NCBI RefSeq assembly: GCF_036669915.1
Contig: NC_089319.1
Span: 19,403,885-19,467,884 of the forward strand
DNA: 64,000 nt
Direction of reading: 5' to 3'
From: Pocillopora verrucosa
Taxonomy: Eukaryota > Cnidaria > Anthozoa > Scleractinia > Pocilloporidae
The position numbers and the translations under genes are program-made. This document shows, piece by piece, positions 1-64,000 of the stretch (position 1 is the first letter of the stretch; each line of letters begins with the position of its first letter). The notes below the pieces were generated by a model. It saw only the letters and a program-made list of their open reading frames with translations. It did not search any database and had not been told where the DNA came from.

Positions 1-1244
1 GAGTTTGATGTTGATAGTTTTTCGTTCAAAACAATCACAATAAACTGAAACATTCGTCGGAAGAAGAAGCAGTGACAAATCAAAACTCTGTTAAGTTGCA
101 AGGGTTAGGATGTCGCCTGACTAGGTATAGATATCGTCTTTAGCAGATATCTACAAAATTTGCTTTGAAATCCCCCGAAGAAGGAATAGCTTTCCATTTG
201 TGACACAATTAAGAAAGAGAAAGTTTTTAAAAGCTAGGAATGTATGACCTACCTTGAACTGCACAAACAGAGTCAGCGCATTCGATAGAATCTCGTACCA
301 AACAACACAATGATGAGCTTCAACCTACAACCTCGCTATTTTTATTAAGGTCGAAGAGAATTTAATTACTTTTTGTTTTGCTCGATAAAATCAGTCAACG
401 ATGCCCTTTAGAGAGTTGGATCATTGATCAGCTCATCAATGAGTCAGTTTTGAAGAATTCTCTCCAGTTGTTTAAGACATGTAGAAAATCTCTAACACCT
501 CGATTACCGGAAACGACAATCATATGCTCGGCTGGCGTTCACTTTCAACACTTTTCTCTGTTCCTTTGATTGGCGAGAAACTCTAAGCATTTGTTCTAGT
601 TTATTCCCCAGACATCTCTGGTATGAGATAGCTATCGAAAAGTGCATTTCCATCGTTTTTGGAGCGTTAGCTACATACCGTTCTGAGGGACATAAAGCAT
701 TTTTTTGAGTTTGTAAGTTTATCTCTGGGTTCGTTGAGGCGCGCCGAGTATTTATGGACATATAAGGAGATTTTAAACGTTCTCGAAAAAATAGCTTAAG
801 GTACACGAAAAAAATTTAAGAGACCATTAACTCTCACCGTGTTATGCTAAAATTTGCTCACTCACGGAGTTCCTACAGCACAGCGTAAATAAACCTCGAA
901 ACAGACTTCCTTTGGATGTTGAAAAATCTTCATCAAAAACAATCACAAATCATTCCAGAGAGGTGGTAGACGGTAGGCGGGGGGGGGGGGGGGGGGGTTG
1001 GGTGTAAGCCCTCTCACCGTTGTCTTTCATGTGAGACTACTCAAAACAGTTTCTTTTTGATAACAGATTCATCATTCCCAATGATTTTATATACACTTTA
1101 TCGAGATCCTCTTTTAGGTTTGAATACTCTGACCTCTCCAGCTCTTAAGAAATAGAAAAATGCAGAAGTCTCGCCTTCCACAAAATTTGAAATACGAGCA
1201 GTCAAGGCAAAATCGTGAGATCGCAAATTTCAACCCATCAAATG

Positions 1245-1452
1245 TTAACCCTTTTGGGAGTGACAAACATCTAATTTTCTACTCGCAATATCTCCACTGA
1301 ATTACACATTAAGGTCACAAGAATAAAGGAACCGATCACCAACTAAAGAAGATCTTGATTGTTAAACAAATTCTAACTGTCAGCACCTTAACAAATGTAC
1401 GATGACCAGTATGGAGAATATGCATACTGATATTAGGATGTGAAGGGTTAAG
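1245..1452 (-). mobile_element. TTAA miniature element, subfamily A
   Basis: It begins TTAACCCTTTTGGGAG and ends GAAGGGTTAA. The interior is the reverse complement of the A consensus, with TATGGAGAATATGCATACTG near the right end. Confidence 0.7.
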
Positions 1453-2443
1453 AAAAGGCCTTTCACACTTCCCTCCTGCACGTTCACCTTACTCCCCCCC
1501 ACCAGGATTTTGGCCTCTCGACCCCCAGCCAAAAGTGCTTTGTGTTTTCCTATTCAAAGCAATAATCGAGCCCATGGGCGTCACACCCCGCCCGCCCGCA
1601 CCCCTATTTCTAAACGCTCCTATCGACTTGTCAACCGCCCCATCTGACCTCGTGAGACTGAAAGACTTTTATGTAGGAGAAGTGAATGACGGAAAACAAC
1701 GCAAAAGAATTAATGTAGACAATGTATGACATGTTAGAAGTAAATCCTAGGAAAGGACGAAGTAGGTGCCTCAGTACGGTTGCATTTTGGCAAAGAGCAT
1801 GAATTTGTGGCAAGCTTCGAACATTTCAAATCAGTCAAATTAATAAATAAATTTAGCACGAAAATGCGCCGTATTCACGTTGAATTAAATTTGCCCCTCC
1901 GGTAACTTCAACACATCAACATTATTGACAGGAGGTCCAAGTTTGCCGAGACGCGTTTCTTAGGCGTAAGTGGCCCTAAGCTAGTTTCTTGAACAAAGAC
2001 TGAAACGATTAGCATACCAAGAGCCTTTCTCCCATTGCTATGGCAATCACTGGATACAAAGACGCACGGGATTACGCTCTAAAGTGCAATGGTAACCGCT
2101 TTCCAAAACCGGAAAAAACCCGGCATAGCAGGCTGTAAGGAGTCTGAATTACGAGAGTGACATCCGAATTGTCTTCTTTTCCCCGTTTACTGCTATTATT
2201 GCTTAATCAGCCATTAGGCAAGGGTAGCATCACCTACCCTTTGAACTAAGGCTATCTCAGTTGCTTACAGGGTAAACCGACACTTTCAATAAACACTACT
2301 TTCAAAACATATAAGGGATGACTCAAGGTTTGCTGAAGAGTTTCCTGTTTACAGTTGTGGGGGAAAATTGGAACTTACGTGGTATAAGCTATAGTATGTC
2401 ATATCCTTTCATGTGTAGTTTAATGATAGTTGTCAGAAGTGTG

Positions 2444-2735
2444 CATCCTCGGAGACCCAGGGGCTGTGAGTCAATTTCAAGTCAGGGCAGGAGAGCTCCT
2501 GGGGATCAACAACACTGGCAAGCAACTGAGCTTCATACACTTCGCCGTGTTAAAGCACACGAAAGGACTCTAAAGCATACTTCACTCCGATTGGGTAGAA
2601 AAACAAAGATTTTCTGCCACCAGTCAGAAGCCAGAACGGCTGTGACCGTTTGGAACTGGCCTAATAAGATAATGTCCCCATGGGCTCTCCCGTCCTGACT
2701 TGAAATCGACTCACAGCCCCTGGACTCCGAGGATG
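2444..2735. mobile_element. 292-bp inverted-repeat element
   Basis: The left arm (2444-2513) and right arm (2670-2735) are near-perfect inverted repeats of about 65 bp, starting CATCCTCGGAG and ending CTCCGAGGATG, around a unique core of about 155 bp. No coding capacity is credible; a 126-codon reading frame across it is incidental. This is the structure of a non-autonomous DNA transposon or foldback element. I could not identify a clear target-site duplication. Confidence 0.7.
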
Positions 2736-2814
2736 AGAAATAAGTTGTGTTCTTTCTTAAACTTTAATTACAGGATATGAAGCCACGGCATAACCAAGAT
2801 CAACAGAACTTTAA

Positions 2815-2990
2815 TTAACCCTTTCAATACTAAGATCTCGTTACTAATTCTCCTTACTGTCTTCCTTACAATTCTGATGTTAGTTGGGAGAATTTGGTTT
2901 TGGATCAACCAAAAAAAAATCCTCCAATTGATGGTTTTTAGTGCATTGATATTGGAGAAAATTCCGTCTTAGTCACCCATGGGACGGTTA
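2815..2990 (+). mobile_element. TTAA miniature element, subfamily B, diverged
   Basis: It begins TTAACCCTTTCAATAC and keeps the B core (AATTCTCCTTACTGTC, TTGGATCAAC). The right end is eroded to CCCATGGGACGGTTA. Confidence 0.65.
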
Positions 2991-3247
2991 GTGCTATGAA
3001 CAATCATAAATTTGTTTACTAAGATAACAAATCACCATGTACAAACAATGGTGTAATGTAGCTGCTTACATTTATGTACATAAACCTTCCTTATGCACTC
3101 AGATTTGTTTAGAGTTTTGCAGAAATTTTACAACCATTCAATATCATCTGTACTCATCACAGCCTTTAAGCTGCACCTTACAGCAGTGCTAATCTGTGAC
3201 TGTTTTTGACAGGCTGCTTGAAAGACTCCTGAACACTTCTCTTCATT

Positions 3248-3446
3248 GACCCTTTACACCCTAACATCAGTATCCATATTCTCCCTACTCTTCTCCATAT
3301 CTTTCTTTTGGAACTAACAAGGAGAATTCATTTGATGATCAAAGCTTCTTAGATTGGTGAACATTTCCTTTATTCTCACGATTTTAATGAATGGTTTAGC
3401 AGTATTACTGTCAGGAGAAATTAGATGCTGGTCACTCTTAGGGTTT
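3248..3446 (+). mobile_element. TTAA miniature element, subfamily A
   Basis: An A-type copy with ACCCTTTACACCCTAACATC at the left. It abuts the next element directly; its right end (CTTAGGGTTTTAA) merges with the neighbour's TTAA. Confidence 0.7.
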
Positions 3447-3657
3447 TAACCCTTTAACACCTATGATATGATTGTTAATTCTCTCCTCTAGCTGCTAAAC
3501 ATTTCCTTGTAAAGCAGCTGGGAGAATTTGGTCTTAGATCTAGATAACAACTTTAACCAAATAAGTTTGAGTATTCTCATTACCTGCTTGCTGGATAATG
3601 TAGGGATATTATAGGGAGAAGTAACATGTTAATCACTTTTGGAAGTTAAAGGGTTAA
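3447..3657 (+). mobile_element. TTAA miniature element, subfamily C
   Basis: A C-type copy with the GATTGTTAATTCTC and GATAATGTAGGGATATTATA cores, ending AGTTAAAGGGTTAA. It lies in tandem with the A-type copy immediately to the left. Confidence 0.75.
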
Positions 3658-3864
3658 GGGTTAACAACTTGTAAATGCTCTAAAACCGAAAAAAAAAAAG
3701 TAAACCACCACTAATGAAGCAGAAGCACTGAACTGTTTGTACAGGAAGGCTTCCCATGGTCTAAAGCTGCTATAAATTCTTCTTCCTGATATAAACATAA
3801 ATAATCAGACCTAAAAATCATACATCCACTTAGTAAAACCTGGTAAGAGACATCATTTGTGACT

Positions 3865-6800
3865 TTAAACAACTATTCTTGCTTCATCATGATGACTTTG
3901 GCCAGAGGAAAAGATCTCTGCATTCTTCGGTCGTATTTGAATGATGACATTTATCTTTTGAAACTCTCGGAAGTATGTCAGAAAGTAGAGAAGGAAACAT
4001 ATGCTCATCAACCATTCACTGAAGGTACTCGCCAGATGGGCATTGTATCCCTGTTATGGTAAACAAAAAACGCAATCACAATAAGTTAGAGCAAGAAATA
4101 TGATTAAAGGGGGTAATTTTCTAAAGAAACTGTGGTGTTGTGTTGCTGGGAGAGTACAACAGGGTAATTTGGTTCTATTAACTTAGTTAATAACGTAAAT
4201 TGGCCACTGTAAACATTTTAAAAAGTTGAAGTTTCGAGTGTTAGCTCTTTGTCAGGGCAAATGATGAAGTATCAGATTAAAAAACAAACAAAAAAAAAAG
4301 GCACAAGAGACATATTTGGATCTAGGAGGATCTCTACTAAAAAATCATTGCCAAATGAGCCACAAAATTATACAATCAGAGAATTTCCTCACACATCAAT
4401 CAACTTGATAGCAGAATAGGGAACTTCAATTACAAAATCTAGGAAACATCTAAGGCTAAACTGGAGAATGATACTCCTCAATCAGTAAGAACTGGTATTC
4501 CCTGTGCACACAAAGGATGGGCAAGTGATTTGTCTGAGTACTTACATCATCTGTTTTTTTCCACTTGAGTTCAGGAGCCATGTCACTCTTGTTATTATGC
4601 TGTTCTTTGTATGCTGCTGAGGCGGCACCTCCAGCTGCTAGTGCTATTTTCAAAATTAATTTAACATCAAGGACAAAATCAGCAATAATTTGTCTTGGCA
4701 TCAGATCTTAAATTTCCTAAAACCCTCTGCTTAACTCATGAAGCTACAAAAATTGGAATTACTAATACTAACTTGATCTGCATATTGGAGCAAGGATAAA
4801 AACAGCTTCTACACTTGAAGACTGCGTGCATGAAAGACTAGCATAGCTTCAAGAGCTTATCCCAGTAACTGTGCCATACAACAGAAAGGAATATTGCCAC
4901 TCGTTGTAGATAATATGGGAACGATAAGGGGAACAATGGGCATTTAGCAGTGGACATCCCACGAGGTAGCTCTTCTTGTCCACTGTTTCCAGGTTGAATT
5001 GGAATGTGAAAAGTTAGTATTTCTGGAGGGAAGAAACCCAGAAGACTAGGAGAGTAAACCTCAGAGCAAGGATAAGAACCAAAAAAAAACTCAACCCACA
5101 TATGGCAACAGGGTTGGGAATCAACCCAAGGCCAGAGCAGTGGGAGTTGAGTGGTATCACCACAGCACCATCCTGCTCTCCTCATTTTCTAGTCTACAAT
5201 TTAGTTGAACTTTTATGACATTTTGCTGGTACTTATATAAAAGCAATGGCCTTTTGAGGTAATATGTATTATGATCCTGTCCAACTGTCTAAGCTGTTTC
5301 TGATCTAGCAAAGTTTGATCTAACTGAAAGAGGATACTGATGATAAAGAACACAGTTATGAGAGCTGAAAGAATAAATCTTGTGCAAGAGCTAAGGGCAG
5401 AGCTTGTTGCCTGATTTCGCATTAAATGGGAAATAAAGGCCTGCATCCAGCAGTACAGTGTCCCTAAACCAAACACCATGATAGCACCTGTCAAATGTGT
5501 TGGCAAAGAATTTGTTTCCTATAAAAGAACAATAGCAATCTATATCATTACACTGTCAGTAATTGAAAGAGTGTAGAGAAGATTGAGAAATGCCTGCCTT
5601 CATAAACATCAGGCCCCCTTTTTTTGTGACAATTATTTTATAGTTTTTATCTTTTTGAAGTATCCAAGCAGGCCTGGCCCATAACCAGTCCAACTCCTTA
5701 CAATACAGACCAGTGTCTGGAGTTTTTTTCTCTGCCATTCCAGCCAAGTGGAAAAAAGCAAACCAGCAGAAAAAATAGACAAGTTACTAACCAATCTAGT
5801 TCAGTCTGTATGTAAAAAAAAAAAAAAAAAACCAACTGTGCCTTCAAGCCTTGGACTGTATTCAAGACATCAGCCACAGTTTTTTTCCCCTATCAACTTT
5901 CCAGATGGTCTCTTGCCAAGAGGAGGAAGTGATATTCGTTTTATTTAAAACCAGATGAATTGAACTTAGGTGTTGATCAATTTGAAGCTTCAACACCCCT
6001 CCCCCTCCCTTCTTCAAGTGCCCTCACCCAAGTGTTGGATTAGCAACTGTGCAATTCTTGTGGACCTCTTCTTCTGAGCCATCTGCTCACAAAAGTGAAC
6101 TTTCTACATTTATACACTTCCACATTAGAGGATAAAACACATTCATTTAGCGGGAAAGCAGTTCTGGTTCACATTCTCCACCACCCTGGAAAGGTTCAAA
6201 TTTCCCACCCCCCTCCAAGGGGGGAGGGGTACAAGGGATGTTGAAGCTAGATTGCTTTTTTTTATGTTGATAATGGTAATTGTCATGGGGAAAATTTCAC
6301 AACATATCACTTGTTTCTACTACAATTTTCTTCAAAAAAGAACAAGTTAAAAAATAAAACAGTTCCCCAAATGTGTTAAACAAAAGTTGGATTTCACAAA
6401 AATAATGGGGTTTTGCCCACAATAACACACCCTTGATAGCAACTTAATAATTTCAGTACTCAGATCTTGCCTAACTTACTTGAAAATTTGCAACCATGGA
6501 GAGACCCAAGCATGTAAAGGCTGCTATCCACAAGGACCAATAGTTAAGCTTCAAGATTATTGGCATGTCTGTGACGTTGAATTCTTTTACATGTCTGTAG
6601 TGGATATACATTACTACAAATGCTGCAAATTAACCAAACAATAATCTAAAACATTTATGTCAAAGATGGCTCTTGCCAATATTGGGATTTGAAAAATCTG
6701 ACCTGAAAGTATTGTGTGCATTATGTGGAAAAAGGAAAAAAAAAATGTGTAATTTCATAAAGAAATAGGCATACTGTTGAGTGGAATTAAGTTTTAATCA

Positions 6801-9176
6801 AATTATTTAGTTGGCTGCACTCAATGGAACAGTAATACAAAAATAATAATATTTAACCCTAGTTATAGAGATCATGGCTAGAGGGAATATACACCTTGAG
6901 GATAGATACTGCCCAACAAACAACTTTTAAATAAAGTTATATGTTTTGATTTTTAGTCAGCATGAACAACTCAGATCATTCGACAATTGTTTCCATGGTG
7001 TTAAAGGTAAGAGCAAGCTAGATAAAATACTCATTTATGATCAAAGTTCTTTCAGTTTATCTACCAAAAGAATTCTTAAGAATGTATCATCTTAACTATG
7101 AGATAGAAAAGATCTTCACAATACCAATCACTGCAGCCATATTGAGAAACTGTCCAAAGATGCAACTCTCAGGTGCACGAGACCCTGCATCACTAAAGAG
7201 AAACAAACAGAAAAACAGTCAAAGAACAAAAATTTCACCAAAGAAATGTCATGGTTCAAACTTGTTAGATACAGACAAATAAGGATGGAAGGGTCTGCCA
7301 TAGATTTATTCCCCCCCTCCAGAAATTTAATCATACAACAACATTAATTGTGTTCATTTAAAATTCATAAATTCCCAATTTGAGCCCAAACTTATCCCAA
7401 AAATATCCAATTATCCTTCCCTGCTTTTTATTATTTTCCCCACAAGAAAATTTCCACCACTGGATTTAATTACAGAATTTTTAAAAATGATCTTGAAAAT
7501 AACATGTGGAGGACCAAATAAGAATTTAATCCTTTAACTTTGATGAGTGACCAGGACATCATTTCTCCTTACAGTGTTAATACAATATCAAGCAAACAAG
7601 TGACGAGAATAAAGAAAAATATAAATTAGGGTATTACTAGTTGATGCTATACCAAATTCTCCACACTAACATCATAAGAATTGTATGGCAGACAGTAAGG
7701 AGAATTGCTCATGAGATTTTGGGAGTGAAAGGGTTAACGCACTTAGTTTGAGGAAACAAACAGAACAAATATTGGCCATAAGAAACTAAAATTTTGTGCC
7801 GCTGGCATGTTCAATCATAGGATGTTCCATGCCTTCCCTCTGCATGATCTCCTAAGGACTCCTACAAAAAAAGATCTTGTTGCCATCTAAAATAGAACCT
7901 AGTGGGATATTCAACCATCAAAATTACTTGATTGTGTTTATTTCAAGTAGGAAATGAAAATTTCCTTTTAAGGGTGCACTCAGTGTTATGACTATTTATT
8001 TATGACTTAGCTATAAAATCAACCCATTTATATGCTACAGCACATAAAGTGCCGTCACTGAGACCAGTTGAATACAACATTAACATATTTTTAGTTCCAA
8101 CAAACCTTATATACGGCCAAATAGCACTGACATCCTTTCTCTTTACAGACATGCCATAGCTAATAATAGAAATATAATGTATTACTTATATACATGATGA
8201 TTGGAAAGAGAATCTCATCCATGTCCCATGTTACCTGCTAAATTTGCCCTTGCACTATATTCAACCTTCAACTACAGAATTATTACACTCACTGACTTAC
8301 AATGACTTGTGACTACATGCATAAAGTCATTCTCCTGGCATGACCAACAAAATAAACACTGATCAACAGATAATCAAAAACACTAAACCCTAAATTCTAT
8401 GACCATCATCAGATGTCAATTTGTTTGTCATGGTGCAAATTACAAATTGATACAATGTGAAATAAAGATAAATCCTGATGGACAAAGACAATCAATAAAA
8501 ATCAATAACAGCAATTGACCATTCCATTGAAAAATCAGATTCATCAACTGCTCAAGAACAATGACTTCAATATTAATATCCAAGGATCATTGCATTTTCA
8601 TCAAAAAGTATAAATTTTCATCAGTTCATACTGGTAATAGGACCAGGAGGACTCCAATTTAGTCTATAATCATGCAATGAACAAAATCAGATGACTGCTA
8701 TGTAGGAGTCCAATTTGTCAATCATGACCATGACTATAGACAGAATTGGATGACAAAATGTCCTGTTAAAAATTCCTCTATTTTTGGGAATGTCCCATTT
8801 TTATCTATTAGGATATCAAGTGTTGTTACTGTGATTACTGTGATCAATTACTTGATTAGTGGATTTAGTTGAGTGGACTTAGTATGATTGACTGCTTCAA
8901 CTGTCCGATTACAGGAGTGCAATAAAAGCCAACTGTCTGATTACAATTATATGGAATGATATTTGAGGAATCACATTTGAGGAAATTGTCACCTTTATCA
9001 TTATTGCTAATAGTAAATCTTAATTGGTCACGCAAGGGTTGATTACAAGTAAATTGTAGGTAACCTTATATAACTTTATACATCCATAATACTTACGCAG
9101 TGAAGAAAGCAATGATTGCAAAGCAACCAAGGACAACAGGGAGAAAATGAAGATTCCCAATGCCTTGAGGGGCCAT
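3865..9176 (-). CDS. DRAM2: DRAM2-like DNA-damage-regulated autophagy modulator
   Basis: This is a six-pass membrane protein of the DRAM/TMEM150 (Frag1/DRAM/Sfk1) family, which acts in lysosomal and endosomal membranes to promote autophagy. Coding exons, 5' to 3': 9176-9097, 8138-8106, 7192-7125, 6622-6480, 5518-5338, 4637-4546, 4050-3865. All junctions are GT-AG and phase-consistent and give 260 residues, the usual family length. Diagnostic stretches are DVSAIWPYISDAG (about 29-41), GAIMVFGLGTLYCWMQ in TM4 (119-134) and STFSEWLMS followed by FLTYFREFQKI near the C-terminus. TM segments lie near 10-27, 50-70, 88-108, 119-140, 156-178 and 211-228. The second coding exon is only 33 nt and its acceptor has a weak pyrimidine tract. 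A non-coding first exon is likely at 10412 upward (donor CTCAG|GTAAG), joining an acceptor at 9198. DRAM1 versus DRAM2 is not decidable by eye; length and motifs favour DRAM2. Confidence 0.88.
5060..5190 (-). mobile_element. tRNA-derived SINE in a DRAM2 intron
   Basis: Read on the minus strand, a tRNA-like head (GGTGCTGTGGTGATACC, then B-box-like GGGTTGATTCCC) is followed by a T-rich segment. It explains the 115-codon minus-strand frame here, which is not a gene. Confidence 0.5.
7526..7738 (-). mobile_element. TTAA miniature element, subfamily B
   Basis: A full-length reverse copy (TTAATCCTTTAAC ... GTGAAAGGGTTAA) in an intron of the DRAM2-like gene, 334 bp upstream of the 7192-7125 exon. 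Confidence 0.75.
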
Positions 9177-10411
9177 AACTATAATTTCTTTCAATTTCTG
9201 TTCAAAGAGAAAATAAATCAGTTATTTGTGAACACAAACTCTTTTTTTTTCTATCATTCTAGCCATAACATGGTATGCTTCTAGTTTTTCTGATTCCAAG
9301 TTACCATTATAACTAAGAACTTAAGGGCCTGTAAGATTTGAAGTTTAATATATATATATTTTTTCATTTAAGAACCGTTTGGCACAATCCACTCCCTCTA
9401 AGTACACACTAAATAGAACACCAGCTAACAGCTAATGACTGAAAAGTTGTCTTTCCACAAAATTTGATTAAGCCACACGAAGTTTTAATTGACAGAGTTA
9501 AAGATAGTGAGATTTTTCAGCATAACTAACATACAGGCAAACCACAAACAGCCTGCTAAAACACCTACAGGGTCAAGTTTGAACTCACAAATTTTGATTC
9601 CACGCTGTATAACTTTCAAGAAAGTTAAAAAATCTAGTGTTGATAGGATCAAATTTGTCACGAGACAAAGAAATACCGCAATTGCGTCGTTTCTAAATTC
9701 AGTGCAGAATATTAGATCTCACAAAACCGCTATGGAGATTCAATTGAGTCAGTAAAGTCTGTTTCCTCTCAGTTAAGTCGTGAGATATATTGCTAAGGCG
9801 CACTTCCGAACGATTAAAATTTTCAGAAACGTAAAGTGCACACCCAATGGACAATTTTCAAATTTACAAAGCCGTTCTAATTTTTCCATGACAGAAATGA
9901 GATGAGCTTTCCAAATTTTAACACCTAACATTTCTTTCACAATTACTTGTTAAAGTTTTGAATTGAATTCCCATGTGTGTTTAAGAAATTTCACACGTGA
10001 GTACTAAGTAAAATTTCTGCCGCGATTGAAATACAGCAAATATATATATATATACATATACAAATTATGCAATAAGAAATCAAACGCAGTGTTGCGTACT
10101 TGGTTACGCAAAATATAACCAGGCTAGAACTTCACCAGCAAGGGTGGCTGGTTTATCACCAATGAGAAAATAGTTTATAAGTCGATGACACTCCATAAGA
10201 AATCTACGGCGAAGTTTCTCCGAATACGAGCGACCTTCCATGATTCAAATATTGAAGATGTTAAGGACATATGCAAGGAACACTTGATAAATATTTCATT
10301 CCTTCCAGTGCTTTGTTTCTTTTGGATTTTACGTAAAACAGTAATGTGCATGATTTTAAACCAAGAGCTTAATTTTCCCAAACATTTCCTACAAAACTAC
10401 TATTTTCTTAC

Positions 10412-10530
10412 CTGAGCAAACAGGGTCAACTATTTCGAGCGAATGACATGGCTACAACTCCGTCCGGGAAGCGAATACTTGTAACCATGTGACCGAGGAC
10501 CACAATTTCCGTTCCATGAAGAGGAAGAGA
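10412..10530 (-). promoter_or_regulatory. Probable 5' UTR exon and promoter of the DRAM2-like gene
   Basis: On the minus strand a consensus donor CTCAG|GTAAG at 10412 matches an acceptor (TTTGAACAG) at 9198, 21 bases upstream of the start codon. The sequence above it is GC-richer than its surroundings. The transcription start is not resolved. Confidence 0.45.
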
Positions 10531-12700
10531 AAGGCATTTTGGGAAGGCAACCAGAAATAAAATTACTCCCCAGCAGGCGTTTTAATTTCAAAAAGATAAA
10601 GCAATGCCAAGGTTGGGAAGAAACAGTTATTTGGGTAGATTTGTCTGAATTCCCAGTGCTTACGCGAGAGACTGCACAGCAGCCGTTTCAGTTTAAAAGT
10701 TCACTACAATAGTGAGCAGAATGTGAAAGACTACCAGTAAATTACTAAACTTTTTAACTCGAGAAATAATTCGGCATACAATTCGAAGAAAGATGGTGAC
10801 TCGTACACGACCACTTGGCGAAATAAGTATTTAATGGACATAATTTTCATATTTATAATTCATACAACTCTTCATGGGCAGTATTTTTATAAACGTCATT
10901 ATAATAGAGATTACTCTTCTCTTGATTTATGCCTTAGAGTGTATTAATACTCAATACAATAAATAGTACGACTCCTATACAAGTGGCGAACACTAGTCTC
11001 GCGCTTGTAGGTTACAAAACATTGTTCTCAAAACAGAAAATTTAGCTTCGAGTGAGAGACTTGAATGCAAAGTACAATAAGTACTAAAGCTTCACTGGTA
11101 GGGATTTCTGTCACAATAAGGCCATATAAATTTCACTTGCAATAAATTCCTGAAAAGTTCCTAAAACTTTCCGTCATGCCAACACCTTTCTGGAAACCCA
11201 TCGACCTTGAAAAATGAGATCATTTCTTCCTACCCTTGCGGTAACTCGAACACTAAAAGATTTAAATAGGACATATCTCAGACGCATATTTCTATCAACA
11301 CAAGGCAGTGATCTAAAAAAAACTGTTTCTGGTCAGCTAATGCAAACTACATGGGTGGACGACCTATTTCAGCCTCCTCCCCCCTTCTTACCCAAGACCT
11401 TTCTTTAAGCGAGGGATGGGAATTCCATTGTTTAAATATTTTGTCTTCAATAGAAACCTCTCGAAGATTAATTAGTGTAAGTCACTAAGGTAAAAATCTT
11501 CCATTCACATTTTTAAAGTTAACTTCTTCCAAAACCCTTCTATGAAACTTTATTGTGACCATCAGAGTGTACCAAATCTTTCAAAGAATCCTTATACTCT
11601 TTTACCCCCAGAAAACTACTTACATGAATAAAGCTTTCATTGCAAAGGTTGTTTTTCGTTTTTAAGTCCTAGGACTGATGCAAGCTATTAATTACAATGG
11701 TCATTGAGACACAAACGTCTACCTCTGAGGAAATTCAATTTGTAAGGAAATTAACTATGGAAAGCTTCAAGAATCCAAAGGTTAAGTCTGAATTTGAATC
11801 ACACCTATAGAGAGACATGTCGTTCTTAGTGCCCATTTGCAGGGATGTGAACTTTCATTGTGGTTTTCTTACTGTTCCTAAGGTATTAGAAAAGGTGAAA
11901 AGGGGTAAAACAAAGAGGCAGTGGAGATTCCTGTATTACACATGCATATTATTACCAATAACACATGATAATGTAGTACAATTGGAGAAAATCAGCTATT
12001 AGCAAGGTAAGATGGGATCAGTCTCCTTTAATACACAGTATTTTCTTTATTTTCATTCCTTTTCCTTAAATCAGGTTATGCATTCTCATTGTATTACTCA
12101 GAGATTAAACTTCAGCGATCTGTTATCAATTAGTCCCCACCTAGTTCAGATATGCAGAAACCACCATCAAGGTGTTGTGCATCACTATAAAATTCAAGCC
12201 TGTACAATTCAGTTTACTACAAAAGATAACCATCAAAGAGAGCCCAACGCATATTTGTAGCACACTTGAACTACTAAGAAGTTCAAATTGTAATAAATAA
12301 AAAGGCTGATGAGGAAGCTTAATATACACTTATGACTATTTACAAATCAATGTTGTTCTCATGAGTTGACCATGTCCAGTATATGTTTATGTAACAACAT
12401 TTAAGGGGTTTGTTTGTTACTGTCAGATACAAGTAGTAATTGGGAACCTTGAAAAACACACTTTTCAATATTAAATCTTTGATGCTAGTGCTTTTAGTTA
12501 CAGAAAGGCTTTCTAGAACTAGAGCAAAGTTTAACTTCCTTCACTCTCCCATGTAACAAATAATTACAACTGCTATTGATAACTCATTTCCAAAATTGCA
12601 TATCATATTGATTGCCAGGGAGTATGAAAGGAAATTATGAGACACAGATTAGCTAGGACTTGCACAAAAAATTATATAAGCAGGTTTGTTTACTTTGAGA
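10531..12700. other. Intergenic region between the DRAM2-like gene and the HAD gene
   Basis: Only short frames without recognisable homology are present. The right part, perhaps from about 12040, is likely the 3' UTR of the HAD gene, which lies on the minus strand. No repeat family from elsewhere in the window was recognised here. Confidence 0.5.
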
Positions 12701-15700
12701 TCAAGAGGAGGATGATGAAGATGATGAGTCTGATGGATATAAGGTATTTAGAAGCTCATCCACATTGTTTAAAACAATGTCAGCCTCCTTTTCTAGAAAT
12801 TTCTGGTTGCCAGCCCCACTAAGAACACCTATTGTTAGACCTAGCCCAGCAGAACGACCCATTGAGGTGTCGGCAATAGTGTCACCAACAATAACAGTTT
12901 GAGTTGGACAAACATTTAACTCTTCACAAATGCCCAAGGCAGTTTCAGGATTGGGTTTTGGTTTGATGTCTGTATCATCCCCACAAACAATTTTGTCAAT
13001 CATGCTCATGAGGCCTAACCTGTCAAGAGCTGACAGAGTGCCTTCTCGACTGTCAGTTGTACAGACTGCAGTCTTAACACCCTTTGCCCTCAGAGTTTCA
13101 AAAATTGCTGGGAGGTCACCCAGAGGCTCCAGGGTATCATGCCCACCACTGTCAAAATCTTTACAGCAGTTGCTAACCAGCTTCTGTGCTTTTGCTCTAT
13201 CTAAACCACTCTTGATTAACACTGTGACAAATGCTTGTCTGATTTCAGCAACAGTCGCATGGGCTAGCAAGCCTCCGTCAGAGTAGATGCGCTTCTTAGG
13301 ACAATAACCCACTTCTTCATACATTTTATCAGCCAGATCAAGACCAGTTGCCTCTTCCAGTTCCTGCACATGACTCTCCATCCAAGGAATCCACACATTA
13401 TTCAGATCTATCAGAGTACCATCTTTGTCAAATATCACAAGGGAAGGGTCCATTGAGTCTGGGAAAGATGATCCACTGCTTTGGCCATCACCAGCAAGGG
13501 ATGAGAAACCTGCTGAACAGCCACCACGTCGAGGGAGCTGAGGTCTAGCCCAGGGGGCATTTCCTACAGGAGCCAAGTGATATTAGCAACACAAAAGGGG
13601 GGAAGGGGGAGACAGTGACTAGCAAACCTAACATGTCAATCATATCTTGGTAAGTGTAGGCGATGTGATCATTTCTGAAAGATTCTTGAGAGATTAGGAT
13701 TTCTTTGCATGTAGCAAAGTAGCAAAGTAGCTAAATTGTTTTTACACCATGGAACCATAATTTGCTTACACAAACAACACTTCACAACTACTTTATTAAA
13801 AAAAAAACGAACAAACCAAAGTGAAGCCGGTTCTCAAGCTAACTTTTGCCAAACTTTAAATAACATTGTAACTTTTCTCAGTTTCTTTTTGTTCTTAAAT
13901 AATAAAAAACCTTCTGGTAGCTTTTTGCAAGAAAACAATTTCAAGGGAATCTGTTTTTGGTGGAGTGTTTGTCTAGTTTGAAGATTGTGACTTAAGACAT
14001 GCCCTCTTTCAAAGACAGGAAAGTTACACCAGAGGTAGAAAAAATTATTGAAAACTTTTGACAAGGGTTATAAAATTTCTAAAAAACAAGACATAGCTTA
14101 CTGTCATCTTGAGGAATCATGCCACTATCAATCAAGAATATGGCAGTTCCTACAATTAATGTAATCCTTTGGATACCTGTTATTCTAGGACCCTGGTTCC
14201 AGAGGTCTTTGTCAATAAATGCTTTTTTCACTGCCGATGTTCGAATGGTTTGCTCTGGGGCAGCTGGAGGGCCATAAAGCTTGTTGTTATCAAACCCATC
14301 AGCACTTCGCCTGTTGACAATTACATATCAGCACCACATAACATCAGGCCTTTGACAAGCAAAGCTTGTAGGCCTTTGCACACAACTACAGTAAACTAAA
14401 GCTTTAATATAACAACCTCGCTTGCTGTATTGAACACTATTTAGAAACACCACATGACTACTATCGCTTTCAAGATAATGTGACATTTAAATGCCAAATG
14501 TAAATTCTCATGCTAAAATCTTTGAAACTTTAGAACAAGCATCACTTTAAATTCTGAGAAGGAACATTGAAATGTCTCTCTTTTCTTTTCTTTTTTTGGA
14601 CTGTGAGGAGGTGGTTATATCAGAAGACTGATCATTATAACACTTACCTTATAATTCAATTTATACAAGAATTCATTTACAATTCATTTAGTGCTACCAA
14701 GGTTAGATTACAACAGTTCATACTTTAAAACCAAGTTACACAGCCAGAAACTTAAAACTCAAAACATTGTCACATAGTTGAGAAAGACCACCTGTTTTTG
14801 TTTTTTTACAACTTTTGAATGACTTTGTATCATGGCTAAACATTCCAATATTTTGGGAAAACAATATCAGAAATTGTTAGGTTTGGATTCAGCCTTGCAT
14901 CCAAACAAATGGCCCTTGTATTAAAATAATGATAATACACAAATAGAAAGCTAAAAAAACCAAAACAAAATTGAAAACAGCTTAACCTTTCAGAATCTAC
15001 CATTTCTGCTTTGAGAAACATATTTAATCTGTTCCAGTGAAAGTAGAGATCAAAGTTCTGAATTTCTTCTCAAATTCCACAAAAATTTAAAAAATTGATT
15101 GAAATTAAAAGTGACCACTAATGCTGTGTGTCGATCTACTACCAATTAACTTCTTTTTTTTAAGCCACTTCAACTTAAATCTTTTTTTAAGCCACTTCAA
15201 CTTAAACTTTTTCCAGTGTTGAGACTAGGCTGCACAAATTTGCAAACTATATGCTTGACAATCCACAAAATCTTGTGATAGCACTCATTTGGTTTCACAT
15301 TGTGGGCCAATTGTGTCCTATCAATTCTTCTGAAAAATTTAGTTTTCTTTCTAACTAAAGAGTTGTTTGATATTTGTCATATCAAGTTTCTTTTCATCAT
15401 GAAACCAAAAAAAAATTTTAAAAGGATTTTGTATGCCCAGAACAACTATACAACATTTGTGCCAGTCGTCTGGGCCTACAGAGAACTCTGATTTTCTCCA
15501 CTGAGGATCTTGACCAGGAAGGAATTGAAACATACCTTGGTTTACCTAGGATAAAGTTCCAAAGTGAAAATGTTTGTGAGAGAATGTCATTGATGGAACC
15601 AATCATTTAAACAGAGTTTAAAAGAAATTCAGTCAGTTGCAATGTGTCTTGTGCCCAATTGTTTACTTTGCCCTAGAGTCATTTCAGACATTGGCTAGTT

Positions 15701-16715
15701 TTATGTAAGTAAAAGTGTTACTGCACTAGAAATAAAAGTTGTCAGAAGTTATTGTCAAAGTCACTATAAGTAGTTGTATCCAAATTTGTTACATTGTAAA
15801 AAGATGTTTGAAGATTAACATGAATAATTAACTAAAGGTGATTAATTCTTAATTACATGTACTTGTAACTATGTTCAAAATTAAGTGGTCTAGAGTTCAC
15901 ACTGGATAAAATATGTAAAGCTGGACGATCTCAAGGTAATCAATCAATAAAAATGCAAAGTTCCCCTCTCCCCTTTTGTGTCTCATTAGGGAAAAAAGGA
16001 AAAAAAGGAACAAACAAAAAAGAACAAAAACAAGACCACCATGTCACACTGATCATTCAAGGCACAATCCTCGTGACTTCAACTTTGAGAAGGCCTTGAT
16101 GTGCCCCTTTACACTGACCCTAAGAAGCAGAATAACGAAGAGCCAACACTGCTCAATTACTGTATATCATCAAACAAATCAACATTGAGCATTAACTATA
16201 ACTTACTGAGAAGCTTGTGCCACAAGAACAACCTGTCCTTCATTGTCTATACCAAATCCAAGTCTCTCATTCCACACCCCAAGAGCTGATATCCCTGCAA
16301 AATTCAAGAACAACATTCTCATCACAAGGAAAGATGCAAATTTATTAAACAGATAGAACAAACTTTTCTTATGAAACTCAATGGGAGGATTACAATTTTC
16401 CAGCTTGGAGTCTTAATTCAACCTCAAGGTTTCCACTTTAAAATTTAGAGATTCCATAACCTTTCCATCAGAAGTTGCTTTGTAAATACCGTAAAAATAT
16501 AATTTCCTAATGTACTTCTTGCTTTGTTGTTTACAGAAACTCAAATTCCTTCTAATGTGTAGGCTTCTCGCAAAACATACTCCAACAATATCTCTTGCCA
16601 CACTTTAAACCCTGTTCTTACCTTTAAAGGAAGTTTGACTCTTAAAATGGATCTGTCTTATACATCTTCTTTGAAGTAGCCCAAAAACTTTCCTTGCCTG
16701 TCTATTTAATGCCAT
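12701..16715 (-). CDS. HAD-family phosphatase with mitochondrial-type N-terminal extension
   Basis: Coding exons, 5' to 3': 16715-16622, 16294-16207, 14310-14102, 13563-12701; all GT-AG and phase-consistent, giving 417 residues. Residues 168-410 form a phosphoglycolate-phosphatase-like HAD domain: motif I DKDGT (176-180, nucleophile D176 and acid/base D178), motif II in VCTTDS, motif III lysine in DIKPKPNPE, and motif IV GDTIADTSMG. The N-terminus (MALNRQARKVFGLLQRRC) is basic and amphipathic like a mitochondrial presequence. Next comes an unrecognised segment of about 100 residues containing a short hydrophobic stretch at 110-121 (ITLIVGTAIFLI). The HAD exon alone could be read from an internal methionine, but the acceptor at 13564 and the phase match support the join. 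The tail is poly-serine. The substrate is unknown; the gph-like fold suggests a small phosphate monoester. Confidence 0.8.
15147..15207. repeat. Two-unit tandem duplication
   Basis: The segment TTTTTTTAAGCCACTTCAAC followed by TTAAA occurs twice head-to-tail with a period of about 31 bp, inside an intron of the HAD gene. Confidence 0.7.
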
Positions 16716-18090
16716 TTTACAGAAGGGAAATGCTTAAGCTGCAAACCACAATCAGAAATAAACTATGAGAAAGAAGGTACAATGATTTTTCCCTTTATCA
16801 CAATCAGTGAAACATTGGATATAGCACTAATTAAATGGCAATTGTCGTTGTCACCACAACACAGATAAATAACACCAAAATAGTGATAATCAATATTTTG
16901 GTTGTTTGCACATCTCAAAAGAATAATTGGATTAATTTCTCTTTGAGGAATTGAAGTCATCATGTTGTCATGATTTAAAAGTTTGTGCAGGTTTTTCACC
17001 CTGGTGGATACCAATTTAAGTATAACATAACTCCTGAAAATTTTGGCATTGCAATTTTGATCTTGAACTGATATTATCAGTGTTTATGCACTTTGATTTA
17101 ACTTCATAACAGATATTACTGAACACTTAAGAGGTTTTACAGGTTAATTTTTCTAGTGGAGAGCACTTAAGGCATATCATATTTCTTCCTCATGCAGGCA
17201 ACAATGTGTAAGAGCCTGAAAACAATTCATGACTTTTTTAGTCAACTCTAGTACTGGGGTGTAGATGGTACTCTCTAGACTATATGGTATACAGAACTTT
17301 CAAACTTCCAATTTTTTTTAACTTTTTTATTTCCTTGCCCAAATCCGGTTCCGGCCATATGCATATTTTGAGTGTCAACAAAATTACCGGTAAAACCGCA
17401 TACCATTTTCACGGACGAATATTGTCCATGAATATTTAACCTTAAGGTTATCTCCGTTTCTCTAAAGATTCAAGAACCCTCTGACGAGTTAATTGCGAAA
17501 ATTCTTTACACGGGATATAAAATTTGTGAAACTCTCACCAGTTATCAATCTGGGCGGATAACTTAGTTAAGCGAAAGTGCAAGCGATAACGCTATTTAAA
17601 ATATTCTACCGGCAAGAGGGCTGATCGATAGTTATCTTTAGAAGTGTCGGCCGACAAAATTCGAAATTCTCCGACTAGAGAAAACACATTTATTAAACGA
17701 ACATTTCGCCTTCGCTATCTCGCCTAACTATAGATCGTAAAAATTTCACTGTAAGCTATCGATGAACGATTTCCAAGTAACAGGGCAACAACTGAGGCTA
17801 ATATATATCAAGAGAGTCAATGTAGTTTTCCAGAAACAAAACAGTGTAAAAATCCAGGAAACAAAGAAGTTGTTACAGAAGTTCATATTTTTTAAAACGC
17901 GAAGTTAAACAGTAGAAAGATCATGCCACATTTCTTAAGATAACTTGGGCTTTACCATCGAGTCCAGGATAACAAAAATCGCGGCGGACCGGCCTAACAC
18001 TACCGCAAAAATTTCAACGAAATTCCGAATTTTACCCAACACTCAAGCAAAACATTGTAGAAACTAAAGATGTGATTCAAATGACATTAC

Positions 18091-18235
18091 CTTGTATACA
18101 ATCTCTCGAGGAAAGGACGGTGACCGCTTAAATTCGTTATTCCGGTGTTACGTCTGGAGGAAAACCCTTACTAGACTTTCCGCCATGAAAGTACTATTAA
18201 ATTGTGGGGAGCGCCAGTTTATATAGTAAGAGTGA
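18091..18235 (-). promoter_or_regulatory. TATA-type promoter and non-coding exon 1 of the HAD gene
   Basis: On the minus strand a TATA-like ACTATATAAAC at about 18220-18230 is followed within about 40 bp by ATGGCGGAAAG (18186), which opens a 12-codon upstream ORF. A donor TACAAG|GTAATG at 18091 ends the exon. The acceptor TTTGCAG at 16739 precedes the main ATG by 23 bases. Two CACGTG E-boxes and a TTCCGG ETS-like site lie just upstream (18238-18345). Confidence 0.5.
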
Positions 18236-19839
18236 TCACGTGTTCTATTTCGTCATAACAACTGGTTCATCCCGTTTTTAAGGGAAATTACGCACCAATT
18301 ATAGAAATCTCGCAGTCGCGTGATTTTACTTTTCACGTGCTTCCGGTGATGTGTGTTACCGCGTGTAACGCAATAGTTTTGTCATTCAACTAGAGCATTT
18401 CAATCGGCGGTCTATCTGTTTTCTGCCTTTGAAAACTGGCTTGCCTTTAAATCAACAATGCCTCTGCTGATAATTGCATATTTTGAAACGTTGGTAAAAA
18501 AACAGTAATGACGCGGACCCTTCTGTGTTACTTGTAGCCGCTTTTTTCCCTTGGAGGATCCTGGCCTTTCAAGGTTTAGTTCTTTTATCTCCGTTTTTCT
18601 CCAACATCAAAAAAATAGCTTGTGAAAAATAGGCTTTTAGTGTGATCAGCAGAGACACAGGGTTTCCATCGCGTTGCCGCGAGATCTCCAATATCATCCG
18701 CATCTTCAGTACGGCGTTCATTACATATTGCATAATATATAGTTTCTATTGGTGAAAGGTTCCACAGTGACTTCAAACATGTGCTAGAACGCGTGACAAG
18801 GAAATGCAAGTACGATCTTTTTTCTGGGGAGATTCGAAAGTGTGTTAAAACCATTTATTCTCGGTGTCAGGAAAACAATTTCGTTAAATCTGGGACCAAT
18901 TTTGATTTCACTATATTATAAACGTGACAAAAGGCCGGTTTAAAGACAACATTTGCCCGAAGATCGTGAGCGTCATCGCTTTTGACCTTGGTCATAATTC
19001 AGAAATGGATTTTATGATAATTTGTACCTCTGTGTAATGTTCAAAGGATAAATATGACGTAACAGTTTCTTTCCGAATTGTTGTTCTCATTTCATACTGA
19101 CTACACGAGATCCTACCCGTTCCAGTGTTCCACGAGTTCCAGATGGTGAACCTTGCGTGGTCGGCGCACAAGACTTGGAAAGGAAATAGGGAAGACTTGG
19201 CTTGATGGAAATGCAATAGTTCAAGTTAACTGTACCTAATTTTTTCTGGCTGTTCGGTTTTTGACCAAGATATCAGGAACTGAGACATCCAGTGAATAAA
19301 AAGGCATAGAGGGCTTAGAAAAAATATCTCCTAGTTTTCCCGTTACCTCGCACGGCTTTAAAACTCGATTCACCTCAACTCCTTACTTTGTTTCGCTTTC
19401 GTTCAGTCGTTGGAAGATTTACAATTCCTGGATAAAGCCACGGAGACTATTCTCTTGTATCACGCAAATTGTGGCAACATCATAATGCACTAACCTGTAA
19501 TTAGATAATGGCGTAATATGTGACTAACGCAGTCTATGGCTGTACGATTTTACGCCACTATCTACGTCGGTGTACATACTGTAAGATTTCAAGCTGTTAA
19601 CTAACGGCGTAAAATCTCTCAGTATGTATATACACACTGGAAGAAATAACGCCGTTAGTTAATGGCGTAAAATCTTACAGTATGCATATTTCACTGACTG
19701 AATAAACATTACGTCGTTAATTGCGGCGTAAAATCTTACAGTGAGTATATGCTACCGAATGAATGAAATTACGCCGTTAGTTGCAGCAGAGTTCATGTAA
19801 ATAATCATTTATTTATCTATTAAGGCCTTAGAAATACAA
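18236..19839. other. Intergenic region between the HAD gene and MINPP1
   Basis: Apart from the palindrome-rich repeat cluster at 19505-19795, no gene, SINE or miniature element was recognised. Confidence 0.5.
19505..19795. repeat. Palindrome-rich tandem repeat cluster downstream of MINPP1
   Basis: The motif GGCGTAAAATCTTACAG recurs at about 19606 (variant), 19663 and 19730, usually preceded by ACGCCGTTAGTTAA-type sequence and spaced by 55-70 bp. Inverted forms (GATTTTACGCC near 19546, CATACTGTAAGATTT near 19573) sit at the left, so the block can fold into several hairpins. It ends about 45 bp from the MINPP1 stop codon and may lie in its 3' UTR. Confidence 0.7.
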
Positions 19840-21306
19840 TTAATCTCTAGGTCGAGTTCCCTTATTAGCATTGCACTTACTATGTATATTACAAACTGTG
19901 TTGATGTCACAGTTATCCTTAATATGCGAGTAAAAAGACACAAACTTTTCAAGACTGCAGTACATTTTTCCTTCACAGGCCGGCATTGCGACCACCGCTT
20001 CGTTTACTAGAAGCTGTATTTTTATATGAGATTCCTGAAATGTCCCATTCCTGTCAGTGCTAACGGATTGTTGACACTGTCCGATGCAATCATTCTTTTC
20101 TTTTGCATCTCTTTTCGCACCGTCACGATTACAATTATAAAGCACAAAGGCAACATTTGCCGACATGGGTACTACATCTGAAATGCGAAAAGTACGGTTG
20201 GCCTGTTCGTTAAAATTGTCCGCTCGGGGTGGTACTGAGTCATTGTAGAGTCCAAGCATAGTGAAGAGAGGTATCACAGTTCCCGTATGCGCAAATCGGA
20301 AAATACCGTGAGGTTTCCCATTCTTGAGGAATCTTTCAATGCTATCTGTAATCTCCGCATAGAGAGGGCAAGCCATATTGTAGTTAATTTTACGCCCGTA
20401 GCTTCGGTCCCAGTAAAGTTTCAAGTCGTTCAGATACTCCAAAACTTTAAATTCTTCGTCTTCGAACACTGAGCACCAGCTGCTATCAGCGCTGTCAGTC
20501 TGAACCCCAAATGCGCACATCAAAAACATTTCCACAGCATCCTCAGGACGAAGGGAATACTTTCCGCTTAGTCGCAACCTTTTTACGATTTTACGCGAAA
20601 CTTTTCGCATTTCTGGACCGTTCATAAATTTTCGGTATTCCGATTGAGATCTTTTCCTCGCTGTAATCTTCTGCCATCTTGGACAAGCTTCAAAAATTCG
20701 TAGAACAATGTCGTCGTTGTAAGAACCTGAAAACTGCACCGCTACTGGACGAAATTTCATGCTTCCTAAATGTCCTTTTCCCTCAAAAAGGCCTTGAGCG
20801 AAAGCTACCGCACTCTGACTTGATCGCAGTTTGTCGGTGGCGATAAAGCTGTAGTTAGTATTGGAATAGCCGTGTTTTAAGATCCCGCGGAATTTAGAGA
20901 GGAAACGCCTTGCCATGGAGTACATCTCTTCTGTTCCTAGTTCGGACATCTCTTTGCTAGCCGAATTTATGATATCGGGCGGGAAACTCCAGGGAAGTGA
21001 CAGGCCTTTGTAGTGAAAGGTGGAATTATTAGGGAAGAATCTATTTATCTTTTCAAGCAATTTTTTCGCTTTCTTGATTCGAGAGCCTCCCGGGTATCTG
21101 GAGCCATGGCGAATCACCATGTTGATATGTATTGGTTCGCATCTCGGAGGCCTCTCTATTGGCCTGCTGCTAAAATGATACGGCGTTTTGTCGCTGAAAA
21201 GATACTTTTTAGGAGGCGAGTTTAACGCCGAGCCATAATCTAAACGTAGCATGAGTAGAAGAGCAAGAATCACCCTCAACAAGACCTCGGCAGATGTAGT
21301 TGCCAT
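19840..21306 (-). CDS. MINPP1: Multiple inositol polyphosphate phosphatase 1-like, intronless
   Basis: A histidine-phosphatase superfamily enzyme of the MINPP type, which hydrolyses phosphates from InsP6 and InsP5 in the secretory pathway. The reading frame opens at 21369, but the start at 21306 is preferred: it gives 488 residues, close to the vertebrate length, and puts a signal peptide first (MATTSAEVLLRVILALLLML). The catalytic RHGSRYPGG lies at residues 66-74 with H67 as the nucleophile. The second motif, usually HAE in MINPPs, reads HTG here (FRFAHTGTVIPL, H340). Several NxS/T sequons are present (e.g. NNST, NYS, NRT, NGT). The C-terminus (TRPRD) lacks an SDEL-type ER-retention signal. 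There are no introns, unlike most neighbours. The enzyme may be secreted; altered or lost activity is possible. Confidence 0.87.
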   Translation of the reverse strand: MATTSAEVLLRVILALLLMLRLDYGSALNSPPKKYLFSDKTPYHFSSRPIERPPRCEPIHINMVIRHGSRYPGGSRIKKAKKLLEKINRFFPNNSTFHYKGLSLPWSFPPDIINSASKEMSELGTEEMYSMARRFLSKFRGILKHGYSNTNYSFIATDKLRSSQSAVAFAQGLFEGKGHLGSMKFRPVAVQFSGSYNDDIVLRIFEACPRWQKITARKRSQSEYRKFMNGPEMRKVSRKIVKRLRLSGKYSLRPEDAVEMFLMCAFGVQTDSADSSWCSVFEDEEFKVLEYLNDLKLYWDRSYGRKINYNMACPLYAEITDSIERFLKNGKPHGIFRFAHTGTVIPLFTMLGLYNDSVPPRADNFNEQANRTFRISDVVPMSANVAFVLYNCNRDGAKRDAKEKNDCIGQCQQSVSTDRNGTFQESHIKIQLLVNEAVVAMPACEGKMYCSLEKFVSFYSHIKDNCDINTVCNIHSKCNANKGTRPRD

Positions 21307-21742
21307 ATTAAGACAGAAGATTCTATGTGCGTGCTGCGCTGGTCGAGGATCAAGTTTATCTTTCATCATGTCACTATGAGAGGTTGCGTGACCAAATACT
21401 AAGCCGCCTAGCCGAGTTAAGCTTATTCACACCCCTCTAGGCGGGATAGGCAAGACTGGTACTTAGTTGCCTACGTGTAGCCGTATCCTCCCCCCATGGT
21501 GAAACGGAGGAGCTTCCGAGTAAGGATCAACCCTCGAAACGTCAGCTTAGAAACTCTTTACGGTGACCAATTTAAGATTTCAAATCAGTGAATAATACTA
21601 AATAACCCTGATGGTGTCTTTTCTCCGCACGTTTGCCCCTCCCCACTAGTAGAGGGCATTAGTTTTGTCATTTTCGTGACTTTCACGGGTATTGAAAGCC
21701 TGGAACCGAAACTTGTGGCTTCACAGCGTCTGAATACTGAAA
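21307..21742. promoter_or_regulatory. Bidirectional promoter between MINPP1 and FKBP4
   Basis: The two genes are divergent, with start codons 436 bp apart (373 bp if the upstream in-frame MINPP1 ATG is used). The interval is GC-richer than its surroundings. No TATA box or clear heat-shock element was recognised. Confidence 0.5.
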
Positions 21743-24700
21743 ATGGCGGCAGAGAGTACCCCAATGAACTTGGATAACGAGAGCGATTCTGCAAAATATG
21801 GAGAAGATATCTCACCGGAGAAAGATGGCGGAGTGCGGAAAATCATTAAGGTGGCAGGTGGAGGTGGAGATAAGCCACCGATCGGAAGTAAAGTTAGGGT
21901 TTACTATTCCGGTAGATTCTTGACAGGCGAAGAGTTTGACTCAAACATCGGCAAAAAAGATCCGTTTGAATTTGAACATGGAAAAGGTATGATTAGCCTT
22001 TGATTTTTGGGTAGAAAGACGGGAAAATAGTGGAAAATATGATGTGATGTACGTAAATTTGTATAGGGAGGCTTTTATGTTGTTTTTTTTACAGATCTAT
22101 TAGTACGACCGTTGACATGTTTGCATGAATCTCATTAGGTGAAGACGTAGATGAGTTGATTTTATATTTATTTGATTGAGTCAAGTGGGTTAAAACACAT
22201 TACTTTTTGCTGGATATAGTTTAAGAGAAACCTTCGATGCAATAATTTGCTTATTTTTGCACATCAGGGAGACCAGGACGTGCATGCACTAAGCTTGCGA
22301 TTCTCGTCTTCACAACATTTTCATGTTACACTTAAATCTGCCTTTAATTTTTTTCACTTTCATTTTCTGATCTCATGTGAATAGCATCTGTCAGAGAGCG
22401 TGAAATCAGAAATTAAAAAAATGAGTTTTTGTTTAGTTATTATGTAACTGAATTAAAGAATAATTCATTGATGCACTTAGATAAGGACTTTTTCTACTAT
22501 ATCTACAAACAAAACATGTATCATGTTGTTTATTGTATAAAGGCCATGGGCCTTAAATGGTAAGAAAAGTCAAATTTAATCATGAATTAACCAGATAGTA
22601 TGGTGTGAAAGGTGAGTGTGTGTCCACAGCTTATTCACAATATTAAACACATGGGAAAACCCATTGTAATTTTACATGTTTGCATTTACAGCTTTTCTCA
22701 TGGCTGGAAGGTAAAAACATGTTCTTTAATTCAGCTTTTCACTACTCTTAGTTATGAAGAGACAATTGTATACACCTTACCAGAAAAAGGGATATGATAA
22801 AGGGAGATCCTAAACCCAAGCGGGACAGTCAATAAATTTGAAAGTAGAAGGGAAATAAAATTTCATAGGTGACCGGGTTATTGTATATTGTTTGGTCAAA
22901 TTAAATGCAAGGCTGGGAACTGTTCAGTTTTATAAAATAACTGTAATTCTAAGACGACCCTGATTGGTCAGAAACATTTCGTTTATTTCATTGGTAAACC
23001 CATAGTTATCAATCAATCAATCAATTATTTATTTTAACACATTTCATCCAGGAGCTAAGAACTTGTTCACAATATGAACATGTATGAATAAGATCTACAG
23101 TAATTACAGTTAACAAATAATATTGTCCATCTTAAAACAACTCAGTAAATATTTAAAAAACTAGAAATAAATACATAAAATATAAAAGGCTAAATCCTAA
23201 ACTAAAAAAAATCTAAAAGATAGCTAAAAACATGACATGAAGACTATAAGAAACATTCTAAAATGCTACAGTCTTGCAATTTACTTTAATTTGAAGTCAT
23301 TTGCATCCCTTGAAAGAGGTACTTGAGCAGGCAAACTGTTCCATAACTTAGTTAATAAATAAGAGAAAGAATTCTTTTTAAATTTAAGGCTAAAATTAAG
23401 TGATTCCAAAGTTCAGCCATCACCCCTTAGCTCATGCAGTGTATGCCAGAGGCTCGTGACTGACAAAAATTTTTTATGTTCTCCCAACATCCAGTGTGGG
23501 TTATTAGGTTGGTAAAGTGACAAAAAGTGCAGTCTGTTATTTAAATAATGTCCCACCCATTCAACAAAGTTTGTTTGAATCATGTAGCAAACTCTGAACG
23601 TGGAAATGAATCACACATCTAAACTTGTGACTAGTAAATAATACATTTGGTTCCACTTGCAAACAGGGAAATACCTAGAGTACGTATTTCTCTATTGATT
23701 TTTTGATTATGGTTTAATTTTTTTCTTAAGTAAAATGAAGTGAAAATAGCCAAACAAAGATGGCAGACCAGGCAGGGGTTTTGGCCAGCTGTTAGCTCAC
23801 ATTGATGGCTGAGATACGATTAAAGCAAAGATGTGACACTTGACGTTGGTTATTTTGATTTTCCTTCAGTTTAACACAACAGCAACACAACATTGACAAA
23901 TCAAAAAACTTTTTTGCTCTTCAGGGGTTGTGATCAGGGGATGGGACATTGCTATAGCAACAATGGAAGTTAATGAGACCAGCCTCATTACAATCAAACC
24001 AGAATATGCTTATGGGACAGAAGGAAGTGGAACCAAAATCCCTCCAGATGCTTGTTTACAGTTTGAGATTACTTTGGTTGAATGGAAAGGAGAAGATATC
24101 ACAAAAGATGGACATGTAACGAAGATTGTGTTAGAAAAAGGCGAGGGCTACGTCTGTCCAAACACTGGTGCACTCTGTGAAGGTCAGCATTTATAATAGG
24201 AGGCTTAAAGTCAATTTTAAACTCATGAGGTTGTTCCTTTAACCATTTTTTCCCCAAGATCTCAAGATCAATTCTCCTTTCTATCCAACATATATTTCTT
24301 TTAAGTCCAGCTCTGAGAATTTGGTGTTAGGTAAAAAGCATATCCCCTGCTTCACTGTTCTATTGGACAATGTATTGATATTATAAGGGGAAATTACTTT
24401 TTGATTGTTCTTTGGAAAGAAGGGGTTAAATGTTTTTGAATTGTTCTTGTTGGTAGTATGGTGCAGGTTTTCTCAATTTTAAGTTCAAAGTGGCTTTAAA
24501 AGCAACTTGTTAAGGGTTCAAATTAAAAAATGGCATGCCAACTGAGAGGTAGAGATGGACAGGGGTTTGTTAATTTTAAGAGAGTGACTGTAGAAGAACC
24601 ACAGATAAAGACAAATGGGTGCTCTTGACCCTTAGGAGTGACCAGCATCTGATTTCTCCTCACAATATCACCCCTTAATCACACATTAAGGTCACAAGAA

Positions 24701-27700
24701 AAAAGGAATTGATCATCAACTAAGAAAACTCTTGATTATTAGACAAATTCTCCTTGTCAGTGCTATAGGAAATGTATGGTGAACAGTGTGGAGAATATGC
24801 AAACCAATGTTAAAGTGAAAAGGGTTGATATTAAGGTTCAGTTTGAGGATGAAGTTGTGGCTGCATGTGTTGCAGCTTCATGTTGACTTTTGGCAGAGAA
24901 TCTTGTCACTGAACTTTCTCTTTTTACCCCTTTTACCCCTTCTCTAGTTCATATTGTTGGAAAGTGTCAGGGCAAAGTGTTTGAGGATCGCGAAGTTTCC
25001 TTTCTCATGCAAGAAGGTAAGTTACAAACTGATGTCTGGTCTAAAGTTAAAATGAAATACATAAATAACAAAAATGATTATCACTTTGTTGGGTATTGTG
25101 GTGCATTTTGTGGCTAAAATAGATATTTTAGTGTATTAAAATTTGTTTTAGCTTGCACACTTTATTGTTCCGACTCTTCTGTCGTCATCTTTTTTTAATT
25201 TTTTTCTCAATGTCCCTTGAAGTGATAAATATGACCATACAGCTTCTGTTCTTGTGTGTAAATATGGTTAGGCCCCTTTTGAAGTCATTTTAACCCTCGC
25301 TTGACAGCTTAGGCTAAAATGACTTTAAGTTGGGCTTGAAGCACACAAATGCTGTGAACATAAATTCTATTGTTTTATTAAAACTCAGTCTTATGCATTG
25401 TCAGCAACAACATAAGTAATAACAAACTTTTTTTGTATCTAGGTACTGAGGAAGGACTTCTCCTTGGTGTACAACAGGCTATTCTGAAAATGAATGATGG
25501 TGAAAAAGCGTATGTGTGGATTAAGCCTGGAAGGTGGGGATTTGGAACGGCAGGGAAACCTGAGCTGAATATTCCTAAAGATGCTGTGGTAGAATACATG
25601 ATACATCTAAAGAAATTTGAAAATGTGAGTACATATATCGATAAATAAACACTTACTAAATGGACTCTATGCAACCTAAGCAATATTTCTGTCAAAAAAA
25701 AAGAAAGGATTAAAAGGAGAATAAACTTAATTTATAGGTGTAGGGATGATTTTTTGAGTCATTCCTCAACTTCACTTCTTAGTACATACACTGTTAGTGA
25801 CCTGTAACCAAACGTCAAACTTTCCTCATGTTTTCCTGACATCCACTATAGGTTTTTATGGTGGAAAACTAATAGAAGAGCATGCACTAAAACAACATTG
25901 GTGGTGCAACTGTAATCAGCAGCAAAATGGTGGACGCTTTTATATCTAGTTTGCAATATTCTGGAGTACAGTAGCATACCAATTTTATTACTTATACCCT
26001 CACTTTCATCCTCCCCCCTCCATATAGTGTTGCAATTTGTTTGCTTTCTTTGACTGTTCAACCTTCAATAGGCTGAGTGGGGTGGGGTGGGGGGGGGGGG
26101 TGGGAGGTATTTAATCATACTGCAGTTCATTTGAAATTTCTTTATAAATACCTTAACCCTTTCAATCCCAAAAGTGACCAAATGAGAAAATTCCTCAAAG
26201 TAATTTGGTAATTGATCACCAAATTTTCAGATCTAAAATTATAAATGGTGAATGACAAACAGTTTGAAGAATGACTCTTTACATCTTGGGACAGAAAGGG
26301 TTTAAAGTGGCCTTGCAGATGTTATATCAGTGGCAACTAATTTTTTCAAGAATTTTAAGTCTTCACCACTAGAATTGAAAGAGGCATGATGCTGTATCTC
26401 AGCCACATTGCACCAGTGTCTGTCAGCAACAAGCAGTCAGTTTTCTTGAATGTGATGTACTGTATATTATATTATTTTGAAGGTCAAAGAAAACTGGGAG
26501 TTGAGCAATGACGAAAAAATCTCAACAGCCTTGTCACTGAAGGAAAAGGGCACCAAGTATTTCAAGGTTAGTGTTACTGGTGTATACATTAGTATTGAAG
26601 TATCTGTCATTGAACAATTCTAATCACAGCTGTTGTTATTCATTATTTAACCCTTTGCAGCCTAACATCAGTAATCATATTCTCCATTCTGTTCTCCACA
26701 CATGTCTTAAGGTGACGACAAGGAGAATTTGTTTAGCAATCAAGGGCTTCTTTTGTTGGTCATCATTTCCTTTATTCTCCTGACCTGAATGTGTGATTCA
26801 GGGGTGATATTGTAAGGAGAAACTAGATGCTGGTCACTCTTAGAGGTTAAAGGTTAATCAATCATGACTCTTCTTGTGGTGCACTAACCCCTTTGCAGAG
26901 GAGAAGAGTGCCAGCTCCCAAATGGATGTAAAATGTTTTGATTGGTTTGTTTTGCAGGAGGAGAAATTTGGCATAGCAGTTGAACAATATGGCAGAGTGG
27001 TCAGGTTGTTGGATGGATACTTTAGCAATGACGAAAAAGAGAAACGAGATCCCTTACTGTTGGCTGGCCATCTTAATCTTGCTGCGTGTCATTTGAAACT
27101 AAATCACAACTTCAAATGCATTAAAGAGTGTGAAAAGGTAATATGGCTTTCTCGTTACATACCTGAACCCAGTATTTTTAAAAAACATGAAATCATGGAA
27201 GAACTGTCAAGGGGAGGATTCCGAATTTTTTGATATGGGGGAGGGGAGGGTTCAAACTTTGATTTAGAATACAGATCATTATATTTTTTGCTCTAGATCT
27301 TAAATAGGCTAAGAAATATTTCAAGACAAATAAGTTTTAAATGTTTCAGGTTGAGTAGTTGTACGTGATTCTATGGTTGGAAGAATTGCAATTTCGGACA
27401 TAGTTTTAAGAAAATCCCACAGGTCCTTTGGGGGGGGGGGGGGGTCCCGATCCCTGGACCTTCCCCTTAGATCTGCTACTGATGGTGCAGCCCCCCTCTG
27501 TAAAACTCAGAATTTAAAAGTAGTTGAAGTTATTGAGTTTCTTTCACGTTTGAGTACTGGTGTTTGGACAGAGAATGAAGAAAATTGCTCCCGAGAAAAA
27601 TTTTCATCAAACTCAAAAGCACAAAAAAGATCAATCTGAATATACTGGATGCTTATGATAACCTATGCCTTGCAAACTTGGCAACCTCCAAACAATTGTG

Positions 27701-29427
27701 GCAAATTAATTTCTGGGGGTTTCGTTTCCTCTCGCGTTTTTGGTTAAGACAAGGAGGAATGCATGGAAATAATTATAATCTTTAAGTAGGTCCACAATGC
27801 TAGATTCTCCTTCCAAAGCTTCAGGGTATTCCATTGTGAAAAAAAGAGTGAAATTGAGCTTGTTTCAAAAGTCGAACGCCCTTTTAATTGTGAAGACGAT
27901 GATCAATGTAATGAGTCACCTCACAGGTGCTTTCCCCCCGTTTTTGTTGTTTCATAGGCTCTTGAAATGGATAAAGATAATGTAAAGGCCTTATTCAGAA
28001 GAGGAAAAGTAAGGAAAGGTTTTTTAATAATTGGATGTTAATTTTTATCTTATGCATGAGTGCGAGATGAAAAGCCTACTCTACTCCGCTTTACTCCGCT
28101 CTGTGATAAGTCCAGAAACTCGCGCCTCTCTCTCGACCAATCAGATGCAATACTAAATTCCATCGTGCCTTGGGCACTCGCGTTTTCCCGCGCTTTACGC
28201 AGTTTACTGGTTTTTACTCCGCCTTCTCATTGGCTCCTTTTTGTACTTCCCTCGCTCTCTGATTGGCTGTTGCGATAACTTTGATTTTGGGTTTACGGCA
28301 CTCATTGTAGATGCGCTCTATCCATGTAAATGATTAGTTATTTGAGAAATTTGTATAGTGGCGTGGAAGAAACCTTACCTTGTACTATTAATGTTTTTTG
28401 ACAGGCGAGAGCTGCCATCAATGATTTAGATCTGGCAAAAAGAGACTTTGAGCTTGTGCTTAAAGTCCAGCCCAACAACAGAGAAGCACAGCAACAGCTG
28501 AACGTAGTAAATTCAAGAATTAAACATCATGTAGCCAAGGAAAGAGTTATTTTCGGTAAGGTTTTGCAAGGAAGTGCTAAGCGAAAACTTAAGGCCCCGT
28601 AGTCAACTCGCACCGATTTGCCCAGGGCTGTCAATAAGTTGAAAAATAGAAATTAAAAAAAAAAGTAGTAGGCGGCTAGGTTCACGTGAACGCCATGTTG
28701 TTTTTTCAGTTAAAAACGTTACACACAGGAATTAAAAATGATCAAAACAAAACAAAACAAAAAACCAGAAAAAACTTAGGAAGTGGCTGCTATACAAGTT
28801 TCTTCAGTGCTATCTCATTAACTGAACAATTTTTCAGCAGCAATTAGATGAAATAAGATCTAAAGAACCGGCTTAAGATGGCAGACTAGCCGGCTATATT
28901 AGCCGTCTTCCGACTCTTTTTGACAGCCACCTGTCTGCAGTTGTAAGTTTCTATTACGCCCTTGTCCGCAATAAGGTCGTCACGCCCTCGTTCCATCCAA
29001 AATTCTTAAAATATTTTCGCAAGGAAACGTTATACAAATGCTATACGTGTTTGTATGATGGCCGTGATTTTGCCATCAACGGAAGTTTTCTGAATAGATC
29101 TGAAGTTCAGAATCGTAATTACCTTCAACGAGCCCCTCCTGAAAGTTAAATTAAGTGTTCTTCACTTATCTGTTTCTTGTAGCGAACATGTTTGAACGGC
29201 TTGCACGCAAAGAAGAACGCGAAACCATAGCAGACACAAAAACTCGTGACGTATTCCAGGAAGCAACTGAGGAAGATGCGCGACTCAATGAACAATCTAA
29301 ATCCAGTGAAACAACGCCTACGTCACTTCCGGTTAGTGGCCAAGTGAAGTCATCGATGCAAGTGAACGGTAAAGCGGAAAATGACGTCGAAATGAAAGAA
29401 GACGAGAAAGGAGGTGTAATATGCTGA
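21743..29427 (+). CDS. FKBP4: FKBP4/FKBP5-type immunophilin co-chaperone
   Basis: An Hsp90 co-chaperone with two FKBP domains and a TPR domain. Exons: 21743-21986, 23925-24182, 24948-25016, 25443-25624, 26483-26566, 26958-27137, 27958-28008, 28405-28555, 29183-29427; all GT-AG with matching phases, giving 487 residues. FK1 (about 30-138) keeps the peptidyl-prolyl isomerase pocket: Y54, F65-D66, VVIRGW with W88, and EYAYG. FK2 (about 150-252) is diverged (KPGRWGFGTAG), as in vertebrate FKBP51/52, and probably lacks isomerase activity. The TPR region (about 265-400) includes LAGHLNLAACHLKL and KALFRRGKARA, the typical EEVD-binding surface. A short charged tail follows. The first intron (1.9 kb) carries a retrotransposon remnant. 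FKBP4 versus FKBP5 cannot be resolved; an invertebrate pro-orthologue is expected. Confidence 0.93.
22995..23560 (-). mobile_element. Non-LTR retrotransposon 3'-end remnant in FKBP4 intron 1
   Basis: Read on the minus strand, 23400-23285 encodes a stretch containing LLTKLWNSLPAQVPLSRDA followed by a stop. That is the conserved tail of CR1/L2-like reverse-transcriptase proteins (WNSLP ... FK). Stops interrupt the frame further upstream. Beyond the stop lies an A/T-rich 3' UTR ending in an ATTG simple repeat (TCAATCAATCAATCAAT on the plus strand, about 23008-23025), a typical 3' tail for such elements. It is 5'-truncated and inactive. Confidence 0.65.
24238..24430 (+). mobile_element. TTAA miniature element, diverged B/C type
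   Basis: A diverged copy in an FKBP4 intron, with CCCCAAGATC at the left, a central GAGAATTTGGTGTTAG, and GAAGGGGTTAAA at the right. Confidence 0.6.
24627..24828 (-). mobile_element. TTAA miniature element, subfamily A
   Basis: A reverse-oriented A copy, about 200 bp after the preceding element and 120 bp before FKBP4 exon 3. Confidence 0.7.
26081..26106 (+). repeat. G-rich tract
   Basis: A run of G-blocks separated by single T residues (GTGGGGTGGGGTGGG followed by a long G run) in an FKBP4 intron, with G-quadruplex potential on the plus strand. Confidence 0.7.
26153..26305 (+). mobile_element. TTAA miniature element, short diverged copy
   Basis: About 150 bp, with TTAACCCTTTCAATCCC at the left and GGGACAGAAAGGGTTT at the right; the interior differs from subfamilies A-C. 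Confidence 0.55.
26648..26855 (+). mobile_element. TTAA miniature element, subfamily A
   Basis: A full-length A copy in an FKBP4 intron, about 100 bp upstream of exon 6. Confidence 0.72.
28084..28278 (+). repeat. CCAAT-rich dispersed repeat copy 1
   Basis: It carries GACCAATCAGATGCAA, then CTCGCGTTTTCCCGCGCTT, then TCTGATTGGCTG, with several CCAAT or ATTGG motifs, inside an FKBP4 intron. It belongs to a family with copies near 30.3, 33.6, 34.3, 50.3 and 51.0 kb. Confidence 0.65.
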
Positions 29428-29543
29428 CATCAGTTTAAGGACAACATCTAACTGTTCAAATTAGGCTGTGTCCACACATTACACACTAAACTTTGGGCTA
29501 TCGATTTCAAATCTCAACCGATATCTGACATCCAACTTATGCA

Positions 29544-29652
29544 ACAAACTAGTGTGACAAACTAGTGTGACAATCTAGTGTTACAAACTAGTGTGACAAA
29601 CTAGTGTGACAAACTAGTGTGACAAACTAATGTGAAAAGTAGTGCGACAAGG
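29544..29652 (+). repeat. 13-bp tandem array
   Basis: About seven and a half head-to-tail copies of AAACTAGTGTGAC with minor substitutions, about 120 bp downstream of the FKBP4 stop codon and possibly in its 3' UTR. Confidence 0.85.
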
Positions 29653-30087
29653 TGGCGTTATCAGCTTTTAAAGCTTTTGCTGTAATAACAAAAATATGTT
29701 ATTACCCTTCAACGTGAGTATCGTTAAAAGTAGAATGTTCTGTTGTTTTTATCATAGATTCTTAATCAAAATAGTTTAACTTAAGTGTAACTCCATGCTA
29801 ATTGGTATATATCTTATCTTAGAACATCAGTTTTTCCTTCTTCGGGTTCTCGTTTTGTAGGCAGTAACATAGTTGTCTAAACTGTACAGAAATTTTAATA
29901 AGAATTAAAAGTAATGTATATATAAAAAACTCTTTGTCATATGAATATTTATATATATATATATTTTTTTTTTTTTTTGGCATTAAACAAACTAACTTAC
30001 AAATTTCAGATATGCATGTAGGACTTTGAAATAACTTCACGGTGGAGCAATTTTCAATTGGTGACCCAGGATTACTAAGGCCTGCTC

Positions 30088-30290
30088 TAACCCTTTACAC
30101 CCTAACATCAGTATGCATATTCTCCATACTTTCACTATACATTTCTTAAGGTTCTGAAAAGGAGAATTTGTTTAACAATCCAGAGTTTCTTTAGTTGTTG
30201 ATCATTTCCTTTATTCTCACGACCTTAATGTTTTATTCAGGGGTGATCTTGTCATGAGAAATTAGATGCTAGTCACTCTTAGGGGTTAAT
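30088..30290 (+). mobile_element. TTAA miniature element, subfamily A
   Basis: A full-length A copy (TAACCCTTTACACCC ... CTTAGGGGTTAA) directly followed by a CCAAT-rich repeat. Confidence 0.75.
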
Positions 30291-30293
30291 CCG

Positions 30294-30485
30294 CTCAGAG
30301 CTTGGACTAGAAAATATGAGCCCGTTTTTTAACCAATCAGATGTAAATTTAGAACCAATGGCGACTGGGCGACTCGCGTTTTCCCGCGCTTCGGGCAGTT
30401 TGCGTCTTTTCACACAGATTTCTGACTGGTTCCTTGTGATACTTCCCTTTTTTCTGATTGGATTTTTCGAATACCTTGCGTTTGG
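30294..30485 (+). repeat. CCAAT-rich dispersed repeat copy 2
   Basis: It has AACCAATCAGATGTAA, GACTCGCGTTTTCCCGCGCT and TTCTGATTGGATTTT in the same order as copy 1. Confidence 0.65.
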
Positions 30486-31819
30486 TTATAAGAAACTCGA
30501 CCGAAAAGCTTTCAAACAAGATACCCGTTTGGTATGCTCTTGGCAGGTTTGCCCAAGGTTAATATCATATCCGATTGTCCGCACTGGTATCCATAACACA
30601 GTTGGATGGAGAAAAACATTGAGTGTGGAAGTTCTGGCATCAGGAAGGGACGATACCAGCTGTTTCTTAGTGCCTTGCACGCTACTATAACCGCTGAACA
30701 GACCAACGGCGCTTTCTTTTGTAAACTGGTAGTTATCTATTTTTGGGTTACTCGACTGTTCTCGGAATGAATTATGAATCAAGTTAAGGTTACGTTCTCG
30801 TGATGTCTCGCCATACATTCGAATGGTCATTACATAGCGGTGATGTTACTTAAGAGGGAGAAATTCAAAAGCTTCATAGACGTTAGTAACTTAAGTATTC
30901 ACTCTGTCATATTCATGGTAATTGTAGCAAAGAATGGTCCGTAGAGAGACATTTTTAACTCGATGGCGGTTGGAACTGTTTCTATTCAATTCAGTGCCTC
31001 TGAAACTGCGGGAGTTATTCCAAATTCAGGTTTTAATACTTTATAAACATTGTTGTTGTTTTTCAAGGTAGCGTTATTTGAAAAAAAACATCGAGTATGC
31101 TTTGTTGTCGTGTAATTCAGTGAAGCTTGAAGAAAGTTCGCATTAAGTGCATGAACACAGCTTCAGTAACGTAGTACATTTTTGCAATGTTTTGGAAAAG
31201 AATACTCGATCCATAAAATTTTTTAGGAACAGGTCTTCAAGCCTGAAATCAAAAAGGTGTTTTACGCGAACTCATCTTATTTGAAAAGGTACCTAAAGTA
31301 CTAGTAATAATCTTGAAAAGTGATAAGAAAAAAGAAGCGTTTAGTGCCGGAACACGTACGTGATAGGTGGATTAGAATCGACGTCTCTAAAAAAAAAAAA
31401 AAAAAAAATTGTGAGCCGAACTGTACAAGTACCATTCAGGGTAGTCCATTCAGGGAGCTTACAAAGCATCCCTGTAGTCGATATCTGTCGTGCGGATCAA
31501 AAAAAGAATCAGCGAAAAAAAAATGTTACGAGGTCTCGTAACTTACAGTAAGGACCGAGAAAACGAGGTTTGTAAAATAGTTTAATATGTCTCTGGGTTC
31601 AAATGGAGAGGAAAGATTAAATTCATACAAATTTTTGAAGTTTGCAGGTCGCACAGGGAACTACGGCCTGCTAGATTGCTGGAGAATATAATGAATGCTC
31701 TGAAGTCAAATTATAAAATTTGAAACTTTTGAAAAACTCAGCTCTAAAGTAACATGTTTGGACTAGATCAGTTTTATTTACAGTGAGATTACAGCAAAAA
31801 AAAAAACCAAAACATTCTC

Positions 31820-32053
31820 ATGTCGTCTACCAAAAGCGAGGCCCTGCGTGTGCACTCTTTAAAATCGGAAATGCTCGAGCTTCACCGAAGATTTTCCGAG
31901 AATGTTATAAACAAAAGAGCATTCGCGCAACGACTCCACGCACCCTCTGACACAACACACCCGCTAGCGTCTACAGAAATACCAGCTGATTTTACTGGTG
32001 GAGTATTCAAGAGATACAACAGGTCACCAGAAATTGAGCTGAAAATCGTCTAA
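31820..32053 (+). CDS. Candidate 77-residue small ORF, unrecognised
   Basis: An ATG-to-stop frame with balanced, protein-like composition (Glu/Lys/Arg/Leu-rich, a predicted helical stretch SEALRVHSLKSEMLELHRRF) and more G/C at third positions than the surrounding DNA. No homologue or motif is recognised. An A-run lies just upstream of the ATG. It could be a lone small gene, the last exon of an undetected gene, or chance. Confidence 0.25.
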   Translation: MSSTKSEALRVHSLKSEMLELHRRFSENVINKRAFAQRLHAPSDTTHPLASTEIPADFTGGVFKRYNRSPEIELKIV

Positions 32054-32999
32054 CTGCCCCGAAATTAACGATGAGATTTAAATATCCACGTTGAAAAAGT
32101 CTTGAAACTAATTTCTTTCTCAGCAGACGTACGACCCTCAGTTCAATGGAATCATTTTTTCCTGGGCTATTAAAACACTCACAATTTTTTGGTACGTGAC
32201 GATAGCTGTGGTTACCCTGCAATTCTGTTTGTACCGGAAAATCAAAAGAGCGGCCTATTTCAGGTAGGTTTGTTTTCTTTTCAACAACAATGATATAAAA
32301 CTTTCGACTTTAATGGGATAAAAACTTCGCTGAAAAAATATTTACTGGTACTGAAGGACTTTAAGCAAGTCTTGACTTAAACAGATCTTCCCAAGATTGG
32401 AATGGTAATTGAAATGTTGTAACCGCAAGGTTATAAAATGCTCCTAGCATAGATTATAGCAATGTTTCTTTCAGTAAAATGCCTGGCCTATCATATTTTC
32501 ATTTCGTCTCTTCGTTTTGAAAGAGTACCACTTTGTTTTAGTGTTTGTAAAAAACCGGTAATTTTTATGTCTACCGTTTCGTTTCTGGTAAAGAAAAATT
32601 CCCAACTTTATTAAGTTAGTTAAGCTAATAGGTAGCGATCGGCAGGGAAAATCCAAAGTTTGGTGGTTATCAATTCATACAATTTATCCTATAAATAACG
32701 AGTTTTGCTTTATGTGATTGTCCTTTTGCAAGAACTGATTTTAAATCTTCTCTCACCGCAGGTTATACTTGAAGTCAACACTTAAAAGAGTAAATTCTCA
32801 CACTAAGATTCTCAACCAAAAATTAAATGTTTAGTTTCCCTTTAAGATTTATGGACTAACAACACCGTTGAGTCGGTTCTTAGTACGAGGTGTCTCCAAT
32901 TTTTGGAGTGGACATTTAGATTGGGGATATCTCAATCTAAGTAACATGAAGCAAACAGCAGTGTCGCTCGCTATCCTTCTGTGATCGAGAACTACTTTG

Positions 33000-33095
33000 A
33001 TTGGAGATCATTTCCTTTATTCTCGCGACCTTAATGTGTGATTAAGGGGTGATATAGTGAGGAGAAATTAGATGCTAGTCATTCCTAGGGGCCAA
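33000..33095 (+). mobile_element. TTAA miniature element, 5'-truncated A copy
   Basis: Only the right half of the A consensus remains (ATCATTTCCTTTATTCTCGC through GAAATTAGATGCTAGTCA). Confidence 0.6.
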
Positions 33096-33191
33096 GGCCG
33101 GGGTTAAGCGAGGAGAAAAATTACGTTCATGCGGTACGGAAGGGATCTTGTTAAGTTATCTGCGGTTCCTTTCTACAGGTACCGATCTATC

Positions 33192-36100
33192 ATGAAGCCG
33201 CAGACAAAGCGAAGTTTATGCTTGGGAAGTTTCCTTGTGATAGTCACACTCGTGGTTCTGTACTCGTATTGTAATGGAAATTCTGTCTGCTACACGTTTC
33301 CCTTCTTAAGTGGACTGGACCGAGACAGACTAGGTACCAAGCCACAAGCGGAAGTTTTGGTGGCTTCTGTTATCGTGCAGGCAAAGCGACCGTTGGAAAT
33401 GAGAACACCTATGGAGAAACAGAAAGGTATATTGCCATTCATTCAACACCCACACCTTCAGTTATTAAAAATCTTAAATCTTAAATCGTTCGAAGGCCCT
33501 GTCATCAATTCAGGGCTTATCTAAATAGATGATCACTTTAGAGCGCTTTTCGATTGGGAGTCCTAAGCCAAAACCAAAGTCATCATGACGGCCAATCAGA
33601 AGCGGAAAATAACTTTAAGAGCCAATGAGAACTCGAAGCAAAAACAACCAAACTACCCAAAGCGCGGGAAAACGCGGGCGACCAAGACGTAAATGGTTTT
33701 AGTTGTGCATCTAATTGGTTCAGAGGGTAGCACAAGTTTTCTGGACCAATCACAGAGCAGAGGATAACAAAATCGATGTAACCTCGGATTATTTTCGACA
33801 CTCAATAGAAAACTGCATGTTCTAAAGAACGTACTTGCACTCACAAAGGTTCAATTCATAGCGCGGAATTGGCTTGCTCCGCCTCGCGACAGATTTAGCC
33901 AACAAAACGCTAGAAGCGAAAATATTTCAGAGCGGAACGAACCAAGAATGAGCGACATAACGGCAATCAAACTGAGCTGAACTAACCAAGATAGCCATGT
34001 GAAGTGATATAATAAAATTATAAGTACCTCATGAATAGCAACCAAAAATAAAAACTCGATATTTGAACTCGTAAATAGAACTAAATAATTCGTATCTCGA
34101 ATTCACCGAATGCGAATGCTTGAGGCCATCAGTTGATAATTTCATGTATTGAGCCACAATTCTACTCATCAGCTCCAAAGCGCGTAACTCAATGGAATTT
34201 CGGAATACAAAAAGAAGGGAAGGCAAAAAAGGGGAAAAGTTGCAATGAAGCAACGAGATCTCAGGTTCAAAACAGAGCAAATCGTCTGAAGCGCGGGAAA
34301 ACGCGTATGAGGAACCAAGTCGTAATACCAGTTTAAGTTTTGCATCAAATTGGATAAGGGGATGTTATGAAATTTTCTGGACCAATCACAGAGGGAAGGG
34401 AACGAAAGTCAAATTAATCTGAGATTACCTTAACGCTCTTTATTAAAATCACTATTGAGTGCGTTAAACTTCATTAAATTCTTAATTAAAGTATTTTTGA
34501 ATTTCCACAGGGTCATATCATGAGACTTCAGGAACACTTGGTGATCTTCACGTGAAAAGTAAAGAAGAAGGACATGAAGGAAAGACTATTAATGTTACTA
34601 ATGAAAAAGTCGAAAAACTCCATTTTTACCAGAACAGAACTACTGATCACTCGTATTTAATGACTGGAGGGGAGAAACAATATAACAATACACAAGTAGA
34701 AAAAACTCATGAATTCAAAAAACACCTTTTGCCTCCTTCTGATATTGTTGGAAAGATCGCAGAAGAAATTTTACGAAAAGCTAACGTATCCGAAGAAGAA
34801 GCCAACAGAGAACTCATACGCGTCGAGAAAGTCGACGAATATGTCGACAGGGAGAGAGAACAAAGAAGGAGAATAAAACAACACGAGCATTCGCTTCTGG
34901 AAAAGTTGAAGGAGTCGCGAAGTACTGGAGGAAAAAGCAAAGAGAAGAAACTGGTACGAGTTGAAAGAGTAGACTTGACTGACGAGGAAGAAGAGGATGA
35001 AATTCCAGAGCAGAAAGAACCTCTCAAACAGGAAAAACCTCTCAAACAAGAAAAACAAGTTAAACAAGAAAAGCCTGTCAAACCAGTTTATGAAGCGCGG
35101 TTTCAGGAAAGAGCAGCGTCAAGTAATACAGCAATTAAAAGGTTTTCAGTGGAGAAAAAGAGTAACGAAACTTTGATGAGTGAGAATAACAAATCATCGT
35201 ACGAAAGAAGATTTGGCAAAACATCTAAGGTGAATAACACAATAAACAATACGTCAGCAGTAAAAAAAAATGGAACCTTTCTCGATTCCAAAAGCAACAA
35301 AACGGGGGAAGCTCTTACAATCACGCCTCCACCTTTCTTTGCAAAGTTTTTGAAAATTACTGAAAAGGAACGAGAAATGATGAATTTTCTTCATAATTAC
35401 ACCGAAAGTAACGGAACGCTTTTTGGACCGGTGTTAAATATTACTCAAGAGGGGAATGGTACCAAGAATATAGAGCCAAATATGGCGCAAAGAGCGAACA
35501 TGGCTTTTGAGCAGGTGGGCGCTGATACAGCTCACGTGCGCGAAAAAAGAGATCGTAGGGAAGGCAATTTGCATGATAGTCTTCAACCTTTGATAGACAG
35601 TTTGTTGGGATTCAATAATGGCACTAAAGATTTAACAGAACCATTTAACTTAAGCCACATTCTTGGAAAACTAACCAAGGGTATGGGAAGTCAAAATCTT
35701 CTTGCGACAGATACCAAACAGACTTCACCGCCAGATAGCACGGCTCTCCTAGTTAAATTTCTCCAACAAGGTGGTCGTAACAGATCAGGCGCGGCTAAAA
35801 ACGACACAACTGCTCACACTGATGATGCCTACATTAAAGTCATTGGAACGAAGCTAGAGAGCCACAAAAGTGAACAACAGTCTCCGTTAAATCTTAAGAA
35901 AATTCTTTTAGCACTGGCAAATCATATTGACTTAGCTAGGCAAGATAATGACTCCAGGGCGACGAATCCAAAAATTCAGGAGGAGAAGTCCAATCTGAAA
36001 ATCTTGTCCCTTCTATTAAACCAAAGTACGTGGGAAGATCTTCGCGATTTCAACTTGAGCAGTGCTTTGAAAGAAATCACTGGAAGTTCCTTGAAAGTAA

Positions 36101-38844
36101 AGCGACATGAAAAACTCGAGGACCAGGGGTCTAGTCAGACCCAGGCTGATGTAAAGATAATACGGCCAGAAGCGGATAAACTAGGGGCTAGCACACCGGA
36201 GTTTGTTTTAAACACAGTTAGAAACCCCAGAAACTCTTCAAAGAGCGAGGAAGGTCTCTCGTCTTTGAAATATTTCTTAAATGCGACAATCATTGAAAAG
36301 CATGCGTCAGTTTCGAGCGGAACTGGCTCAGAAGAGCCCGGGGATGAAGGTTCTAGAAGGTTTGTTTTAGCAGCTTTGACATAACGCGACCACTTCCCAT
36401 TCTCCTTCGCAACGATCCACATACAACATTATCATTTGTACATCATTAACTCCATCTACATCTCAGATCACGAATTCACATCGAACCAACATGACAGAGA
36501 TCAAACAGCTCCACTAGTACTAGTCACAACAAAACAGCTTTTTACAATTGGGGTGATTTCGAACCTCTCTTGCTGAAATTCGATACAACTTTTCAAACTG
36601 GCAGTCAGTCAGTAATTGTCAGTTGTCTTACCACAACATGGTACTTCAGTACCGAAAAAAAATGTGTTTTTGACAAGTGGCTCGACTTTCTTTTCCCTGA
36701 GACGTGTTCTTACCTCGACTTAGGATAACATGAACGAAAACTTGAACTTTTTGAACAGAAGTCAGTTATAAAACAGAATATTTATATATCACAGACAATT
36801 TTTCAAGCGCACAATTCTTTATTTTGATTATGATAGTGTCGACTTTGAGAACCAAAACAGTAAAACCTTGAGGGTAGAGGAGAAATCTGAGATGAACAAA
36901 CAATCAAAACATGGCTCTAATGGAATATTGAAGTTTGACGCGATCAGATGTGATGCCCTGGATCCAAAAGTGTTGTTGTATAATCGTATTTTCAAGACGG
37001 GGAGTTCAACCACAGAATTTATAATTACGAACTCGAGTTCAAGAATGAATTTCCACTATAAAATAGGTGAGCAGAAGTTCTTTAAAGGAATACTTGGGTT
37101 TCACTTTTGTGCCTGAAACTAAAGTAAAGGTATGTAAATTAGATCAAATGACTTTTGTGGAATGAGGCTTCAATTTTCGACAATTTTCCGGCAAAGTAAT
37201 CTTGGTAAGACTTGTTTCTTCCAAAACCCTAAAGCACAGTTTTTGTTTATAATAATAATTTGGTGAGTGGTCGAAGAACTAATGCCAGTGGTTTTAACAG
37301 GATCCAGAATAAGGAGCTAACATTGCCTGATGCGATTGACTAACTTAAAAAAGTTAGGAAACAAAATCACTGACGTCACTCTTCAATAACGTTTAACGAA
37401 AAACGCTGCCTAACGTGAATACCAAATAAAACATAGCTCGCAAAACATAACGCATAACACATAACATTTTCATTCTTTCAATCATGTTTTTCGTTCTCGT
37501 ATATTCTTTGATCATCATTAATCGCCCACTTTCTTAAAAATGAGTGATTAACCTTAATTACTAATTGCTCTCTTGTAAGTATAATATCAAGTGGCTTTAT
37601 CAACTCTATGATACTATGCTTGTAGAATAACAGTGAGCTTCTTGACTGTGTAATGGGATATTTTGTTAATTGCATCAATTGTTTCCATGCTTAAAGAATC
37701 ATTAGTTACTGAACATCGGCCAAGGAACCGAAAAGGAGGAATCAATTAATTTAAGTCCTCCATGTTAGCTATCTAGTCTTTGAGGTTCATACAGTCATTT
37801 AGAGAGAGGGGAGGGGGGTGGGGTCGGGAGAGGGCGGTCTTTCTTGTTAGAACTGATGAAATATCATGAAGATAAGAGATTGAGATTTTTTGCGAAGACT
37901 TGCATTCTTTTTGTTTATTTTCTTAATTAGGCTAGCGAAGTCTTAAAATCTCGGGGAACATCAGGCGATCGGGAATTTTCTGTTTTAAATCATTTTTTAG
38001 GGTAATTAAGGGAAATTTTCATTAATTCAGATGATGAGGAATCACAATAGCTGGTCTCTTTTCTGGCTGTTTTTGACATGTCACGCCTTAGAGCATCGTT
38101 GCGTGACATTCCCTACAACGACAACGGTAATCTCTCTTTTGCTTATGCCACATTTCTCTGTTAAAAGGAACGACGGAAGACTGGTACGATAAAGGCACGT
38201 CCCGCCCATATCCGGGACTTATCATAAGAAAAGCCAACAAACTCAAGAAATACCCGCGCATGGCATTTGTGGCGCATTTTTACTTTCGGAGAAAATTGAA
38301 CTTACCACAGGCTCATACGTACATCAATCAAGTACGCGATCCTGTAAGACGGCTAGTGTCTCACTATCATTACATGAGGAGCAACTTACGGCCTGCCTAT
38401 AGAATTAAAGAATTTCGCGCATCTGGAAAACAAGACGAATCTTTAGAGAAATGTTTCAGATTGCAACATAAAGGATGTCAAAATAACGTTATGACGAGAT
38501 TTTTCTGCGGGAAACATTCTTATTGCCACAATGGAAATGGAAGGGCGCTGCGCAAGGCTATGAGTAACATCAAACGATATTATGCCACAGTAGGTTTACT
38601 GGAAAATTACGATGTCTACCTTCAAATACTGAATAAGCGGTTGCCTAAGTTTTTCCCTGAGATCCCCTCAGAGGATATCAGTAAATTTAAGTACAATTCC
38701 GAATATAAGTTTGACGACATTCCCAGAGATCTTATTAGAGATATTACCAGAGCAAACTGGGCTGATGTGAAGTTGTACTCGTTTTTGAAGAAACGCTTTT
38801 GGCAGCAAGCTAAAACCTGTGGCATTATGACGAAATTAAACTAG
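33192..38844 (+). CDS. Glycosaminoglycan 2-O-sulfotransferase (UST/HS2ST/pipe family) with giant stem
   Basis: A type II Golgi enzyme that moves sulfate from PAPS to the 2-O position of uronic acid in chondroitin/dermatan or heparan sulfate. Exons: 33192-33426, 34511-36359, 36861-37066, 38168-38844; GT-AG and in phase, 988 residues. The start at 33192 is chosen because a strong acceptor ends at 33178; an upstream in-frame ATG (33129) lies before it. TM anchor about 9-27. The catalytic region (about 720-988) has the 5'-phosphosulfate loop YNRIFKTGSSTT (735-746), candidate catalytic H800 in VAHFYF, the 3'-phosphate site RDPVRRLVS (820-828) and FFCGKHSYC. Exon 2 (1849 nt) encodes about 615 residues of charged, sequon-rich stem with KQEKPLKQEKP-like repeats; animal homologues total about 350-410 residues. 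Skipping exon 2 would break the frame (phase 1 into phase 2). Confidence 0.82.
33575..33800 (-). repeat. CCAAT-rich dispersed repeat copy 3
   Basis: Reverse orientation (AGCGCGGGAAAACGCGGGCG; GGACCAATCACAGAGC) in the first coding-side intron of the sulfotransferase gene. Confidence 0.65.
34285..34450 (-). repeat. CCAAT-rich dispersed repeat copy 4
   Basis: Reverse orientation with GAAGCGCGGGAAAACGCG and CTGGACCAATCACAGAGG. It ends about 60 bp before sulfotransferase exon 2. Confidence 0.6.
37804..37836 (+). repeat. G-rich tract with quadruplex potential
   Basis: Five or more G-blocks (GAGGGGAGGGGGGTGGGG and GGGAGAGGG) in the last intron of the sulfotransferase gene, on the coding strand. 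Confidence 0.6.
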
Positions 38845-40926
38845 GACCCAGTATTTTAGTGGGTAAGCTCGGTTATCGACGAAAAAACGGAAGTCTTTGG
38901 CGTCGGTAAAAATCTGAAGCAATCGGAAACCGATACAAATATTGCATAGCGCTCGGAAATAAACGACATCACTTGTTCTTTACCATTTTTGCTGTACATA
39001 GAAAGAGCTACATCAAGGTTAGCCATGAACAATAGGAATATATTTTTGTACAAAAAATAAGATTTTTGATAGCAGCCGAGACTGGATACCATCCTACCAT
39101 TTGAATGAATTATCCAATGAATGTAAAGGAGCATTTGAAAAAAGGGAAATAAAAAGTTATGTTTACCATGAATGAACTACGAAAAACAAGAGGCATACAC
39201 CCCATAAAAGTATTAAATTTCTCCTAAAAATAACATTGTTTGTAAAGATAAAGTAAATAATTTCGCGGAAAAGAACATTCTGTCCCCAATCTTAAGCTTC
39301 AGTTTAGGGTTTCTTATGTTCATAGTCTTTTCACGAATAGCCTAATTACCCAGGATTTGCTTTACTTTGTAATCTGATGGCATGTACTAAAACATAGACG
39401 ATAGACAGTAGACGAAAGATCCCGTTCTGAATGGTTTGAAACTTTCACCACTTTCTTAACCGATCTGATCCAAAGCAAAATCAGTTGCAAGCCTCTCCCT
39501 TGCGCTTTGGACCGATTGCGTGTGTTTGGTTCGAGTTGTCCCTGGAAGCTCAGACATTTATCTTGATTCTGACTGGCCGTTGTAATTACAAGTGTCGATT
39601 TTGGTCTCACGGTACGCAATCGAGTGCCACATTGTCGTATGCAGGTGAAGTATTTGTCTCCAGATCGGATGCATCCCTGAGTTCAAAACGTTTCAATACT
39701 ATTTTCACAAATTAAAATAGATTCATTGAGAAGCCACATTTTAAGGCTCTACTTGGTTTCTTTCTCCGTGCTGACCATGCGATAGGTAGACCCAGGTGAT
39801 CAAACTTGGTGGTTGAAAGTGATCTGGTACCCAGTTTTTTTTTTGTTTCACGCGGGGTAGACCTGGGCACGTGTCTGTAATGTTGAGCATCACGTGACCA
39901 AATATATTTCCATCATTTTCATAACGTTTTATGTAGTATTTTGTCGACAATATACCTCAAGAATGGATATGAAACCTTAACTGGATTTATGTTTAAATTA
40001 CAAAATTTTACCAATAAAAAAGTAGCTTTTTAAATAGAGACTAACCTTTTACCAAAGTTGACCAAAACGTAGTATCTACTAACATGAAATCTTGACATGA
40101 GTGTATATTATGCTAAAGTGTGTTTGTTGATTTACATATTCTACAGTAAGTTACGTACATGCCGTTAAATATCTCATCGTTGGAATGGTCAATTAATTTC
40201 TTCTTACAGTGTGCAAGGTGCTGAGGGGAATCAACTTATCAAGTCGAGAGTGTTATCTTGACTTAATTTCAAATAAGATCAGAGCTACTCAGAATGGATG
40301 AGATGATAAAATGACGAGGGAACATTATCTTTTCAGGTAGTGAACTTTATCCAATTCGCTTAAGGGAAAGTGTGGGAAAGAATATGGATAACGAGCCAAC
40401 CAACTTAATGGAATAACTATTTGTTCGCTTCAGCAATAGGTTGGAGTAGAGCATGCGCTAAATTGAAAATGTATTCCTTTCGATTACTTGTAATAATACA
40501 AAAAGAAGCCTGTGACGGTGATACGTGGCCATTTCCAATCACCGTTTCGAAAAGCCTTGTTTTCGATAACTGACCTTTCCAAAATAGCTGCTTGACGGTC
40601 TTTGAAAGGTTTCGTTTCCAGTGACTGAAATTGCCGTTTTAAAGTAGGCCCAACCCGATGGGAAAAGGCGTTGAAATTCTATCAGAACAATTTTAAATAA
40701 GAGCCTCGTAGGCAAGCTTCAATAGTTCACGGAACTCTACGGATCACTGGACGCGGAAAGGTTTCTCTTCTCTAAACCAAGAGCTATCAATTTCGTATTA
40801 AGCCATCATTTCCCATGGCAATCAACCAGCTTGAAAGAAGGTAAAACAATATTTATCTGTCTACATTTTGAAGTTCTATGGTGTAAGGGGGAGTACCCCT
40901 CTCAAAAACACGGCTAATTCGCTTTG
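38845..40926. other. Convergent intergenic region between the sulfotransferase gene and SCYL2
   Basis: The two genes end toward each other here. No further gene is recognised. The block at 39420-39700 resembles a dispersed repeat with GATTGCGTGTGTTTGG and TTGATTCTGACTGGCCG, but has no second copy in the window to confirm it. Confidence 0.5.
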
Positions 40927-43900
40927 CTAACCAAACAGATCTTGTAAGTCATTGCTGTTGTTCATAGAATTTTGATTCCTAGGGGCCTGGTACTGATACT
41001 GCTGGCTCCCCATTCCACCCATCAACGGTTGCTGTTGCATGGGAAACATCCCGGATGAGGACGTCAGCATACCTCCGCCATACTGCTGTGGTGTCATAGG
41101 TCTCATTCCTCTTACACCTTAAACACAAAGACACGTGCTGATTCTCAGTGCTTATTTCATTTTCCCTAGTACTAGGGCCCAAAAGTTGATGCGTCACTCA
41201 GTAAGGCAGCCACTACTTGACGATCCACAAAACGGTCAAACAACAGCTACACAAACACAAATGATCATAAAGATGTTTGTCGTAGAAGACTTTAACCTTG
41301 TCGTGGAAGAGACGAGTACAATTTTGCGTTACTTTTCGAACAAACCCACCAAACATTTTTCCAATTGCGATTTTAAAGAAAAATTTCATGGATATAAATC
41401 AAGATACAATAAAAAGGCGTTTTTAGGCCCACTTGAAAGAAAGAAAAACAGATATACAGACAGTCCGACAAAAAGAGACAGATCGAAAGTCAGACAAGCA
41501 GAGTTTATGTGACACACAAGTTAAATAGCAAGCGATAGCACTTCAAATGAGGAAAAACCATAACCAACATCACTGTCTGAAAGCAAGTGGAAAACTATTT
41601 CCATCTTCTAGTAGGAGCTAAGGCCTCCTGAGAAAAACATACCTGGATTCATAGCAGCCGACATACCGGCTTGTTGTGATTGCAAGGCGTTCATCGAGGG
41701 TTTACCCTTATTTTGTAAATGTCCTAATTCAGGAGCAAATAAGGAATCCAGTGCAGAGGAACCACTCGTGTTTTTTCCTTGATTTCCCGCAGCGGATCCT
41801 GCAGAAGAATAACGTGGCGAGGAACTCGCGGGACTCATCCCAAATGATCCCGTCATGGACGTGTTTAGACTTGATAATCCTGTCATACCGGAGTTCATAC
41901 CGGACATTCCTGTATAGCTGGCCATTCCAGAACCCATTCCGGTATTACCAGAATGAAGCCCAGACATTCCGTATGAGGCTGTAGACATCCCCATTGAGGG
42001 ATTAACCCCAGAGATACCAGGCTGCGATAAGGATGAAGGGGCCATAGGTTGAGAGGGCCGAGAGGTAGCAGGATATGACGAGCTTGACGCCAAGGTTTTC
42101 TTCGACGTTGTGGACTACGGACGAAACAAAAGGCGGAAAAAAAATTCAGAATATTTACAACATGAATGTGTGAATTCAAAACTCGCTACAAATAAGACGA
42201 CCAAAATTTCACACATTTGCATCCAATATCGCTGCTCAGGACGTTTTTGATACCGCTGAGTCTATCATAAGGCACACCGCGTGTTACACATCAACCTTGA
42301 GTTTTGCCGATTTCACCAAAAGTTGCCTATTGGTCAGCGGTAGAGCATCCAAACAAGTTCCAATTCGCGGCTCATTTTGAAGTTCCATAACCGTGACTAA
42401 AAGCTAAACACCCTTCTTTACGAGAAATTATAACTTCCTGAAAGTCGAACATTCGAAAAGGTAACTGTAAAAAAATAAGCAAATGCAGAAGGTCTGATCA
42501 AAAGCCCAGCTACACAAGTACGTTTTATCAAGACTACTCTTGTTCACCTTCTGTTGTGTTGTTGGGTTTGTTGGTCCATCATGGTTCTTCTTCGAAGGCT
42601 GCAGCATGGAAAATTCGTCCACACCCAGCAGATTTCCACTCAGGGATGGGCCTTTCGACGACGAAGGATTTCCCGGCAAACCAAACATTTTGTTGAACTA
42701 GAATAGGATGTAATTTAAAGTTCAAATCTTCTTCTGATAAAGATATTTGTTGAAGCTTTCAACAAACGTCATTCTCCAGTAATCTTAGTCGACTCACTTG
42801 GAAACTAACCCTAAGATTACACGAAAAAAGGTACTGGAGTTTTTTTCTTACCTCTGTGGAACTAGTTGCCCCGATTGAAGTGGATGATGATGCAGAAGAA
42901 TCACCGCTGCTGCTTTTTAACTCTTTGACTTAAAAAAAGAAAAAAAAAAAGAATCATGATGTAACTCAATAAACCACAACAATTTTTCTAAATCTGTATT
43001 AAAATCAGTTGGGAATTTCAACATTTGCGCCACTACAATCATCGTGGCGCACAACACTTCTCACAAGCCTACTTGCTGATGAGAAAAGAAGTAGCCTTCC
43101 GTGGGAAGAAATAATCATCAAATGAAAGCCTGCGTTAATTACCCTGAGTTAGAGGTTGAGAGATGGCCATGCAGTCTCAAGGAGTTGGACCTCAGGAGAC
43201 CGTGTCTTTAAAGAGACCGTGTCTTTAAAGACACCGTAACTTAACTGAGTCTTTCAACTCTTTAACTTTTCAAGCCTTTAAGCTCGTTATGGTGGTCAAT
43301 TCACGTTTTCAACTCAGTTGTTAACACTAAATTACCTGAGTCTTTCAAAACCTGATTATTGTCTGCTGTGTTTCATTCACGATCATGATATTGACTTTCT
43401 TGGAATTTAAACAATAAAAATATCAGGAGACGAGACACAATCAAGTGTTTTTTTTCCCACCCAATACCTGTTATATTATTCCTCAAGATTAGCCTAAAAA
43501 ATGTCACTTAGGGCCCGCAGAGTTACCGGGACTAGCGAGAAACAGGCCCCTGTCCGTTGGTAGACAAAGCAGAAGAGCATAATTTGATGATGAACCGATG
43601 AATACCTGCTTGTTCAGCCTCAGTATTACCACCCATGAGTTTGTCTATTCTGCCCATCAAATCATCCATTTGCTTTGCTTCCTGCACTTCCTCGACGAAC
43701 TTCAAAGACGATCTGACCACGTGAAAAAGGAACCACAGTTATTGCATGTTAACTACCACCTCTGTAATGCAAAATTTGAGAAGCAATGCGATTTGGATGT
43801 TGATGAAGAAATTAGGGGGTGAAAACTGATGAAGGAAGAAACGGTATGTAAGAAACAAAGCCACTACGAGGCCACATGTCCTAACAAGTAACTTCGTGGC

Positions 43901-46900
43901 GCAGTTGGTTGTGACGCCGAACTAGCATCTAGGATGCACGGGTCCGAATCCTGTCCAAGCTTAAATTTTTTCAGCCTTCTTTTGTGCAATTTCTTTAACC
44001 CTTTAACTCCCGTAAGTGACCAAGGCAGAATTTCTCCTTGTAATATTAATACAATGTCAACCAGATAAGTAATGAGAATAAAGAAAAATATCAATTTGGG
44101 GATAAATAGTTGATCCAATATTAAATTCTCTGAACCAACATTAAAAGAATTGTATGGTTGACAGTAAGGAGAATTACGAATTTGATCTGGGAGTTAAAGG
44201 GTTATTTACATCTTACATAAGAGGATCACTTCTTTCCTCATATTTCAGCCGCAGATTAACAGATGATTCGTTTCACTTAATTGTGAACAAAGGAGAAATA
44301 ATCTAAGCAGGATGTGAGGACGAGAGGATGGGAGAGAAAGAGGAATAACAGTGTACAAACCTGGCACCTGAAGAAATGAGGGGAGCAGGGACAGGGAAGG
44401 CATAGGCCTGAGGGGAGCGGGGACAGGGAAGGATACAGAAGAAGGGAGGATAACATGGAAAGAAGGAAGGCAAAAAGGAAGGTCTGAAAGAACAAAGAAA
44501 GGGTGAAAAGAAGGAAAACAGGGAAAGAAGTAGTAACAGGAAACGAGGGAGCGTGGAACACTGAGTTGGGGGAATGGACTGAAATTCTCTTACTTCGTCT
44601 GTTCTTGCATCTTGTTAAGCTGTTCCAGTTTTGTGCGGTGTTCGGTTTCCACTCGTTTCACCATCTCGTTGATAAGTTTCATATACTGGCCAAACTAGAG
44701 GCAAAATAAAACAGAGAAGTCAGACAAGATTATCAGTGATGTGGTTCACAGATAACCAGAGTTTTCCACATATTTTTAAGAAACCAACCGTAAAACTAGT
44801 AAAGTATTGGGGGGGGGGGAAGGGGGAGGGGGAGGGGGAACGAAAAGAACGAGCTCCTATTACGATTCATGCCCCCTACTGTCACTTACTGTTTACTTAA
44901 TCCGTTAACTCCCAGCAGTGATTAACATGTAACTTCTCCCTACGACATCCATACACTATCCAGCCAACAGGTAATGAGAATACTCAAACGTATCAGGTAG
45001 GAGTTGCTACTTTGATCTAACACCAAATTCTCGTGACTTATTTACAAAGAAATGTGTAGCAGACAGTGGGGAGAATTAACAATCAGATCTTGGGAGTTAA
45101 AGAGTTAACATCATAATGACGCTTCTTAGGTGAAAAAAGTAGCCGAAGAAAGCACAGGCTATTAGTACTTCAGCCGGAGATCACTGATTACAGCTGCGAA
45201 GGAAACTGCAAGCTGAGAGAAAATGAAACGGCCAAGACGGAGTCCAATTCGATCAAGTATTCCGAACATTTCAAACTTGTCAGATATCTTCAAGGACCTG
45301 TTTCTCGAAAATTCTTGTGAATTTTCAGGCCCAAAGCTAAATTTAGGAAATTTAGTGCGGGTCTTTACGAAAGATCCAGTCCCTTCTTTTCACTGCGTGA
45401 TACCATGATTTTCATTGTTTTTATTTCAAAACTATTAGAATTTGGATCTTGCATGCAAACACAGCACACAAAAGAAAAAAAGAAAAACCTTTTCCGAAGC
45501 AACAACCACCGCGACTTTCGAGAAACGGGCACAATATAATGCTTTGTTTTCAGCACTGCACTCTATTGCAGAAGAGAGGATGTGATTTACCTGGTCATAT
45601 GACAAACAACTGATGGAAATCAAACCTGTATCTGTGATTCGATCGAGTGACCCGTGATTATCATCTAAAATAACATGTGAGAGTCACGTTCATGTATTTA
45701 TAAATACTGACGGGAAGTTTACTTTGGTAATCTTTCTTTATAGCTGTAACGGAAGGCGACTCAATGTTATTCTTATGGAACGGTTAAAACTGGTGATACG
45801 TACGTGATAGAATTTAACATAGTTGCGACCCTACGGTAAGTCAGCCGTATATAATTAAAGAAAAATGCGACATATCAATTCTAATTGTGAAGTATGCAAA
45901 ATCCCTTTTAATTAATTCTTTTAAAAAATCTTAAGTCGCCTTACAGAGTTAAAATGCGCTCGTACTCGCTGACCTGTCAGAGGTATTAAAGAAGGAAGTT
46001 CAGTTAAAGAATAAGTCACCATGTTTCGTAATCTGAACCCGTATCAGACATAATGACAGGAACTGAAAGTTGGCAAGCACGATACCTCGAAAGTACCATT
46101 GATATGAAACAGCGGGCGTTTGAAGTACCGGAAATAGGATTCAACCTTTCATAACCACCAGTTTATGTTAATAGATAACAATTCTTCGCGCAGGAAAACA
46201 TGGCAAGTGAATTAGAAAATGTTCAAAGAGCAGACGAGCCACTTAAAAAAGCGTCCTTCAAGGAGCGAAATAAATCCATGGTGAATAACAGCCTCATAAG
46301 CGATGTCACGTTCATCGTAAACGATAGCAATGGAGGCAAGGAAATCACCGTTTACGCTCACAAGTACGTTCTCTCTGTGGGCAGTCCTGTGTTTTTCACT
46401 ATGTTCTACGGCGCTTTAGCGACAGAAGGGGCTCAGGAAATACACCTTCCTGACTGCGATGCCGACAGCTTAAAGGAATTCCTTAGTTTTCTCTACTGTG
46501 ACGAGGTTCGTATCTGCGAAGACACCGTGATACAGTTGTTGTACCTGGCTAAGAAGTACATGGTGCCTTTACTACACGAAATGGCCAAAAAGAGGCTTCA
46601 CAGCATGATTAATGCGACAAGTGTATTCGAAATCCTTCCCTCAGTCATTCACCTTGACGAAGGCGACCTCGTTGAACAGTGCTGGAAGGTCATCGATATT
46701 GACACGGAGCAAGCGATCAATCAGGACTCCTTCTATGAGATCGAAAGAGATTTGCTGGAAAAAGTGCTCGAAAGAGACGAGCTAACGATCCGAGAAGCTA
46801 ACCTATTTGGGAGAGTGTTAGACTGGGCTAAGGTGCGTCAAAATCTACCAGAAAGCGACGGTAAAGAGAGCAACATCCGTGATATTCTAGGAGAGAAAAT

Positions 46901-49900
46901 GATTCGTCTGTTACGCTTCTCAACAATGTCCTTTACCGAATTCACCAGCCTTGTATCGAACTCAGGAGTGCTTAAGGAAAAAGAACTTACTGCCATCACA
47001 CAATTCTACGGAGGGTTCTGCCAAGAGACCCCCAAGGAATTTTGCGAGAGTTTCCCAAGGGGTAAAATTTTCAGATGCAACAGATTTTCGAAAGCGTCTG
47101 ATCCGGAAGTATTGCCACGGAATAGAAAATGGAGTTATAAGAGAGGATACGAGGACAGCATTAGATTCTCAGTCGAGGCTCCAATCGTTATATGCGGCAT
47201 TCGTCTGTACGGCTTTGAACGAGCTTCGTATTACGTGGAATTGTCGATTTACCACGCGTCACGCAATATTCATGACCGTGACACACGTAATCTACCAAGT
47301 TTCTCTACTGTTGGTATTTTTCAAAGCGACGAAGAAAGGACCAGTGAGTACTACGGATTTGATGTACCCGTTGATCCACCGTTTTACTTGAAACACAATA
47401 CGGATCTGATAGCGCAAGTTATCATGCAAGGCCCAAAGTCCGATTTTGGTGAAGGAGGCAAGTTGTCTCTCGATTGTGAGGGGGTTAGATTCCATTTTAG
47501 CAACGAACGCAGTCGTAACGGCACAACAGCGAAAGTTGGTCAGTTCGCGGAGATAATATTCAAAACTGATCTGTAAAATAAAGAAAGACGTTCTTTGTGA
47601 TGTCAGGAGAGTGGGAGGAAGTCTATGGTCCGAAAAATTGGACCACAGACCTTCGGATTACACCGATGCTCATCATTCATTCACGTGACGGTTTTGTTGT
47701 TTTCTTATTTTCGAGGCAAACAAACGCTTGTCACAAGTGAACCTGGTAATGCCCTGACTCATCACAGAGTCTCTTAATCTCAGTGGCAGAGCATGAAAGT
47801 GCAAATCCGAAGGTCTGTCATTTTCTTCCCCATGGGGATTCTGATTTATCTTCGTTCCACGCACGTGACAAGATGGGTAACAATTCACGAGCGAGCACAA
47901 AACACATAATTTTTTCCTATTCCGGTGCCTCGTTCTTATCTCCCAATAGCTTATAAGTTTTTCGGTTTCCTCTGAAGGTTCGCAAGTTGACTGTGTACCT
48001 TTAAAATATAACTGTTTAGTGCTCTCCATGAGGTCATTAGACTATGAGTTTGCGAGGTTGAGTTGTGATAGATAGCAAGCAGCATATTTATTACGATGTA
48101 TTTATAATTCACTTAACTAGTATTTTTAACATTAACAAAGTTAAGAAAAACTTATGGGAAATAATTCAATTTGTCCAAACAAACGCCGACAATTCAATCG
48201 AGCTTAGAACTTAATGTAATAGTCTTTAAAAAAAAATGGGTAACAAATACGTTACAATCATTGCCATCCGGGTTTTAACTGACCCCAAAAGAGGAAAGTG
48301 TCCATAAACAACGTACTCGTTTGAATTTCGGATAATTTTAAAGATACGTTAAGCAACTTTGTGGCCGTGGCTCGCTTGAAAGAGGGAGACACAAGTGGCA
48401 AAGACAATTCGCTTTGCTTGACATAGAGAATTGTTTAGAAAATAGCCTTTCCTACGACAGAATTTTGTCGCTAGAACAAGTCGCACAAACTCAAACTGGT
48501 TTGAATTTAAAATCACAGAAATAAACTGTGTCGCACCGACTTGCTTTGGATGTGTACACACAAAACGGTCTGATACGCAAGGAGGCTTAAGACAGAGAAT
48601 AGTATCTTGGCTTGTTCCGGCCTTAATCTTTTACACCCTAACATCATTATGCATATTCTCCATACTGTTCTCTATACATTTCCTAAGGTGCTGACAAGGA
48701 GAATTTGTTTAACAATCAAGAGCTTCTTTAGTTGGTGATTATTTCCTTTATTCTTACGACCTTAAATGAATGATTCAGCAGTATTATTGTAAGGAGAAAA
48801 TAGAAGCTCGTCACTCTTTGGGTTTAAAGGGTAAAAAGTTCCGAAAATACTATTAGGGCGCAAAAAAATCCAATAATCCAAGCACGGGAGGTTCTTTTCT
48901 AAGAGACGTCATTGATGCCAGAAATAGTAAAAAGGAAGTGACAGAGTATAGTCATAAGATGGTGAGGATTATATAAGTCCTGTATTCTACACAATCTTCC
49001 TGACTGCTCTGACGACAGTTTCGAGAAAGTTTTAAGTTTCATTCTGTCAATTGCTACTTAAGTATTCAGATCAGCATTCGTCTGTTACTAAGTTACAATA
49101 CAAGAATGAAGATCTCAGTGCGAAGTTCAGGAAGTCAGAAGGAAAATATACGGGTAGTTTTGGGTCAAACACAACACTAAAATCACGGCGATGCAAGCTC
49201 TTCACCCGGCTTAAGAAAATGGCATGGTTTCCCAGATTTTCCCTCTATAAATATAAGACTGAAAAATCCATACAAGACAGAATCAGTGAACATGACCAAG
49301 ACATCAAACTCGCCCCAATGCAGATCACCGTCGGAGCATGCCCATGATGTGCTGTTTCACGCCAAAGGGAGGGGCACAGAACCGATTTAAGTAAGATCTC
49401 ACCCTTCCGTCATGAAACGGGGACGTAAAAAAAAAAAAAAAGAACTCGAGACGTGCGAATACCCCCGACCTAGAGACAGCGTATCGCTCATTAAACAATT
49501 AAAAGGTAGAAAAGAACAGCGAGGATTGAAATGCGCCAATCACGGCTGGTTACCGCGTTGCGTCACGCAACCGTCATAAGATGACCCAGTCTCCTGAAAA
49601 AAACGCCTAATAAGCAATCGAAATTTCATCTCTTCCATAAGTTAAAGAAGTAACTACATCGTAGGACAAACACTTATAACACGTCATTATTAAGGAGTAT
49701 TGCACTGTTTGTTTTACCTGTGAAAGATTGAGTCCCGGCTCCACTGCTAAAGGAAAGAGAAACGGAATAGCTTTGGTCGCCAGGTAGTCCTTGTCCATAC
49801 CGAGCTTCTTATGAAGCATGGTTTGCTTGAAAATTCCTGGAAACAGAAACACAAAATGCAGTTCAAATGGTAATTCAAAAGATCGAAACATAACCCTAGT

Positions 49901-52900
49901 GTTATCGCGCGAGACAAACGCAAAAAACAAAATCCTCAAAGGAGAATTTTTTCCAAAGCGAAGTTCCATTCCCATTGAAGTTTTAAGATCAACCTCACCT
50001 AAGATGGCCATCAGTGTAGGTGGCTCTCTGGAAGGAATCTGGTTCATTAGCGGCAGTATGTCATCCAGGACAGCGTATTTATCTAAATGTTCCAACATCT
50101 TACCCAGGCACACAAGCCCGTTCACCCGAATCTAAAAAAGACAAAATCACGATGATAACGTTGAAAGACATTCGGGATTGAATTAAGTTTGCTTTCCTGC
50201 ACGTTGTGATAGGTCAAAAGAACGCACGCAAAATTTCTACCAATCAGATGCAAGACTGACGCCTATTGCGACTTGGTCACTCGCATTTTCTTGCGCTTTA
50301 GGTCCAGAAAACCCGCGTCAACTTCTCAATTAATCACATACAAGCCTGAAACCAATCACAACTTGGTCACCCGCGTTTTCCCGCGCTTGAGGTCTAAAAA
50401 AAACCCGGGTCACCTTTTCAATCATTCAGGCGCAAGACTGGCACCAATCGTGACTTCGTCACTCGCCTTTTCCCGCACCTGACGCTTGAGAGGCAAGTAC
50501 AACAACCAACTACAAACTCCATCTTAATTAAACGCCAGATTCGATAATTAAACCCGGGGCTACAGCGACATTCCGGCTTCCTAAGCGAGGGCTACTGCGT
50601 CATTCCGGCTTCCTAAGCGAGATGACCTTCTCCGATGAGGAATCGAGAGCTGTCAGTTATAATGAAGTTTTCAGTTACCATTCACTTACACTCAAAGAAG
50701 AAGTCTTCAAAATGAGATTCTTGATGCGAGGGATGATGGAGTTTTTCATGGCGGAGTAATCAATCATGTTTGAAAATGACGGAATAATGCTTAGAACCAT
50801 TTCCTAAATCAGATAAAATAAACAAACATTAAAAAAAAGAAAGAAACCAAGAAGTATTCTCTAAGAGATGAAAGCTGTCCAGAAATGCCTGTTGATCATT
50901 GACAATCCACGCAGTCAATCGAGCGAGTAACTTGAGTGGCCATCTTCCAACGGGTTAAAAAAAAAAAAGTACAAAAGCTTCATGTGTATAAGGCGCATTT
51001 CGGTTGAGTGTCAAAAATAATTCAGCACTGCATTGGTTTTGCTTTACTTCGCTCAGTAATTGGTCCAGAAATTTCGCGCTACTTTATCAACCAATCATAT
51101 GCAAAACTAAAACCAATCGCCATTGCGACTCAGCCAATTGCGTTTTCTAGCGCTTCAAGCGTTTTGTACCTGTAGTTGTTCCGCAGGAGTCTCAAGAGCT
51201 TTACAGACCATGGGGAGCACGTGATCTCTAACATCGTCCTTGGGTGTTTTTGCTAGGAGTATGTCCATTTTCTTAAGAAATATGATTACAACCTGCAGAG
51301 GAGAAAAGAAGAGAATTGATGGGATTAACTTGTTGAAAAAGATGATTTTCTTTGGTTACGAGCCAGGGACAAAGATAAAGTTCTGAGTCCAAAAAGAATC
51401 GAACCTCAAACCTTCGAATTCCGCGCTTCGAGGATATACTACTGAGCCACAGAGACTCTAAGGCGAGCTAGACCATTACTAGATCGATTTTTATTCTCAT
51501 TACCAGCGTTTACTGAATAATCTACTAAAATGGTTAAAAAAAGTAACACGTTTATCAGCGCTGGAAAGAAAAGATCTCACCTGAACAGGTTCCTGTATCT
51601 TGAAAACAGGCTTTAACTCAGGGAGGATCAGGTCCACATATTCTTGTGATGTGCAGTCTTCGGCGATCAGTAACACATTAGGCAGAGCAAACGGTACCAT
51701 CTGATGATTACTAAACTCTGAGCATAACTGTGGCAAAACTCTCTGTATAACAACACGCTGATGGTGGAATACAAAAAATGGAAATCAAGTACAACCCTCA
51801 ACTCACAATGTGAACCCCTTTAACCCTCAACACCCTAACATCAGTATGTATATTCTCCATACTGTTCTCTATACTTTTCGTGCTGTCAAGGAGAATTTTT
51901 TTGACCATGAAGAGCTTCTTTAGTTGGTAAACATTTCCTTTATTCTCGTGGCCTTACTGTGTGATTCAGGGGGTAACATTGTAAGGAGATATTAGATGCT
52001 ACTCACTACCCCTTTAGGACTTAAAAAACATAACACTTATCGAAAATAATTAAGATCAAATTGTGCCTAAGGCGTCCTTAGAACTAGAGGTTTAATTTGT
52101 ACTTTGCGACAGAAATGATTTCAGCACTTAAGATCAACATTCCAACAACCTTACTTTTGAAGGACTTTAAAAAAATTGACATTAGTATTCTACAAAACTG
52201 AGCAAGTTACTTTACTGAGACAGTTGATTACTTAAAGAGCACAGGGAGGGGATTTGGGTACAGAGCAACCGAGAACAAAACCCGGCCATGAGTGGCTGGG
52301 TAGAAGACTCGAACTTGGAACGACCAGAGAACAAGTCCAGCACATTACTTCCTAAACTTCTGCAGGATTTGAACGTGAGGTGGAATTTGGTGGATTTACC
52401 ATTAGTCCTAAATATCTAGTGGGCTCTTCAAAATACCGCGATAAAAGAGATAGAGAATTTAGAAAAATATGTTTGCAGAAAGGAACTCACCTTTGGTAAT
52501 TTTGACATGACCTTATAGAGTCCCCTAAAGAACTGTGACTTTGCCATGTCATCACGCTGCACTAAAGAGTCTAAGTACTGTAACGTCATAGCTGCAACAT
52601 TTTCAAAGAATGAAATCTGACAGGCAACGAAAAGAAAATGATTAGAATGCATGTGCGACCCTTCCAGTCTTAATATTTCAATAGCAATTCTCCTTACAGA
52701 CTTCCTTACAATTCATAGATGTATAGTTTGGAGAGTTTGGTGTTGGATCAACGTAGAACCTCCTGATTAGTATTTTTGTTATTCTCATCACTTCTCTGCT
52801 TGATACTGTATTGATATTGTAAGGAGAAATTCTGTCTTGATCACTCGTGGGAGTTTAAGGCTTATAGCTGAGACCATCTTGCACGTTTTAGATATCCTAG

Positions 52901-55900
52901 TGATCTCACGGTCCGGATTTTTATTTTAAAAAATACAGTTCATATGAATGGCTGAAGTAGGTGCAAATCTAAGTTTTTCTGAAATTATGCTGCAATATAA
53001 AATGTGGTTTAAATCAGGGAACATCTATCTTTCTCATTCAACAGATTGTTAATCAAACACAGTCAGTCATGAGATCGTATAGCCTGATCTTCCAGGTGAG
53101 GGTTATAGTCCTGAAAGAAATTTTTGTCGGTGGAACTGCTTGATGCTTCAGCAACGTAGAGGTTTATCAGAGTCAAGTGAGAGTATCTTTTTCAGTTGAG
53201 AGTGAAAAGCCTTGTTTGTGAGAATTGATAACATAACATACATGCAGCCATAAAGTAAACGGTTTGAATTAAAGAGTAACATTTGATCTTTTGACAACCT
53301 TAGTGGAAGTCATCATCAGATTTAAATTCATAAGGAACACACCATGACAGAATTTTCAGGTTTGTGCAACATCATCATTTCTTTACTAACATTGTTTGTT
53401 TAACATACCTTAGACATCATGTGAACATCTGGTCTTACTGTGCCAGTAATGCTTAGTAAACTTCTAACATGCTCTTGCAACTCTTTGGGAACAGAACCAA
53501 GGGGCGCTGAGCTGTTCCTTGACATCTGGAACAAGGCACGTTTTACAAAAATGACTTATGTCTCTTACTATTTTTAACTGGTAAAAAGTAATTTTCAAAA
53601 AATCTTGTGAAGTTAAGCCTCTTAGTCCAAACAAAAATGGTTCAAAATACCAGGTGTTAGACTCATCCAGGTGTAATTGTGCCAACAACAAAATGCTTGA
53701 GTATGAATGGTTCTTAACCCTTTCATTCTCAGGTCAAATTTGTAATTCTCCTTACTGTCAACTATACAATTCTTATATTGTTAGTTCAGAGAATTTAGTA
53801 TTGGATCAACTAATTTTTTATCCCCAAATTGATATTTTTATTTATTCTCGTCACTTATCTGGTTGATATTGTATTGATATTGTAAGGAGAAATTCTGTCT
53901 CGACCACTCATGGGAGTTAAAGGGTTAACAGTCTTTATTTGTGGCTTAATTGGCTGTTTCAAATCCAAACTGCCTGATTTCACCTGTCTGGTTACAAATA
54001 CTTGTAATCAAACAGGCAAAAATTTGACAGTTAAGCGGCCAGTACAATTAAGCACAACAGCCATCAGCCTCCAAATTTCAACAACCTGCACCTGTAGCTA
54101 CTACTAGCCAAAAACTTCTTAAGTTGGCAGGTTGAGGGGTCCACAAAGAAAACAAACATGCATCAGTAAGAAGCAAATGTTCTCTTACATCAAATTTTTC
54201 ATTCCTGAATTTCTCGCATTTTGTTATTGACACAATTGAGTAGAAATCAGATTTCTTGACATACAATCTTGTGCTTGTAATTTTAAATCTGCCTCAAAGT
54301 TCAAGTTCTGCCTATTTGAAATCACTCACTAGATAACTCCTCAAGTTTTACCACACTCAGTCCCACTAACATTACATATGAACATGATACAATAACTCCA
54401 GGTCACACCTTTGACTATAATACAACCTGTGTTAAAGCTACAGGTGAATTCTGCCTTGGGAATATTGAGATTTCTAAGATTCAGTGCAGAGATACATCAT
54501 GATGGCAAGGACAATCAAGAGAACTTCCCTTAACCCTTTCACTCTCAAGATCTCATTAGTAATTCTCCTTACTGTCTGCTATATAGTTCTTGTGACATTA
54601 GTTTGGAGAATTTGGTATTGGATCAACTAATAATCCCCTATTCAAGATTTTTCTTAATTCACGTCACTTGTCTGCTTGATATTGTGAGGAAAAATTCAAG
54701 AAAATGTATAATTGTTTGATTACCATTACAAACCAGGAAATACAGCCTCAGTAACCATGCATTTCACTGCTAGCTCGGAATAACTGGAATGGGACTCACA
54801 GTGAAGTGGTGAGAGAATTAAACATTTGAGAGGTTGCTTAACCCTTTAACTCCCAGATCAAATTTGTAATTCTCCTTACTGTCAGCCATACAATTCTTAT
54901 GATGTTAGTTCAGAGAATTTAGTATTGGATCAACTAACTATCCTCAAATTGACTCTTTATTTTCACCACTTATCTGGTTGATATTGTATTGATATTGTGA
55001 GGAGAAATTCTGTCTTGGTCACTCATGGGAATTAGATGATTAATTTTAAACACTGTGCAATTAAGACATCTGTAAATGTGAACTAGAAGCTCCCAAAACA
55101 TTTACAACTTATCCAGTGAGCTAACCATTTCACATGTTATTGCTGTTGGCTTCAAAAGAAGTCTCTATTGACAGGCAAACAGTAGAAACTGTGAACAAGA
55201 AGCCACAATGTTCCTTTACCTATGTTTGAACTACAGGTATGTAGAAAAGTAGTACGTGTGAAAGGCAATCTTCCATTTACATAAATAGGACTGGCTTGAA
55301 ACAAGTACAAGACTTTGCAACAAACACTTTTTTTTCTGATGAAAACCTTGATTTCCTGAGTAGAATTCACACCTATATTTGAATAAATTAATTAACTGAT
55401 TACTAACAAAGCTTGTCTCAAACTGCACCTCTTAACAATATCAGCAAGTTTTTCCAGCCATTTTAACCTACCTGCTCAACATTTCTTTTGAAAGCTGCCA
55501 TGTTGTTATCACAGTCAAAGAGAGGCTTCCCTTTGTTGTATATGGAGTAGATAAGAACTCCCAGTGAGAACATATCACTTGATAGGTCACAAGATCTGGA
55601 CAATATGTACTCTGGTGCAGCGTAATTCAGATCAGGTTGAGCCCATGGCCAAAGATGTCCCTCCCACTGACCAGCATTGTAAGTGGACTAACAAGCAAAA
55701 CAGAGAGATTGAATGTTACTTCTCCACACTCTGCACAATACATTTGTGATAATTCCATACATGAGAATTTATTCTTTAATCAAATGATGCACTCCTATTG
55801 ATCTTTTCTCTTTTCTTATTACCTTTCTGATTAAAAATGTATCAAGATTGAAAGGAGAAATTCATTTTTGGTCATCCTTGGGAGTAAAAGGGTTAAACGC

Positions 55901-58900
55901 GTCATGTTGATAGGAAACACTGGCAAGTTTTTTTGCTGAGATTGTGTTTTAAGTTAATTATACCTGTTAGGGGAAACTTACTCCACAAAGTATTAATTAA
56001 ACAAAAAAATCACAGATACTTGGTTTTAAAGCACATGTACAGTTAACCCTTTAACTCCCAAGATCTGATTGTTAATTCTCCCATCTGGCTGCTACACATT
56101 TCCTCATAAATTAGTTATGAGAATTTGGAGTAAGATCCAGATAACAACTTCTAACTTATAAGTTTGAGTATTCTCATTACCTGCTTGCTGGATAATGTAT
56201 GGATATTATAGGGAGAAGTTGCATGTTTATCACTTCCAGGAGTTAAAAGATTAACAGACCTTGAATCCACTTACCATTTGACAAAGAGAATAAGATTTGA
56301 TGTCCAACCACACTCGTCATAATTAGTACATAAATAGGCCATTTCCAAATTACCTTTGGCCTCGTTTACAAAGCAAGTCCTGGTCCTCATCTTTTCATAT
56401 GATTATATAAGTTTTATTCACATTCAAATTAAATTCATTTTTATATGAATGGTTGAGCACCAGGCCTCATTTTGAAAAGGAGGCCAAAGGGAATTCAGAA
56501 ATGACCTATTTGAGCTTCTTTTCATGATTAATTTTGCAAGGAACAGAGTTGACACAGTTAAGGTTACTTCCCACCTTCAGAGGTCGAAAAAATTGATTTT
56601 TTTTTTATTTGACTAAACTGAATTCAAACATTCAACCTAATATTTCCATAAAAAAATTCTAAAACCTTTAAAAGCACCCAAGTTGTTCAGAAAAATGTAT
56701 TTTCAAATAAAAGTTAATAGTCAGGAAGGTGTCATAATCTTGGAGGAAGTTTCACAGCAACTGTTCATAATGGGGCTTGTTTTTCATGGTACTTTCATAT
56801 TTTGTTTACATCATGCACTTAACAAAATTCACACATGGTAGCCTTTAACTTATGGAAAAATTTTCGCTCATAGAAAAATCATAAGTGGAAGAATCTCCTG
56901 GGTAAAAAAAAGAAAATTTAAAAAAATAAATAAATAAATAAGCCCAAAAAAGAAAGAAAGAGTACCATTCTGTCAAGAAAAGAAAAAAAAATTCTTTGTG
57001 AAAGCCGCTAGTAGTGGGGAGGTTCACGCTGACATCCAGATTTTGAACAAAGAAGTCGCTGTCAAACCAAAATTTGCCATACATAATATTAAAAATAAGT
57101 TTTCCTTTTCTTTATGCAAGTACCAGCCCTGATACAAATACATTTACAATTGCCTCAGATCATAATTTTGAAACTGTCTGTCAATTTGTTGTCTTGCTCC
57201 TCAGCACATTTTGCGGTTTTTCCATTTTTGCCACAGGTTTTGCCTTTGGCTTTTCGCAACTTTGCTCAATATTGTGTTGTCCTCTTCACATGTCTGCAAT
57301 GGGTTACTTTTCCCAAGAAATCTTGACCCATCATCATTGACGTCAGGAAATCTTGATCCATTGTCATTGACACCAGGAGGTCCCATTGTCCCATTGATTT
57401 GCGGTTTCAGGAGGTGAGCAATCTCCTGGTGTGGTGTGAGTTGTTTGTGAACCTTTATCTTGGATTTGATTTTAAGAGGATTACAACCACTTTGAGCAAG
57501 TTTATAGGGCATATAGATTTGACCGATTTTTGTCCGATTTTGCCTAAACATTCCTGGAATAATGGCAAACAAAAGTGTGTTGGGAAATTTTGATACTTGA
57601 AATATTTGTCCAGTGGCATCCATTTACCGAACACGCCTTGCATATACTTAGCTACTCCAATTTTAGATGCCGATATCTAGACAACCAATCAGAATATTGA
57701 AAAAGCCTAAAACACTTTCATTGACTGATACCTTATGAATAAGACTATGCAGCTATTTATCTCATGCGGTTGCATTCAATAGCAGATAAATTCAATAGAA
57801 GAACCTTTGGTCATTTCACGGCTTACGGCTCCTGACACTTCCTTCAAAGAAAAGTCACTTAAATTATATTTTTATCATAATCTGCAGCTACTAAGCTTTC
57901 ATCTGATGTATAGTTTGATAGGATTTTATTTTGCTAGGATTTTAGTGTAACGTGCTTTGTATATTTTTAGCTACTCCAATTTTAGATACTGATATCTAGA
58001 CAACCAATCAGAATATCGAAAAAGCCTAAACCACTTTCGTTGATTGATGCCTTATGAATAAGACTGTGCAGCCATTTATCTCGTGCCGCGGCATACAATA
58101 CTCGATAAATTCAATAGAAGAACCTTTAGTCATTTCACCACTTATGGCTCCTGACAATTCCTTAAAAGAAAAGTTGCTTAAATTATATTTTTATCATAAT
58201 CTGCAGCTATTGAGCTTTCTTCTAATGTATAGTTTGCAAGGATTTTAGCGCAACATGCCTTGCATATTTTTTTAGCAACTCCAATTTTAAATGCTGATAT
58301 CTAGACAACCAGTCAGAATATCAAAAAGCCTGAACACTTCCGTTGATTGATGCCTTATGAATAAGACTGTGTGGCCATTTATCTCATGCTGCGGCATCCA
58401 ATACCAGATAAATTCAATAGAAGAACCTTCGGTCATTTCACAGCTTACAGCTCCTAACACTTCCTTCAAAGAAAAGTCGCTCAAATTATATTTTTATCAT
58501 AATCTGCAGCTACAAAGCTTTCTTTTGATGTATAGTTTGACAGGATTTTAGTTTGCAAGGATTTTAGTGCAACACGCCTTGCATATTTTTTTAACTACTC
58601 CAATTTTAAATGCTGATATCTAGACAACCAATCAGAATATCGAAAAAGTGTGACACACTTCCGTTGATTGATGCCTTATGAATAAGACTGTGCAGCCATT
58701 TATCTTGTGCTGCAGCACCCAATACCAGATATATTCAAAAGAAGAACCTTTGGTCATTTCGCAGCTTATGGCTTCTGACATTTCCTTAGCAGGAAAGTCA
58801 CTTAAATTTTATTTCTGTTGTAATCTGCAGCTATAGAGCTTTCTTCTGATGTATAGTGCTAGGATTTTAGTGAAACTGGTACACATATTAATTTTTTTCC

Positions 58901-61900
58901 CAAAGGACACCCACGAAGGTGGGAAGTAACCTTAAGTTGGATACAGTCAGTCTAACAATGGGAGAAAAAAATTATCTTTCTTTGATTAACTTGTTTTTGT
59001 TACAAGAGCATTCTCATGAAAACTCATCTGATGGTGAAATAGTTTGCCAAAACAGAAGAAACATACACAGTATTGCTCAAAAGTAAGGTGACAGTCTGAC
59101 AGTATAAGTTTTCAAGAAACAAGGATTGAGTATCAAGGTGGAAGATTGAGTTTCAAGAGACAGTCAACTAACTTTTGAGTGGCACTGTCTCTTGAAATTC
59201 TAAATTCTTTCCCCAGTTATGTTCAATAGTGTTAACTAAATGTTGTAAACTTTAGGTTTTCCTGAAGTTGACAACAAAAGAAGAGTCACACAGTCATGTA
59301 CTGTACCTGGCCATCAATCACAACTGGTGTAGAACTAAAGAAAAGTCCAGCTATTTTCCATTGTCCATTCTTGGTAACACATATCAATTCAGGTGCAAGA
59401 CTTGCTTGTAGAATTTTAGCATCATTATGAAGGAAAGTTAATCCTTCCACAAGCTGATACAAAAAAAACAACAGACCTCAGAATTAAGATACAAAAAGTT
59501 TCACACTATCAACAATTTCTGTGCGCCCATTGTGGGTAAACAGAAATTTTCCAGCAACTGAAATGTTTCTACAGCTAAAAACAGATTACATAATTCTTCA
59601 TCTGTATTAACTACCAACATGTCCCCCTCTTTACTTGATATCATTATATCAAAATCAAATAATGTGTGCTCGTAAAAAGCATCATTTACATCTACAGTGT
59701 ATCACATATTTCATAAATAGTCTATTAGGATTCTCAAGATTGCTTTAAAGTAATTGTGTTATAGGAATTAAAAATGCATCAGGAATTTATACAACAATCT
59801 AAATTTTTTGGAAAAGACAAACCTGAAACAATCCATAAACTCTTTCCACATCATAAAGTTCAAACATCTGTTGGTAGAAGACATAATCTTAATTAACCCT
59901 TCAACTCCCATGAGTGACCAAGACAGAAATCTCCTTACAATATCAATACAATGTCGAGCAGAAAATTGATAAGAATAAAGAAAATATCAGTTAAGGGATC
60001 ATAACTTGATCCAACACCAAATTCTCCAAACTAACATTGCAAGAACTGTAAGGCAGACAGTTAGGAGAATTACTAATGAGATCTTCGGAGTTGAAGGGTT
60101 AATTGGACATTGCGTGGGTACATTGAATGAGCTTAAATTAGGGAGACTGTAATGCAATTACATTTACTGTTAGTTACATCCTGTCTGGTAGCCTCACAGG
60201 ATGAAACTAAATACCCTGTTGACAAGAATATGATTCCTTGTATTTAATAAGCTAAATATATCCACAACACTGTAAAGAGAGAAACGCCAGGAAAAAAATT
60301 AAAAGATCTACCTTAAAATCATGTGGAAGGGGAGATGGCATGTTATCATGTTTTCCAAGTAAATTTGCCAGACTTGCAAAGATTGGTTCAGTTGCAAAGG
60401 CTAGGCAATCCCTAGTAAAAAGCAATCAGGCAAAATTTACAACACCAATGAGTGCATTGTATGCTTGTTCATGAATATATTCATCTCAGAATCCTTCAGC
60501 ATTCTTAATGCATTATGCATCTGTAAAATCATAACAAATTGCACAATTATGTAAGAGACATTGACCAACAGATTCTACTGCAGTTTCCCACATCATAAAT
60601 TACGTAAAATGGTCTAGGACTTTCTCATGTAACAGCAAAATGGGTCAGTGGATAACTCTATTTATGTCTTCCATTTATTGGCTTGTCTAAATTTAAAGCC
60701 CCTTTATGTCAGATACCAACAAAGACATGCTTCTCTGTCTTGACTGGACCTAAAATTGACAAATTTCCTAGTCCTCTTAAAGTTCTGAAGTGGCAAAAAA
60801 TGGTTACCAAAAATATGTTTCTAGTTACCAATTTCAAAGCTGTGTCTGTATGTACCTTTAAGTACCACAAATTTGGCTTTGCTAAAATCCTGAATGACAC
60901 TTGAAGTAACTAATTGAAATTCTGTGCCATCTTAGAAAGGAAGAACAGTGATCGCATAGAGGTACGCAGAATTTGTGTCTAAAGAAGGTATTGGTTGATG
61001 TCAAAAGACTTTGTCTATACAACCTTCTGCTTTTTTTCTCAAAGGCAGAGGTAAAACTAGACAATATGAGGTATGTAATTTTGCACTCAACATGATAACT
61101 TTAAAAAAAATATGTAGAAGGTGGCAACGTGACCAGGACTTTTAGTCGCCAATAAGAAAATGTTGGATACATTGGCTCCTGTATGAGTCCCAATCACGAA
61201 CCCTCCTTGAAATGAGGGACTTCTTTCTGGAGCTTCTACGAACTACAATTCATAGCCATTGACATGTAACAGATACATCTGTAGATGAATTTTTAATTCA
61301 CAATGGCATGGAAAAAAAAATGCACAACATACATGGTTAAGTGTCAAGAGTTGTGTGGTTTATTCCTGCCAGAGCTAATCACCCAACATATAACTGTCAT
61401 GGAGAACTGCTTCTACTCCTGAATAGTATTTTAACTTAATGCTGCAAATTGTCAAGTAATAAGTCAAGTTTCCCAGACATTAAGAGTCCTGCTAGGAGGG
61501 AGGCAAAATGAGATGGTTTTGCCAAGAACAAAAAATAGTGAAGTGAAAGGGACACAAGGCCATGTTATTTTACATCTCCTAGTTTTAATATAATTGTGAA
61601 CTAGAAGCTAACAGGACATGTCATAGTAATCCAATGAGCTAACCATTTCACATTTCATTTGTTTGCTTCTTTTGTTAAATACAGTCTCTAACAACAGACA
61701 GATTATTAACTGCAAACAGAAGCCTTTTAAATATATTCAAATCTCATTTGAAACACAGAGAAAAATACAAGACCCAAGCTTTAACATTTATTTATTTCAT
61801 ATTCATTTATCTATTGGGAATATCTACATGTAACCAGGCTGGAATGGCCAAGATCAGCTGGAAGCTGTTTGAATGTAGGCCTTCAGATTTTTCAAGTAAT

Positions 61901-62171
61901 GCTATATTCAATTTGCCAATTAAAAATCATCTTGAGTAATAATTCTGATACCAATGTTATTAAAATATACATCAGGCATTTTCATTTTTTTTTGTATGCA
62001 AGCGCTACTTACTTGGACTCTTCCAAAGGATGCTGAACAACCAACAGCCGTGGATGTCGCAATCTTGTAAGTTGTACTGGTCCTTTCTTCATTGTCTCCA
62101 TTACAAAGTCCCTGTCTCTTTTATCAACTTTATCCAGCAGCCTCTTCTCAAAAACAACCAGAGAAACCTCC
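40927..62171 (-). CDS. SCYL2: SCYL2 (SCY1-like pseudokinase 2), 5'-partial
   Basis: A pseudokinase of clathrin-coated vesicles involved in TGN/endosome traffic. Exons, 5' to 3': 62171-62013, 60411-60312, 59867-59823, 59453-59307, 55687-55472, 53525-53409, 52616-52491, 51742-51581, 51292-51170, 50803-50690, 50131-49999, 49836-49718, 44694-44594, 43712-43606, 42928-42852, 42697-42548, 42114-41643, 41117-40927. All are GT-AG and phase-consistent, giving about 885 residues plus a missing N-terminus of about 60; the human protein is 929. Landmarks: LTRLRHPRLLVVQHPLEES, WKIAGLFF in place of the DFG segment, YAAPEYILS (APE), HEAT-like repeats (LPNVLLIAEDC, MKNSIIPRIKNL), a coiled coil (MVKRVETEHRTKLEQL) and a Gly/Met/Ser-rich tail ending NDLQDLFG. 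The first exon begins in phase 2, so upstream exon(s) exist; none was found up to 64000. A BTBD6-type gene lies antisense in the 5.0-kb intron at 44695-49717. Confidence 0.93.
42328..42400 (+). mobile_element. Degenerate tRNA-SINE head
   Basis: The A-box-like GGTCAGCGGTAGAGCATCC is followed by a decayed B box (CCAATTCGCGGCTC), in a SCYL2 intron. Confidence 0.4.
43193..43242 (+). repeat. Short tandem repeat
   Basis: The unit AGACCGTGTCTTTAA occurs twice head-to-tail, followed by a third decayed copy (AGACACCGTAACTTAA), in a SCYL2 intron. Confidence 0.7.
43885..43965 (+). mobile_element. tRNA-like sequence, probable SINE head
   Basis: The A box TGGCGCAGTTGG and the B-box-like GGGTCCGAATCC are spaced as in a tRNA. 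The acceptor stem cannot be paired convincingly, so a functional tRNA gene is unlikely. A miniature element follows within 30 bp. Confidence 0.5.
43995..44204 (-). mobile_element. TTAA miniature element, subfamily B
   Basis: Full-length reverse copy with well-kept ends: TTAACCCTTTAACTCCC at the left and GGGAGTTAAAGGGTTA at the right. Confidence 0.8.
44285..44575 (+). repeat. Polypurine block
   Basis: About 290 bp dominated by A and G on the plus strand, including an internal duplication of GAGGGGAGC(A/G)GGGACAGGGA (about 44378 and 44411). It ends about 20 bp from a SCYL2 exon. It makes a spurious pyrimidine-side reading frame on the minus strand. Confidence 0.65.
44809..44842 (+). repeat. 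G-rich tract with quadruplex potential
   Basis: A run of about ten G, then AAGGGGGAGGGGGAGGGGG; at least four G5 blocks with one- or two-base loops, in a SCYL2 intron. Confidence 0.75.
44898..45108 (-). mobile_element. TTAA miniature element, subfamily C
   Basis: Reverse C copy: TTAACTCCCAGCAGTGATTA at the left, TGGGAGTTAAAGAGTTAA at the right. It sits close to the B copy at 43995 in the same SCYL2 region. Confidence 0.75.
46200..47576 (+). CDS. BTBD6: BTB/POZ-BACK-PHR protein, BTBD6/BTBD3-like, intronless
   Basis: A predicted substrate adaptor for Cullin-3 ubiquitin ligases. The 458-residue single-exon frame has a BTB domain at about 28-135 (SLISDVTFIV, AHKYVLSVGSPVF, LLYLAKKYMVPLLHEMAKK), a BACK region at about 140-260 (FEILPSVIHL, ANLFGRVLDWAK) and a C-terminal PHR domain at about 290-458 (SVEAPIVICGIRLYGF to VGQFAEIIFKTDL). 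The order and length match BTBD3/BTBD6. A sequence TTCGCGCAG just 9 bases before the ATG could be the acceptor of a 5' UTR intron. An AATAAA-like signal overlaps the stop codon region (47575-47581). The gene is nested antisense in a SCYL2 intron. BTBD6 versus BTBD3 is not resolved. Confidence 0.9.
   Translation: MASELENVQRADEPLKKASFKERNKSMVNNSLISDVTFIVNDSNGGKEITVYAHKYVLSVGSPVFFTMFYGALATEGAQEIHLPDCDADSLKEFLSFLYCDEVRICEDTVIQLLYLAKKYMVPLLHEMAKKRLHSMINATSVFEILPSVIHLDEGDLVEQCWKVIDIDTEQAINQDSFYEIERDLLEKVLERDELTIREANLFGRVLDWAKVRQNLPESDGKESNIRDILGEKMIRLLRFSTMSFTEFTSLVSNSGVLKEKELTAITQFYGGFCQETPKEFCESFPRGKIFRCNRFSKASDPEVLPRNRKWSYKRGYEDSIRFSVEAPIVICGIRLYGFERASYYVELSIYHASRNIHDRDTRNLPSFSTVGIFQSDEERTSEYYGFDVPVDPPFYLKHNTDLIAQVIMQGPKSDFGEGGKLSLDCEGVRFHFSNERSRNGTTAKVGQFAEIIFKTDL
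47590..47665 (-). mobile_element. SINE fragment, tRNA-like, converging on a second copy
   Basis: On the minus strand: GAGCATCGGTGTAATCCGAA, then GGTCTGTGGTCCAATTTTTC. This matches the anticodon-to-B-box part of the SINE copies at 47765 and 51385. Confidence 0.5.
47765..47855 (+). mobile_element. tRNA-SINE copy
   Basis: TCTCAGTGGCAGAGCATGAA, CAAATCCGAAGGTCTG and CATGGGGATTCTGATTTATC match the head and adjacent body of a coral-type tRNA-SINE. It is convergent with the fragment at 47590. Confidence 0.55.
48622..48833 (+). mobile_element. TTAA miniature element, subfamily A
   Basis: Full-length A copy in the BTBD6-hosting SCYL2 intron, with eroded outer ends (TTAATCTTTTACACCC ... GGGTTTAAAGGGTAA). 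Confidence 0.72.
50215..50490 (+). repeat. CCAAT-rich repeat, three tandem subunits
   Basis: Three diverged units of about 88 bp, each with an ACCAATC-type motif and CACTCGC(A/G)TTTTC(T/C)(T/C)GCGC. They begin near 50227, 50320 and 50410. This is the same family as the single copies at 28.1, 30.3 and 51.0 kb but locally amplified, within a SCYL2 intron. Confidence 0.7.
50988..51166 (+). repeat. CCAAT-rich dispersed repeat copy abutting a splice donor
   Basis: It carries AACCAATCATATGCAAAACT, then CCAATTGCGTTTTCTAGCGC. The right edge lies about 3-10 bp from the SCYL2 5' splice site at 51170/51169. Confidence 0.65.
51385..51465 (-). mobile_element. tRNA-SINE copy
   Basis: On the minus strand: A box TGTGGCTCAGTAGTATATCC, B box GAGGTTCGATTC, then TTTTTGGACTCAGAAC. 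Well conserved and of the same family as 47765. Confidence 0.65.
51820..52023 (+). mobile_element. TTAA miniature element, subfamily A
   Basis: TTAACCCTCAACACCCTAAC at the left; right end degraded (CTACCCCTTTAGGACTTAA). It lies between two SCYL2 exons. Confidence 0.7.
52250..52345 (-). mobile_element. Second type of tRNA-related SINE
   Basis: On the minus strand, B-box-like AAGTTCGAGTCTTCTACC is followed by GGCCGGGTTTTGTTCTCGGT and TGCTCTGTACCC. It is distinct in body from the copies at 47765 and 51385. Confidence 0.5.
52668..52862 (+). mobile_element. TTAA miniature element, subfamily B
   Basis: B core intact (GCAATTCTCCTTACAGACTT, GGAGAAATTCTGTCTTGATC); left terminus decayed. Confidence 0.68.
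53714..53929 (+). mobile_element. TTAA miniature element, subfamily B
   Basis: One of the best-preserved copies: TTAACCCTTTCATTCTC at the left, TGGGAGTTAAAGGGTTAA at the right. It is near SCYL2 exon 53525-53409. Confidence 0.8.
54530..54700 (+). mobile_element. TTAA miniature element, 3'-truncated B copy
   Basis: Starts TTAACCCTTTCACTCTC and stops after GATATTGTGAGGAAAAATTC; about 140 bp before a second B copy in the same orientation. Confidence 0.65.
54838..55043 (+). mobile_element. TTAA miniature element, subfamily B
   Basis: TTAACCCTTTAACTCCC at the left and ATGGGAATTAGATGATTAAT at the right; interior nearly identical to the 53714 and 63690 copies. Confidence 0.78.
55762..55897 (+). mobile_element. 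TTAA miniature element, 5'-truncated B copy
   Basis: Only the right part remains, ending GGGAGTAAAAGGGTTAA, about 75 bp upstream of a SCYL2 exon on the opposite strand. Confidence 0.6.
56043..56254 (+). mobile_element. TTAA miniature element, subfamily C
   Basis: TTAACCCTTTAACTCCCAAG at the left; CCAGGAGTTAAAAGATTAA at the right. Confidence 0.78.
57201..57623 (-). pseudogene. Candidate relic ORF inside the 2.37-kb element
   Basis: A 140-codon frame, rich in Lys, Asn and Gln, with a tandemly repeated segment (NDNGSRFPDVNDDGSRFLGK). No domain is recognised. It could be a fragment of a transposon protein or chance; the repeated NDxGSRF motif argues for local duplication of short DNA. Confidence 0.25.
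57634..58880 (+). repeat. Four-unit tandem array, period about 302-319 bp
   Basis: Units start near 57634, 57952, 58254 and 58573. Each has TGATATCTAGACAACCA, GCCTTATGAATAAGACT, ATTCAATAGAAGAACCTT and TAATCTGCAGCTA in order, with scattered substitutions and indels. Each unit carries a roughly 63-codon open frame in places, but the frames are not conserved, so the array is probably non-coding. Confidence 0.88.
59893..60103 (-). mobile_element. TTAA miniature element, subfamily B
   Basis: Reverse B copy (TTAACCCTTCAACTCCC ... GAGTTGAAGGGTTAA), 26 bp upstream (in gene orientation) of the 45-nt SCYL2 exon 59867-59823. Confidence 0.78.
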
Positions 62172-62639
62172 TGATGATAAAATCAAACAAACAAAAAAGA
62201 ACTACTTTTTATATATCGTTTTTCAAAAAATTTCAGGATTTTATAACCTTTTCATCAAGTGATCAGTAGTCTATGCACATGTAGTCAAGGGCTTAGATGT
62301 CATTTCAATCTAGACAGTAAATTGTATGAAGATGTTAGTGCATTGTGTCAAAGTTGGTAGAGGAGACTGTTTTTGTGATTAACGAGAGCAAGTGAAATTT
62401 TAAAAGTCTTTGATCCTGCATAGCAGGCCTGCTGCACGGGCAAGTCTAATTTAAAAACAGTTCTAAAATTCATGGGTGACCACAAGTCATCACATGCACA
62501 GGAACTACAAGCCATGTTTTGTGTCTTTCATTCTCTACAAAATCAATCTCTAGAACCCCCCTTATACATTCTGATTGCATGTTATGTCTAACACTTTGCA
62601 ACTGCTTTGAAATATGTAAAGCATATTTCTTTGAATTTG

Positions 62640-63195
62640 ACAATTTATGATAATCATGAGACTTATTCTAAGGTTCCTTTAGCAGTTTATTTTTTCAAAT
62701 ATCTCAGAAGTTAGATATGTGTGATGAAATTTAAAAATTTAGAGAAAGTGCAGCATGGAAATGCCACTCAATACTGGCCAATCAGGAACTGCATACTTGG
62801 CTAACTCGGTATCAAAGATTCTTAAAAGGTAATAGGTTACATACGTTGACATATTCTCAATAAAATTATTTTCTACTCCTTCTTTGTTCCCTCTAATTGC
62901 ATATTTCTCTACACACTTTTCAACAGTCCCAGAAATATTGATACTACAGGTTTCTCTGAAATTGATCAATTATGATAACCATGAGAGTTATTTCAAGGTT
63001 TCTATTGCAGTTTACTTTTGGAAATATTTCAGAAGTTGGATGTGTCTCATGAATTTTAAAAATTTTGAGAAAGTGCAGTACGGAAATACCGTATAACACC
63101 CCATAACATATTTATTCTCTCATCACTAGCCAATTAGGAACTCTTTAAATGGTTCACTGTATAATAAGATTCTAAAATGGTAAAAGGTTACATAT
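62640..63195 (+). repeat. Two diverged direct-repeat blocks
   Basis: The series TATGATAA(T/C)CATGAGA, AAGGTT(C/T)C, CAGTTTA(T/C)TTTT, AATTTAGAGAAAGTGCAG or ATTTTGAGAAAGTGCAG, GCCAAT(C/T)AGGAACT and AAAAGGT(A)AATAGGTTACATA or AAAAGGTTACATA appears twice, from about 62645 and 62970, with a period of about 325 bp. Confidence 0.6.
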
Positions 63196-63689
63196 TTGAC
63201 ATGAAAGGTGACACAATGAAGGTGTCCATAACTGGGGATGGAGTTGATAATTGAGTGATCTCAAGATTGTGCTAGATAAATTGCAAATTTAGAAAGCTTT
63301 TTCAGTCGCATATGTCATTAGTTGTGCATAGAAAAGAACACTGAAGTCATTCTAACCCTAACCCTGTCAAACCATGGTGGTAAAAAGTGCCAAGAACTTG
63401 ATTAATTGCTAACAAAATGACTCAAAGGTCAAAAGGATTTCCTTCCTTCTGTCAGCCTCAGAAGCTCAAAAATACACGAAATTAAGGGTTTTAATAATGG
63501 CTGATTGTTGGCCATCTTCCATCACGTACAAAACCAAAAGACACCTCTACCTTTTGTCTACTAATATGAATAATTAAAATATTTGTCTTAGTTAAGCTTT
63601 TTTTTTTTAATCACACCAGTTTGTGGTTATACCATTGACAGCCTCTTAAAACTTTCGGAATGTCTTAAGTGTAAATCTGCCCATGCTCT

Positions 63690-63901
63690 TTAATCCTTTA
63701 ACTCCCAGATCAAATTTGTAATTCTCTTTACTGTCAACCATACAATTCTCATAATGTTAGTTCAGAGAATTTAGTATTGGATCAACTAATTATTTCCGAA
63801 TTGATATTTTTCTTTATTCTCATCATTTATCTGGTCAATATTGTATTGATATTGTAAGGAGAAATTCTGTCTTGGTCACTCATGGGAGTTAAAGGGTTGA
63901 T
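63690..63901 (+). mobile_element. TTAA miniature element, subfamily B
   Basis: TTAATCCTTTAACTCCCAGA at the left and TGGGAGTTAAAGGGTTGA at the right, full length. Confidence 0.8.
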
Positions 63902-64000
63902 AGGGATAAAAGAAATCACAAAAAATTTGCTGTGCACCTTACATGTAGGTTTATGGCTCCGATTAGTACCAATCCAGTTTCCAAGAGGCACCTTGCCAAA

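Follow-up and report, generated by a model that had tools for sequence, protein, structure and literature searches.

Why should a coral sulfotransferase carry a 617-residue region, encoded by one exon, between its likely membrane anchor and its catalytic domain? The 27 short relatives that we examined are 335–493 residues in their entirety, although they come from a search of proteins of about 160–515 residues only, which by itself is no proof that long forms are absent elsewhere. The gene lies on the forward strand of contig NC_089319.1 of Pocillopora verrucosa, within the 64,000-nucleotide stretch of DNA analysed here (the window). We give roughly even chances to the reading that it encodes a furin-cleaved glycoprotein precursor, from which the C-terminal part of the stem would be released together with the sulfotransferase.

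Four forward-strand exons, A to D, join into one open frame of 988 codons without a stop, bearing out an earlier note made from the DNA alone, which had placed a single 1849-nt exon between the anchor and the PAPS-binding loop of a 988-residue protein. The coding part of exon A (33192..33426) provides the start codon, a short tail and a hydrophobic segment that is predicted to form a type II anchor (residues 1–78), and is 77% identical over 77 aligned residues to P0002, a protein of Oculina patagonica. Exon B (34511..36359), the giant stem exon, contains no stops in its coding frame against 40 and 57 in the other two forward frames. It is entered in phase 1 and left in phase 2, and was said for that reason not to be skippable; joining A, C and D without it does run into stops soon past the junction. 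Exon C (36861..37066) carries the PAPS-binding loop YNRIFKTGSST (residues 735–745), and exon D (38168..38844) the remaining sulfotransferase domain, with His800, Arg820, Ser828, five cysteines and the stop codon. The acceptor at 36861 has a poor pyrimidine tract, and another at 36795, also in frame and adding 22 residues, may be used instead, so that the true acceptor is uncertain.

The A/B junction is backed by three relatives (P0003, P0013 and P0002), and the B/C junction by phase and the Oculina annotation (P0002) only, so a B/C splice in P. verrucosa is predicted at this strength. P0002 is the one protein among those searched that spans the latter junction, as might be expected if the gene model had fused two separate neighbours, a stem gene and a sulfotransferase gene. 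We regard such an artefact as very improbable. The annotated Oculina protein has the same order, the exon phases fit, and short anemone relatives hold anchor and enzyme in one protein. A stem (P0126) and an enzyme (P0050) also come from contigs of equal length (132786), likely a single contig.

For the catalytic domain the best match in both sequence and fold is heparan sulfate 2-O-sulfotransferase (HS2ST; PDB 4NDZ, 3F5F). The domain matches the HS2ST-like Pfam family PF03567 with 29.8 bits against a cut-off of 22 and has the sulfotransferase fold, and enzyme activity is predicted from the residues that it keeps. The PAPS-binding residues Lys83, Thr84, Ser86, Arg164 and Ser172 of HS2ST are identical in the window and in all 11 database proteins compared, and the catalytic base His142, which corresponds to His800, is likewise histidine in the other 11, while Thr87 varies and is serine in the window. 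Besides its 988 residues and long stem, the protein differs from HS2ST in having Val and Ile in place of His140 and Arg189, the second of these columns being less surely aligned. Because of these replacements we do not class it as HS2ST; the sulfotransferase assignment of the earlier note holds, its 2-O specificity is putative. Short cnidarian forms from Exaiptasia (P0052, 337 residues), Nematostella (P0056, 336 residues) and Hydra (P0078, 357 residues) are 47–50% identical in the catalytic region but have just 76–105 residues ahead of the PAPS loop, with no Ser-Gly there. In the tree, the group sister to that of the window includes Exaiptasia and Nematostella, with support of 86/82, not starred, and the HS2ST row is drawn on a very long branch (7.82).

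The earlier note had recommended a search of the stem against other anthozoan sulfotransferases. Searches against database proteins, which scored only those candidates with the most words in common (7994 and 7993), yielded 57 matches to the stem. One relative is full length: P0002 (ACROYT_G036560), annotated as a hypothetical protein of 1033 residues, combines anchor, stem and enzyme at 57% identity over the whole query and is the sole protein spanning stem and enzyme in a search of proteins of about 540–1730 residues. Its source names no function, and its stem differs from that of the window in having no KQEKP repeat. That lysine/glutamate repeat, at about 35014..35085 (+), had been listed among the characters of the stem. 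It is present in 2 of 39 aligned rows (the window and P0001), and is thus not the stem's conserved feature.

The stem, counted with its two split codons, holds 24 N-x-S/T sites, in line with the more than 20 first reported and well above the shuffle mean of 6.7, with none of 2000 shuffles reaching 24; these sequons are probably N-glycosylated. Cysteine is entirely absent, in keeping with the reported lack of a cysteine-rich domain. A folded stem is set aside on modelling grounds, AlphaFold2 giving a mean pLDDT of 40.4 (32 rows) and values under 50 over most of the stem in the P0002 model, and we treat the region as predicted to be disordered. A structure search with the P0002 model only listed no strong match over the stem, which does not prove that there is none. 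Pfam matches in the window stem all fell below threshold (E 0.55 and 0.81), so that no known domain was assigned; in a scan of four relatives P0111 alone passed for a stem family (DUF5415, 28.3 bits, over a duplicated block), which we take as a lead only. Nor is exon B a mobile or repeated element by a whole-genome search at E ≤ 10, where its sole match was itself (six candidates scored).

Within this background of predicted disorder a basic motif is fixed in place. Of the basic patches to which attention had been drawn, the conserved one is REKR (35539..35550, +; residues 422–425), a furin-type RX[KR]R site kept in 57 of 58 stems with P3 free, against 1 of 27 short relatives, although the rows are related and such counts are not independent. 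Just five columns across stem positions 296–354 are conserved in at least 15 of 16 representatives, and three of them are the R, K and R of this site. The exception, P0126, has NKR in its place and is the lowest-scoring stem match. Since shuffling the window stem 2000 times gives 508 sequences with an RX[KR]R, the motif carries little weight in any single stem, and the case for cleavage rests on its fixed place. The region around it is predicted to be disordered, as befits a furin-type motif in an exposed stretch. A second dibasic site, KVKR (36094..36105, +; residues 607–610), is present as [KR]R in all but two of the 16 representatives. Basic sites are not confined to long stems, since Nematostella P0056, alone among the three short forms named above, has RTRR ahead of its PAPS loop. 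The protein is likely cut at RX[KR]R by a furin-type protease, and a cut at this conserved motif may free the enzyme from the membrane. Of the three roles first suggested for the stem (spacer, proteoglycan-like acceptor, segment released by proteolysis), release is the best supported by sequence.

The proposed mechanism would run as follows. Exon B would supply a conserved, predicted-disordered, sequon-rich stem between the likely anchor and the catalytic domain of a protein in type II orientation in the Golgi. There, with PAPS at hand, the anchored enzyme would be active. A furin-type cut, probably late in the Golgi, would end this residence and send out a soluble, glycan-rich C-terminal piece, which would be enzymatically silent outside because there is no PAPS there. 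Furin-processed proteoglycan cores offer a comparison of working only, with no sequence relation claimed: glypicans combine a furin site and glycosaminoglycan attachment serines in one secretory-pathway protein, and are not known to have an enzyme domain.

Cleavage does not explain everything that is conserved. The best-conserved stretch of the stem is not the basic site but positions 72–157, where 20-residue blocks score 0.71 to 0.91 and partial helix is predicted (H77–89, H94–137). Golgi enzymes generally have stems, and this one might stay uncut as a passive lumenal spacer or a retention or oligomerisation arm, its conserved blocks binding partner enzymes or trafficking factors. Such an arm would have no need to preserve R, K and R, but not P3, where the disordered stem otherwise varies, nor of the Ser-Gly and acidic end described next to be kept, and we hold it to be unlikely, though worth keeping in view.

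The last 45 residues of the stem hold at least one SG in 15 of 15 representatives (36 in total against 2.9 expected), with acidic residues nearby in all of them (just one in P0126). The window and five other representatives of the 15 have one SG only in this end. In the window it lies in SSGTGSEE (36313..36336, +; residues 680–687), a glycosaminoglycan-attachment-like sequence, and stem positions 501–615 have pLDDT below 50, placing it in a predicted disordered stretch. The proteoglycan-like acceptor idea thereby gains motif support, and a glycosaminoglycan chain could be carried here. By reading of the sequence the acids stand mostly C-terminal of the serine, whereas the consulted text of PMC10424144 describes those of glycosaminoglycan sites as mostly N-terminal, and that of PMC8418075 treats attachment motifs alone as ambiguous.

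The stem might also be made without the enzyme. If the B/C intron (beginning 36360..36384, +) were left in, an in-frame stop at 36382–36384 would end the protein, and the main product would be a membrane protein of anchor and stem, encoded by exons A and B and resembling a small proteoglycan core, with the joined enzyme as a minor one. The earlier note had named use of this stop as telling against its gene model. P0003, an RNA-like contig spliced at A/B, reads into the intron and ends in RKRFV, which makes a stem-only product possible; but it is one contig from another species, and its 2288 nt are too short for the enzyme. P0013, joined at A/B, also lacks the enzyme (2391-nt contig), but its last residues (RRNDRGLVR) may belong to a following exon that is cut short, leaving just one clear RNA-like contig. 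At +3/+4 the window's B/C donor, GTTTGT, does not match the common GTRAGT, and the poor acceptor tract has been noted above. RFV or RSV ends 48 of 58 rows, and 11 of the 14 representatives whose end can be read, but these endings are read from proteins rather than the underlying DNA, and the window's stop is five codons downstream of where most relatives have theirs. AATAAA is absent from the window's B/C intron, TATAAA at 36767 being the sole variant found among those scanned; unspliced pre-mRNA would look the same, and exons C and D would have no anchor unless B is joined to them. We therefore rate a mainly stem-only gene as rather improbable.

Among the papers listed on coral sulfotransferases with skeletal organic matrix or proteome, heparan sulfate 2-O-sulfotransferase, calcification, cnidarian enzymes, and furin with stems, none describes this protein in its title or abstract, supplementary proteome tables lying outside this scope; the consulted text of PMC12960093 concerns an arylsulfatase. 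What is new here is the kept RX[KR]R site, the predicted disorder of the stem, and its Ser-Gly and acidic C-terminal end. Sulfated polysaccharides are thought to be important in coral skeleton and mucus, and the papers listed include little on the enzymes that act on them. A bolder proposal, which we consider improbable at present, is that one stony-coral gene unites glycosaminoglycan acceptor and sulfating enzyme, yielding by B/C splicing or retention either a furin-cut sulfotransferase that itself bears a glycosaminoglycan site or a proteoglycan core of stem only; it would couple core and sulfation in a secreted matrix, and its origin would lie in the coral lineage once this had parted from the sea anemones. 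With its conserved, likely cleavable stem, this coral sulfotransferase gene allows three possibilities to be studied directly: release of the enzyme, attachment of glycosaminoglycans and a stem-only product.

The gene under study is read on the forward strand from four exons: A (33192-33426, 235 nt), encoding the predicted membrane anchor; B (34511-36359, 1849 nt, phase 1 in and 2 out), encoding the stem; C (36861-37066, 206 nt), with the PAPS loop; and D (38168-38844, 677 nt), with the remaining catalytic domain. Read and joined in the window, these form a single open frame of 988 codons plus a stop. Exon B contains no stop in its coding frame, compared with 40 and 57 in the remaining forward frames, and its omission (A+C+D) breaks the frame, as expected from the proposal in the earlier note that this giant exon cannot be skipped without a frameshift. 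By reading of the sequence, the acceptors at A/B and C/D look ordinary; in the B/C intron the donor is GTTTGT and the tract ahead of the acceptor is poor, and 36795 offers an alternative B/C acceptor that would keep the frame. The host genome comprises 353 Mb in 52 contigs.

A likely upstream exon lies at about 32124-32263 (+), with a phase 2 end and a donor after 32263. Its frame is open into exon A and includes a hydrophobic stretch, its phase is also compatible with a direct join to exon C, and no in-frame ATG occurs within the stretch read; the Oculina patagonica protein P0002 carries a comparable ..KKIKRAVYFRCRSIM.. ahead of its MKPQ. Elsewhere in the window are single frames for a branch 2 histidine phosphatase (19843-21423, minus strand, 527 aa, E 1.1e-40) and a BTB-BACK-PHR protein (46182-47573, plus strand, 464 aa, open), and a 293-aa frame for a HAD-family hydrolase (12704-13582, minus strand, E 9.3e-24).

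A whole-protein search returned 38 relatives (7994 candidates scored), all of them included in the 57 matches to a profile built from 12 stems (7993 candidates scored). Among these 57, P0002 alone (1033 aa, 57% identity, 100% coverage) holds anchor, stem and enzyme in one protein. In P0003 and P0013 the anchor is joined to the stem; P0027 resembles P0013 in the stem, but ...SLSPGKHVETS stands where P0013 has its anchor, and because these near-identical stems differ in what precedes them, P0003 and P0013 resemble spliced RNA. Most remaining matches begin close to or within the stem, as expected of single-exon frames.

Identity between the window and P0002 is 77% in exon A, 54% in the stem, 69% in exon C and 81% in exon D, and 64 of 533 stem columns are invariant across 16 representatives; the stem thus evolves faster than the enzyme, yet is clearly under constraint. 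Positions 72-157 are its best conserved block. In P0111, residues 155-199 are a tandem duplication of the conserved block LPPSDIVGK..RVEKVD, the second copy passing Pfam DUF5415 (28.3 bits, cut-off 25). The stem core lacks cysteine in 56 of 58 rows, in line with the absence of a cysteine-rich domain described earlier, the two exceptions being P0027, in which the frame diverges towards the end, and P0122, which is short; all 27 short relatives have at least one cysteine ahead of the PAPS loop, a count that takes in membrane segments. The more than 20 sequons reported for the window stem number 24 (14-25 in other representatives, 9 in truncated P0122), and at 14 columns 60% or more of the 16 share a sequon. 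The KQEKP repeat is present as described, though among 39 rows it is found elsewhere in P0001 alone. Ser-Gly pairs are concentrated in the last 45 residues, with 36 over 15 representatives (P0122 left out) versus 2.9 in shuffles (maximum 8, n=1000). Passages of PMC8418075 describe xylosylated serines as typically followed by glycine with acidic residues close by, and motifs on their own as ambiguous; passages of PMC10424144 place chondroitin sulfate sites in disordered stretches, with acids mostly on the N-terminal side.

The enzyme exon has two close paralogs in its own genome, L011 (50%) and L012 (44%), with a weak third match (29%); L011 would code for a protein of about 399 residues whose anchor, short stem and PAPS loop all fall within one exon. 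A Pfam scan of this genome for Sulfotransfer_2 did not pick up the window's own gene; it gave 24 exon-level matches, all above cut-off, with eight of them on contig 14. Short relatives occur in Exaiptasia (337 residues), Nematostella (336), Hydra (357), Hydractinia (412) and Clytia (454), from a search whose size range excluded long proteins. In the tree, the window, P0002 and seven more rows form one group (94/88, fork unstarred), in which only two rows have a known stem; it adjoins a seven-row group holding both anemones (86/82, fork unstarred), and the own-genome paralogs fall in a different clade (100/100). The simplest reading of these sequences is that the stem was gained on the coral side, although anemones may instead have lost it. 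We infer that it is restricted to stony corals, Oculina being the sole named species among the 57 matches.

A second product is possible, in which the stem ends just inside a retained B/C intron. The P0003 C-terminus, ..RKRFV, is the end of exon B read on into the intron, and an RFV or RSV terminus occurs in 48 of 58 rows and, by manual count, in 11 of the 14 representatives whose end could be read (P0002 and truncated P0122 set aside); read-through is five codons longer in the window and three in P0121, and the P0013 end differs. Since this stop is kept while median stem identity falls to 0.51, selection on it is hinted at. However, the rows counted share ancestry, one clear RNA-like contig alone ends in the intron, and TATAAA is the sole match in the window's B/C intron among the poly(A) signals scanned.

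The giant stem exon described in the earlier note is confirmed. Of the three roles first suggested for the stem (spacer, proteoglycan-like acceptor, segment released by proteolysis), proteolysis is the best supported, as a prediction. An RX[KR]R motif at residues 422-425 is kept in 57 of 58 rows. Across stem positions 296-354, when columns are counted that have a residue in 14 or more of the 16 representatives, only five are kept in at least 15: T297, N315, R343, K345 and R346. Position 344 is free to vary, and this combination would be the pattern expected of a furin-type enzyme. It is the fixed place of the motif that constitutes the evidence rather than its presence, since 508 of 2000 shuffles of the window stem contain some RX[KR]R, as does one of 27 short relatives ahead of the PAPS loop (Nematostella P0056, RTRR, residues 46-49). 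A second dibasic site, at KVKR, is found in 14 of 16 representatives. Our preferred reading, at about even odds, is that the sulfotransferase is made as a glycosylated precursor and cut by furin; what is new here is a variant on a known kind of enzyme.
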